The notes under the pieces are model-generated. The model made no database searches. It saw only the letters and a program-made list of their open reading frames with translations, and was not told the DNA's origin. This document shows positions 1 through 46,666 of a stretch of 46,666 nucleotides of DNA, piece after piece. A program made the translations under genes and the position numbers. How positions within the stretch are numbered: position 1 is the first letter of the stretch; the number at the start of each line of letters is the position of its first letter. Location: the NCBI GenBank assembly GCA_029959645.1, contig JASCOJ010000007.1, forward strand, positions 1 to 46,666, read 5' to 3'. The DNA is from Microbacteriaceae bacterium PS02332. GTDB taxonomy: Bacteria; Actinomycetota; Actinomycetes; Actinomycetales; Microbacteriaceae.

Positions 1-62
1 GACTCGCGCTGGGCGACCAGTCTCGGGCTCGTGCGCGCGAGACTTGTCGCTCAGCGCGAGTC
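1..62. repeat. Long imperfect inverted repeat, possible terminator or intergenic repeat
   Basis: Bases 1-11 are the exact reverse complement of bases 52-62. Pairing continues inward to about base 25 against base 38 with one G-T wobble and one mismatch, leaving a loop of about 12 bases. It lies 49 bases past the stop of the DUF4232 gene, so it could terminate that transcript. Its length and lack of a T tract also fit an intergenic repeat family. The window begins inside it, so its outer limit is unknown. Confidence 0.6.
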
Positions 63-110
63 TCGGGGCGGCGCGGGGCGGCGGCGCGGGGCGCGGAGGG
101 GCGGGGCCGG

Positions 111-878
111 TCAGGCGGCGGGGCCGGGGACGATGGCCGTCACCGTGAGCAGGGTGGGGATGTCGGCCGCGCAAGCGACGTAGCCGGGGGCGTCGACGAA
201 CAGGGAGTGCGTCTCGCCCGGCGGGATGACCCGAAAGCCGTCGGCGACACGCGGGTGGCACTCGGCGTTCGAGACGGCGGCGGGCCGGACGATCCGAATC
301 GTGAAATGCGCGGCACCCTTCGGTGCGAGGGCGACCGTGGGGTGCGGAGCCGAGCGGTCGAGTCCGGCGGCACGGCCGAGCTGGGCCCCGTTCCCGCCGC
401 CGACGACCGACGCGCCCGGCCAGCCCTGGAGCGTGCACGCCGCACCGCTGGTGTTCATGAGGGTCACGGCGACGTCGACGTCCGAGTCGGTGTGCACGTC
501 GGTCCTCGTCGCGCCCGACAACTGGCTCGTCGTGCACTTTGCAGACGCGGACCCACCGGTGCCGCTGGTCCCGCCGGCAGCCGAGCTCGACCCGTCGCCG
601 GGCGCGCTCCCCGTGGCGGTCGTCCCGGAACCCGCGGACGCCCCGGCCGTCGGGGTGGTGCTCGGAGTCGGTGTGCCCGTCGTGACCGAGGTCGTGTCGG
701 CGCTGGGCGTCGTGCTGGCGCCGGTCGTCATCTCCGGGGTGTCCGTGGTGCCCGTCGCGCAGCCCGTCAGGGTGAGCAGGCCCGCCAGCGCGGTCGTGAG
801 CACGAGGGTGCCGCGGATGCGCCGCGCGGGGGCTCCCCGTCGGAGGTGTCGTTCGGTGGTCGTGTCGTCGAGCTGCAT
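111..878 (-). CDS. DUF4232 domain lipoprotein
   Basis: Secreted lipoprotein of unknown function, 255 aa. An Arg-rich n-region and hydrophobic stretch lead to a lipobox ending LTGC (Cys about residue 40). A long Ser/Thr/Gly/Pro linker follows (about 41-110), then a globular domain with four Cys (CTTSQL, ACTL, AECHP, YVACA), as expected for DUF4232, an actinobacterial extracytoplasmic domain. The mature protein should be tethered to the outer face of the membrane by its lipidated Cys. It is divergent from the two-component pair at 1009-3002, and the 130-base gap must hold both promoters. ATG 878 is preceded at -12 to -7 by CACTGT, close to the TANNNT leaderless pattern seen elsewhere here. Family assignment is by pattern only. 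Confidence 0.8.
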   Translation of the reverse strand: MQLDDTTTERHLRRGAPARRIRGTLVLTTALAGLLTLTGCATGTTDTPEMTTGASTTPSADTTSVTTGTPTPSTTPTAGASAGSGTTATGSAPGDGSSSAAGGTSGTGGSASAKCTTSQLSGATRTDVHTDSDVDVAVTLMNTSGAACTLQGWPGASVVGGGNGAQLGRAAGLDRSAPHPTVALAPKGAAHFTIRIVRPAAVSNAECHPRVADGFRVIPPGETHSLFVDAPGYVACAADIPTLLTVTAIVPGPAA

Positions 879-1008
879 GGCCCCACAGTGACCGAGCCGC
901 GATGAGACGATCGTGAGGGTCTCATCCGGTCCTCACGCACGGACCGCCAGACTGCTCACTGCCCGGACGGACGACCGCCCGGTCAGGACCACGAGGAACG
1001 AGGACACG

Positions 1009-1668
1009 GTGCGGGTGCTGCTGCTCGAGGACGACGCCGACCTGGCGGCGACGCTGCTGACGAGCCTGCGCCGCTCCGGGTTCGCCGTCGACCACGCGTC
1101 GACGCTGGCCCAGGCCGACGAGGCGGTGGCGATCACCACCTACGACTGCCTGGTGCTCGACCGGTCGGTGCCGGACGGTGACTCCCTCTCGCTCGTGCGA
1201 CAGCTCCGCGCGACCGCCGACGACGTCGCCGTGCTCATGCTCACCGCTCGTGACACCGTCGAGGACCGCGTCGACGGCTTCCACGACGGTGCCGACGACT
1301 ACCTCGTGAAGCCCTTCGCCTACGCCGAACTCGAGGTGCGGATCCGCGCGCTCGGACGCCGCCGCACCGTCGACCGGACACCCGTGCTGCACGCCGGGGA
1401 CGTCGCGCTCGACAGCCCGCGGCACGAGGTCACCCGCGCGGGCGTGCTGCTCTCGCTCGGACCGAAGGAGTTCGCCGTGCTCGAGATGCTCATGGCCGCC
1501 CGCGGCGACGTGCTCTCCCGGACCGCGCTCTTCGAGGGGTGCTGGGACGAGCGCACCGACCCGACCTCGAACGTCGTCGACGCCGTGCTCGTGCAGCTCC
1601 GCAAGCGACTCGGTCCGCCCGACCTCATCGAGACCGTGCGGGGCGTCGGCTACCGCATCCGCGCATGA
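1009..1668 (+). CDS. OmpR/PhoB-family response regulator
   Basis: DNA-binding response regulator of 219 aa. The receiver domain (1-115) has the acidic pair E7-D8-D9, the phosphoacceptor Asp in LVLDR (about D51), a conserved Thr in MLTA and the Lys of LVKPF. The C-terminal winged helix (about 125-218) carries LSLGPKEFAVLEML and ends in VRGVGYRIRA, typical of Trans_reg_C. GTG 1009 is chosen because the receiver fold begins there and GAGG precedes it; an in-frame ATG at 913 would add 32 residues with no homology to the fold. It overlaps the histidine kinase by ATGA, so the two are translationally coupled. The stimulus is unknown; the divergent lipoprotein is a possible target. Confidence 0.92.
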   Translation: MRVLLLEDDADLAATLLTSLRRSGFAVDHASTLAQADEAVAITTYDCLVLDRSVPDGDSLSLVRQLRATADDVAVLMLTARDTVEDRVDGFHDGADDYLVKPFAYAELEVRIRALGRRRTVDRTPVLHAGDVALDSPRHEVTRAGVLLSLGPKEFAVLEMLMAARGDVLSRTALFEGCWDERTDPTSNVVDAVLVQLRKRLGPPDLIETVRGVGYRIRA

Positions 1669-3002
1669 CCCGGCGCAGGAGGGCGACTCCACCCGACCGG
1701 AGCGGCCGCCGTCCGAACACCGCGGCACGGCGCCGGTTCCGGTTCATCCGGTGGAGCATGACGGCGTTCTTCACCCTGACCACGGCCGCGTGCCTGATCG
1801 GCCTCGCGGTGTACGCGGCAAACGCCGACACGGATGGCCGCCGCCGGGTCGACGCCGGGCTCCTGACGCAGGCGACCCAGATCGCGGCCGGCATCAGCCT
1901 CGACGACGACGGCCAGATCCTCGCGGAGAGCGGCCCGGGCCCCGGGAACGGGTCACTCGAGACCGGCTTCCAGGCCGTCGGCTCCGCACCGGTCGCCGTC
2001 GTCGACGCGCACGGCATCGCCTACTCGTCACCGGGGCGGTCGTGGCTGCCCGCGTCGCGGACCGTGAGCCGAGCGGCGGAGGCGGTCCGGGCCTCCCGGT
2101 CGGACGTCTTCTTCACCGCACCCGGTCACGACGACGTGACCAACCGCTGGGTCGCCGTCCCGCTGGTCGACGCGGACACCGCCGTCGCGCTCGTCGGGAC
2201 GTCGGCGGTGCCGGCGGCCGACCACCGCACGGTGGTGCTCGGGCTGACCGCCGCGGTCGTCGGGCTCGTCCTCGCCGCGACGCTCGCCGGGCACCTGCTC
2301 GCCGCGCTCGCGATGCGACCGGCGGTGCGGCAGCTCGAGCAGCAGGAGCAGTTCCTCCGGGAGGCCTCGCACGAGTTGCGGACGCCGCTCGCGACGGTCG
2401 CGCTCATCGTCGAGTCGGGCCTCCGCGACCCGGAGACCGCGACCACCGCACTCCGGTCGGTGGACGAACGGCTCTCCGGGATCGACTTCCTCGTCCGGAG
2501 CCTCCTCGCGCGGGCCCGGGCGGACGCGAGCGACACCGCGGTCGAACAGCGGCCGTTGCGGCTCGACCAGCTCGTCGAGGTCACCGTGGACGACCTGCAG
2601 GCCGCCGACCGGGTGACCGTCGAGGCTGCGGCGACCGTGGTGCAGGGGAACGCCGACCTCATCGGGCAGGCGGTCCGGAACCTCGTGGAGAACGCCCTGC
2701 GGCACGCTCCCGGCAGCGCCGTGGTCGTGACGGTCGCCGACCGGTGCGTGACGGTCTCGGACACCGGACCCGCGGCGCTCGCCGGGGCACCGTCGGCCGG
2801 GCTGCCGTCGGGCGGGACGCCAGCCGTGCAGCCGGCGGAGGAGCTGTCGTCGGTCGGCGCGCCGGCCGCACGGGGCCACGTGCTCGGCACCGGCACCGGG
2901 CTGTCGATCGTGACGTGGGTGGCCGAGGTGCACCGCGCGGAGCTGTCCTTTGACACAACCCCACGCGGCGGACTCGAGGTCAGCCTGCGGTTCCCGGGGT
3001 GA
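1665..3002 (+). CDS. Sensor histidine kinase
   Basis: Membrane histidine kinase of 445 aa, partner of the regulator just upstream (4-base ATGA overlap). A transmembrane helix near residues 29-50 and a second near 185-215 bracket a roughly 130-aa extracytoplasmic sensor with no recognised fold. The HisKA box SHELRTP carries the phosphorylated His. The ATPase domain has an N box (NLVENALRH), a G1 box reading DTGPA where DxGxG is usual, and a G2 box GTGTGLSIV. A Gly/Pro/Ala-rich insert of about 30 residues lies between G1 and G2, so the ATP lid is unusual. No clear HAMP domain is visible between the second helix and HisKA. Confidence 0.9.
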   Translation: MTRRRRATPPDRSGRRPNTAARRRFRFIRWSMTAFFTLTTAACLIGLAVYAANADTDGRRRVDAGLLTQATQIAAGISLDDDGQILAESGPGPGNGSLETGFQAVGSAPVAVVDAHGIAYSSPGRSWLPASRTVSRAAEAVRASRSDVFFTAPGHDDVTNRWVAVPLVDADTAVALVGTSAVPAADHRTVVLGLTAAVVGLVLAATLAGHLLAALAMRPAVRQLEQQEQFLREASHELRTPLATVALIVESGLRDPETATTALRSVDERLSGIDFLVRSLLARARADASDTAVEQRPLRLDQLVEVTVDDLQAADRVTVEAAATVVQGNADLIGQAVRNLVENALRHAPGSAVVVTVADRCVTVSDTGPAALAGAPSAGLPSGGTPAVQPAEELSSVGAPAARGHVLGTGTGLSIVTWVAEVHRAELSFDTTPRGGLEVSLRFPG

Positions 3003-3020
3003 GCCAGCCGGCCGTCCGGT

Positions 3021-3077
3021 GCCGACGCGGCCGCCTGGCGCCGACGCGGCCGCCTGGCGCCGGCCCGGCCGCCCTGC
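3021..3077. repeat. 19-bp tandem repeat in convergent intergenic gap
   Basis: Two perfect 19-base copies (3021-3039, 3040-3058) are followed by a degenerate third (3059-3077). A different 15-base motif, CGGCGGGACGYGCGG, recurs at 3114, 3134 and 3164. Both lie between the convergent histidine kinase and SpoIIE genes. No gene is supported in this gap. Confidence 0.75.
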
Positions 3078-3191
3078 ATCGACGTGGTCGGCATCCGCAA
3101 CGGCGCGGCCGGCCGGCGGGACGTGCGGCCGGGCGGCGGGACGCGCGGTCCGGGGCGGCTGGCCGGCGGGACGCGCGGCGCCGAGCCCCGG

Positions 3192-4514
3192 TCAGACGCG
3201 CTGGGACTCCCGCGAGCCCGACACGTCGGCCGACACGGCGGGCGTCGCCGCCGCCTCGCGCCGGATCACGATGACCGTCACGTCGTCGTCGTGCGGCACC
3301 GCGTCCGCCCGCGCGGACAGCGCCCGCACGAGCGCCGCCGGCTCCCGGTCCCGCTGCGCGAGCTCGGCCACCTCGTCGACCGCGTCGTCGAGTCCGCCGA
3401 ACAGGTCGAGCACGCCGTCGCTGAAGGAGATGAGGAGGTCGCCGGGCGCGAGCGTCCCGTCCGTCGTCGCCCACTCGTCGCGGAGGCCCAACCCCAGCGG
3501 CAGGTCCGTCGAGCGCAGTCGCTCCACACCCCCGGCGGCGCGGAGCACGAAGCTCAGCCCGTGGCCCGCGTCGGCCCAGCGGAACGTGCCGTCATCGGCC
3601 ACCCGCGCGTGGAAGAGGGTGGTGAAGGTGACGTCGGTGCCGGCCTCCTCGGCGGTGAGCCCGTCGGAGGCCCGGCGCAGCGCCTCGGACGGGTCGTCGA
3701 CGGTGCGGGCGCTCCGGAGCGTCGCACGGACGGCGGCGGCGATGAGTCCGGCGCCGACGCCCTTGCCCATCACGTCACCGAGGCTGACGGCCAGGCCGTT
3801 CCCGGTCCGGTACCAGTCGAAGAAGTCGCCGCCGACGGACTTCGCGGGCAGGCAGGCGCCGGCGACGCTGAGGTCGGCCATCCGCCGCGAGCCGACGGCC
3901 CCGGCGTCCGACCCGCTGCTCGTCGGCAGCAGGGACCGCTGGACGGCGGCGGCGCGGGCGATCTCGGCGCGCACGACGCCCTCGTTGGCCTCGGCGGTGG
4001 CGACGGTGATCCGGGCGTGGCGGGAGAGCTCCTGCACGATGGTGGCGACCACGCCGAACACGACCGCGGTGAGCCCGAGGCGGATGAGCTCGCTCGGGGC
4101 CGGCGGGTCACCCGGGGTCAGGACGAACGGGGCGAGGAACACGACCGCGACGCCGAGCACCGACCAGATGACGGTCCGGCGTCCCTCGAGCGACGCCCAC
4201 CACACCACCGGCAGGAGCACGATCGCGCTGAAGATCGACGTCCCGGCGCCGGTGCCGGTACGGAGCAGGGCGATCGCCACGAAGTCGAGCACGAGCAGGA
4301 TCGGCACGAGGGCGGTGAGCCGCGGTAGCCAGCTCGACACCGCGGCGATCAGCGTGACGACGACGGTGGCGACGATGCTCGCGAGGAACGTCTCGGCGTC
4401 GGTGACGTGCAGTGCGGGCAGCACGACGCTGAGCAGCGCCGCGATCGCGAGGAGGCCGCTGATCGGCGCCTGCCGCACGATGGTGCTGTCGATGAGGCTG
4501 GTTGGGCTGGGCAT
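3192..4514 (-). CDS. Membrane SpoIIE/RsbU-type PP2C phosphatase
   Basis: Serine/threonine phosphatase of 440 aa. Residues 1-165 form about five hydrophobic helices with short loops. A helical linker (about 165-205: VQELSRHARITVATAEAN..., AAAVQRSLLP) leads into the PP2C_SpoIIE domain. Metal-binding acidic motifs are visible in order: VGGDFFDW, LGDVMGKGVGAG, DAGH, ISFSDGVLD and HDDDVTVIV. The QRSLLP stretch before the domain is typical of RsbU-like enzymes. In other bacteria such phosphatases dephosphorylate anti-sigma-factor antagonists; no partner STAS or RsbW gene is in the window. The transmembrane part has no known sensory fold. TAGCCT at 4524-4529 gives a near-leaderless start. Confidence 0.88.
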   Translation of the reverse strand: MPSPTSLIDSTIVRQAPISGLLAIAALLSVVLPALHVTDAETFLASIVATVVVTLIAAVSSWLPRLTALVPILLVLDFVAIALLRTGTGAGTSIFSAIVLLPVVWWASLEGRRTVIWSVLGVAVVFLAPFVLTPGDPPAPSELIRLGLTAVVFGVVATIVQELSRHARITVATAEANEGVVRAEIARAAAVQRSLLPTSSGSDAGAVGSRRMADLSVAGACLPAKSVGGDFFDWYRTGNGLAVSLGDVMGKGVGAGLIAAAVRATLRSARTVDDPSEALRRASDGLTAEEAGTDVTFTTLFHARVADDGTFRWADAGHGLSFVLRAAGGVERLRSTDLPLGLGLRDEWATTDGTLAPGDLLISFSDGVLDLFGGLDDAVDEVAELAQRDREPAALVRALSARADAVPHDDDVTVIVIRREAAATPAVSADVSGSRESQRV

Positions 4515-4523
4515 CGTCCCAGC

Positions 4524-4529
4524 AGGCTA
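4524..4529 (-). promoter_or_regulatory. Putative -10 box for the SpoIIE phosphatase
   Basis: TAGCCT on the minus strand, 9 nt before the ATG. Transcription 6-7 nt downstream would leave a leader of only 2-3 nt. Confidence 0.4.
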
Positions 4530-4574
4530 GCGGTCCGGACCGTGCCACGCCGAGAGCACCACCGGAACGCACGA

Positions 4575-4613
4575 ACGGCGGTGCGGCGCTCGGGATGAGC
4601 ACCACACCGCCGT
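4575..4613 (-). terminator. Hairpin terminator after the GH31 gene
   Basis: ACGGCGGTG (4575-4583) pairs with CACCGCCGT (4605-4613), and an inner GCTC/GAGC stem closes a GGGAT loop. It lies 25 bases past the GH31 stop. There is no T run, which is common in high-GC actinobacteria. Confidence 0.6.
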
Positions 4614-4637
4614 CCGGGTCAGCGACGGATCAGCCGA

Positions 4638-7600
4638 TCAGTCGCGGGCGCGACGTCGACGGTACCGCTGCGTCAGCAGCACACCACCGGCGGCGAGCAG
4701 CGCCGCGGCCAGCAGGCCGATCGGCAGCAGGTCCGCACCGGTCCACGCCAGCGCGCCGCTCGGGCGGTGCGCCGAGGACCCGGTGCCGGCACCGTTGCCC
4801 GGTGCAGCGGCACCCGGTGCGCCGGCTCCCGGCGTGGGGCTGCTGCTGGGCGTTCCGCCGGGCGCCGGAGCGGCCGTCGGACCCGTGGTCGGGTCGGTGC
4901 CGGCGGCCGCCGTCACCGTGAACGCGGCCCGGGCGAGGACCGTGTCACCGACCGAGGCCGTCACCGTGACCTGGCCGGAGGCCGTGGCCGGCACCGCCAG
5001 GTCGGCCGAGAAGGCGCCGTCCGAGTCGGTGTGCGCGGTGACCCCGCCGATGCCCGGCGCGGTCGCGAGGACCACGTCGGCGTCGGTCGGGAAGCCGCTG
5101 CCGGTGACGGTCTGCGTGGCACCCGCGGCGACGGTCGCGGACCCGACCTGGAGGCTCGGGGCCGCCGCCGCCTCGCTGGTGAACCGCACGACGGTGCGCT
5201 TCGTCACGGACCGCTCGTCGACCGGCACGCTGACGGTGCGCGTGGCGGCGTCGTAGGTCCACTCGGTGTCCGCGATCGCGCGGCCGTCGATGGTGACGGT
5301 CTGCGGGCGGTCGGCGTTCGTGAACGTCGCCGTCCACGAGCGGTTCTCGACCTGGCCCGCGAAGGTGCCGTCGGCCGGGGCGATGTCGAGCTTGCCGCCC
5401 GTCGCCTGCTGCGTGTAGCGGACGGCCGTGGAGGCGCTGGCCCCCGCCGCCTTCGCGGTCACGGCCGCCGGGGTGGTCGCGCCCGCCTTGGCGGTCGTGT
5501 CCTCGCCGGCGTCCTCGTGCAGGTCGAACGCGCCGTTCGCCCCGGTCGCCACCGTGAGGGTGACGGCGTCGAGCGGTGCGGCGTCGTTCGCGACGTGGTG
5601 CGAGCGGGTCGGGACGATCCCGCCGCTCTTCACGAACACGGGCATGGCGTTCAGGTCGGTCGTCACGTCGGCGGTGGTGCCGCCGGCGTACGTCTTCCCC
5701 GAGAACCAGTCGGTCCAGGAGCTGCCGGCCGGGAACCACACCGAGCGGGTGGCGTTGCCCGCCTCGTCGCTCGCGGTCGTGACCGGGGCGACGAGGACGT
5801 CCTTGCCGTACAGGTACTCGGAGCCGGCCTGCGCGTAGGACTGCTGCGCGTCCGGGTACTGCAGGTAGAGCGGCTGCAGGATCGGGGTGCCGGTCGCCGT
5901 GGCCTGCGCGGCGAGCGTGTACGTCAGGGGGAGCAGGTCCTCGCGGAGGTTGAGGAACTGCTTCGCCGACGCGTTCGCGGCGGCCGGGTACTGCCAGGGC
6001 AGCCGGTCGCTGTGGTTGCTGTGCAGGCGGTCGATCGGCTGGAAGGTCCCGAGCTGCACCCAGCGGGCGTAGAGGTCCTCCGGCAGCTGGGTCGTGCCCG
6101 GCTCGGCGCCGGTGATGCCGTACTGCGCACCGTTGTGGCCACCGATGTCGTGGCTGATCGACGCGAGGCCGGTCGCCGCGGACTCACCGGGGGTGTACCC
6201 GACCTCGGCCAGCAGCATGTCCCACGACGACGTGGTGTCACCGGTGAAGTGCACCGTGGTGCGCTTGTCCGCCCACGGCCCGGTCGGTACCGCCTGCGGG
6301 TTGCCGTAGCCACCCGCGGTCAGCGAGCCGTACGCCCGCGAGAACGCCAGACCGCGGCCGCCGAGGGCCTCGTCCGTGTACTTGGCGTACTGCGCGTTGA
6401 TGTACGCGTCAGGGGTGACGCCGTTCGCCGAGTACTTCGAGTTCTCGCTGCAGCACCAGTCGAGCCACCACATGTCGACGCCCTTCGGCTGCAGCGACGT
6501 GTGCAGGTCGAAGTACGCCTTGAGCTGGTCGGGGTCCGACCAGTCGAACAGGTAGCGGTCGCCGTCGCCCTTGGTGAGCTTGCCCTTCGCGGTGGCCTGC
6601 GCCTGCGCGAACTTCGGGTCCTTGCTCGAGATCGACGGGTGGATGTTGAGCGTGTTGTGGATGCCCTCGGCGTGCCAGTCGCTGAGGAGCCCGGTCATGT
6701 CCGGGATGCGGGCCGGGTCGACCGACCAGCCGTCCCACTTGCTGTCGCCCTGGTTGGTCGGGCTGCCGGTCTTGTAGTCGGTGTCGATCGCCATGACGTC
6801 GACGGGGACCTGCTCGTCCCGGAACTGCTTCGCGATGGCCTCGTAGTCGGCCTGCGAGCGGTCGTAGTACTCGGAGTACCAGACCCCGTACGCCCAGCGG
6901 GGGAGCAGCTTCGTCGGACCGGTGAGGACGGCGAGCTCCTGGAGGGCGTGGCGGTAGTCGGTGCCGTACCCGAAGACGTAGCCGTCCTGGTACTGCTTCC
7001 CACCGTGGTCGCCGGCGGGGGTGACGGTGTCCGTCGCCTGGTCGTACCCGGCTGAGGCGCTGTCGTCGAGGAGCGACCAGCCGTCCTGGTACAGGAGGCC
7101 CGGGTTCGTCTTCACGGACCCGTTCGCGGTGTCGAGGTCACGGCGGTACCCGCCGAGCGGGGCGTGCGCGGCGAGGATCGGCGACGCGGCGTCCACCACG
7201 GCGACGGTGTCGATGTTCACGTTGCAGTTGCCCGTGGTGGTCGGGCAGCCGATCGCGACGTCGTTCGCGCCCGCGGCGAGGTGCACCGGGACGGAGACGG
7301 TGTTCCAGTAGTCCCAGCCGCTGGTCGGGGGGAGTGCTGCGGTGGTGGCCTGCTGCCCGGTCGGGGCGGCCGTGAGCGTCGGCGTCGTGGTGAGGCCGTT
7401 GGCGTACCGGACCTGCAGGGCGTAGTCGCCCGCCGTCGGGACACCGGTGACGTGCGTCGTCATCTGCGCGCCGGTGCTCCAGAGGCCACCGACGAAGCTG
7501 CTGCCGGCGAACCCGTTGTGGTCGGACGCCTTCTGCGCCGTGCCCGTGAGGGTGGAGTCCTCCGCCTGGCAGACGACGCCGAACGCGCAGTCCTGCCCGG

Positions 7601-8477
7601 TGACCGTCGCGGACGGCGCCGGGTAGGCGGCGCCGGTCGGCACGATGGCGAGGCTGTCGACGTTCACGCGGCCGGAGTCGGTCGCGGTGCGCTCGATGCG
7701 GATCGTGTGCTCACCCGCGGTGAGGGCGAGGGGAGCGGTGGTCTGCTTCCACTCGTCCCAGTTCTTGCCCGCGGGCAGGCTCAGGGTGACCGGCGCCGCG
7801 TCGTCCACGATGATGCTCAGCGTGCGGGTCTCGACCTTGCCGTCGCCGCCCTGGTTGTTCGCGTACCGCATGGCAAGGTCGTAGTTGCCGGCCTGCTGCA
7901 CGGTGGTGGCAAGGGTCAGCGCGTTGCCGACGTTCTCGAACCCGGCGGCGAACCCGGCACCGGTGTACCCGCCGTGGTCGGTCGCGAGCGACAGGCCGGT
8001 GAGCCCGAGCGCCTCGGCCTCGCACAGCGTGCCGATCGTGCAGGACGGGGTCGGCTTCGTCACCCACGGCGTCCCCGCGACCTTCTGCCCGCTCGGCAGG
8101 GTCAGGCTGGTCTGCAGGGTGTCCTGCGTGAACGCCCCCGAGCCCTCCTTGTACCGGACGGTCATCGCGCCGGTGTCGAGCGTGAGCCACCCGCCCTGCT
8201 CGGTCTTGGTGAACTTCGTCGGCGCGAAGTCGTCGCGGCCGATGACGTTGAAGGTGCTGCCGTCGGTGAACCTCGCGTCACCGGCGTACTCGGTGCGGAT
8301 CAGGGTGGGGGAGAGCACCTCGAACCGGGCCTGCCCGGAGACGACGGTGCGGGCCGCTGCGGGGTCGGCGGCGGCGGGGAGTGCTGCGATGCCGAGCATG
8401 CCCAGCGCGGTCGCAGCGACGATGACCGAGGACAGCGCACGGCGCTGCCTCCGGGATCGAATGGAGATGGGACGCAA
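4638..8477 (-). CDS. Secreted, wall-anchored GH31 glycosidase with two CBM35/CBM6-like modules
   Basis: Glycoside hydrolase family 31 (retaining alpha-glycosidase or transglycosidase), 1279 aa from TTG 8477. TTG is preferred because GAGGAG lies 7 bases upstream and the signal peptide (Arg-rich, then a hydrophobic stretch to ALPAAADP) starts there; the in-frame ATG at 8606 adds 43 residues lacking signal character. The GH31 N-terminal beta-sandwich is interrupted by two CBM35/6-like modules (about 145-280 and 297-430; EAEALGL..., QAEDSTL...). The barrel has WWLDW (nucleophile Asp about 673) and FTGDTTSSW (likely acid/base Asp about 747), plus SHDIGGHNG. Beta domains, an Ig-like domain and a Pro/Gly/Thr linker follow. 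The end LAWTG, hydrophobic helix and RYRRRR is a class E type sorting signal. Substrate is not predictable; extracellular alpha-glucan or xyloside breakdown is the likely role. Confidence 0.9.
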   Translation of the reverse strand: MRPISIRSRRQRRALSSVIVAATALGMLGIAALPAAADPAAARTVVSGQARFEVLSPTLIRTEYAGDARFTDGSTFNVIGRDDFAPTKFTKTEQGGWLTLDTGAMTVRYKEGSGAFTQDTLQTSLTLPSGQKVAGTPWVTKPTPSCTIGTLCEAEALGLTGLSLATDHGGYTGAGFAAGFENVGNALTLATTVQQAGNYDLAMRYANNQGGDGKVETRTLSIIVDDAAPVTLSLPAGKNWDEWKQTTAPLALTAGEHTIRIERTATDSGRVNVDSLAIVPTGAAYPAPSATVTGQDCAFGVVCQAEDSTLTGTAQKASDHNGFAGSSFVGGLWSTGAQMTTHVTGVPTAGDYALQVRYANGLTTTPTLTAAPTGQQATTAALPPTSGWDYWNTVSVPVHLAAGANDVAIGCPTTTGNCNVNIDTVAVVDAASPILAAHAPLGGYRRDLDTANGSVKTNPGLLYQDGWSLLDDSASAGYDQATDTVTPAGDHGGKQYQDGYVFGYGTDYRHALQELAVLTGPTKLLPRWAYGVWYSEYYDRSQADYEAIAKQFRDEQVPVDVMAIDTDYKTGSPTNQGDSKWDGWSVDPARIPDMTGLLSDWHAEGIHNTLNIHPSISSKDPKFAQAQATAKGKLTKGDGDRYLFDWSDPDQLKAYFDLHTSLQPKGVDMWWLDWCCSENSKYSANGVTPDAYINAQYAKYTDEALGGRGLAFSRAYGSLTAGGYGNPQAVPTGPWADKRTTVHFTGDTTSSWDMLLAEVGYTPGESAATGLASISHDIGGHNGAQYGITGAEPGTTQLPEDLYARWVQLGTFQPIDRLHSNHSDRLPWQYPAAANASAKQFLNLREDLLPLTYTLAAQATATGTPILQPLYLQYPDAQQSYAQAGSEYLYGKDVLVAPVTTASDEAGNATRSVWFPAGSSWTDWFSGKTYAGGTTADVTTDLNAMPVFVKSGGIVPTRSHHVANDAAPLDAVTLTVATGANGAFDLHEDAGEDTTAKAGATTPAAVTAKAAGASASTAVRYTQQATGGKLDIAPADGTFAGQVENRSWTATFTNADRPQTVTIDGRAIADTEWTYDAATRTVSVPVDERSVTKRTVVRFTSEAAAAPSLQVGSATVAAGATQTVTGSGFPTDADVVLATAPGIGGVTAHTDSDGAFSADLAVPATASGQVTVTASVGDTVLARAAFTVTAAAGTDPTTGPTAAPAPGGTPSSSPTPGAGAPGAAAPGNGAGTGSSAHRPSGALAWTGADLLPIGLLAAALLAAGGVLLTQRYRRRRARD

Positions 8478-8766
8478 GTGTGTGCTCCTCGGGACGACGT
8501 CGTCCAACGGGCCGGGGGGCGGCCAGATCAGTGGGGCCGTCGACGCGACGGACCCATTACAACGCTGGAAACCATACGGCTCGCATGGCCCCCATGGAAG
8601 GGCCAATGTGTCCGCTGCTCGTTCCCCGGATGCCGGCGACGGGCGACGACCGGCACGTTGCTGGTCGAGCTCCGGGTGCTCCGCCCCGCGCTGGACGTGT
8701 CATCGCTGACTCCCCGCCGCCGCGGACCCTGCAGCGGATCGTCCGTCGTCGCAGCCGCGCGGCGGT

Positions 8767-10386
8767 CTACCCCGCGGGCGGAACGATCGGCGGGAAGGTG
8801 GGGATGTCGAAGTCGATGTCGATCGACGGTGAGGGTCTCGGGATGTTCGGACTCGGCACCAGCGGGTCGGGCGCGGGATCCGCACTCTCCCCGCCGTCGG
8901 TGTCGCCGTCGGGGGTGACCTGGCCTCCCGTGCCGGACGACCGCTCGAGCTCCGCCGTGCGGGAGACGGCGGCGACGAGCTGTGCGCCGGACACGACCAG
9001 GAGGCTCGCGAGCACGACCGCCGGCACCCCGCGCTGCACGAGCCGCCACGCGATGGTGAGCGCGGGGCGGTGACGACGGTCCCAACCCACCGACTCGGCG
9101 ATCGCGACGAGCGCGACGACGGCGGCCACGACGCCGACGACGCCGCGGCCGATCCGGTCGTCGAGGGCGCCCGGCGCCTCCGGCCAGAGGGCGAAGACGA
9201 AGAGCGGCACGAGTTCGACGGGGACCAAGACGGCAGCGCTGCGATGCCGACGAAGGGCCGCCGCGACCATCGTGCCGGGCGCGCGGCGGGCCTCCTGTGC
9301 GGCCTCGTCGGTGGTGCTCTGCGGACGCAGCTGTTCATCGTCGGCGCGGGCCGCGCGCCGGGCGTGCAGACCCTCGACCAGGCGCACGACGAGCCAGCCC
9401 ACCAGGGCGGTCACCAGCAGGTAGGCGCCGAATGCGGCGTCCGCGCCGAGCGCCAGCGTGCCGGCGGTGCCGCAGGCGACGGCGAAGCGACGCCCCCAGC
9501 GCGTCGCCGAGCGGCGCGGACCGGGGGCGTCGCGGGCGGTGCGGACGGTCTCCGGCAGCTTGCTGCGGACCGAGAAGGCCGCGCTGCCCCAGAGCACCAG
9601 GAGCACCAGGGCGCCGACGGTCCACAGGGTGCGCCAGCCGCCGTCGGTCAGGACGACCCCGACGGCGGTCACCACCGGGAGCACCCAGAGCACCGCGTGC
9701 AGCCCGAGCATCCGCCGGCGGACGGCGTCGTCGTAGCGGGCGCGGACGAGCGTGTCGTCGGGCCGGTCGGCGAGCAGGCCCTCGTAGATCTCGATCGACT
9801 GCGTGCCCGACGAGGCGAGGTCGGCCTTCTGCCCGAGGAGCCAGCGGTCGGTCGGCCATCGCTCGAGCCCGGCGTCGACCAGGTGGATCGCCTCCACGGA
9901 GCTCCCCGCGGTGCGCTCGAGCCAGACGGCGACGGCGGTCGACCAGGGCGTCCCGCCACCGGTCCGGGCGAACGCCTCCCGGTAGAGACCGCGGAACCGC
10001 TCGCGGCCCTCGGTGCCGCGGTCGGTGTGGGCGACGGCGACGGCGAGGTGCACGAGGGCGATCGGCTCGCCGGGGCTCTCCTCGAGCACAGCCCTCGCGT
10101 GCTCCTCGACGAGGGACCACTGCCCTGTCTGGGTGGCGGCGTAGGCGATCTCGACGTGCGCCGACGCCGGGTCGTCGGTGGTCGCGAGGGCCGCCTGCGC
10201 GGCATCGATCGCCTCGTTCCACCGCTGCTGGTCGCCGAGCACACGGGAGAGCGCGAGCAGGAGTGCCGGCTCGGTCGGGTCCTGGGCGAGCGCGTCCCGG
10301 ACCATCCGGTCGGCGCGGTCGAGGCGGCCCAGTTGGCGCATCGCGGAGGCACGGTGGACGATCCCGGCCACGTCGGTCGAGGTCAC
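8767..10386 (-). CDS. TPR-repeat multi-spanning membrane protein
   Basis: 539 aa from GTG 10386, which overlaps the AAA+ stop by GTGA. Residues 1-210 are helical tetratricopeptide-like repeats (GRLDRADRMVRDALAQDP, QRWNEAIDAAQAAL). The middle is strongly hydrophobic in about six segments. The C-terminal tail is Pro/Asp-rich with alternating PSP and DIDFDIP motifs and looks extracytoplasmic. No enzymatic motif is seen. Coupling to a AAA+ ATPase that itself has an N-terminal TPR-like segment suggests a membrane-bound ATPase complex in which the TPR domain contacts the ATPase or its client. The 290-base gap to the GH31 gene makes co-transcription with that gene doubtful. Function is unknown. Confidence 0.8.
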   Translation of the reverse strand: MTSTDVAGIVHRASAMRQLGRLDRADRMVRDALAQDPTEPALLLALSRVLGDQQRWNEAIDAAQAALATTDDPASAHVEIAYAATQTGQWSLVEEHARAVLEESPGEPIALVHLAVAVAHTDRGTEGRERFRGLYREAFARTGGGTPWSTAVAVWLERTAGSSVEAIHLVDAGLERWPTDRWLLGQKADLASSGTQSIEIYEGLLADRPDDTLVRARYDDAVRRRMLGLHAVLWVLPVVTAVGVVLTDGGWRTLWTVGALVLLVLWGSAAFSVRSKLPETVRTARDAPGPRRSATRWGRRFAVACGTAGTLALGADAAFGAYLLVTALVGWLVVRLVEGLHARRAARADDEQLRPQSTTDEAAQEARRAPGTMVAAALRRHRSAAVLVPVELVPLFVFALWPEAPGALDDRIGRGVVGVVAAVVALVAIAESVGWDRRHRPALTIAWRLVQRGVPAVVLASLLVVSGAQLVAAVSRTAELERSSGTGGQVTPDGDTDGGESADPAPDPLVPSPNIPRPSPSIDIDFDIPTFPPIVPPAG

Positions 10387-11759
10387 AGCAGCTTTCGGGC
10401 GCGGAGGTAGGCGGCGAGGTCGTCGTAGCGCCCATCGGTGTTCGCGAAGGTGACGACGTTCTTGGCGCTGGCGAGCCAGGCTCCCGTCGAGGGTCGGACC
10501 TCGCGGAGCACGTGCTGGAGGTCGACCATGGTGATCGGCTGCACCTCGCCGGCGCTGATCGAGCGCAGCATGGCCTGCTCGGCGGCCGAGGCGACGAGGT
10601 GCTCCAGGTCGGCGCCCGAGAAGCCGTCGGTGGCCCGCACGAGTCCGGCGACGTCGATGCCGGCGATGGGCCGGCGGGTCAGGTGCATGCGCAGGATCGC
10701 GTCGCGGGCCGGCGCGTCGGGCGGCAGCACGAGCAGGGTGCGGTCGAGGCGGCCGGGGCGCAGCAGCGCCGGGTCGACGTCCCAGGGACTGTTGGTCGCG
10801 GCGAGCACGAAGAGGCCGTCGTTGTCGCTCCCGAGGGAGTCGAGCTCCATGAGCAGCTGGTCGACCATCGCGCGCATGCCCGACCACCCGCTGCCGATGC
10901 CGGAGCGCTTGGCGCCGATGGCGTCGATCTCGTCGAGGAACAGCACCGCGGGCGTGAGTGACCGCGCCTGCTCGAAGAGCGCGTGCAGGTTCTTCTCGGT
11001 CTCGCCGAAGTGCGAGCCGAGCAGGTCGGCGAGGTCGGTGGTGAGGAACCGCGCTCCGAGCTCGCCCGCGATCGCCCGCGCCATGAAGGTCTTGCCGCAC
11101 CCGGGCGGGCCGTAGAGCACGAGCCCGCCGCGCAGGGTCTTGCCGAACGCCGCCGCGAGCTCGGGGTGCCGCATCGGCTCGAGGAAGCTCTCCCGCAGCC
11201 GCTGCTTGACCGCATCGAGGCCGCCGACGTCGGCGAGGGTCACGCGCCCGCCGAGTTCGTCGAGCACCGGGAGCACGTCGTCTCCACCGACGGTCGGCCC
11301 GGCGTCGCCGGCGGCAGATCCCGACGTACCCGGGGTCGAGGAGGTGCTCGGGGCACTGAACGGCGCGGGCACGCCGGTCGCGCCGAGGTCGGACTCGGCC
11401 CGGTGCCAGTCGAAGCCGGCGTCGTCGGCCGGTTCCGCGGAGGAACCGTGCTCGGCGGGCTCGTCGCTCGGCTCCTCGGCCGGCTCGCTAGGGGCCGCGG
11501 GATCGGCGGGCCGGTCGACGACGGGATCCGCGGAGTCCCGGTCGGAGGCGGTGCCGCGCATGGCCGCGCTCGCCCGGGTGAGCAGATCGAGGGCGATCGC
11601 GTCGCCCGGTTCCCGGGCCAGGGCCGTGGCGGCCTGGGTCACGGCCTCCTCGTGGCGTCCGCGCTCGTGCAGCAGCTGGGCCACCTGCAAGCGGAGCGCC
11701 GTGTTCCCCGGATCGGCCTCGAGGGCGGCGAACAGGCTCGAGAACAGAGCGTCACTCAC
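10383..11759 (-). CDS. AAA+ ATPase with N-terminal TPR-like region
   Basis: 458 aa. Residues 1-65 resemble a TPR pair (GNTALRLQVAQLLHERGRHEEAVTQA). An acidic Pro/Glu/Asp/Ser linker follows (about 68-165), then one AAA domain. Walker A is GPPGCGKT (217-224), Walker B VLFLDEID (272-279), sensor 1 is in VLAATN, and the arginine-finger segment is RPGRLDR (about 334-340). The core resembles the CDC48/FtsH/spastin-type single AAA module; no protease or second AAA ring follows. GTG 11759 is chosen because TAGGGT sits exactly at -12 to -7, predicting a leaderless mRNA. It forms a coupled two-gene unit with the TPR membrane protein. The client or pathway is not known. Confidence 0.87.
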   Translation of the reverse strand: MSDALFSSLFAALEADPGNTALRLQVAQLLHERGRHEEAVTQAATALAREPGDAIALDLLTRASAAMRGTASDRDSADPVVDRPADPAAPSEPAEEPSDEPAEHGSSAEPADDAGFDWHRAESDLGATGVPAPFSAPSTSSTPGTSGSAAGDAGPTVGGDDVLPVLDELGGRVTLADVGGLDAVKQRLRESFLEPMRHPELAAAFGKTLRGGLVLYGPPGCGKTFMARAIAGELGARFLTTDLADLLGSHFGETEKNLHALFEQARSLTPAVLFLDEIDAIGAKRSGIGSGWSGMRAMVDQLLMELDSLGSDNDGLFVLAATNSPWDVDPALLRPGRLDRTLLVLPPDAPARDAILRMHLTRRPIAGIDVAGLVRATDGFSGADLEHLVASAAEQAMLRSISAGEVQPITMVDLQHVLREVRPSTGAWLASAKNVVTFANTDGRYDDLAAYLRARKLL

Positions 11760-11765
11760 GCGTTC

Positions 11766-11771
11766 ACCCTA
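11766..11771 (-). promoter_or_regulatory. -10 box, leaderless start of the AAA+ gene
   Basis: TAGGGT on the minus strand with a 6-nt gap to GTG 11759, so transcription should begin at or next to the start codon. Confidence 0.6.
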
Positions 11772-11916
11772 CGCGGTCGCCGTCCCGCGCCGTCGGCACT
11801 CGCCGCGGACGCCGGCGGCCCCTCCGTTGGACGGGCGTCACGATGGGCGGGAGCCGATCGACCCTCGGACGCGGGGGAAGCAGGTGGAGTGGCTTCCGAC
11901 GCGTGGGGGAGGCGAC

Positions 11917-12630
11917 GTGTCGGATGATGGTGCGGTGAACCGGACGGATCGTCTCTACGGCCTCGTGGAGGAACTGCGAGCCGTGTCACCGCGGCCGCGG
12001 AGCGCGCGTCGTCTCGCAGAGCGGTTCGAGGTGCCCGTGCGGACCATCGAGCGGGACCTCGCCGCGTTGCAGCAGTCGGGACTGCCGATCTGGGCGGAGC
12101 CCGGCCGGACCGGTGGGTACGTCATCGACGCGTCAGCGACGCTCGGTCCGGCGGGGTTCACGCTGGACGAGGCCCTCGCGGTGCTGATCGGGCTCGGCGC
12201 GCTCCGCCACAGCCCGTTCCGGCAGTCCGCCCGAACGGCCGCCCGGAAGATGCTCGCGGTCATGCCGGACCGGGACGCAGCACGTGCCAGCGCCTTCGCG
12301 TCGCGGGTGCACTTCCTGGAGAGCGACGAGGACGCGACCGTGCCGGTCGAGTTCGCCGAGGCGCTGCGTGCGGACCGGGTCGTGCAGCTGCGCTACCAGG
12401 ACGCCGGCGGTGCGGAGTCCAGTCGGGACGTCGAGCCGTTGGGGTCGATCGAGAAGGAAGGGCAGTGGTACCTGATCGCGTGGTGCCGGCTCCGACAGGG
12501 TGTGCGGGCGTTCCGCGGCGACCGGATGCTCTCGGTCCGGGTCACCGACGAACGGCCCCCGGCGCGCACGCTCCGCGCCGAGGACCTCGCGATCCAGTAC
12601 GGACGACTCAGGTCCGTCGTCGACGACTGA
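11917..12630 (+). CDS. HTH/WYL-domain transcriptional regulator (YafY type)
   Basis: 237 aa. An N-terminal winged helix (NRTDRLYGLVEELRA... VRTIERDLAALQQSGLPIWAEPGRTGGYVI) is followed by a linker and a C-terminal WYL domain (QWYLIAWCRLRQGVRAFRGDRML). WYL regulators sense a ligand through this domain and usually repress or activate neighbouring genes. GTG 11917 has GGGGGAGG four bases upstream; GTG 11935, just before NRTDRL, is an alternative with no good ribosome site. The VOC protein lies 99 bases downstream on the same strand and may be its target, by position only. Confidence 0.87.
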   Translation: MSDDGAVNRTDRLYGLVEELRAVSPRPRSARRLAERFEVPVRTIERDLAALQQSGLPIWAEPGRTGGYVIDASATLGPAGFTLDEALAVLIGLGALRHSPFRQSARTAARKMLAVMPDRDAARASAFASRVHFLESDEDATVPVEFAEALRADRVVQLRYQDAGGAESSRDVEPLGSIEKEGQWYLIAWCRLRQGVRAFRGDRMLSVRVTDERPPARTLRAEDLAIQYGRLRSVVDD

Positions 12631-12729
12631 ACCGGAGTCGACGTCGTCTGCGGAAACACCGACAGGACGGTGTCGCGACGGCCAGCGACACTGGTGCTTC
12701 CACCTCATCAGCACCAACGCAGGAGCCCC

Positions 12730-13110
12730 ATGTCGTTCGCATCCATCCGCATCGTCACCGACGACCTCGACGGTCTCGTCGCGTTCTACGAGCAGGTCAC
12801 CGGCCAGCAGGCCGAGCGCCCCGCCCCGGTCTTCGCGCAGTTCAGCGGCCCCGGCGCTACCCTCGCGATCGCCAGCACCGCGACCGTCGCGATGCTCGGC
12901 GGCGCGCTCGCGCCTGCGACCAACCGATCCGTGTTCCTCGAGTTCGAGGTCGCTGACGTCGACGGCGACTTCGCCGCGCTCCAGCTCGGGAGCGACGACG
13001 TGGTCCTCGAACCGACCACGATGCCCTGGGGCAACCGCTCCGCGCTGGTCCGTGATCCGGACGGCAACGTCGTCAACCTGTTCAGCAAGCCGACCGCCGA
13101 CCAGGGCTGA
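12730..13110 (+). CDS. VOC (glyoxalase/bleomycin-resistance) family protein
   Basis: 126 aa, a single vicinal-oxygen-chelate module pair: FASIRIVTDDLDGLVAFYEQVTG, then FLEFEVADVDGDFAAL, ending with RDPDGNVVNLFSKP. The substrate cannot be told from sequence; family members include metal-dependent lyases, dioxygenases and antibiotic-binding proteins. ATG 12730 follows AGGAG at proper spacing, which rules out the in-frame upstream ATG at 12670. It may be co-regulated with the WYL regulator just upstream. Confidence 0.87.
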   Translation: MSFASIRIVTDDLDGLVAFYEQVTGQQAERPAPVFAQFSGPGATLAIASTATVAMLGGALAPATNRSVFLEFEVADVDGDFAALQLGSDDVVLEPTTMPWGNRSALVRDPDGNVVNLFSKPTADQG

Positions 13111-13125
13111 CCGGGCCGAACTCAC

Positions 13126-13131
13126 TAACAT
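13126..13131 (+). promoter_or_regulatory. -10 box, leaderless start
   Basis: TAACAT followed by exactly 6 nt and GTG 13138, placing the transcription start at the start codon. Confidence 0.6.
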
Positions 13132-13137
13132 CACATC

Positions 13138-13470
13138 GTGGGTGCAGTTCACCAGACCGAGCCGTCCGACTCCAGGCGGTACACCACAGCACGGATCCTG
13201 CTGGTGTGCTCTGCGGTGGGTTTCGCGATGCTCTGGGCGATCCTCTGGGTGCCCGTGCTGCTGACCGGAGGCGAGGGCAGTCTGCTCCTGTACCCCGTCG
13301 TGTTCCTGCTGGCAGTGGTGCCGTTCGGTGGCGCGTGTTCGGCTCTGGTGCTGGCGAGTCGTTCCCGGAACGCGGGTGACGGCATCCGCAGTGAGTCGGT
13401 CGCCGGTCTGAGCGCCGTTCTGCTCGCCCTGGGGCCGGTCCTGCTCTGGTTCGGACCGGTGGTCGGCTGA
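13138..13470 (+). CDS. Small integral membrane protein, unknown
   Basis: 110 aa with three hydrophobic segments (about 19-41, 48-70 and 88-109) and short polar loops. No recognised motif. GTG is the start, supported by the -10 box exactly 12 bases upstream and by the lack of any ribosome site. It stands alone between the VOC and VanZ genes. Function unknown. Confidence 0.65.
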   Translation: MGAVHQTEPSDSRRYTTARILLVCSAVGFAMLWAILWVPVLLTGGEGSLLLYPVVFLLAVVPFGGACSALVLASRSRNAGDGIRSESVAGLSAVLLALGPVLLWFGPVVG

Positions 13471-13560
13471 ACCGCCGTGCCGCGTGCGGTCTCGATGGCC
13501 CATCGGATAGCTTCCTGCTCCGGCCGTTCCGTCGTGACCGAGTCATCCGGAGGTCGTCAC

Positions 13561-13566
13561 TAGGCT
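13561..13566 (+). promoter_or_regulatory. -10 box, leaderless start of the VanZ gene
   Basis: TAGGCT with a 7-nt gap to ATG 13574. Confidence 0.55.
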
Positions 13567-13573
13567 TCGTCGG

Positions 13574-14149
13574 ATGCCTTCCAACCCGTTCGGCGAGGTT
13601 CCCGTCCTCCCCGTCGCCGTTTTCTTCGGCATCGTCGTGGTCGTCGTCCTGTTGGTGCTCCTCCGACGGGGAGGACGATCCACCTGGCCGCGCTCTGCCG
13701 TCGCGGTGGTGATCGCCGTGTACGCCGCAGGGATCTTCGCGAACACGGTGTTCCCGATCTTCCTCACCCCGGTCACGAGTACGGAGCCGTGGTCGCCTGC
13801 GCTGGCGCTCATCCCGTTCCATGACTACGAAGCCGATGACGCCGTCACCAACGTGGTGGTGTTCATGCCGCTGGGCGTCCTGATCCCGCTCCTGATGCGG
13901 CGGCCGTCGTGGTGGAAGGTGCTGCTCACCGCCGCGGCGGTGAGCCTGACGATCGAGCTCGTGCAACTCGCTGCGCAGCGGCTGTTCTCCGGAGGTCACG
14001 TCGCGGACGTGAACGACTTCATCTGGAACGTCGTCGGCGGAGTCATCGGCTCCGCGATCTTCGCTCTGCTGTCGCGTGTCCCGATCACGTCCGCGGTGGT
14101 CGAGCGCTTCCGGTGGCACGAACGAGACGACCGCACAGACACCGCCTGA
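13574..14149 (+). CDS. VanZ family membrane protein
   Basis: 191 aa. About four to five transmembrane helices. The VanZ-like core is visible as NTVFPIF..., LIPFHDYEADDAVTNVVVFMPLGVLIP, SLTIELVQL and VNDFIWNVVGGVIGS. The founding member gives low-level teicoplanin resistance in enterococci, and most actinobacterial members are of unknown function. It is preceded by its own leaderless promoter and is not obviously in an operon. Confidence 0.88.
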   Translation: MPSNPFGEVPVLPVAVFFGIVVVVVLLVLLRRGGRSTWPRSAVAVVIAVYAAGIFANTVFPIFLTPVTSTEPWSPALALIPFHDYEADDAVTNVVVFMPLGVLIPLLMRRPSWWKVLLTAAAVSLTIELVQLAAQRLFSGGHVADVNDFIWNVVGGVIGSAIFALLSRVPITSAVVERFRWHERDDRTDTA

Positions 14150-14195
14150 CCGGCGAAGCACCGTCCGGTAGCCGGTCGGCAGTCGGACGTGGACG

Positions 14196-14408
14196 TCACG
14201 GCCAGACGCTCACCGCGGCATCGAGGACCTTGAGGATCGCGAGCACGAGCGGCCGGATCAGCCAAGTCCAACACCACCTGAGGGGCTGCGGCAACCACAT
14301 CGGCTGCTCGTACTGTCGCCGCTTCGCGGAGCGTTCCGCGCGCGTGAGCGGCCGAGCGCGCCGGCGTCCCACGCGGTCCTCGGCGGGCGTCGTCGGAGCA
14401 GAGCGCAT
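14196..14408 (-). CDS. Possible small basic membrane-associated protein
   Basis: About 70 aa from ATG 14408 (ATG 14441 is an alternative). The N-terminus is Arg-rich (RVGRRRARPLTRAERSAKRR). The C-terminal half is a Trp-rich hydrophobic stretch (WCWTWLIRPLVLAILKVLD). Third codon positions in this frame are overwhelmingly G or C, as in real genes here, which is the main support. No ribosome site is evident; CAGTCT at -12 to -7 is only a weak -10. No family recognised. Confidence 0.35.
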   Translation of the reverse strand: MRSAPTTPAEDRVGRRRARPLTRAERSAKRRQYEQPMWLPQPLRWCWTWLIRPLVLAILKVLDAAVSVWP

Positions 14409-14655
14409 CGACGAAGACTGGCACCTCTCCCCATCGGTCATCAAGTGGTGCAGCGCTCCGCGACATGACGCCCACGACAGCCTCGAGGAACTGCGCGAGC
14501 TGACCGCGCGTCGGACTGGACTTGCGAAGAGCAGCCGACACACCTGACGCTGGAACGCCTTTCCGCCGGCAGCTGCGGAGTTCGATCACGGGAAGACGCC
14601 AGCCGCCGCATCAGTGCACGCGGCGGCCCCGATCGACTGTCGGACCGTGCCGCGG

Positions 14656-14661
14656 TAGCGT
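14656..14661 (+). promoter_or_regulatory. -10 box, leaderless start of the cold-shock-like gene
   Basis: TAGCGT followed by 6 nt and GTG 14668. Confidence 0.6.
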
Positions 14662-14667
14662 GCGCTG

Positions 14668-14892
14668 GTGCAGATCGTCGACGGCGTGTGTGTCTGGTGG
14701 AGTGACGACGACGGTTGGGGTGCCCTCCGTTCGGACGAGCTCGAGTCGGAGGTGTTCGCGCACTTCTCCGCCGTGAACATGCCCGGCTACCACTCGCTTC
14801 GAGCCGGGCAACGTGTTCGGTTCGAGGTGGAGCCCTACCCACCAGGGCAGGACGGCTACTTCTTCCGCGCGCACAACGTCACGATCACCTGA
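14668..14892 (+). CDS. Cold-shock-domain-like small protein
   Basis: 74 aa, a single OB-fold of the cold shock type. The RNP1 region reads DDGWGAL (KGFGFI in CspA) and RNP2 reads VFAHFSAV (VFVHFSAI), followed by GQRVRFEVE and a final strand FRAHNVTI. Two of the usual RNA-stacking aromatics are changed, so nucleic-acid binding may be altered; this is inference from the family alignment. A two-helix membrane protein starts one base after its stop, suggesting an operon. GTG start is set by the leaderless promoter. Confidence 0.75.
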   Translation: MQIVDGVCVWWSDDDGWGALRSDELESEVFAHFSAVNMPGYHSLRAGQRVRFEVEPYPPGQDGYFFRAHNVTIT

Positions 14893-14893
14893 T

Positions 14894-15091
14894 GTGGACG
14901 CTGCCGACGTCCGGGTCTACGTCGCGACGTTCCCGGTCGCCCTCGTCGCCCTGTGGGTCGCGGCCTCCTCGTTGCGGCTCTGGCGGGAGCAGGTGAGCGC
15001 GACCATCGCGGTGGTCCTCGCGGGGCTGGCCGCCCTCGCTGGCATCGGCGTGGCAGCGCTCGGTGTCGGGAGGTTCGTCTACTTCACCTGA
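14894..15091 (+). CDS. Two-helix small membrane protein
   Basis: 65 aa from GTG 14894, one base after the stop of the cold-shock-like gene. Two hydrophobic helices (about 9-26 and 36-58) separated by RLWREQ. No motif or family recognised. A bidirectional hairpin immediately follows its stop. Confidence 0.6.
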   Translation: MDAADVRVYVATFPVALVALWVAASSLRLWREQVSATIAVVLAGLAALAGIGVAALGVGRFVYFT

Positions 15092-15107
15092 CCCGGTTCC
15101 GGGTCAG
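15088..15107. terminator. Bidirectional terminator hairpin
   Basis: A perfect 20-base palindrome (stem CTGACCCG, loop GTTC, stem CGGGTCAG). It overlaps the stop codons of the convergent 65-aa gene and the CPBP protease gene. Confidence 0.7.
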
Positions 15108-15826
15108 CGCGGCCAGGTGGCGACGACCGCCACGAGGTTGAAGAGGACGTGCGCGAGGATCGCGCCACCGATCCGGTCCGTCATCGCGACGAGCGTGCCG
15201 GTCAGGGCGCCGAGCAAGAACGTGACGACGAAGACCTCGAGGCCGCCGAGCGGTGTCGCGCCGGCACCAAGCAGCAGGTGGAGCAGTGCGAAGAGGAACG
15301 CGGTGAGCAACACGGCGAGGAAGCGCGTGCGGGGCGTCAGTTCCGCTGCCAGTCGACGCTGGAAGAGGCCGCGGAACACGACCTCCTCCAGGATCGGGCT
15401 GACGATCACGACGCCGATGCCCGACACCAGGAGCAGCGCGATGTCGGGGGTGCCGAGCGTCGGCGCCGGCGTGAGACCGGTGGTGCCGGTGAAGGCGATC
15501 GAGAGGAACGCGTCGACCGTCCGGCAGATGATGACGATGCCGATCGCGAAGACGACGTCGCCGACGTCGACACGAAGTCGCGCGAGCAGGCCAGGACGGG
15601 AGGCCCGGCGCAGCACCCAGAGTGCCCCCACTCCGAGGGGTACCCAGACGGCGAAGTCCGCGGCGAGGACCTGCAGGACGGGCGCTGGGATGTGGCCACT
15701 GCGCGAGAAGTTGCCGACGAACCGGGCCAGCAGGACTGCGGCGCCGAGCGCCACCAGCAGGACGACGAGGTCGCGCTGGCGGCTGGTGTCGGGGCCGGCG
15801 GTGGTCGTGTCCGACTCGGTGGTCAT
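15104..15826 (-). CDS. CPBP family intramembrane metalloprotease
   Basis: 240 aa, about seven to eight transmembrane helices. The Abi/CPBP motifs are all present: EExxxR (LEEVVFRG), FxxxH (FALLH) and the third motif HVLFN, which together form the metal site within the membrane. Family members process prenylated or membrane proteins (Rce1-like) or act in bacteriocin self-immunity; the substrate here is unknown. ATG 15826 is chosen because TACGGT sits exactly at -12 to -7; the in-frame ATG at 15940 would run through that promoter. Divergent from the exopolysaccharide operon. Confidence 0.88.
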   Translation of the reverse strand: MTTESDTTTAGPDTSRQRDLVVLLVALGAAVLLARFVGNFSRSGHIPAPVLQVLAADFAVWVPLGVGALWVLRRASRPGLLARLRVDVGDVVFAIGIVIICRTVDAFLSIAFTGTTGLTPAPTLGTPDIALLLVSGIGVVIVSPILEEVVFRGLFQRRLAAELTPRTRFLAVLLTAFLFALLHLLLGAGATPLGGLEVFVVTFLLGALTGTLVAMTDRIGGAILAHVLFNLVAVVATWPR

Positions 15827-15832
15827 GTCGAC

Positions 15833-15838
15833 ACCGTA
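15833..15838 (-). promoter_or_regulatory. -10 box, leaderless start of the CPBP gene
   Basis: TACGGT on the minus strand with a 6-nt gap to ATG 15826. Confidence 0.6.
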
Positions 15839-15981
15839 GAGGACGCGGGAGTCCGAGTGCGGAATACACCCGAGGCCGCCTCGTTCTTGTGGCACTATTT
15901 GAATGCCGTCCGCTAGGAGAATCCTGGCTCGCCTGTGCATGGGACCACGGGAGGACGGATTCGTCGGGGAAGGCGGGCCGC

Positions 15982-17421
15982 GTGGAACTACGCGACTACA
16001 TCACAGTGCTGCGCAAGGGATGGGTCTTCATCCTGGTGTTGGCACTCGTCGGGGTCGCGGCTGCGGCCGGGTACTCAGTGCTGAAGAAGCCCGTTTACTC
16101 CGCGTCGGCGCAGGTGTTCGTCTCGACCGAGACGTCTGGCAGCGCCGCTGACCTCGCTCAGGGCAACACCTTCACGCAGCAGCGAGTGCTGACGTACTCG
16201 AACCTGGTGTCGACGCCGATCGTGCTCCTGCCGGTCATCGCGCGGCTCGATCTGCACATGACGACGGATCAGTTGGCGCAACTCGTCTCGGCAGACGCTC
16301 CAACGAGCACGACGCTCATCGCGATCAACGTGAAAGACACCGATCCAGTCCGCGCCGCCGACATCGCCAACGCGACGTCGCAGAGCCTGACGAACGTCGT
16401 CGAGAACATCGAAGCCACGGACGCCGACGGCAGCAGCACAGTAAAGCTCACCCGGGTCAAGCAGGCCGACGTGCCGAGCAGCCCCGTCAGCCCGAACGTT
16501 CCGGTCAACGTCGTCCTCGGCTTGCTCATTGGGCTGGCGCTCGGCGTTGGCATCGCACTGCTCCGCGAAACCCTCGACAACCGAGTCCGCACCGAGCAGG
16601 ACGTCGAGAAGATCAGCGACAAGCCCGTTGTCGGCGGCATCGCCTACGACGACAAGGCAAAGGAGCGCCCGCTCATCGTGCAGGTCGATCCGCGCAACCC
16701 GCGCGCTGAGTCGTTCCGCACGCTGCGCACGAACCTGCAGTTCCTCGACCTCGGCACCGGCTCCCGGACGTTCGTCATGACGTCGTCGGTGCAGTCCGAG
16801 GGGAAGAGCACGACGGTGGCCAACCTGGCGATTGCGCTCGACACCGCGGGCTTCCGCGTCATCCTCATCGACGCCGACCTCCGCCGCCCGCGCGTCGCCG
16901 AGTACATGGAGGTCGAGGGCAACGCCGGCCTGACCGACGTGCTCATCGGCCGTGCAGAGCTCGAGGACGTCGCCGCACCGTGGGGGCGTGGGAACCTCGT
17001 GGTCCTGCCCGCCGGTCCGATCCCGCCGAACCCGTCGGAACTGCTCGGGTCCCGCGCAATGCAGGAGCTCATCACCCGGCTCGAGAGCGAGTTCGACTAC
17101 GTGCTCTTCGACGCCCCGCCGCTGCTACCCGTCACGGACGGCGCCATCCTGGCGAAGAAGGCCTCGGGAGCGATCATCGTCGTCGCATCCGGTAAGACCA
17201 TCAAGGGCCAGCTCGCGGGCGCCGTCAGCGCTCTCGAGAACGTCGGCGCTCCGATCGCCGGCTTCGTCATGACGATGATGCCGACCAAGGGCCCGGGCGC
17301 CTACGGCTACGGCCGCTACGGCTTCGCCTACGGGTACGGCATCGACGAGGACGACAACACTCCGCGGCCAAAGGCTCCGAAGCGTAGCCGAGCGGGCACG
17401 CTTCGCCGAGCCGAGCGGTGA
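15982..17421 (+). CDS. Wzz/bacterial tyrosine kinase fusion for exopolysaccharide
   Basis: 479 aa, first gene of the polysaccharide operon. A Wzz chain-length domain (about 3-180) is bracketed by transmembrane helices near 12-33 and 175-197. A cytoplasmic BY-kinase domain follows: Walker A in SSVQSEGKSTT, Walker A' VILIDADLRRPRV and Walker B YVLFDAPPLL. The C-terminus is a tyrosine cluster (GAYGYGRYGFAYGYG), the usual autophosphorylation site that tunes polymer length and export. GTG 15982 follows GGGGAAGG with 8 bases between and begins directly at the conserved ELRDYITVLRKGW. The single-polypeptide kinase and activator arrangement is typical of actinobacteria and Gram-negatives rather than Firmicutes. 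Confidence 0.92.
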   Translation: MELRDYITVLRKGWVFILVLALVGVAAAAGYSVLKKPVYSASAQVFVSTETSGSAADLAQGNTFTQQRVLTYSNLVSTPIVLLPVIARLDLHMTTDQLAQLVSADAPTSTTLIAINVKDTDPVRAADIANATSQSLTNVVENIEATDADGSSTVKLTRVKQADVPSSPVSPNVPVNVVLGLLIGLALGVGIALLRETLDNRVRTEQDVEKISDKPVVGGIAYDDKAKERPLIVQVDPRNPRAESFRTLRTNLQFLDLGTGSRTFVMTSSVQSEGKSTTVANLAIALDTAGFRVILIDADLRRPRVAEYMEVEGNAGLTDVLIGRAELEDVAAPWGRGNLVVLPAGPIPPNPSELLGSRAMQELITRLESEFDYVLFDAPPLLPVTDGAILAKKASGAIIVVASGKTIKGQLAGAVSALENVGAPIAGFVMTMMPTKGPGAYGYGRYGFAYGYGIDEDDNTPRPKAPKRSRAGTLRRAER

Positions 17422-17434
17422 AGGGCGCCAAAGT

Positions 17435-18388
17435 ATGAGTCTGCGCCGGGGTGCCCGGGACTCCGGCGGCGTCCTCTCACGGAGCACGCTCGTGTGGGTG
17501 GCGATCCTCGTGGTCGTCCTCGTCGTCATCGACATTCTCCTCGTCGCTTTCGCCCTCTCGCGCACGGCGCCGATGAATCATGGGGATCCTGGTCCCGTCC
17601 CGACGTTCACCAGTAGCCCGATGCCCCCCGAAAGCAGCTCCCCAACGCCGGGCCCGACAGCAACCAGCGGCGCAGCAGGGCCGCTCGACGCTGGACGGCA
17701 CCTCTTGTCCGCGGTCGATGCTTCGGAGGCTTGGCGGGCTACGAGCAGATCATGCAGCGCCGGCGGTGCGAACCTCGAACATACGACCGATGGCGGATCG
17801 TCCTGGAAAGCCGTGCCGCTCAGCACCGACGTCGGTGCCGTGCTGGCACTGCGAGCCGGTGCTGGCACGCTGTCCGTCCTCGTCGGTGTAGGCAACGACT
17901 GCAACCCGGCGGTACGCACATCGATCGATGGCGGGGTGACCTGGAAGGCAGGCGCTCCGGGCGCTGCGGGTGCAGGCATTGACAGCGCGGGACTCCTGCT
18001 CTCCAGCGGAACCGTCGCCAGCCCATGCTCGAGCCCGATCGACGCCTTCCAGGGTAAGTACACAACTGCTGTCGCGTGCGATGACGAAGTGCAGTGGCGC
18101 AGCGGAACTCACGCCTGGGTCCGGGTGCCCGTAACTGGCGTTCGATCGATCGCCGACAACGGCGACGCCTACACGATCGCTCTTGTTGGGAGTGCTGGGT
18201 GCAAGGGCGTCGCCATCGCTTCTCTGCCTGCGGTTGGTGTCACGGCCGCCACACGGACAGCACCGGTCGGATGCGCGAACGAAGCCGCAAATGACGATGC
18301 TGTCGCTGTCGCCCGCAGCGGTCAGGCGGTATGGCTCTGGGCGGGGAGCAAGGTGCTGATCTCCACCGACGGCGGCACATCGTGGTGA
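17435..18388 (+). CDS. Membrane-anchored Asp-box (BNR-like) repeat protein
   Basis: 317 aa. Single N-terminal transmembrane anchor (about 16-40), a Pro/Ser/Thr linker, then an extracytoplasmic domain with three Asp-box motifs, TTDGGSSW, SIDGGVTW and, at the very C-terminus, STDGGTSW. These mark beta-propeller-like blades as in sialidases and Ycf48/sortilin-type proteins. Three blades is short of a full propeller, and the last motif ends at the stop codon, so the domain may be truncated or may oligomerise. It sits 13 bases after the Wzz/BY-kinase gene and overlaps the next gene by GTGA, an unusual place for such a protein. It might bind or shape the growing polymer; no enzyme motif is seen. 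Confidence 0.78.
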   Translation: MSLRRGARDSGGVLSRSTLVWVAILVVVLVVIDILLVAFALSRTAPMNHGDPGPVPTFTSSPMPPESSSPTPGPTATSGAAGPLDAGRHLLSAVDASEAWRATSRSCSAGGANLEHTTDGGSSWKAVPLSTDVGAVLALRAGAGTLSVLVGVGNDCNPAVRTSIDGGVTWKAGAPGAAGAGIDSAGLLLSSGTVASPCSSPIDAFQGKYTTAVACDDEVQWRSGTHAWVRVPVTGVRSIADNGDAYTIALVGSAGCKGVAIASLPAVGVTAATRTAPVGCANEAANDDAVAVARSGQAVWLWAGSKVLISTDGGTSW

Positions 18389-19863
18389 GTCACTCCCTGT
18401 CGGAGACGGCGGGGAGGGAGGCGTCGAAGAGCGCTACGACGCTCGAATGGAGCCGACGTTACAGCCGCGGCATCGCGATCACTGACCTGCTGGTTCTCAT
18501 TTGGGTCGTGTTCGGCGTGCAGATCGCGTGGTTGGGAATCGACTCGAAGCTTGCGACGAACGCGAATGACCTCCGCCTCAGTTACACCGGCATCTCTGTC
18601 TTGATCATCGTCCTCTGGATGGCAGCGTTGGGTATCTGGGACACACGTGGTGACCGCGTCATCGGTGTCGGCAGCCCTGAATACCGTCGGGTCGCTGACG
18701 CGAGCGGCCGGATCTTCGGACTGGTCGCGATTGCGGCTTACCTGTTACATGTCGAACTCGCGCGCGGATACGTTCTCATCGCCTTTCCGATCGGGATACT
18801 CGTGCTCCTTGCATCCCGATGGATGTGGCGGCAGTGGCTCGTCGCGCAGCGACGCCAAGGGAAGTACTCCGCCCGCGTGCTCCTCGTCGGCTCGACTTCG
18901 AGCGTCCTGCACTTCGCTCGCCTCTTCGAGCGGTCGCCTGAAGCCGGGTACCGGGTGCTGGGAGCATCTGTATCCAACGGACACGTCGGCACGTTGCCCG
19001 GATCGTCCATTCATAGCTTCGGCGGTTTCAACGACCTGTCGGGGGCGCTTGCGCAAACAGGTGCCGACACCGTCGTCATCACGAGCGCGGACGATTTGCC
19101 TCCGGAGCGTGTTCGGGAACTCAGCTGGTCGCTTGAACCCGGAAGACAGCACCTCGTGGTAGCCCCGAGCCTGACCGACATCGGTGGACCTCGGATCCAC
19201 ACTCGGCCCGTCCAGGGGCTCCCCCTCATCCATGTTGAGACGCCGACCTACGAAGGACGAAAGCTCTACACGAAACGCGCTTTCGACATCGTTGGGTCGG
19301 CAGCATTGATCACAGTCCTTTCACCTCTACTGCTCATCCTGGCGCTGACGGTGAAGTTCGGTTCGCCGGGTCCGGTGCTGTTCCGACAAGAACGCGTCGG
19401 GCTCAACGGCGCACCCTTCCACATGATCAAGTTCCGCTCGATGGTTGTCGATGCAGAGGAGAGGCTGCAAGCAATCAGTTCGCTCGATCGGCTAGAGGGC
19501 AACGACGTCCTCTTCAAGATGAAGGACGACCCGCGAGTCACGCGCATCGGGCGAGTGATGCGGCGCTTCAGTCTCGACGAACTCACTCAGCTGTTCAACG
19601 TATTTGCAGGCGACATGTCACTCGTTGGCCCGCGGCCACCCCTCCAGCGTGAAGTGCAGCGGTACGACAGCCGCGTTCATCGGCGCTTCTTGGTGAAGCC
19701 CGGGATGACCGGGCTCTGGCAGGTGAGCGGCCGATCGAATCTGTCCTGGGAGGACTCGGTTCGTTTGGACTTGTTCTACGTCGAGAACTGGTCGTTGGTC
19801 GGGGACGTTCTGATCCTGTGGAAGACCCTGCGGGCTGTAGCCGCAAGTGAGGGAGCATACTGA
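18385..19863 (+). CDS. Polyprenyl glycosylphosphotransferase (priming sugar transferase)
   Basis: 492 aa. Transfers a sugar-1-phosphate to undecaprenyl phosphate, the first step of repeat-unit assembly. Four to five N-terminal transmembrane helices lead to a nucleotide-fold-like middle domain (about 160-290) and then the catalytic Bact_transf domain (about 300-492). Signature stretches include KRAFDIVGSAAL, GPVLFRQERVG, IKFRSM, DELTQLFNVFAGDMSLVGPRPP and KPGMTGLWQVSGRS. GTG 18385 overlaps the preceding stop by four bases; the longer frame from 18331 would overlap the preceding gene. The donor sugar is not predictable. Confidence 0.92.
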   Translation: MSHSLSETAGREASKSATTLEWSRRYSRGIAITDLLVLIWVVFGVQIAWLGIDSKLATNANDLRLSYTGISVLIIVLWMAALGIWDTRGDRVIGVGSPEYRRVADASGRIFGLVAIAAYLLHVELARGYVLIAFPIGILVLLASRWMWRQWLVAQRRQGKYSARVLLVGSTSSVLHFARLFERSPEAGYRVLGASVSNGHVGTLPGSSIHSFGGFNDLSGALAQTGADTVVITSADDLPPERVRELSWSLEPGRQHLVVAPSLTDIGGPRIHTRPVQGLPLIHVETPTYEGRKLYTKRAFDIVGSAALITVLSPLLLILALTVKFGSPGPVLFRQERVGLNGAPFHMIKFRSMVVDAEERLQAISSLDRLEGNDVLFKMKDDPRVTRIGRVMRRFSLDELTQLFNVFAGDMSLVGPRPPLQREVQRYDSRVHRRFLVKPGMTGLWQVSGRSNLSWEDSVRLDLFYVENWSLVGDVLILWKTLRAVAASEGAY

Positions 19864-20975
19864 TGCGGACCAAACCGAGAGTCGTCATCATCGGGACTCG
19901 TGGATATCCGAGCTACTACGGTGGATTCGAGACCGCGGTTCGACACATCGCTCCGGCGCTAGCAGATGCTGGGTGGGACGTCGTGGTCTACAGCCGGATG
20001 GATTTGCGCGCTGCGTCTGCCGGTGCCGATCCTCGGATTTCCACTCCAGTGACTCGCGGCGTCGAGTCCAAGGCGCTGAGCACCCTGTCGTACGGATTCA
20101 CTTCGACAGTCCATGCCCTCCTTCGTGGCGCCGACGTTGCGCTGGTGATGAACGTCGCGAATGGTTTCTGGCTGCCACTGCTGAGACTGCGCGGTATCCC
20201 GGTAGTGATGAACGTCGACGGGATTGAGTGGGAGAGGGCGAAGTGGGGGCGCACCGCCAAGCTGGTCTTCCGCGCGGGCGCGCGGATGTCAGCGGTGTTC
20301 GCCAACACACTGATCGTTGACGCACGAGCGATCGGCTCGTATTGGAAGAAGCGGTTTCGAAAGGGGAGTGTGTTCATCCCGTACGGGGCGGACGAAGGAC
20401 AGCCCGGTCCTGCACCGCTCGGCCTGACCAGCCGTGGGTACGTTCTCTTGGTCGCTCGCTTCGTCCCGGAGAACACAATCGCGGAGTTCTTCGACGCGGT
20501 GCCAGCGATCGCTGAGCACCACGACGTCGTCATAGTGGGGTCGACGGGTTACGGGGGCGCGCTTGACGACGACGCACGAGGTCTCGCTGACCGCAACGAA
20601 CGAGTCCGCTGGCTAGGTCATGTGGCTGACGACGATTTACTGCACGGCCTCTGGCGGCACGCGGGCGTTTACTTCCATGGCCACAGCGTCGGCGGGACCA
20701 ACCCTGCGCTTGTGCAGGCGATGATGCTCGGCGCCCCGATCGTGGCGCGAGAAACGGTGTACAACCGCGAAGTCCTCGGCGACGACGGCATCTTTGCAGA
20801 ACCCGATCCCGACTCGATCTCGGAAAGGATCTGCGATTTGATGAACGATCGACAGCGCCAGGCTTCCGAGAGCGAAGCGGCGTTGAAGCGAGCCAGAGAG
20901 CACTACACGTGGGAGAAAGTGAACGCTGCGTACCACGATGTCCTGGCCGCCTTCCTGAAGCGCGGCACGCTGTGA
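19863..20975 (+). CDS. Glycosyltransferase, DUF1972/GT4 type
   Basis: 370 aa, cytoplasmic GT-B fold. The N-terminus GTRGYPSYYGGFETAVRHIA is the DUF1972 signature found in rhamnosyl- and related transferases. The C-terminal nucleotide-sugar half has VYFHGHSVGGTNPALVQAM and a conserved Glu region (ARETVYNREVLGD). It probably adds an early sugar to the lipid-linked unit, given its place right after the priming enzyme. TGATG overlap with the upstream gene fixes the ATG. Confidence 0.87.
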   Translation: MRTKPRVVIIGTRGYPSYYGGFETAVRHIAPALADAGWDVVVYSRMDLRAASAGADPRISTPVTRGVESKALSTLSYGFTSTVHALLRGADVALVMNVANGFWLPLLRLRGIPVVMNVDGIEWERAKWGRTAKLVFRAGARMSAVFANTLIVDARAIGSYWKKRFRKGSVFIPYGADEGQPGPAPLGLTSRGYVLLVARFVPENTIAEFFDAVPAIAEHHDVVIVGSTGYGGALDDDARGLADRNERVRWLGHVADDDLLHGLWRHAGVYFHGHSVGGTNPALVQAMMLGAPIVARETVYNREVLGDDGIFAEPDPDSISERICDLMNDRQRQASESEAALKRAREHYTWEKVNAAYHDVLAAFLKRGTL

Positions 20976-22018
20976 GCGCGCGGACACGACTCATCGTCGA
21001 TCAGCTCTCCCTGTCTGAGGCGGGGTCAGACCGCGGTCTCGGGCGATACGCGTCGGCCCTGGTAGACGGGGCCCGCGCACTTCCGACGGTGGAGATCGTG
21101 GACACCCGGAAGTACTCAAGCAGCGGCAAGATGCGGCATGTGGAGCTGCGTTCCGTCGATCCCGATCGCACGGCATGGCTTCATGCAACGACGCCGCTTC
21201 ACCTTCCGGTGGTGAAGGACCGGCCATGGATCTGCTCTATCCAGGACGTCATCCCACTAGACGTGCGCGCTTATCAGAAGCTCGGCCTGAAGACTCGTGC
21301 ACTATTCCTCAACGCGAGGCGCGCGGAACTCGTCGTAGCCAACTCGCGCTACACAGCTGACCGCGTCAAAGCGCAGTTGGGCGTACGCGCGGCACGCTTG
21401 GAGATCCTCCCCCTGCCGGTGTCCGACGTCTTCTTCGACGCGGCTACGAAGGCTCCGGACATTGAACCAACGACGGTCGTGGTAATGGTGGATCACAGGA
21501 CTTTCGACCCCCGAAAGCGCTTCCACTGGGTGAGTCAATTTGCGGGGGCAGCAGAGCGAGTCGGTTTGCAAGTGGTTGTAGTCGGTCGAGCCGACCCGAC
21601 GTTGCTCGCAGACGGCGTGCGTTACGTCGAGAGCCCGTCAGACTCCGCTCTCGCGGAGCTATACGCCAGCGCTCTGGCGACTTTCTACCCATCCAGTTAC
21701 GAGGGGCAGGGCTTGCCGCCGTTGGAAGCAATGGCAGCTGGGTGTCCTGTCATCGCGTTCTCCAACAGTTCGATCAGCGAGATGGTGTCCGTTGGTGACT
21801 TCCTCCTGCCGGATCCTGTTCCGTGGGAGAACCAACACTTCGATGCTGCCATGCCGGTTGCGACCGTGGCGGAGATCGAATCGAAGCTTCGGGAATGGAC
21901 GTCGCGAGCACCGGTTCGACAGGAGGCTCGAAGGCTGGCACGTCAACGAGCCGAGGTGTTCCGGCGTGAATCCTTCGTCGAGTCACTCGGGGCCATCTAC
22001 GAAGGAGCGTTCGGTTGA
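20972..22018 (+). CDS. Glycosyltransferase family 4-like
   Basis: 348 aa from GTG 20972 (GTGA overlap). GT-B fold. The donor-binding half shows LAELYASALATFYPSSYEGQGLPPLEAMAAGCPV, the EGxGLPxLEAMA motif of GT4 mannosyl- and glucosyl-type enzymes. The N-terminal half has RLIVDQLSLSEAGSDRGLGRY, where the acceptor-side glycine loop lies. Specificity is unknown. An upstream in-frame ATG at 20909 is rejected because it runs through the preceding gene. Confidence 0.87.
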   Translation: MSARTRLIVDQLSLSEAGSDRGLGRYASALVDGARALPTVEIVDTRKYSSSGKMRHVELRSVDPDRTAWLHATTPLHLPVVKDRPWICSIQDVIPLDVRAYQKLGLKTRALFLNARRAELVVANSRYTADRVKAQLGVRAARLEILPLPVSDVFFDAATKAPDIEPTTVVVMVDHRTFDPRKRFHWVSQFAGAAERVGLQVVVVGRADPTLLADGVRYVESPSDSALAELYASALATFYPSSYEGQGLPPLEAMAAGCPVIAFSNSSISEMVSVGDFLLPDPVPWENQHFDAAMPVATVAEIESKLREWTSRAPVRQEARRLARQRAEVFRRESFVESLGAIYEGAFG

Positions 22019-23076
22019 TCGCAGTAATCAACGACTTCATCTCGACTCGCGGTGTGAGTGGTTCGAGTCGCGGGGCTGGTCTCATCCACCAAGCACTGAG
22101 CGAAGGCGGTGCGGCCGATGCCGGCACTTCGCTCACGCCTCGTCGGAAGCCGAAGACGCGCCTCGGGCGCCTCGCTCAGATGCTGACCTGGGACTTCTTA
22201 TCGGCTCCTCGGGCGGCTTCACGGCTTGGAGCCGGTGTGATCATCCACGCAACAAACACGGGCCGCGGGTGGCGCGGCGTCAAGAGTGTTGTAGTGATGC
22301 ACGACACTATGGTGCTCGATCATTCGACCCTGTTCAACGCGTGGTTCGGTCTGTACGCGCGAATAACTTTCGGCCTTTCTGCGAGAAGCGCACACACGAT
22401 CGTGGCGCCCTCGCATCACAGCGCAGCGCGTATAGCGGCCAGGTGGCCTCGGGCCGCCGCTCGCGTCCGCGTCATTCCTTGGCCAGCTCCCGAAGCCTCA
22501 GTCGTACGCGATGGTGGTGACATCGCCTCTAATGCCCGCCTCGTAGTGCTGGTCGTTGCTTCTCTCGACAAGCACAAGCGGCTTGGGCTTGCCGTCGAAG
22601 TTGTTGCGAGGTTGCGGAGCGATACCGGCGAAGACGTTCACCTCGAGATGGTCGTGCGCTCTGGCAATGACGAGCAAGCCGTACTCGCGACGATCGCGGC
22701 ACTAGAAGATTCCTCTTGGGTCCGTCTTCACCGCCAGATCAGCGATTCTGAGCTCGCTCATCTCTATGCGACTGCAAGTGTGACGCTCGTGCCCTCCCTT
22801 GACGAGGGGTACTGCCTCCCCGCAGTCGAGAGTATTGCCCGGGGTACACCCGTGGTGCACGCAGGACGAGGCGCCCTTCCGGAAGTGATCCCCATGTATC
22901 CCGCAGCTCCGGCAGGGCAGGACGACGCTGAGATTCTCTATGAGCGCCTATCGGAGGTGCGCGAGGGGGGCGCCCTGGAGCGCCAGTTGGAGGATCTGCG
23001 AGCTCGCTCTGAGAACTTCTCGTTGAGTACGTTCCGCTCGCGCTGGCTGCAAGTCGTACGAGACCTAGCGGAGTGA
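22015..23076 (+). CDS. Glycosyltransferase family 4-like
   Basis: 353 aa from TTG 22015, which overlaps the preceding stop (TTGA) and has GAAGGAG upstream. The GT-B C-terminal domain has LAHLYATASVTLVPSLDEGYCLPAVESIARGTPVV, with the usual GLP replaced by CLP. The N-terminal half has SSRGAGLIHQAL, a donor/acceptor loop. Codon use includes more A/T third positions than genes outside the operon. Linkage and sugar are unknown. Confidence 0.85.
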   Translation: MIAVINDFISTRGVSGSSRGAGLIHQALSEGGAADAGTSLTPRRKPKTRLGRLAQMLTWDFLSAPRAASRLGAGVIIHATNTGRGWRGVKSVVVMHDTMVLDHSTLFNAWFGLYARITFGLSARSAHTIVAPSHHSAARIAARWPRAAARVRVIPWPAPEASVVRDGGDIASNARLVVLVVASLDKHKRLGLAVEVVARLRSDTGEDVHLEMVVRSGNDEQAVLATIAALEDSSWVRLHRQISDSELAHLYATASVTLVPSLDEGYCLPAVESIARGTPVVHAGRGALPEVIPMYPAAPAGQDDAEILYERLSEVREGGALERQLEDLRARSENFSLSTFRSRWLQVVRDLAE

Positions 23077-24167
23077 CGTTGAACATTGTCATCTTGCACG
23101 GGAGCAACGACCTTTACGGAGCAAGCCGAGTGCTCATTTCCGAGGCGGATGTACTCCAGGACCTCGGGCACGCCGTGACCGTTGTCACGCCCGTCGACGG
23201 ACCCTTGAGCGAAGTGCTTCGACGGAGAAACGTAAGGGTCGTAGTCGACCCCACACTTGCCGTCCTCCGTGCGAGCCGCCTACGAGACGTACTGAGGATG
23301 CCGCGACTCCCGGCTGCCGCTGCGACGGCCGACGTCGTTGTCCTTTGGACACTGGCACTGGCGGCCTACATGCCGTTGCTTCGGCTCAAGAGGAAGCGGC
23401 ACTGGATCTCGGTACACGAACTCCGCCCGAATCGGCTCGCGGGCTTGATCATTCGGATGCTTGTGCAACCAGGGCGTTCGCCGGTTGAAGCGGTGAGCCA
23501 AGCTGTCCGCGACTGGCTGGAAGCGAATGGCGTACCTCGGCACCGGATCGTAGTGGCGTTCCCCGTGGCTCCGAAGGCCGAACCGCAGGAGCGGAAGTCG
23601 GACGGCGCTTTCGTCGTTGCCGTAGCGGGGCGACTCAACGGCCGCAAAGGGCACCTTGAGGTACTCCGAGCGTTCCAGCGCGCGTCTCAAGGAGCAGAGA
23701 ACTGGCAGCTCATCCTGGCAGGCAGCCCGTTTGGCGGAGACCGGTCAGCTGAACTCGCCGTGGAGCGCGAAGCAGCCGGCGATGCTCGCGTTCACATTGT
23801 CGGTGAAGTTGCCGGTGCTGCCGCTATCCGTCCCGTTCCGAGCGTCTACGCCTGCTTCGGTGACCGCGAGGAGTCATTTGGGCTCGTTCCTCTCGAGGCT
23901 TGGTCGGTAGGCGCACGTAGTGCAGCGTTTGCGGAAGGAGGAGCCGCTGAGGTCGTACCTGTTGTGAACGGAGTGCTGGTCCCACGGACCGCCGACACCG
24001 TGCAGGCCATAGCGGCATCGCTCAAAGAGGTGGAAGCGGGGAGGTTGAACTGGACATGGCCTGAAGCAAGCGAAGTGAACAGGGTCTTTGGAAGTGAGGC
24101 CCGACGCGCTTCAGTTGCACGCCTCCTCGCCATCGTGGTTGACGATCACTACGGGAAGCGAGCATGA
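23073..24167 (+). CDS. Glycosyltransferase family 4-like
   Basis: 364 aa, GTGA overlap with the upstream gene. The N-terminus is NIVILHGSNDLYGASRVLI, the glycine-rich first beta-alpha unit. The C-terminal half has AVAGRLNGRKGHLEVLRAF and ACFGDREESFGLVPLEAWSVG, an ESFGLVPLEA version of the GT4 donor motif. Probably extends the repeat unit; donor unknown. Confidence 0.86.
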   Translation: MTLNIVILHGSNDLYGASRVLISEADVLQDLGHAVTVVTPVDGPLSEVLRRRNVRVVVDPTLAVLRASRLRDVLRMPRLPAAAATADVVVLWTLALAAYMPLLRLKRKRHWISVHELRPNRLAGLIIRMLVQPGRSPVEAVSQAVRDWLEANGVPRHRIVVAFPVAPKAEPQERKSDGAFVVAVAGRLNGRKGHLEVLRAFQRASQGAENWQLILAGSPFGGDRSAELAVEREAAGDARVHIVGEVAGAAAIRPVPSVYACFGDREESFGLVPLEAWSVGARSAAFAEGGAAEVVPVVNGVLVPRTADTVQAIAASLKEVEAGRLNWTWPEASEVNRVFGSEARRASVARLLAIVVDDHYGKRA

Positions 24168-25396
24168 GGATGTGGGCACAGCGTGTGGCTCGAGGGCCGA
24201 ATGCGGACGATGGGGAAAACGACCACGATTCAATCGTTGTGTTCGGCGGTCCTCCCTACCAGCCGTCTGCAAATCAGACATCGATGCAGATGTTGAAGGA
24301 GCTCAGTTCCAGCATCCCGGTTTTGTACGTCGCTCGCACTGACCCGCGGCCGCTGAGCACGCGACGCTTATCGGACCTGCTCCGACCAGTGCGCAAGGTG
24401 GGACCCGGCTCGCCGGGGCTTACGCAGGGCGAGGGAAACCTGGCCGTACTGGGGCTTCCGGCGTGGTGCAACTGGCTTCCGCTTGTCACTCCGGAGCCAG
24501 CACGACGTCTGCAGCTCTTCGTGATTCGCTTGCTCTTGAAACGAGCCCTCCGTGAAATCGGGTTTAAGCGTCCGGCGCTTCTCGTCTACTGGTGGATGTT
24601 CCCCGAGATCGTGCGACTTCAATGCTGGAGTTGGCGAGTCTTCGATGTTATCGATCGACACTGGGGTTACGAATACCTCAATGCCGGTGCGCGTTCGGCG
24701 AACTGGTCCTTGGCGCTCAGGACCGCGAGGAGTAGCGACCGGACCGTCGCAGTTTCGGATGGCCTTGCGCAGGAGCTGACCCGCGAGCTCGATTCGCCGG
24801 TGCCCGTGCTGCCCAACGGCGTGGACGTTCGTCGAGTAGCCGTTGCGACTCCACAAGCACCTCCAGAAGGGCGCCGACAATATGGTCGGAAGAGAGCTGC
24901 TTACGTTGGTGGCTGGAATCGTCGTGTTGACGTCGAGTTGTTTGTGCATGTCGTGCGAAGTCTGCCGGACTGGCAATTCACGGTGATCGGCGTAGAGTCT
25001 GTACCCGAGTTATCGGAATTTGACAACGTTCGGCTCATCGGAGATCTGAGCTATGATGAGGTCATTGCCGAACTTTCGAAGTCGTACATTGGTCTGGTGC
25101 CCTTCCGAGTCAATGAGTACACGAAGGCGAGCAGCTTCTTGAAGGTCTTCGACTACCTTGCGGCGGGGATGCAAGTTCTCTCTACGCCCTTACCGGCTAC
25201 TGAAGCCGCGCAGATTCGATTCCCCGGCCATGTGCACGTCGCGCTCGCGCAGGACTGGGTCGCCATGCTTGAGCGGATCAGCTCAGCTGACGATGTTCTC
25301 GCGCTCGACCTGGCACTGCTGCCCTCTACTGCTCAGCGCGCGATCTCGCTCATGACTCAGCCGCAGGAGAACGTAACGAGGGGAAGGGTGTCATAG
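24164..25396 (+). CDS. Glycosyltransferase, GT-B fold
   Basis: 410 aa, ATGA overlap. The N-terminal segment FGGPPYQPSANQTSMQML resembles the acceptor side of distant GT4/GumK-like enzymes. The middle has VFDVIDRHWGYEY and DRTVAVSDGLAQEL, then LPNGVDVRRV and VAYVGGWNRRVDVELFVHVV-like strands, and finally GLVPFRVNEYTKASSFLKVFDYLAAGMQVLSTPLP, where a conserved KxFDYLAAG replaces the EGFGLP motif. This pattern is typical of transferases acting late on lipid-linked units. Donor unknown. Confidence 0.82.
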   Translation: MRMWAQRVARGPNADDGENDHDSIVVFGGPPYQPSANQTSMQMLKELSSSIPVLYVARTDPRPLSTRRLSDLLRPVRKVGPGSPGLTQGEGNLAVLGLPAWCNWLPLVTPEPARRLQLFVIRLLLKRALREIGFKRPALLVYWWMFPEIVRLQCWSWRVFDVIDRHWGYEYLNAGARSANWSLALRTARSSDRTVAVSDGLAQELTRELDSPVPVLPNGVDVRRVAVATPQAPPEGRRQYGRKRAAYVGGWNRRVDVELFVHVVRSLPDWQFTVIGVESVPELSEFDNVRLIGDLSYDEVIAELSKSYIGLVPFRVNEYTKASSFLKVFDYLAAGMQVLSTPLPATEAAQIRFPGHVHVALAQDWVAMLERISSADDVLALDLALLPSTAQRAISLMTQPQENVTRGRVS

Positions 25397-26673
25397 TGAA
25401 CCCGTTCATAGCCGTGCTCGCCGTTCTGCTGGTCGGGTACTTCGCTCTGTTCGTGCTGCAACGCGACAGCCGTATCGCGACGCTGCTGGTCATTGCAATG
25501 TTCGTCACGCGGTTCACGGTGAACATTGCCGGTTTCAGCGTTCGGCTGGAGATGCTCGCGGCAGCCCTCGCTGGGGTCGGATTGCTCCTGCGTCATGACG
25601 CACGTCGTCGGCTCACGACGGCAGCTGTGGTCTCGGTGGCCGCTGTCGCGATCTGGTTGGTGAGTGGAACCTTCGCTTCGGCGATCTCATCGCCCGAGTT
25701 CAACAAATCGCTCGGCGTTTTGATTTGGTGCGCCTTAAGCTTCTTGGGGGCCATCTGGGTCAGTACGCACCCGGGCGAGTGGCCGAAAATGCTGGCGGTC
25801 GGAGTATGGTGCGCGGTCGTTGCCGCCGTGCTTGCAGTAGTGGCCTGGACGATGGCCACGCTCGGGATTTCGACAATAGGCGTTCAAGACGACCCCACCT
25901 ACGGCGGCTGGGCGGCGTTCGTCGCGTCCATCGAAGCGAACGTCCTCGCGGGGCTTCTCTGCCTATGGGGAATCGTGGCCGCGTGGAACCCGGGGCAGTG
26001 GATCAAACGGACGCCGCGGACGTTGGCGGTGCTGCTGGCACCAGTCGCCATCCTGACCACGCACACGAGGGCTGCGCTCGTCGCTTTGCTCCTCGGCCTG
26101 TTCCTCGTCTTCATCTTCCGACGAACGGCGCGGCCGCTGGTTATCGGTGCCGGCATTCTCGGTGGAGGTGCCGCGGCGGGACTGATCCTTCGATCATCAG
26201 ACGCGGGCTTCTCGAAATTTTCGTCTTTGCTCGACACGTCGAGTGGAACGGGCGGTCTGAGAAGACAGATCAACGAGCTCGCACTTCACGAATGGCTGAT
26301 GTCCAATGCGCAGCTTCAAGGGCTGGGTTGGAATTCTTTCGGACAGAGGCACTTGGATCCGACGCAGCCGTTCAAGAACCTCCCGTCGTACATCGGGAAT
26401 CTGCCTCTTCAGATTCTCTACGACGGCGGCGTCGTCGCAGCCGCAGCGGTGGCGGTGGCGGTGACGGCGGTCATTTACATACATCTGCGTGCGCGCCACC
26501 TGGGCCTCGTGTTGGCGCTCGCATTGCCATATCTCCTCTTCTCAATCGCAACGAGCGTGCTCTGGCTCTTCGAAACCTGGTTCTGGGTCGGATTGGCCTG
26601 GGGAGCGGGGACTTACCTCGTCGCCGGACAACGCTCTAAGCAACGGGAAGTGACGGCGCCACTTCTTGCGTAA
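25396..26673 (+). CDS. O-antigen polymerase/ligase-like membrane protein (Wzy-like)
   Basis: 425 aa with about ten to twelve transmembrane helices and one large extracytoplasmic loop (about 285-335) containing LHEWLMSNAQLQGLGWNSF, typical of Wzy/WaaL proteins. These polymerise lipid-linked repeat units on the outer face of the membrane. GTG 25396 shares one base with the preceding stop codon. Identity as polymerase rather than ligase is inferred from the Wzx-like neighbour and the Wzz protein at the operon start. Confidence 0.83.
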   Translation: MNPFIAVLAVLLVGYFALFVLQRDSRIATLLVIAMFVTRFTVNIAGFSVRLEMLAAALAGVGLLLRHDARRRLTTAAVVSVAAVAIWLVSGTFASAISSPEFNKSLGVLIWCALSFLGAIWVSTHPGEWPKMLAVGVWCAVVAAVLAVVAWTMATLGISTIGVQDDPTYGGWAAFVASIEANVLAGLLCLWGIVAAWNPGQWIKRTPRTLAVLLAPVAILTTHTRAALVALLLGLFLVFIFRRTARPLVIGAGILGGGAAAGLILRSSDAGFSKFSSLLDTSSGTGGLRRQINELALHEWLMSNAQLQGLGWNSFGQRHLDPTQPFKNLPSYIGNLPLQILYDGGVVAAAAVAVAVTAVIYIHLRARHLGLVLALALPYLLFSIATSVLWLFETWFWVGLAWGAGTYLVAGQRSKQREVTAPLLA

Positions 26674-27868
26674 AATCGTCCGCGACGGAACGGTGCTCTT
26701 CGGAGCGGAAGGCGTGGCTCGGGTCGCTGCGTTCTCCGTGACGTTCGTCATATCGAGGAGGCTCGGTCTCGACAATCTCGCCGTACTCACGGTTGCGCAG
26801 TCGATCGTGGCCTACGCGACCGTCGCCGGGGACGCTGGGCTTGGAACGGCCGCAGTGACGAGGATCGCAAGTGGTGAGCGTGCCCAGTTGATCGTGCGGG
26901 GCACCGCCCGTCTCCAAGTCGTCCTGAGCTTGGTGTCGACCATCGTCATCGTTCCGATCGTTGCTGCTGCGAGCAGCTGGCCGTTGGCCGTGATCCTCGC
27001 CACGACTCCGGTGGCGATCGCCCTGTCCACGAGTTACGTCTTGCTCGCTAGAGCAGACGCGCGGTCGGTTGCACTGAGCCGGATCTGGGGGAATGTCTCG
27101 ACTGCCTTCTTTGGCGTGACAGCTTCGCTGCTGGGAGCGCCGATCTGGTTGGTTGCGCTCGCCTACCCACTCGGGGCTGTCGTCGCGACGGTGTTCGTCA
27201 ACGGGCGCACCGGCGTTCACTGGCGAGACCTGGTCGGGGTACCGTCGTGGGGCTTCGTCCGAGCCGACTCCCGGCACTTGTCGGGCCTGCTGTTGCACAC
27301 GCTGGTAGTCCACTTTTACTCGTCGATCTTGGTGATCCTCGCGTCGATCGTGGACGGCGGAGCGCAACTGGTTGAGATAGCTCTCGCCTCCCGGCTCCTC
27401 CTGCTCTTCAGCATCCCAGCTCAAGTTCTCGAGTCTGTGTTGCTTCCTCGATACGCAGCAGCGGTTGACGCCCTGACTTCGCGGCGGGTGCTGCGTGACG
27501 CAGCTGTCGTCGTCGGTGGGGGCATCGCGGCTGGTGCGGTCATTGTCGTCGCAGCACCCTTTTACGTCCCGTTGCTGTTCGGAGTTGCCGCCGCAGAAGC
27601 TGTACCGGCAGTGCAGGTAATCCTCTTACAGATTCCGGTGTCGCTTCTCACTTCAGTCTTGACGGTCGTGTTGTTCGCGCGGCGTGACACTCTGCGACTG
27701 GGTGCCGCGTACGGCGTGGCTGCCGTTGTGCAGCTGCTCGTTGCGCTTTTTCTGGCCTCGCAGGACCGCAGCATCGCGCCGGCGATCGTCGTTAGTGAGG
27801 TCGTCTTCGCGGTGGGAACGAGCATCGCGGTGTTCAGTTGGCGGATTCGAGAAAGGGAAGAAAGATGA
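26666..27868 (+). CDS. Polysaccharide flippase (Wzx/MATE-like)
   Basis: 400 aa, about twelve transmembrane helices. Starts at TTG 26666, overlapping the polymerase gene by 8 bases. The N-terminus GTVLFGAEGVARVAAFSVTFVISRRLG resembles the first helices of polysaccharide biosynthesis flippases, and DAGLGTAAVTRIASG is typical of the helix 2 loop. It would move the lipid-linked repeat unit across the membrane for the Wzy-like enzyme. Together with Wzz and Wzy this defines a Wzx/Wzy-dependent pathway. Confidence 0.82.
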   Translation: MRKIVRDGTVLFGAEGVARVAAFSVTFVISRRLGLDNLAVLTVAQSIVAYATVAGDAGLGTAAVTRIASGERAQLIVRGTARLQVVLSLVSTIVIVPIVAAASSWPLAVILATTPVAIALSTSYVLLARADARSVALSRIWGNVSTAFFGVTASLLGAPIWLVALAYPLGAVVATVFVNGRTGVHWRDLVGVPSWGFVRADSRHLSGLLLHTLVVHFYSSILVILASIVDGGAQLVEIALASRLLLLFSIPAQVLESVLLPRYAAAVDALTSRRVLRDAAVVVGGGIAAGAVIVVAAPFYVPLLFGVAAAEAVPAVQVILLQIPVSLLTSVLTVVLFARRDTLRLGAAYGVAAVVQLLVALFLASQDRSIAPAIVVSEVVFAVGTSIAVFSWRIREREER

Positions 27869-28362
27869 ACGGCATACGTCGCGTTCTTCAAGACGTCTGG
27901 TTCAACGTCGTCGTATCGCATCCCCTCTGGCCGCAACGGGTTCGCGTCCGACTGCTAAGGATGGGAGGTGTCCTGGCTGCGGGAGCGGGAGTGCTGAGCC
28001 GAACGCGCATAATCGGCGGTGCGAAGGTCGTGATCGGGCACGGGTCTTTTGTTAATTCTGGTTGCACATTCGATGCAGGAGCAACGATCGAGCTTGGGCA
28101 AAATGTCTCAGTCGGACCGGGAGTGACTTTCATCACTTCTACGCACGAGATAGGGCCCTCCGGTGGCCGAGCCGGTCACGTCGTCCTGGCTCCGATCACC
28201 GTGGGGTCTGGTGCCTGGATCGGAGCCAGGGCCGTCATTCTTCCTGGCGTGACTGTCGGAGCGGGGGTAATTATCGGCGCTGGTGCGGTCGTCACCGAGG
28301 ACTGCCTGGCCGATGGGGTTTACGTAGGCGTTCCAGCTCGCTTGAAGAAGACGTTGCCGTGA
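27865..28362 (+). CDS. Left-handed beta-helix acetyltransferase
   Basis: 165 aa, last gene of the operon (ATGA overlap). Hexapeptide repeats (GAGVLS, GAKVVIG, GATIELGQNVSVGPGVTF, GSGAWIGARAVILPGVTVGAGVIIGAGAVV) form the beta-helix. The active-site His is in ITSTHEIG. The end VYVGVPARLKK is the family's usual tail. It likely O- or N-acetylates a sugar of the polymer. The last 43 bases overlap the convergent OpgC-like gene. Confidence 0.88.
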   Translation: MNGIRRVLQDVWFNVVVSHPLWPQRVRVRLLRMGGVLAAGAGVLSRTRIIGGAKVVIGHGSFVNSGCTFDAGATIELGQNVSVGPGVTFITSTHEIGPSGGRAGHVVLAPITVGSGAWIGARAVILPGVTVGAGVIIGAGAVVTEDCLADGVYVGVPARLKKTLP

Positions 28363-29420
28363 GCCCCGCTAGGGGTCGATGCTCGGTGTCGTGCCCAGAA
28401 GTAGCACAGGATCAATGTCGCGATCGCCAGAGCCTCCGCCCAGGTGCTGTCAACGCGATAGCTGAGCAACGCGGGAAGAGCCATCGCCGCAACTGTCGAG
28501 ATGACGTACGAGTCGAGGCTGCGCTTCCCGATCCTCGTCACGGGCCGTAGCAACCAGGTGGCGCGCACGGGCAGCACATTTGCGATTTTGTAGGCGACGA
28601 TGATGGCCGCCAGTGCGAACACGATGGCGCCGGGTCCGAGGGCGAGTTTGTTGAAGAAGGATCGCAAGATGTGTTCGACGTCTGTCGTAGCAAACACTCG
28701 GGCCCTGACAGTCAAGTGAGCAAGTAGCGCGAGGGCCACTACGACGAAGATCGCGGGAGTCACAACTCTGCTCGTCAGGACCTTCGTTCGGATGTCTAGC
28801 TGTTTCCAGTACCAGCCCAGGACCAAGCCGAGGAAGAACAGGAACTGCCAAGCAGCGAGCTGGAACGCTTGGTCGCTACCTTGGCCTGGCAATGAGGAGT
28901 CAAACCCGAAGGCCCCCCAGGCGCCGTACAGGCCCCCGGAGATGAGCAGCAGGACTACTGCATGGCCTTTTCTTAGGATCCACAGAGCGCCGAGAGCTCC
29001 AGCCATGAATACGACGTACATCGCTAAGATGCTCAGCGGCGGGTTCAGCATTAGAACTGATGCGCGCAGAACCGAGCCGATGACGCCGTGTTGCTCGAAG
29101 CTCGGGAGATCCGCTCTGCTCGGCCAGAAAGTGCCGAGGGTCAGCGCGATGAGTGTGAGTACGAGGTTGAGGAGCCACAGTAGGGCGATGCGCCTCCCAA
29201 CGGAAGCCGCGGTATCTCGGAAAGGTGCACCGCGATCAGAGCGACGGCGGTGCACCATTCCGAGGAGCAGCCCCGACAAGAAAACGAAGCCCATAGAACC
29301 GTCGACCCAGATCAACGCGTGGGAGATCTTGTACATCAGCGACGTTGCGGCTATGTGAGCGATCACCATGCTGGCGATGCAGGCCCCTCTGACCATGTCG
29401 AGCGCCTCGTCGCGATCCAT
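28320..29420 (-). CDS. OpgC-like/acyltransferase membrane protein
   Basis: 366 aa, about ten transmembrane helices. The N-terminus DRDEALDMVRGACIASMVIAH is the OpgC/acyltransferase-3 first motif (R-D-x-x-R-G...H), where the His is thought to take part in acyl transfer. OpgC succinylates periplasmic glucans in proteobacteria; a surface glycan is the probable acceptor here given the adjacent operon. Convergent with the acetyltransferase gene, whose end it overlaps by 43 bases on the opposite strand. TAGTCT at -12 to -7 predicts a leaderless mRNA. Confidence 0.82.
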   Translation of the reverse strand: MDRDEALDMVRGACIASMVIAHIAATSLMYKISHALIWVDGSMGFVFLSGLLLGMVHRRRSDRGAPFRDTAASVGRRIALLWLLNLVLTLIALTLGTFWPSRADLPSFEQHGVIGSVLRASVLMLNPPLSILAMYVVFMAGALGALWILRKGHAVVLLLISGGLYGAWGAFGFDSSLPGQGSDQAFQLAAWQFLFFLGLVLGWYWKQLDIRTKVLTSRVVTPAIFVVVALALLAHLTVRARVFATTDVEHILRSFFNKLALGPGAIVFALAAIIVAYKIANVLPVRATWLLRPVTRIGKRSLDSYVISTVAAMALPALLSYRVDSTWAEALAIATLILCYFWARHRASTPSGAHGNVFFKRAGTPT

Positions 29421-29426
29421 GGACCC

Positions 29427-29432
29427 AGACTA
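29427..29432 (-). promoter_or_regulatory. -10 box, leaderless start of the OpgC-like gene
   Basis: TAGTCT on the minus strand with a 6-nt gap to ATG 29420. Confidence 0.6.
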
Positions 29433-29706
29433 GGTGAACAGGCCGTGAACACCGGACGCCGACGGGCTCCAGCCGGACTTGAGATGGCAGGCCCCTCTCT
29501 CGGCCACCGGTCCAGTGATCCGGTGCGCGCTTCGAGCGAGACGGCCTGCTCTGACGGATCATCTGCCTCGGGGACGTGCAACCCGCTCGTTCCATAGAGT
29601 GCTAGGCCTGGTGAGATCTAGTCGGATACTGTGTCGCAAGCTCGTCATCAACGTCTCGACCGTGAGCCTCGGCGGGGATTGGGTCGAGTGTTCACGGAGG
29701 GTAGCG

Positions 29707-30804
29707 ATGAGGATCCGGACGCTGGACGGCTTACGAGGCATTGCAGCAGCTGTCGTGCTTGTCCACCACTGTTTCGCATCGCTGCCAATACTGGGGGGCG
29801 TCTATGCGTTCCCTCGCGGGACCATCCCGAACTCGATGAGGTGGTTCGTCTTCTCGCCGCTGCACCTCATCTGGGCGGGCCAGGAAGCGGTCTACGTCTT
29901 CTTCATCCTTAGCGGGCTTGTACTGACGCTGCCTGTGTTCCGCCGACGGTACTTCTGGAGGAGCTACTATCCCAGTCGGCTCATCCGGCTCTACCTCCCC
30001 GTCGTGGCGTCGGTGTGTCTTGCGCTCTTGGTGGTTGCACTCGTTCCTAGGGCTCTCGCGAACGGGCACGGAGACTGGATGGAGAACCTTGCCCTCGAGC
30101 CCACTCTCGTCGGCGTGCTGAAGGACATGACCCTGGCCCGACCGGACCTGCTCAATGGTCCGTTGTGGTCCCTCCGCTGGGAAGTTGTCTTCTCGCTGCT
30201 GCTTCCGATCTATCTGTGGCTGGCGTTCCGGCTGGCTCGGTGGCCCTGGGCGCTGATCGCGGCTTCTGTTCTGACCTCGGCACTGGGGGGACTCACCGGT
30301 CGTGCATGGCTGATGTATCTCCCGCTTTTCATGATCGGCGCTGCCCTTGCCATCGTGCTCGACAGCGCTGGCGAGCGGGAGCCGAGTCGAGCTTGGCCCT
30401 GGATCACAGGGGGAGCGCTCATCGGGTTGACGTCAAGCTGGTGGCTGGAGCCGTACGTGATGGGGGCCAGTGTGCTGTCGACACCAATGGTGCTCTTCTC
30501 CGCGACGGCTCTGGTGTTCGCGGCGGCACGTTGGCGTCAAGCCGCCGCGCTTCTTGACACCCCTGCGCTGCAATGGTTGGGAAGCCGGTCGTTCAGCCTC
30601 TACCTCGTGCACTACCCCCTCGTCGTCGCTGTAGCGTCGCTGGTGGCGCCGGATCATGCCTTACTCGTGCCGGTTGTTGCGATTCCGATAGCTCTCGTAG
30701 TATCGGAAGTGTTCTTCCGTGCTGTTGAGTCTCCCGCAGTCAAGCTTGCGAGGTGGGTCGGGACCGGCCTACCAAGGCGAGAGGCGCTGCCCAGGCGCGG
30801 TTGA
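29707..30804 (+). CDS. Acyltransferase family 3 membrane protein
   Basis: 365 aa. The first motif RTLDGLRGIAAAVVLVHHC and the following AVYVFFILSGLVLT and RLIRLYLP are diagnostic of Acyl_transf_3. About ten helices. These proteins move acyl groups onto exported sugars. ATG 29707 is preceded by GGAGGG at correct spacing; the in-frame ATG at 29479 would read through the divergent promoter region. A candidate -10 (TACTGT) at 29627-29632 would give a leader of about 70 nt. Confidence 0.87.
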   Translation: MRIRTLDGLRGIAAAVVLVHHCFASLPILGGVYAFPRGTIPNSMRWFVFSPLHLIWAGQEAVYVFFILSGLVLTLPVFRRRYFWRSYYPSRLIRLYLPVVASVCLALLVVALVPRALANGHGDWMENLALEPTLVGVLKDMTLARPDLLNGPLWSLRWEVVFSLLLPIYLWLAFRLARWPWALIAASVLTSALGGLTGRAWLMYLPLFMIGAALAIVLDSAGEREPSRAWPWITGGALIGLTSSWWLEPYVMGASVLSTPMVLFSATALVFAAARWRQAAALLDTPALQWLGSRSFSLYLVHYPLVVAVASLVAPDHALLVPVVAIPIALVVSEVFFRAVESPAVKLARWVGTGLPRREALPRRG

Positions 30805-31103
30805 GACAGTCGGGACCGGGACCGGGACCGGGACCGGGACCGGGCAGGGGCGGGAAGCTGCGCCGGTTGAGTGAGGAAGAGGAGGCCTCCACTGGATCGA
30901 ACTGGAAATGGTCGACCGCACATGCCAGCAGCTGCACCGCCGTGCCGAGGCGTCACACGCGAAGGCTGCTGTAGCGGCTTGGTGGCGTGATTACTCCGTC
31001 CGGCTTAGCCGCACTGCGGATCGTGAAGCCCCTGATCCGAGAACGCCGCGCCGGAGCACCTGCGGGTTCTCCCGTATTCGCACATCTTCGACATGAGCGA
31101 CCA
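30805..31103. other. Gene-free gap with a hexanucleotide repeat
   Basis: About 300 bases between the acyltransferase and DUF4012 genes. The only structure seen is the CGGGAC repeat at 30811-30845. Short frames here have no coding character. Confidence 0.5.
30811..30845. repeat. CGGGAC hexanucleotide tandem repeat
   Basis: Five perfect copies (30811-30840) plus a partial sixth, seven bases after the acyltransferase stop. Confidence 0.9.
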
Positions 31104-31109
31104 TAGGAT
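31104..31109 (+). promoter_or_regulatory. -10 box of the DUF4012 gene
   Basis: TAGGAT with a 7-nt gap to ATG 31117. This favours 31117 over the in-frame ATG at 31093, which lies upstream of this box. Confidence 0.55.
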
Positions 31110-31116
31110 TGCTCGC

Positions 31117-32934
31117 ATGTCCGACCTGCCCGAGTCGCGACGCAGTGCAGCACACCGGGGGACCAGGTCCCGGACGGTTCTGTGGGTCGTCCTCGCTCTC
31201 GTCCTGCTGCTCGTCTTTGCCGTCGCATGGGTGGGTGTCCGCGGGGTGCTCGCTAAGAAGCATCTTGAGGCTGCAGTCGGTGACGTCGACACACTCCGAA
31301 CGCACCTAGCCGATGGTGACGGAGCTGCGGCGAGGACGACAGCGGAGCGTCTCGAGGACGATGCAGCGTCGGCGCGTGCGCTGACCGGTGACCCAATCTG
31401 GGGTGCCGCACAATACGCGCCGTTCTTCGGGCCGAATCTCCGTGCAGTGCGGGAGGTCTCGGTCGTCGTGGACGACGTCGCTCGTGGGGCAGTCAGTCCT
31501 GTTGCCGGGGTCGTGGGCGACTTCAGTCCAGATTCCTTCTCGCCGAAGGACGGCAAAGTCGATCTCGCACCCATCGAGCAGGCCCAGCCGGCGGTGGCGA
31601 AGGCGACGGCGACCCTCACCTCCGCCGAGAAGGTTGCGAGCTCGATCGACACGAGCGGCACGCTGTCTCCGGTGACGAAGGCCGTCGACCAGCTGCGCAA
31701 TGCGCTGTCATCCGTGACACAGCAGGCGGGGGTAGCCAATCGAATCGTGCAGCTCGCTCCCGCGATGCTCGGACACGACGGTGACCGGAAGTACCTCCTG
31801 CTCTTCCAGAACAACGCAGAACTCCGAGCGGGGGGCGGGATCCCGGGGGCGGTTGCGCTGTTGAATGTGCAGGACGGACGGATCCACCTCGAGAACCAGG
31901 CCGCCGGTGGTTCATTCGGGCCGTATGAGAAGCCGGTTCTGCCGCTCGACGAGGAGACGCAAGGGCTATACGGGGCGATCACCGGTCGGTACATGCAGGA
32001 CGTCACGCTGACGCCGCGCTTCGACACATCTGCGGAGCTCGCTCGCGCGATGTGGAAGCAGAAGTTCGGCGATCAGGTCGACGGCGTGCTGGCGCTCGAC
32101 CCGGTCACGCTTGCGTACATGTTGAAGGCGACCGGTCCGGTCCAGCTGCCGACCGGCGACACGCTGACCTCGGACAACGCGGTGAAGCTCCTGCTGAGCG
32201 ACGTCTACGCGAAGTACCCGGACCCGTCCGTGCAGGACGTCTTCTTCGCATCGGCGGCGAGTGCGGTCTTCGACAAGGTGTCGAGCGGTGGGTTCAATGC
32301 AAAGCAGTTCATCGCCGGGCTGACGCAAGCCGCGGGGGAGAACCGGCTCCGGCTGTGGAGCGCGGACGCTGCCGAGGAGCGGCAGATCACCGGGACCGCG
32401 GTCGCCGGGGACCTGCCGACGGAGACGGCGCAGACGCGCGAATTCGGCGTCTACCTGAACGATGCCACCGGCGCCAAGATGGACTACTACCTCGAGAAGA
32501 ACCTCGCGGTCGGCAGCGCGGTGTGCCGGGCGGACGGTCGGTCGACGTCTGTCGTCGACGTGACGCTGAAGAGCACCGCTCCTGCGGATGCGGCAACGAG
32601 CCTGCCGGAGTACGTCACGGGCGGGGGCAACTTCGGCGTGGAGCCAGGGAAGGTCCGGACAAACGTGCTCGTCTACGCGCCGAAGGGCGCGATTTACCTG
32701 AGCGCAACCCAGGACGGCAAGCCCGTCGGTGTCCAGCCTGCTCTGGACGGCGACAACGCAGTCGTCCAAGCACAGGTGCTCCTCGCACCCGGTCAGGCGA
32801 CGACGCTCCGTGTCGCGTTCCTCGGCGACGCCGCCAACGCGAGAGCGGCAGTGCAAGCCAAATCGACGCCAGGTGTCCGTCAGACCGAGGTGGAGCCGGC
32901 GCAGTTCACGTGCTCAGACCCGACCGCGGGCTGA
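31117..32934 (+). CDS. DUF4012 domain membrane-anchored protein
   Basis: 605 aa. A short basic cytoplasmic tail, one transmembrane helix (about 23-45), a helical region, then the DUF4012 core beginning near HDGDRKYLLLFQNNAELRAGGGIPGA, the family's most conserved stretch. The rest is a large extracytoplasmic domain. DUF4012 proteins are common in actinobacterial and cyanobacterial polysaccharide loci; their biochemical role is not established. Its position at the end of the exopolysaccharide region supports a role in polymer attachment or export. The start at 31117 is set by the -10 box. Confidence 0.85.
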   Translation: MSDLPESRRSAAHRGTRSRTVLWVVLALVLLLVFAVAWVGVRGVLAKKHLEAAVGDVDTLRTHLADGDGAAARTTAERLEDDAASARALTGDPIWGAAQYAPFFGPNLRAVREVSVVVDDVARGAVSPVAGVVGDFSPDSFSPKDGKVDLAPIEQAQPAVAKATATLTSAEKVASSIDTSGTLSPVTKAVDQLRNALSSVTQQAGVANRIVQLAPAMLGHDGDRKYLLLFQNNAELRAGGGIPGAVALLNVQDGRIHLENQAAGGSFGPYEKPVLPLDEETQGLYGAITGRYMQDVTLTPRFDTSAELARAMWKQKFGDQVDGVLALDPVTLAYMLKATGPVQLPTGDTLTSDNAVKLLLSDVYAKYPDPSVQDVFFASAASAVFDKVSSGGFNAKQFIAGLTQAAGENRLRLWSADAAEERQITGTAVAGDLPTETAQTREFGVYLNDATGAKMDYYLEKNLAVGSAVCRADGRSTSVVDVTLKSTAPADAATSLPEYVTGGGNFGVEPGKVRTNVLVYAPKGAIYLSATQDGKPVGVQPALDGDNAVVQAQVLLAPGQATTLRVAFLGDAANARAAVQAKSTPGVRQTEVEPAQFTCSDPTAG

Positions 32935-33334
32935 CATACCGCGAGCGACGGCCAGAACTGCGCTTTCCGCACCCCCACTCCGGGGGGCAAAGACGCGAAC
33001 CTGTGAGGGGTACGGGCTCCCCTCGGACTGGGGCCGAGGGGCTGCGGCCTGTGTGGCACTCGGCCGAAGAGCAGCGCTGATCTGGGTTTTTCCGCGAGAG
33101 AACGCGCCGTCTACCCTGGGGCCGGCGCTTCCCACGAGGGGGCTGGCGGGTCCTCCGGTCGAAGAGTTCATCGCTTGGTTACAAATGAGGTGGCAACAAC
33201 CTGGGAGCACCCGCTAGATTGAGTGAACTTCGTAATCACACCCGCTGGCTCTCAGCGGGTTGCGTTCGGCGCAGCGAAGCCAAGGGCTCTGGGTGTCAGG
33301 GTCTGACGGATCAGATCACTAGGGGAACTCCTTC
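32935..33334. other. Long leader/intergenic region before the small wall-anchored protein
   Basis: 400 bases without a gene. It holds an 8-bp hairpin at 33019-33041 (CCCCTCGG/CCGAGGGG, possible terminator for DUF4012), candidate -10 boxes TACCCT (33112-33117) and TAGATT (33215-33220), and a 7-bp hairpin CCCGCTG/CAGCGGG at 33241-33259 that would lie in the 5' leader. AGGGGAACTC just before 33335 is the ribosome site. No known riboswitch class was matched. Confidence 0.5.
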
Positions 33335-33883
33335 ATGAAGAAGCTCATCGCCGCGGTCGTGCTGGCTGGCGCCGCACTGCTCGCAACGCCGGCCGCCGCC
33401 AACGCCGCTGGCTACGTCCCGTCCACGAGCGTCACCGTCACGGGCAGCACCGTTGCCGGTGGCACGACGGTCCTCAACTTCGCGCCGGGTTCGTTCAACG
33501 GCAACGAGACCGTGAACATCTCGGTCACCGGTGCCGGCGCCGTCACGCTGGGCGCGCTCCCGACGACCACCGTCACGAAGGCCTACACGGCTTCCGCGAC
33601 CGGTGCCGTTGCGCCGCGCATCACCCTCCCGGTCGGTGCCTCGGGCTCCTACACCGTGACCGCCGCTGGCGTCACGTCGGGCAACTCGTACCAGACCGCG
33701 CTCACGGCCGTCCCGGCCGCCGGCACCGCTGCTGCTCGTGCCGCTGCCGGCACCGGCACGCTCGCCTTCACCGGCTCGACCGTCTCCATGCTGGCCCTCT
33801 GGGTCGCCGGTGGCGCCGTCGTCCTCGGTGGTGGCCTGCTGGTCGTCCGCACCTCGGTTCGTCGTCAGCGCGAGACCGTCTGA
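33335..33883 (+). CDS. Small sortase-anchored surface protein (LAFTG)
   Basis: 182 aa. Clear signal peptide (MKKLIAAVVLAGAALLATPAAANAA, cleaved about residue 25), a Thr/Gly/Val-rich beta domain with no known family, then LAFTG (about 144), a hydrophobic helix and a basic tail RRQRE. LAxTG is the class E sortase motif. Strong ribosome site, highly biased codons and a UUCG-capped terminator suggest abundant expression, perhaps a major wall protein. No sortase gene lies in this window. Confidence 0.82.
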   Translation: MKKLIAAVVLAGAALLATPAAANAAGYVPSTSVTVTGSTVAGGTTVLNFAPGSFNGNETVNISVTGAGAVTLGALPTTTVTKAYTASATGAVAPRITLPVGASGSYTVTAAGVTSGNSYQTALTAVPAAGTAAARAAAGTGTLAFTGSTVSMLALWVAGGAVVLGGGLLVVRTSVRRQRETV

Positions 33884-33903
33884 GCTTCCGCTCACTGAAC
33901 ACA

Positions 33904-33939
33904 ACGGAACCCCCGGAGCTTCGGCTCCGGGGGTTCCGT
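33904..33939 (+). terminator. Strong UUCG-capped terminator
   Basis: A perfect 16-bp stem (33904-33919 with 33924-33939) closed by TTCG, 20 bases after the LAFTG gene stop. It also lies between convergent genes and may act in both directions. Confidence 0.9.
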
Positions 33940-33949
33940 CGTTCTCGGA

Positions 33950-34294
33950 TCAGGAGGCGCTCGGCGCCTTCTCCGCGTCCCACACCACCGCGTACCGCTC
34001 ACTGACGAGCGGCCACACGTGCTCGAGGGCGTCCTCGACGCTCGACACCGAGTCGGCGAGTGGCCCCGAGACGACGAACTCGTGCGGGATCACCCGCCCG
34101 GCGCGGTCGCAGCGGCCCTCCGGGTCCGGGAAGCGCACCGCGACGACGTCACCGGTCCGGCGGACGACCGCAGGGGCGTCACCGACGCGGCCGAACGCCT
34201 CCTCGTACACCGCGAGCGGGTCGCGCCCCGATCCGTCGTCGGACAGGAAGCGGAAGCCCCAGGTGCGTCCGCGCGTCGCCCAGAGCAGGCTCAC
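33950..34294 (-). CDS. 114-aa protein coupled to a P-loop GTPase-like gene, unknown
   Basis: 114 aa from GTG 34294, which overlaps the stop of the upstream P-loop gene by GTGA. Begins SLLWATRGRTWGFRFLSDDG and contains alternating strands and helices (VVRRTGDVVAVRFPDPEG, RVIPHEFVVSG, VEDALEHVWPLVSERYAVVW). No family recognised. Tight coupling implies it works with, or regulates, the nucleotide-binding partner. A much longer frame through the partner gene in this phase is a shadow. Confidence 0.68.
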   Translation of the reverse strand: MSLLWATRGRTWGFRFLSDDGSGRDPLAVYEEAFGRVGDAPAVVRRTGDVVAVRFPDPEGRCDRAGRVIPHEFVVSGPLADSVSSVEDALEHVWPLVSERYAVVWDAEKAPSAS

Positions 34295-35448
34295 GAGTCG
34301 CCCCGGCGGAGGACGTGCTCCGCGACGCCGCGCTCGAGGTCGGCGGTGAAGCGGGTGAGGACGGCGGTCAGGAAGTCCCGCTCGGCCTCCGCCTCCTTCT
34401 TGACCTTCGCGATCTTCTTGTTGGCGAACCGGAGCACCTGACTGCTGGTGCCGCCGCCGATGAGCGAGATGAGCCTCCCGGCCGGGTGGAACTTGAGCAG
34501 TCGCTGCAACGGCAGCAGCGCCAGGAGCGGGCTGAGCGTGTCGAGCAGCTGCTCGGCGACGCGCGCGCCCCGTTCCCGGTTCGTCGCCCACTTGGCGAAG
34601 CGCTCGAACGGCAGCATCGCGGTGACGGGCAGGAGGAGGTCGACGCCGGTCCGCTGCGTCACGTCGATCTTGCCGGGCTCGAAGCGGGCGGAGGACAGCC
34701 GGATGAAGTCCTCGCCGACGTCGAGTGCGTCCGGCTCCTCGACGAAGCTCTGCAGCACGGTGCGGAGCTCCTCGAGTTCGCCGCCGGCCTTGCCGAGCAC
34801 GAGCTCGCGGAACTGGTCCACGTCCGTGTCGGGCAACAGGTCCGCCTTCGACAGCGCGAGCATCCAGATCCGGGGGAAGCGGGTCAGGCGCTTGCCGTCC
34901 TCGAGCACGTCGTCGCGCAGCCGGAAGAGCCCGGTGTGGAAGTCGGTGAGCAGGGACTTGAGGTAGCGCTCCTCCTCGCCGGCGTACTCGACGAGCTGCT
35001 GCCCGTCGACGAGCAGCACGGCGACGTCGGCGCTGAGCAGCGAGCGGAAGGTCGCGACGCGGCGGGCCTCCTCCTCGGCGGAGCTCGGGTCCTCCTCGAA
35101 CCACTCGCCGGGGTAGTCGTGCCACACGATGCCGAGGGCCTTGGACGGCCGGGGCTTCGCCTTGCCACGAGGGACGTCCGCCGCCGAGGGTTCGACGACG
35201 AAGCGGTACGCGGTGGCGGCGAAGCGGTTGGCCGCGGGTGCCGTCGCGGCGTCGCGCATGCCGAGGTAGTCCTTGTGCAGCTTCCGGCCCTGCGCTGTGT
35301 CGTCGGCCGTCACGGCGTACCGGTTCGTCCGGCGCGCAGCGGGTTCCTGCGCAGCCCCGTAGAACGACGACAGCAGGACGGTCTTGCCGCTCCCACTCCC
35401 ACCGAACACGGCGATCTGTTGCTCGACGGCGACTCGTTGCGGGCTCAT
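34291..35448 (-). CDS. TRAFAC-like P-loop GTPase-family protein
   Basis: 385 aa, soluble. GTPase-type motifs in order: G1 GGSGSGKT (about 16-23), a G3-like WHDYPGEW, then a hydrophobic strand VLLVDGQQLVEYAG and a G4-like SKAD (LALSKADLLPD) in place of NKxD. The C-terminal part is helical and amphipathic (LSPLLALLPLQRLLKF, VLRFANKKIAKVKKEAEAERDFL) and may touch membranes. The pattern recalls uncharacterised TRAFAC-clade GTPases, some proposed by others to take part in bacterial conflict systems; the resemblance here is by motif only. Leaderless start at ATG 35448 (TACTGT box). Divergent from the giant surface protein and coupled to a 114-aa partner. Confidence 0.75.
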   Translation of the reverse strand: MSPQRVAVEQQIAVFGGSGSGKTVLLSSFYGAAQEPAARRTNRYAVTADDTAQGRKLHKDYLGMRDAATAPAANRFAATAYRFVVEPSAADVPRGKAKPRPSKALGIVWHDYPGEWFEEDPSSAEEEARRVATFRSLLSADVAVLLVDGQQLVEYAGEEERYLKSLLTDFHTGLFRLRDDVLEDGKRLTRFPRIWMLALSKADLLPDTDVDQFRELVLGKAGGELEELRTVLQSFVEEPDALDVGEDFIRLSSARFEPGKIDVTQRTGVDLLLPVTAMLPFERFAKWATNRERGARVAEQLLDTLSPLLALLPLQRLLKFHPAGRLISLIGGGTSSQVLRFANKKIAKVKKEAEAERDFLTAVLTRFTADLERGVAEHVLRRGDS

Positions 35449-35455
35449 GCAATGA

Positions 35456-35461
35456 ACAGTA
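35456..35461 (-). promoter_or_regulatory. -10 box, leaderless start of the P-loop gene
   Basis: TACTGT on the minus strand with a 7-nt gap to ATG 35448. Confidence 0.55.
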
Positions 35462-35557
35462 GGCACGCGACCCCGGGGCCGGCCGGTAGCCCGAGAACGC
35501 ACAAGCGAGGTTTTTTCGCCTCGGGTGGAACAGAAGTCTGTCCATGTGTGAAGATCG

Positions 35558-35672
35558 GTGCCAGGAACCGCCAACCACGGTTCCTGCACCGGGGGTTCCT
35601 CACCAGGACACCCGGCCCCCGTCGGCTCACCACCGACGGTTCCGAGGATCAGGTGGCAGGTCTCGGCCTGCC
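35558..35672 (+). promoter_or_regulatory. Structured 5' leader of the giant surface-protein gene
   Basis: Three consecutive stem-loops: 35562-35586 (9-bp perfect, extendable to 12 with one bulge), 35619-35639 (7-bp perfect, 7-nt loop) and 35655-35672 (6-bp, 6-nt loop). They end about 20 bases before the start codon. The motif CCAGGAAC occurs at the first hairpin and again just after the third. It could control translation or mRNA stability. Confidence 0.45.
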
Positions 35673-35692
35673 AGGAACACAAAAGGACACGC

Positions 35693-38600
35693 ATGCGCAG
35701 GCACGTGTCGTCGACGGCGACCCCACGGTCGACCTCGGCGTACCAGTGGACACGACAGACGACCACGGCACGGCACATCGGGACTCGAGGACGAGTCTCC
35801 GTCGGTCGGCCACTCCTGCGCGGCGGTGTCGTCGCGACGGTGGCGGCGCTCATCGCCGCCACCGTCGCGGTCCAACCCGCGGCAGCCGCGCCGACCGACG
35901 TCAACCAGGCGGAGGGGGTGCTCGTGAGCGGTTCGGGCATCGCGGACATCGACACGCTCGCGCAGCTCGCCAGCGCCTACTCGGCGCGCGGGCAGGCCGC
36001 CGGCGGCGGGACGACGGCGCAGCCGGTCGACCTCACTGCGCTGAACGCGCTCGACGTCGACCTGGGCAACGACGTCGACCTACTCGGGCAGAACGGCATC
36101 CTGACGCTCGGCGTCGCCGACCAGTACGCCTCCACCACCGCGACCGGGGCCACCGCCTCGTCGGGCGTGGTCGCGAACGACGGCGGCATCGGCGTCGGCA
36201 CCGGCACGACCGGCACCGGCGCGACGGTCAACCTGAACCCACTGCTCGGGAGGGTCGGCGCGGACACGAGCCTCCTGGCCGACGCGCAGCTCTCGGTCGG
36301 TGCCATCGCCTCGACGATCACCGCCACCCGCGGGCAGACCGTCACCACCTCGAGCGACTACCGCATCGCCGGCGCGACGCTGCGGCTGCAGAGCCCCGCG
36401 GTGCAGGGCCTGACCGGTGCGCTGCAGCAGGACCTCCGCACCTACTCCGGCACGGTCAACTCGACGATCGGCGCGAACGGGGCGCTCTCCGGCGTCACCA
36501 CGCAACTCACCGCCACGTTGCAGCAGCTCCTGCGTACGACGCTGCTCGGCTCAGCCGTCACCGTGAACGGCACGACGGTCACCGCCTCGGTGAACCTGAA
36601 CCTCGACGACACCCTGACGCAGGTGCTCCGACAGCCGCTCACCGACGGCGCCGTCACGCTCGTGCCGTCCACCGGCGTGGTCACGGTCGACCTCGACCGC
36701 CTCACCACGCTCAACGGCCAGCCCGCCAACACCTCGGTGCTCACCGCGGCGACCGTGGCCTCGATCAACAGCAGCATCGCGACCATCCTCGGGACGCAGC
36801 TGCCCACCGCGCTGCAGACGGCGGTCGTCAACACCGTCAACAGCACCGCGGTCCGCGTCGACGTCACCGCTCAGGTCGGTACCGCCCTGGGGCAGCTGAC
36901 TCCGATCGGCATCCGCATCGACTCGACCCTCGGCCAGCTCGCCGGTTCGACCCCGGGCCAGCCGACGATCACCGTCACGCAGGGCCCGCTCGGCCTCGAC
37001 GTCCTCGGCGGCCTGCTCACCCCCGCCGTGCGCACGATCGTCGTGCCGGCGGTGCAGAACCTGGTCCGGCCGCTCGTCACCGGGACGGCCCTGACGAACC
37101 TCGGCACCACCCTCACAGGCACCACCTCGGCGGTCTCCCGGCTCCTCGCGCCGGCCGTGGTGCTCATCCGGCAGGCGATCGACATCACCGTGAACGCGCA
37201 GGACACCACGACCGGCTTCCGCGACCCCCGCGGCACCGACGACGGCTCCCGCAGCGTGCACGCCCTCCGCCTCGCGGTGCTGCCGGGGGTGAACGCCTCC
37301 ACGGTCGACCTCGCGACCTCGACGGTCCGCACCACCGCGTTCACCGCCCCGACCATCACCGCGCCGACTGCCGACCAGGTCCTCACCGTCCCGACCGCCG
37401 ACGCCACCCGCAGCGTGACCGTCAGCGGCGCCGGCGAGCCCGGTGCGACGATCGCCGTCGACCTCGGCAACGGGATCACCGGCACGGCGACCGTCGGCGC
37501 CGACGGCACCTGGACCACCACGATCGCGGGGGTCCCCGCCGGGCAGCGCACCGCGACCGCGACCCAGACGGTCGGCACCACGCCGGCCGGCACGGCCACG
37601 CAGGACTTCACCGTCGCCGTGCAGCGGCCGCTCGTGATCACCACGCCCGTCGAGGGCCGGACCTTCACCATCACCGGCGACACCACGCCGGTCACCCTGA
37701 CCGGCACCGCGACGGCGGGTGCGACGATCGCCGTGGACCTCGGCAACGGGCGCACCGCCACGGGGACCGCCGACGGGACCGGAGCCTGGACGGCCACCGT
37801 CCCGGGCCTCCCGGTCGGCACCTACACGGCCAGCGTGACCCAGACGGTCGGCGACACCACGTCCGCCGCCCGCACCCGGTCCTTCAGCATCGTCCGCGCT
37901 GCCGACCTCAGCGTCACGACGCCGACCGAGGGGCAGGACTTCACCGTCCTCGGCGCCACCGACACCCGCCCGGTGCCGTTCGCCGGCCGGGCCCAGGCCG
38001 GTGCGACCGTGACCGTCGACCTCGGGGCCGGTCGCACCGCGACCACCACCGCGGGTGCGGACGGCACCTGGTCGACCAGCGTCGCCGACGTCCCGGTCGG
38101 CACCTACACGGCCCGGGTCACGCAGACCGTCGACGGCACGACCAGCACGCCGCTCCAGCGGGGCTTCACCGTGAGCGCCGCCGACCCGGTCCGCATCGCG
38201 ACGCCCGCCGACGGCAGCACCATCGCGGTCGCCGACGCGGACGCCACGACCGCGGTCACCGTGACCGGCACGGCCGAGCCCGGCGCCCGGGTCGACGTCT
38301 CCATCGGCGGCGCCTTCGCCGCGATCGTCCCCGCGGACGGCGGCACCTGGACGGCGACCTTCGCCGGGGTGCCGGTCGGCCCCCGGACCGTCACGGCGAT
38401 CGAGACCGTCGACGGGCAGACCTCCGGCCCGGCCACCTCGACGTTCACCGTCGCCGCCGGGCAGCCGGTGACGATCACCGCGCCCGACGACGGCACCACG
38501 ATCGCCGTCATCGACGCCGACACCACCGTCGACGTGCCGGTCCGCGGCACGGCCGACCCGGGCGCGACCGTCGACGTCGCGCTCGGCACCGGCCTGACGG

Positions 38601-41600
38601 CCCGCACGCAGGCCGGTACCGACGGCACCTGGGCGGTCACCGTCGCCGACGTCCCCGTGGGGCGGTTCACCGTGCAGGCGATCCAGACGGTCCGCGACAC
38701 CACCTCGGCGGCCGACCCGCGGGTCGTGACCGTCGTGCCGGCAGCACCGCTCCGGGTGACCGCGCCCGACCAGGGCGACACCACCGCGGTGGCGACGGCG
38801 GGCTCCACGCTCGACGTCCCCGTCACCGGCTCCGCGCAGCCGGGCTCGACCGTCACGGTCGTGCTCGACGGCGGCGCCCCGGCCACCACCACCGCGGGAG
38901 CCGACGGCAACTGGACCACCACGCTGCCGGGCGTCGGCACCGGTCCGCACACGGTCACGGTGACGCAGACCGTGGGCGGCGTCACCGGTCCCGCCACCGA
39001 GCGGAACTTCACGATCGCGGTCGGCGCACCGGTCGTCATCGACAGCCCGAGCGCGGGCCAGCAGGTCCCCGCGGGCGGCGACGGCACCGCGCAGGTCATC
39101 GTGACCGGCACGGCCGAGCCCGGCGCCACCGTCACGGTCCGGCTCGACGGGGGAGCCCCGGTCGACGTCGTCGCCGACGGCTCCGGCAGCTGGACGGCAC
39201 CCGCCACCGGAAGCACCCCGCTCGCGATCGGCGCACACGGCGTGACCGCGGTCGAGACCGTCAACGGCACCACCGGCCCGACCGTGGACCGCGACTTCAC
39301 CGTCGTGCCCGGCCGTGCCGTCACGATCGACACCCCGCCGACCGGGTCCCGGTACGTCGTGCTCGACGGCACCACCGCCACGGTGGACATCGCCGGCACC
39401 GCCCAGCCCGGCGCGGCCGTGTCCGTCGTCGTCGGCGGGGGCACCCCGCTGACCACCACCGCCGACCCGACGACCGGAGCGTGGACCGTCCGCGCTCCCG
39501 GCCTCGCCCCGGCCGGCCCGGTCACGATCGGTGCCACGCAGGAGATCGGCGGCGTCCGGACGGAGGCCCTCCCGATCACGATCCAGGTCGTCGCCGCCAC
39601 CCCGGTCACGATCACCACGCCCGTCGCCGGCGCGGACCCGGTCCTCGTCGCCGGACCGCTCGCCACCGTCGGCGTCCCCGTCACGGGCACGGCCCAGGCC
39701 GGTGCGACGCTCACCGTGCGCACCCCCGGCGCCCCCGACCAGACCACCACGGTCCAGCCGGACGGCACCTGGAGCGTCACCGTCCCCGGTCTCGGGGTCG
39801 GCGACCACACGGTGTCCGCGACGCAGACGCTCGGCGGCGCGACCTCCGACCCGGTGCAGCGCACCGTCACGGTCAAGGCGGCCGCGGCCGTCACCGTGAC
39901 CACGCCGAGCGACGGCGACACCCTCGTCGTCGCCGACGCGGGGACCACACGGGACGTCCCCGTCGCCGGGACCGCCCAGCCGGGCGCCCCGGTCACGGTG
40001 ACGCTCGACGGCACCGACGGCACCGACGTCGCCACCACGGCGGACGGCGACGGCGACTGGACGGTCGTCTTCCCGGGCGTCGGTGAAGGCGACCACACCG
40101 TCACCGCGACCCAGACGGTCGGCGGCACCACGGCCCCCAGCCCGGCGACCGACTTCACCGTCGCCGCCGTCGCCCCGATCGCGATCGACCAGCCCACCGA
40201 CGGCACCGTCGTCCGGGTAGCCGACGCGACCGGCACGGTCGACCTCCGCACCTCCGGCACGGCCGAGCCGCGGGCGACCGTCGACGTGACGCTGTCCTCC
40301 GGCCCGGCGGCCACGGTCACCGCGGACGCGGACGGCCGCTGGACGACGACGTTCGCGGACGTGCCCGTCGGGGAGCTCCGGGTCGCCGCCGTGCAGACCG
40401 TGCAGGGCCAGGTCTCCGGACCGGTCTCCGCCGGGGTCACGGTCCAGGCGGGCGCACCGCTGACGGTCACCGACCCGGCCGGCACGACCCGCGTGGTCGT
40501 CGCCGACGCGGACGCCACCACCGCCGTCGCCTTCGCCGGCACCGGCGACCCCGACGCGACCGTCACGGTCGACCTCGGACGGGGCCTGACGGCCACCGCC
40601 GAGGTCGGTGACGACGGCCGCTGGGCGACCACCGTCCCGACCGTGCCGGTCGGTACGCGCGCCGCCGAGGTCACCCAGTCGCTGGGCGGCACCACGAGCC
40701 TGCCGGTCAGCCGGGAGGTCGTGGTCACCGCCGCCGCGCCGCTCACCGTCACGCAGCCCGCCGGGCCCGTGACCGTCGCGGACGACGACGCCACCACCAC
40801 GGTCCCCGTGGGCGGCACCGCCGAGCCCGGCGCCACCGTCAGCGTGGGCGTCGACGACCGTGACCCGGTCGAGACGACCGTCGGTGGCGACGGCACCTGG
40901 ACCGTGGACGTCCCCGACCTCGGCACCGGCACCCACACCGTGACGGCGGAGCAGACCGTCGGCGACTCCACCTCGACCACGCCGGTCACCGGCACCGTCC
41001 GGGTCGTGGCCGCCGCACCGGTCGTCGTCACCACGCCGACCGCCGGGCAGGAGTACCGCGTCGCCGACGCGGACGCCTCCACCACCGTCACGGTGCGCGG
41101 CACCGCCGAGCCAAGTGCGCCCGTCACGGTCGACCTCGGCCGCGGCGACACCGCCACCACGACGGCCGACGCGGACGGCCGCTGGGCCGTGGACGTCACC
41201 GACGTGGCACCCGGCGACGTGACCGTCAGCGTCACGCAGCAGGTGGGCGACACCCGCTCGACGCCGGTCACCGTGCCGGTCCGGGTCGTCGTCGCCGACC
41301 CGCTGACGATCGGGGTGCCCCAGGGCGGCTCGACCGTCCTCGTCGCCGACGCCGGGGACACCACCACCGTGACCGCACAGGGCACGGCGGACGACGGCGC
41401 CACCGTCCGGGTCACCCTCGACGGGGGCGACCCGGTCGACGTCACCGCCACCGACGGCCGCTGGAGCGTCGACCTCGACGGGCTCGGCACCGGCGACCAC
41501 ACCGTCAGCGCCACGCAGACGGTCGGCGGCACGACCTCGGCACCGGTCACGACGACCTTCACGGTCGCCGCGGCCCGCGCCCTGACGGTCGACGCCCCCG

Positions 41601-43291
41601 CCGACGGCCTCACCGTCACCGTCCCGGTCGGCACCACCGACACCGACCTGCCGGTGAACGGCTCCGGGCAGCCTGGCGCCACCGTCCGGGTCGTGCTCGA
41701 CGACCGCGCCCCGGTCGAGGTCACGGTCGGCACGGACGGCCGCTGGTCGACGGAGCTCGACGGTGTCCGCACCGGCGACCACACCGTCACCGCCACGCAG
41801 GTCGTGCGGGACACCACCTCCGCCCCCGTGGTCCGCGACCTCACCGTCGCGACCGCCGCGGTCGGCGACGTCGTGGTCACCGCACCCCTCGCCGGGTCGG
41901 TCGTCCGGACGCTCGCCGACACGGTCGACGTGCCGGTCAGCGGCACCGCGGTTGCCGGCGCCGACGTCTCGGTCACCGTCGACGGCGGCACCCCGGTCAC
42001 CACGACGGCCGACGGGGAGGGCGACTGGAGCGTCACCGTCCCGGGTGTCGGCCTCGGTGCACACACGGTCAGCGCCACGCAGACCGTCGCCGGCACGACC
42101 AGCGCCGCGACCGACCTGCCGTTCTCGCTGATCGCCGCGACGCCGGTGACCGTCACGAGCCCGACCGACGGCCAGACCGTCCCGGCGACCGGCACCACAG
42201 TGTCGGTGCCGGTGAGCGGGACCGCCGAGCCGGGGGCCGCGATCGCGGTCACCGTCGACGGGCAGACGGTCCCCACCACCGCAGGGGACGACGGGTCATG
42301 GACCGTGACGGTCGGCGACCTGCCGGTCGGGGACCACACGATCGCCGTCACCGAGACGGTCGCCGGGGTCACCTCGGACCCGGTCACCACCGGCATCACG
42401 GTGGCCGCGGTGGGCGACGGCGACGTGGTCATCACCTCGCCGACGTCCGGTCAGCTCATCCCGGCCGACGGCATGGGCGACACGGGAACGATCCACGTCG
42501 TCGGCACCGCCGCCGCGGGCGCCACCGTCACGGTGACGCTCTCCGACGGGCAGGTCCGCACCACCACGGCGGACGCCGACGGGAACTGGGACGTCACCTT
42601 CACGGCCGTCCCCGAGGGCCGGTGGACGATCACCGCGGTCCAGACCGTCCGCGGCACGCAGAGCACGGCCCCGGAGGTCGTGGTCACGCTCGACGCGGTC
42701 GACCCCCTCGCGGTCGCCGACCCGGATCCGGGCGAGCACCGGGCTGCGAACGACGACGGCTGGTACGACTGGCCCGTCATGGGCACGGCCGAGCCCGGCG
42801 CGACCGTCACGGTGTGGACCGACGGGGTCGACCGCGTGGTCGACACGGCGGACGCCGACGGCACCTGGTCCGTGGTGCTCCGGCTGGGTGTCGGGTCCCA
42901 CGTGGTCCGCGCGACGCAGACCGTCGGTGGCGTGACCTCCGCGGTGCAGACGGTACCCGTGGTCGTGGACGCCGTGGCGCTGCAGCCGGGTACCCCGGGC
43001 ACCCCGGGCAACCCGGGCACCCCGGGTACCCCTGGTGCACCTGGGAACGGGGTCGGTGGCAACGGCGCGCTGGGTGGCATCCCGGCCGGCGCGGGCACCG
43101 GTACCGGTCGCGGCAACGGGACCGGGGTCGGCACCGGGAGCGGTTCGGGCGCTCCCGGTGGCGCCCTCGCCGTCACAGGCGCGGACGTCGCGCCGCTCGC
43201 GGGCACGGCCGGGGGCATCCTGGTGCTCGGCCTGGTGCTGCTGGGCCTGTCCCGCCTGGCACGCCGGTTCCGCGAGCGCACGCGGTCCTGA
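35693..43291 (+). CDS. Giant wall-anchored choice-of-anchor G protein with 20 Ig-like repeats
   Basis: 2532 aa. ATG 35693 follows AAAAGGA. A long signal peptide (basic region, then VVATVAALIAATVAVQPAAAA) is cut near residue 65. Residues about 66-550 resemble the choice-of-anchor G module (LNALDVDLGNDVDLLGQNGILTLG...). Then come 20 tandem beta-sandwich repeats of 91-96 aa (about 551-2430), each reading xVTxPxxG...VxGTAxPGATVxVxL...DGxWxxxxxxVPxGxxTxxxTQTVxGxTS. A collagen-like GTPGTPGNP spacer and Gly/Thr-rich stretch lead to LAVTG, a hydrophobic helix and RRFRERTRS. The repeats should form a long rod projecting an N-terminal head, probably an adhesin or surface-layer-like fibre. A sortase of class E is expected to attach it to peptidoglycan. 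It ends at a strong hairpin terminator. Confidence 0.88.
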   Translation: MRRHVSSTATPRSTSAYQWTRQTTTARHIGTRGRVSVGRPLLRGGVVATVAALIAATVAVQPAAAAPTDVNQAEGVLVSGSGIADIDTLAQLASAYSARGQAAGGGTTAQPVDLTALNALDVDLGNDVDLLGQNGILTLGVADQYASTTATGATASSGVVANDGGIGVGTGTTGTGATVNLNPLLGRVGADTSLLADAQLSVGAIASTITATRGQTVTTSSDYRIAGATLRLQSPAVQGLTGALQQDLRTYSGTVNSTIGANGALSGVTTQLTATLQQLLRTTLLGSAVTVNGTTVTASVNLNLDDTLTQVLRQPLTDGAVTLVPSTGVVTVDLDRLTTLNGQPANTSVLTAATVASINSSIATILGTQLPTALQTAVVNTVNSTAVRVDVTAQVGTALGQLTPIGIRIDSTLGQLAGSTPGQPTITVTQGPLGLDVLGGLLTPAVRTIVVPAVQNLVRPLVTGTALTNLGTTLTGTTSAVSRLLAPAVVLIRQAIDITVNAQDTTTGFRDPRGTDDGSRSVHALRLAVLPGVNASTVDLATSTVRTTAFTAPTITAPTADQVLTVPTADATRSVTVSGAGEPGATIAVDLGNGITGTATVGADGTWTTTIAGVPAGQRTATATQTVGTTPAGTATQDFTVAVQRPLVITTPVEGRTFTITGDTTPVTLTGTATAGATIAVDLGNGRTATGTADGTGAWTATVPGLPVGTYTASVTQTVGDTTSAARTRSFSIVRAADLSVTTPTEGQDFTVLGATDTRPVPFAGRAQAGATVTVDLGAGRTATTTAGADGTWSTSVADVPVGTYTARVTQTVDGTTSTPLQRGFTVSAADPVRIATPADGSTIAVADADATTAVTVTGTAEPGARVDVSIGGAFAAIVPADGGTWTATFAGVPVGPRTVTAIETVDGQTSGPATSTFTVAAGQPVTITAPDDGTTIAVIDADTTVDVPVRGTADPGATVDVALGTGLTARTQAGTDGTWAVTVADVPVGRFTVQAIQTVRDTTSAADPRVVTVVPAAPLRVTAPDQGDTTAVATAGSTLDVPVTGSAQPGSTVTVVLDGGAPATTTAGADGNWTTTLPGVGTGPHTVTVTQTVGGVTGPATERNFTIAVGAPVVIDSPSAGQQVPAGGDGTAQVIVTGTAEPGATVTVRLDGGAPVDVVADGSGSWTAPATGSTPLAIGAHGVTAVETVNGTTGPTVDRDFTVVPGRAVTIDTPPTGSRYVVLDGTTATVDIAGTAQPGAAVSVVVGGGTPLTTTADPTTGAWTVRAPGLAPAGPVTIGATQEIGGVRTEALPITIQVVAATPVTITTPVAGADPVLVAGPLATVGVPVTGTAQAGATLTVRTPGAPDQTTTVQPDGTWSVTVPGLGVGDHTVSATQTLGGATSDPVQRTVTVKAAAAVTVTTPSDGDTLVVADAGTTRDVPVAGTAQPGAPVTVTLDGTDGTDVATTADGDGDWTVVFPGVGEGDHTVTATQTVGGTTAPSPATDFTVAAVAPIAIDQPTDGTVVRVADATGTVDLRTSGTAEPRATVDVTLSSGPAATVTADADGRWTTTFADVPVGELRVAAVQTVQGQVSGPVSAGVTVQAGAPLTVTDPAGTTRVVVADADATTAVAFAGTGDPDATVTVDLGRGLTATAEVGDDGRWATTVPTVPVGTRAAEVTQSLGGTTSLPVSREVVVTAAAPLTVTQPAGPVTVADDDATTTVPVGGTAEPGATVSVGVDDRDPVETTVGGDGTWTVDVPDLGTGTHTVTAEQTVGDSTSTTPVTGTVRVVAAAPVVVTTPTAGQEYRVADADASTTVTVRGTAEPSAPVTVDLGRGDTATTTADADGRWAVDVTDVAPGDVTVSVTQQVGDTRSTPVTVPVRVVVADPLTIGVPQGGSTVLVADAGDTTTVTAQGTADDGATVRVTLDGGDPVDVTATDGRWSVDLDGLGTGDHTVSATQTVGGTTSAPVTTTFTVAAARALTVDAPADGLTVTVPVGTTDTDLPVNGSGQPGATVRVVLDDRAPVEVTVGTDGRWSTELDGVRTGDHTVTATQVVRDTTSAPVVRDLTVATAAVGDVVVTAPLAGSVVRTLADTVDVPVSGTAVAGADVSVTVDGGTPVTTTADGEGDWSVTVPGVGLGAHTVSATQTVAGTTSAATDLPFSLIAATPVTVTSPTDGQTVPATGTTVSVPVSGTAEPGAAIAVTVDGQTVPTTAGDDGSWTVTVGDLPVGDHTIAVTETVAGVTSDPVTTGITVAAVGDGDVVITSPTSGQLIPADGMGDTGTIHVVGTAAAGATVTVTLSDGQVRTTTADADGNWDVTFTAVPEGRWTITAVQTVRGTQSTAPEVVVTLDAVDPLAVADPDPGEHRAANDDGWYDWPVMGTAEPGATVTVWTDGVDRVVDTADADGTWSVVLRLGVGSHVVRATQTVGGVTSAVQTVPVVVDAVALQPGTPGTPGNPGTPGTPGAPGNGVGGNGALGGIPAGAGTGTGRGNGTGVGTGSGSGAPGGALAVTGADVAPLAGTAGGILVLGLVLLGLSRLARRFRERTRS
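37345..42981 (+). repeat. 20 tandem Ig-like domain repeats (about 282 bp each)
   Basis: Twenty units of 91-96 codons, counted by the recurring DGxW and TQTVxGxTS signatures. Units differ at many positions, so this is an old, diversified array and not a recent amplification. Confidence 0.85.
42986..43048 (+). repeat. 9-bp collagen-like tandem repeat
   Basis: Seven 9-base units of the form CCGGGNACC (the last two degenerate), encoding Pro-Gly-Thr/Asn/Ala triplets between the Ig repeats and the sorting signal. Confidence 0.85.
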
Positions 43292-43313
43292 CGGACCCCC
43301 GGTGAACGGCACC

Positions 43314-43344
43314 GCGCCCCCCGACCTCGACGGTCGGGGGGCGT
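43314..43344. terminator. Bidirectional terminator between giant protein and MFS genes
   Basis: A 12-bp perfect GC-rich stem (43315-43326 with 43332-43343) with a TCGAC loop, plus one possible G-T pair. It lies between the convergent stops at 43291 and 43398. Confidence 0.8.
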
Positions 43345-43397
43345 GTTGCCGTCCGGGCGTCCGGGCGGGGTCGGCGGTCGGCCTCCCGGGGCGCGTA

Positions 43398-44738
43398 TCA
43401 CGCCTCCAGGTCGGCCACGGAGGCCCGCTGCACCCGCTCCGGCAGCCCGCGCAGGGCCGCGTGCCAGCTCCAGGCCGCACCGAGGAAGACCGCGGTCGTG
43501 ATCGCCCACAGCAGCCACGGCACGGGGGAGTCGAGCAGCCCGAGCGTGAGCGGGAACAGCGCCATGCCCACCGAGCTCGCCGTCTGGAACACCCCGATCG
43601 CCCGACCGCGGATCCGCGGGTGCGGGGCCTCGGCCAGCACGGCGTTCATCGCCGGCATCGTGACCATGTCGGCGAACGCCATCGCGACCGCGGAGAGCAC
43701 CACGTACGTCCACGCAGCCGTCCCACCGAGGGCGGGCAGGACCACGAGCGGCAGCACGGTGAGCCCGGTCAGGGTGGCGCCGGCCGCGATGAGGGTGCCG
43801 CGTCGGCGACCGGCGACGGCACGGGTGACCGTCGTCTGCAGTGCGGCGCACAGGGCGGTCGTCACCGCGAACTGCACCGGGGCGACCGCCGGCGGCAGGT
43901 GCCACTGCTGCACGAAGAGGACGCTGAGCGCCACGTTCGGCAGGACCATCGCCGGGCCGATGAGGAACTGGCCGAGCGTGATGAGGCGCATCGAGCGGTC
44001 GGCGGCGAACGCGCGGAGGGCGGCGCGGGCGTCCGCGCGGTCGTGGCGGTCGGTCGCGTCCCGGCCGGTCGTCGCGTCCAGCGGGCCGGTCGCGACCAGC
44101 GCGTCGGTCGCGTCCGGCGCCCGCCGGGCGGGGGGCGCGGCGCGCCCGCCCGGGGCCTGGGTGGCGCAGACGCCGGCCGCCCCCCCGCTCGTGACGACGT
44201 TGGCGAGGACCAGCCAGCGCAGCCCGTCCTGGCCCTGGGCGAGCGTGACCGCCGCGACGACCGCGCCGGCACCGAGCGCGGCGGCCTTCGTCGCCTCGAG
44301 GAACGCGAACCACCGCTCGAACGGGCGGCCGTCGGCCAGGTCGTGGACGTAGGCGGTCCACGCCGTCCAGTAGAGCCGTTCGGACGCGTTCGCGAGGAAC
44401 ACCGCGGCGAACACGGTCACCGGGTCGTGCGCCACGAGGTACAGCGCGAAGCCGGCGGCGGACATGAGGTTGTTCGTGATCATCGACGTCTTCGCGCCGA
44501 ACCGGTCGGTGAGCACACCGCCGAGCAGGCCGATCGGCAGGGCGACGAGCGACGCCGCCGTCGACAGCGCGCCGATCACGGCGAGGGGGACGTCGGTGGT
44601 GAGGGTGAAGTAGACGATCGTCAGGGGCAGTGTGAGCCCGGCGCCGATCGTGTCGACGAGGACGGCGAACGTGACCGAGCGGTGTTCGCCGAGGGTGGTG
44701 AGCGAGGCCCGGAGTCGGGCAGGGGCAGAGAAGAGCAC
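43398..44738 (-). CDS. MFS transporter (probable drug/multidrug efflux type)
   Basis: 446 aa, twelve predicted transmembrane helices in two bundles. The helix 2-3 loop is GGVLTDRFGAK, the MFS motif A (GxxxDRxGR-like), and a long Ala/Asp/Thr-rich cytoplasmic loop (about 195-240, with DATDALVATGPLDATTGRDATD) links the halves. Likely a proton-driven exporter; substrate not predictable. The start is GTG 44738 with only a weak GGGA upstream. Its leader carries a five-codon ORF and two hairpins (44790-44861) that look like an attenuator. The BLUF-TetR regulator lies about 720 bases upstream on the same strand and is its likely regulator by position. Confidence 0.85.
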   Translation of the reverse strand: MLFSAPARLRASLTTLGEHRSVTFAVLVDTIGAGLTLPLTIVYFTLTTDVPLAVIGALSTAASLVALPIGLLGGVLTDRFGAKTSMITNNLMSAAGFALYLVAHDPVTVFAAVFLANASERLYWTAWTAYVHDLADGRPFERWFAFLEATKAAALGAGAVVAAVTLAQGQDGLRWLVLANVVTSGGAAGVCATQAPGGRAAPPARRAPDATDALVATGPLDATTGRDATDRHDRADARAALRAFAADRSMRLITLGQFLIGPAMVLPNVALSVLFVQQWHLPPAVAPVQFAVTTALCAALQTTVTRAVAGRRRGTLIAAGATLTGLTVLPLVVLPALGGTAAWTYVVLSAVAMAFADMVTMPAMNAVLAEAPHPRIRGRAIGVFQTASSVGMALFPLTLGLLDSPVPWLLWAITTAVFLGAAWSWHAALRGLPERVQRASVADLEA

Positions 44739-44789
44739 TGAGGCATCCCGGGAGTCAGCGCGCGGGGGAGACCGCGCAGGCCAGCAGGA

Positions 44790-44843
44790 ACACCCGAGCG
44801 TCGGTGCTCGGGTGTCGGGAGGTGTCGACGCTCGTGCGTCGAC
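44790..44843 (-). promoter_or_regulatory. Putative transcription attenuator of the MFS gene
   Basis: On the minus strand, hairpin 1:2 pairs GTCGACGC with GCGTCGAC (44836-44843 with 44824-44831, loop ACGA). Hairpin 3:4 pairs ACACCCGAGC with GCTCGGGTGT (44806-44815 with 44790-44799, 6-nt loop). Segment 2 can instead pair 9 bases (CGAGCGTCG, 44826-44834) with CGACGCTCG (44795-44803), which breaks both hairpins. Segment 1 starts right after the stop of the MQTIH leader ORF. A ribosome held there would block 1:2 and free segment 2 to disrupt 3:4. No T run follows 3:4, so whether it terminates or masks translation is unclear. Confidence 0.5.
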
Positions 44844-44861
44844 TCAGTGGATCGTCTGCAT
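44844..44861 (-). CDS. Five-codon leader peptide MQTIH upstream of the MFS gene
   Basis: ATG CAG ACG ATC CAC TGA on the minus strand, with GGAAG just upstream (spacing only 2 bases, so initiation is uncertain). Its stop codon directly abuts the left arm of the first attenuator hairpin. A -10 box (TAGCGT, 44908-44913) lies about 47 nt upstream of the ATG. Such minimal ORFs often act as ribosome-stalling sensors of antibiotics ahead of resistance genes. Confidence 0.45.
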   Translation of the reverse strand: MQTIH

Positions 44862-44907
44862 GACTTCCGGGGGTGCGGGGACGGCCACGTGTCCGTGACC
44901 GAGGGGC

Positions 44908-44913
44908 ACGCTA
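44908..44913 (-). promoter_or_regulatory. Putative -10 box of the MFS leader transcript
   Basis: TAGCGT on the minus strand. Transcription starting 6-7 nt later would leave about 40 nt before the MQTIH ORF. No convincing -35 is visible. Confidence 0.35.
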
Positions 44914-45057
44914 CCGGTTCGCGGGCGCGAGCGACACCCCCGGTGCGGAACACCGCACGGTCCTGCGCGTCGGTGCGTGTCCCGACGGGTTTGTCGGTGG
45001 TCTCCGCCATGCTCGGCAGGCAACGTGTTCCTGTTCGGGTCAGGCGCATCGAGCTCT

Positions 45058-45089
45058 GGCGCTGGTGTCCGAGGGTGGACACCAGCGCC
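45058..45089. terminator. Perfect 13-bp hairpin, terminator-like
   Basis: GGCGCTGGTGTCC (45058-45070) and GGACACCAGCGCC (45077-45089) with a 6-nt loop. On the minus strand it would stop read-through from the BLUF-TetR gene before the MFS promoter. Confidence 0.6.
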
Positions 45090-45202
45090 TCCTTCGTGTC
45101 GTCACCGCGGAGCGCCGGTCGGCGACGCCGATGGCGGTGGCCCTCGCCGGGCTGCGGACCGCGTCGCACGGCGGAGCCCGCAACCGCGGGACGATGTCGA
45201 CC

Positions 45203-45320
45203 GTCCGACCACCACCCGAGGTGGTCGGACAGTCGGCGTCGGCCACCTGGCCACCACCCGAAGGTGGCCTGGTGACCGACGTCGGACGCTCGGCCCCCAC
45301 CCGAGGGGACCGGTCGTCCA
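45203..45320. repeat. Array of three hairpins sharing the loop ACCCGA
   Basis: Loops ACCCGA at 45214-45219, 45256-45261 and 45299-45304, spaced 42 and 43 bases. Stems: 11 bp perfect (GTCCGACCACC), 7 bp (GGCCACC, one extra loop base) and about 7 bp GC-rich with a mismatch or wobble (GGCCCCC side). The stem sequences differ yet pairing is kept. Confidence 0.65.
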
Positions 45321-45458
45321 GCTCGGCGACTCCTGTCAGCCGGCCGGGCACGCGTGCGTCAGTGGCACGCAACGACGAGTCAACCGGCGCCCCGGGAGGC
45401 GCGACAGTCCACGTTCACGGGGAGAACGGTCGTTCTTCCCATGGTCGTCGTCCGGCGC

Positions 45459-46517
45459 TCAGGCCTCGGTCGTGACCGTCGCCGCGGACTCCCACCACGA
45501 GGGCGCCTCGTACTGTTCCGACCAGCCGCGCCGCATACGGGCGGCGGCACGGTCGAACGCGTCGGTGGCGTCCATCTCCGGCACGAGCAGGGACTGCATG
45601 CGCAGGCCGTCGTAGAGCGCGAGCAGTTGCTGCGCGCCACGCTCCGGGTCCATCGTCGCCGGCTCGCGGCCGTCGCGGACGTCCGCCTCGAGTCCGGTCT
45701 GGATCGTCTGGCGGAACTGCCGGTAGGCGGAGCGGTAGTAGTCGACGCCGTCGAGCTCCGGGTCCGTGGCCGCGCCGAGGCTCGAGGCGAGCAGTCGCAT
45801 CAGCGCCGGCTCCTCGACGTGGGCGGCGATGAGGGCGTGCAGGTACGCGACGACGCCGCGCTCGGCCGCCATCGGGGCGAGCGGCGCCGCCACCGCGCGG
45901 GTCCAGCGCTCGATCGTCGCGGCGAGCAGCGCGTGCCGCGACGGGAACACGGCCTGCACCGCCTCGGAGGACATGGCGCACTGCTCGGCGACCGCGTCGG
46001 CCGAGAACGCGGCGAGACCGTCGCGGCGGAGGACCGTGATCGCGCCGTTCACCACGCGGGTCCGCGGGTCCTCGTCGTCGTCCGCGTGCTGGTTCGTCAG
46101 CGGCGCGAGCGGGTGCTTGCGGAACCACTCGAGCAGCGCCCGCGCACGGGAGGCCCCGAACGACGGGTCCGTGGGGCGCGCCGGGTCGAACAGGTCCACG
46201 AAGCCGGGGACCTCCTTGGCGAGCGGGTCGAGCGGCTGGAACGCCATCGACCAGTCGGGGAAGGCCCGCTCCTGCACGGCGTCGTCGCACAGCAGCTGCA
46301 CGTTCGTGTGCCGCGGGTCGAGGCGCACCTGCTCGAAGCGCTCGTGCACGACGTCGTCCTCGCCCTCGAGGATCCCGATGCAGTTGCTGTCCCGGTGCGC
46401 GAGCATCCCGGTGACGCCGAGGCGCGTGTTCTTCTCCCGGCCGACGGTGAGGATCTGCGCGAGCTCCGAGTCCGTGATCGGTCGCGTCTGGGTGCTCGTG
46501 TAGACGAGTGATCGCAT
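45459..46517 (-). CDS. BLUF-domain/TetR-type fusion regulator
   Basis: 352 aa from ATG 46517, where the BLUF fold begins. Residues 1-95 align without gaps to BLUF domains: Tyr6 (VYTS), Asn30 (REKN), then GMLAHRDSNCIGILEG, RLDPRHTNV, and W89/M91 (FPDWSM). The position equal to AppA Gln63, essential for the BLUF photocycle, is Gly48. A linker (about 96-150) leads to a TetR N-terminal helix-turn-helix (about 152-198, VVNGAITVLRRDGLAAFSADAVAEQC... VFPSRHALLAATIERW) and a helical ligand/dimer domain. It is probably a flavin- or otherwise-modulated DNA-binding protein controlling the MFS gene and itself. Whether it still senses light is open. Confidence 0.85.
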   Translation of the reverse strand: MRSLVYTSTQTRPITDSELAQILTVGREKNTRLGVTGMLAHRDSNCIGILEGEDDVVHERFEQVRLDPRHTNVQLLCDDAVQERAFPDWSMAFQPLDPLAKEVPGFVDLFDPARPTDPSFGASRARALLEWFRKHPLAPLTNQHADDDEDPRTRVVNGAITVLRRDGLAAFSADAVAEQCAMSSEAVQAVFPSRHALLAATIERWTRAVAAPLAPMAAERGVVAYLHALIAAHVEEPALMRLLASSLGAATDPELDGVDYYRSAYRQFRQTIQTGLEADVRDGREPATMDPERGAQQLLALYDGLRMQSLLVPEMDATDAFDRAAARMRRGWSEQYEAPSWWESAATVTTEA

Positions 46518-46611
46518 GGTCCTGGTCTCCCTGCTCGCGGTGGTCGCGGATCGAGTGAACCGCGACTGCGCGTCGACCACAACCCCTCGTTCGTGCGCCG
46601 CGCGGGGGTAC

Positions 46612-46666
46612 GAGGAGGGGGGGGGGGGCCCCCCCCCCCCCGGGGGCCCCGCGGGGGCGCCGCCCC
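46612..46666. other. G/C homopolymer tail, probable artefact
   Basis: From about 46616 the sequence becomes long runs of G then C then G, unlike anything else in the window. This looks like a contig-end or base-calling artefact and not biology. Confidence 0.6.

Follow-up and report, generated by a model that had tools for sequence, protein, structure and literature searches.

A conserved BLUF domain that lacks the glutamine of the BLUF switch is fused to a repressor-like TetR-type domain in most of the genomes that we sampled from one genus, Curtobacterium. We describe it from a stretch of 46,666 nucleotides of Microbacteriaceae bacterium PS02332 (contig JASCOJ010000007.1, positions 1 to 46,666; hereafter the window), whose genome we treat as Curtobacterium. 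Light sensing by BLUF domains is held to depend centrally on this glutamine; canonical BLUF photoreceptors bind FAD, and blue light shifts their absorption 10-15 nm to the red. Judging from the residues that the fused proteins have kept, lost and newly fixed, we see close to an even chance that the fusion, in the main clade to which the window protein belongs, is a flavin-binding one-component regulator with non-canonical signalling.

The fusion gene lies on the minus strand (45459-46517) and, by open reading frame translation, Pfam and a structural model, encodes a protein of 352 aa with an ATG start. Also on the minus strand, in order of translation, are the BLUF core (residues 1-93; 46239-46517), a helical cap that the model places at residues 94-136 (46110-46238) and that standalone BLUFs of the family have too, completing a short-BLUF unit, a linker (residues 137-150; 46068-46109) with pLDDT below 50 over residues 137-148, a TetR-type helix-turn-helix (HTH) recognised by profile and model (residues 151-200; 45918-46067), and a TetR C-terminal domain (residues 201-334; 45516-45917). 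An earlier note on this DNA, made from the letters alone, had proposed a BLUF domain fused to a TetR-type part, and both the fusion and the BLUF kinship of the N-terminus are borne out by profile and fold. Pfam family PF04940 (BLUF) matches residues 2-92 with E 1.6e-25 and 89.5 bits (cut-off 25), TetR_C_6 exceeds its cut-off (30.7 against 27), and the AlphaFold2 model (mean pLDDT 77.7) has an N-terminal ferredoxin-like BLUF fold followed by a TetR fold. TetR_N falls below its cut-off (18.8 bits against 24), and the HTH helices are present in the model. Among solved structures, the BLUF fold was matched to AppA by Foldseek and to PixD, BlrB and BlsA by both structure searches; the top matches of the TetR part include FadR repressors of Bacillus, of which one structure contains stearoyl-CoA.

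How much of the flavin pocket has been retained? Tyr6, Asn30, Trp89 and Met91 are all present at the positions that the earlier note gave them, and its reading of the key Gln as Gly48 was correct. We take Gly48 to be the equivalent of AppA Gln63. Read directly from the minus strand, the codon of Tyr6 is at 46500-46502, that of Cys46 (TGC) at 46380-46382 and that of Gly48 (GGG) at 46374-46376. The PixD numbering as given in PMC5899715 (Tyr8, Asn32, Gln50, Met93) fits the window protein with an offset of two, Tyr6 being equal to Tyr8 and Gly48 to Gln50. The top match by sequence to a solved structure is the photoactivated adenylyl cyclase OaPAC (E 8.6e-13); the alignment covers residues 1-97 with a single gap, after residue 79, and position 48 is therefore aligned beyond doubt.

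Glycine is found at position 48 in 33/33 proteins from the window and 32 loci on genome contigs, one of which (L064) ends at 286 aa at a contig end; in two of these proteins Tyr6 is Phe. A larger set of 180 distinct BLUF segments (loci up to L252 plus the window) contained 63 fused and 117 standalone sequences, the latter sampled by similarity rather than exhaustively (76 from Curtobacterium and its family, 41 from other phyla; 13 lack a letter at position 6). All of the fused sequences (63/63) carry Gly at position 48 and none of them Gln, and all of the standalone ones (117/117) carry Gln; Gly48 is thus neither chance nor a sequencing error. This uniformity, and the at least two base changes needed to turn a Gln codon into a Gly codon, led us to reject the idea that the protein is a repressor under normal light control whose position 48 shows an error of sequencing or an unusual allele. 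That idea was weighed because the end of the window's contig is of low quality; we found nothing in its favor and give it practically no weight.

A second change accompanies the first. Among the fused sequences, 53 carry Tyr6 (46 in the main clade and 7 in clade c2) and 10 carry Phe6 (7 in c3 and 3 in c4). Position 46 is Cys in 53/53 of the Tyr6-bearing fusions, and in standalone BLUFs it is Phe (108) or Ile (9), with Phe in 76/76 from the genus and family and a mixture of Phe (32) and Ile (9) in the 41 from other phyla. Only Cys46 and Gly48, among all sites fixed in the 53 Tyr6-bearing fusions, use residues seen in 0/117 standalone sequences. The full set of Tyr6, Cys46, Gly48, Arg69 and His70 is present in 53/53, and Asn30, Asp67, Trp89 and Met91 are likewise at 100%. 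From what is described for other BLUF domains, these retained residues include the presumed flavin contacts. In the model, strand beta3 is predicted to span residues 45-52; because side chains alternate along a strand and positions 46 and 48 are two apart, residue 46 would lie on the flavin-facing side, sharing a face with the switch Gln. A search of open-access papers on Phe48 returned none on the residue equal to position 46. The earlier note had left a choice between altered photochemistry and reuse of the fold for sensing something else, a choice that an invariant Cys46 arriving together with Gly48 would narrow.

The 10 Phe6-bearing fusions keep Gly48, have Val (7) or Ala (3) at position 46, and have lost His70 in 10/10 and Arg69 in 7/10 cases. 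A Frigoribacterium homologue, which stands outside the counts of 63 and 53, keeps Tyr6, Cys46 and Gly48 and has His67 in place of Asp67 and Ser69 in place of Arg69. Taken together, these patterns suggest that the residues that matter to flavin chemistry have largely been kept or lost together, although the link with Arg69 is not absolute, since the Frigoribacterium protein lacks this residue and three Phe6-bearing fusions retain it.

How widespread is the fusion? Of 67 Curtobacterium genomes, 46 have matches at E 1e-50 or better, the largest number in a single genome being five; one of the 46 (G355) matches residues 1-236 only. Counting every type of BLUF domain, 65 of the 67 have at least one, with a maximum of seven in a genome. 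Curtobacterium is a non-phototrophic leaf and litter dweller, and for a non-phototroph it is BLUF-rich. All named full-length relatives are Curtobacterium, except one labelled Microbacteriaceae bacterium. In 398 genomes of the family (best five candidates per genome, E 1e-50), matches outside Curtobacterium were confined to the TetR half, and 396 genomes of the phylum (best five candidates per genome, E 1e-35) yielded none except the window's own. A plasmid collection held the fusion in eight records, seven of them Curtobacterium plasmids and one a Frigoribacterium plasmid (L277, 6001-7059). The Frigoribacterium copy surfaced only in this collection, which means that the genome sampling was not exhaustive; its public annotation begins 270 bases too late, and the BLUF domain is thereby hidden. 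The earlier note's view that a direct BLUF-to-TetR fusion is unusual agrees with this range, Curtobacterium and a single Frigoribacterium plasmid.

When the BLUF parts were placed in a tree of 180 rows, the fused ones fell into one clade (support 100/98), and the neighboring row is a standalone, Gln-bearing BLUF from Curtobacterium genome G295 (support 99/93), which is 59% identical to the first 136 residues of the window protein. The tree, which has a midpoint root, few columns for its number of rows, a bootstrap that had not fully settled and some long branches, points to a single fusion event and puts Gln48Gly, like the pocket change, on that stem or close to it. The fusion most likely arose in Curtobacterium, an origin that stays a likelihood because the Frigoribacterium copy is absent from the tree. 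Independent loss of Tyr6 in c3 and c4 was not supported, as c3 and c4 forming one clade could not be rejected (p-AU 0.221).

A possible source is seen in the window's own genome (G000), where contig 222 (L006, L216) carries a Gln-bearing BLUF gene and, some 0.1 kb further downstream in the same orientation, a TetR-like gene. The TetR-like protein is the best separate match in that genome to the TetR half of the fusion (43% identity). Such a two-gene arrangement could have given rise to the fusion, but the tree places the G295 BLUF, not that of contig 222, beside the fused BLUFs. BLUF and TetR genes are also neighbors in G295 and G336, about 0.7 kb apart. As a general rule, BLUF-TetR adjacency was rejected, being absent beside most of the standalone BLUF genes examined.

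Is the fused protein maintained? Purifying selection acts on the intact gene: for 27 of the 46 distinct main-clade proteins, simple Nei-Gojobori counts, taken over pairs that are related and not independent of one another, gave median dN/dS values of 0.21 for the BLUF core, 0.23 for the cap, 0.35 for the linker, 0.39 for the HTH, 0.70 for the recognition helix (10 codons only) and 0.19 for TetR_C. Constraint is thus similar in the sensor half and the C-terminal half; conservation is lower in the HTH than in the BLUF core or TetR_C, and within the main clade the recognition helix evolves fastest. For this helix the median is 0.66 over 9 pairs in c3 and 0.21 over 6 pairs in c2, and the BLUF core of c3 has a median of 0.28 (10 pairs). 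A fast recognition helix fits proteins with different operators as well as a relaxed HTH; because this helix is variable and not rich in basic residues, DNA binding is itself open to doubt.

Upstream of the gene, on the minus strand, is a promoter-like element (46552-46585) of the form GGGTTG-N20-TTCACTCG, which can alternatively be read as TTGTGG-N17-TTCACT. The layout recurs in 22 of 46 main-clade orthologues, with a spacer of N20 (18) or N21 (4), and in 0/17 fusions of the other clades; it is probably the fusion gene's own core promoter. A stricter sigma-70 scan of 44700-46620 reported no promoter-like site, this element included. The element lies 35-68 bases upstream of the ATG at 46517 and so supports that start, whose equivalent is ATG or GTG in nearly all main-clade orthologues; an upstream GTG (46580, 373 aa) falls within the element and was disfavored. 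Could the element mark a regulon? GGGTTG-N20-TTSACTCG (spacers N18-22) has a single occurrence in the window's genome, and a looser form was found above none of the standalone BLUF genes examined; a shared regulon was therefore rejected. The earlier note had offered 44740-45458 as the DNA to which the protein might bind, but that region is downstream of the gene, with the promoter-like element on the other side.

Downstream of the fusion is a gene for an MFS transporter (43398-44738). We found no target gene shared by the neighborhoods of main-clade fusions, which sit in many different places. The real upstream neighbor in the window is missing, because the contig ends in a poly-G/poly-C run (46620-46666) that probably arose as an artefact of assembly or sequencing. 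In the stretch that separates the fusion from the MFS gene, three hairpins stand in tandem at 45190-45320 (as RNA, -90 kcal/mol, z -7.1); their loops are ACCCGA, ACCCGAA and ACCCGA. Across the collected loci, redundant ones included, 26 of 419 occurrences of ACCCGAA form the loop of a hairpin with a stem of at least 7 pairs; the figures for other loops are 5/1741 (ACCCGA), 0/1285 (CCCGAA) and 0/369 (ACCCGAG), and controls gave 0 or 1 of 538-1100. An Rfam scan of the window produced no match at the gathering score.

A different kind of neighbor recurs in two side clades only. A gene for a SpoIIE-type phosphatase stands directly upstream of 7/7 c3 fusions and divergently beside 4/7 c2 fusions; it is near 2/46 main-clade and 0/3 c4 fusions, where many flanks are short (1.5 kb for many of the main clade). 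Counted as entries, such neighbors accompany 19 of 105 fused genes, a figure that takes in redundant places as well as the gene of the window despite its distance of 41 kb; among the standalone entries the figure is 0 of 137, a rough control because flank lengths differed. In L174 (2794-4592), the SpoIIE gene and the following Tyr-less, Gln-less BLUF-TetR gene share an ATGA overlap, which we checked at this locus, and the same order holds in L166, L170, L171, L172, L173 and L175; the c3 pair is a candidate compact operon. Plasmid P20 has a sigma-70-family factor next to a SpoIIE phosphatase. The window itself encodes, at 3192-4514, a SpoIIE phosphatase domain protein (E 3e-30) with an N-terminus that is hydrophobic by eye; it is a relative of the phosphatases encoded next to fusions of c2 and c3 and lies 41 kb from the fusion.

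What might the fused protein do? We propose that a complete short BLUF, sensor core and helical cap, was joined once to a TetR-family regulator, and that the flavin-side strand beta3 was remodeled on or near the fused stem by the changes Gln48 to Gly and Phe46 to Cys. As described in the portions available of two papers, Gln50 and Asn32 of PixD bond flavin C4=O while the Gln also bonds Tyr8 (PMC5899715), and light drives rotation and tautomerisation of the BLUF Gln (PMC9853863). With Gln48 replaced, this canonical movement between Tyr6 and flavin C4=O is impossible under established BLUF chemistry. Main-clade proteins, that of the window included, would still bind a flavin nucleotide; light or redox state would then trigger exchange of electrons or protons among the flavin, Tyr6 and perhaps Cys46, and the signal may run from the strand bearing Trp89 and Met91 through the cap to the TetR dimer, altering DNA binding. 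In the Phe6-bearing side clades flavin-based function would apparently have been lost, a fate that is less likely for the Tyr6-bearing fusions, since these keep Tyr6 and the flavin-contact residues and have newly fixed Cys46. A more specific version, in which Cys46 and the space left by Gln allow flavin-cysteine or flavin-tyrosine redox chemistry that reads blue light or redox state, is speculative and in our estimate rather improbable; a Cys46/Tyr6 redox mechanism is not known in the BLUF fold.

In favor of the flavin-binding regulator we count the purifying selection, the five-residue pocket set in 53/53 and a precedent among LOV receptors; the weights on the other side are the behavior of Gln mutants, the loss of Asp67 and Arg69 in Frigoribacterium, and the Phe6 clades possibly recording one event only. 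The mutants, as reported in PMC6695109, include Slr1694 Q50A and AppA Q63E, which are locked in pseudo-lit states, and BlsA Q51A, with which cells look lit in the dark and which is insoluble on overexpression. The locked mutants suggest an alternative that we consider possible but unlikely: flavin is bound, Gly48 fixes a lit-like (or dark-like) shape, and the BLUF domain serves as a constitutive dimerisation or anti-repressor module while the TetR half senses a ligand of its own. TetR_C is as constrained as the BLUF core, as expected of a true sensor, and the FadR structures, one with stearoyl-CoA, are among its best structural matches. However, a frozen module needs neither an invariant Tyr6 nor a newly fixed Cys46. 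The insoluble BlsA mutant instead implies that loss of the Gln can cost flavin-dependent stability, and it favors a flavin-free reuse of the BLUF fold, whether its pocket takes up some other small molecule or its surface contacts proteins. The Phe6 clades point the same way, as they lack Tyr6, Cys46 and His70 yet have an intact reading frame under moderate constraint, and in c3 they follow a phosphatase gene. We nevertheless hold flavin-free reuse to be unlikely, because the main clade and c2 share Tyr6 and an invariant Asn30, Asp67, Arg69, His70, Trp89 and Met91.

The TetR half, too, may have changed its role. It may no longer bind DNA and may act through protein partners, for example the SpoIIE-type phosphatases of a sigma-factor switch, a reading that overlaps the others, so that the likelihoods given here do not sum to one. 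The subthreshold TetR_N score, the less conserved HTH, the fast recognition helices of the main clade and c3, and the phosphatase genes adjoining c3 and c2 fusions would all fit. But the HTH helices are retained in the model, the recognition helix of c2 is slow, fast helices are also expected when paralogues adopt new operators, and the phosphatase gene is distant in the window and rare beside main-clade fusions; we regard a purely protein-partnered role as doubtful.

Relative to the short BLUFs PixD (Slr1694, Tll0078), BlrB and BlsA, which act on a separate partner, the fusion is joined to its TetR domain, with Gly for the switch Gln and Cys for the neighboring Phe. One such partner is the repressor AcoN, which BlsA antagonises in blue light; AcoN is of the sigma-54/Fis type and hence no TetR precedent (PMC6595428, in part). 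Like OaPAC, the fusion uses BLUF as the N-terminal sensor of a multidomain protein, whereas the output of OaPAC is a cyclase and its residue aligned with position 48 is Gln. Compared with Bacillus FadR, TtgR and BetI (TetR/AcrR/FadR-type), it adds an N-terminal BLUF and has a weak HTH that evolves fast in the main clade. The contig 222 pair has the same types of part, with BLUF first, but as two separate genes with an intact Gln. LOV domains, whose fold is unrelated, usually rely on a Cys close to the flavin, which within reach of C4a forms a light-driven adduct; LOV-like chemistry in the fusion is conjectural. The likeness would lie in being a natural flavin sensor without the key Gln: natural LOV receptors that lack the conserved Gln still signal, which the authors attribute to water-mediated hydrogen bonding (PMC9098866, in part). 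A review of light-regulated expression includes engineered LOV-TetR repressors and, in the text available, does not name a natural BLUF-TetR protein (PMC9614035). Our search of the open-access literature by title and start of abstract, which is weak evidence and leaves subscription papers and preprints outside, found neither a BLUF-TetR fusion nor a natural Gln-less BLUF.

The fusion amounts to a natural experiment, a BLUF without its switch, for which Gln-bearing relatives in the same genome are controls. Should the pocket with Cys46 and Tyr6 prove active toward light or redox state, it would give the BLUF fold a new flavin chemistry and provide laboratories with a compact one-component regulator. 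The fusion also yields a prediction for the biology of these bacteria: their short standalone BLUFs may act on TetR-type regulators of the same subfamily.
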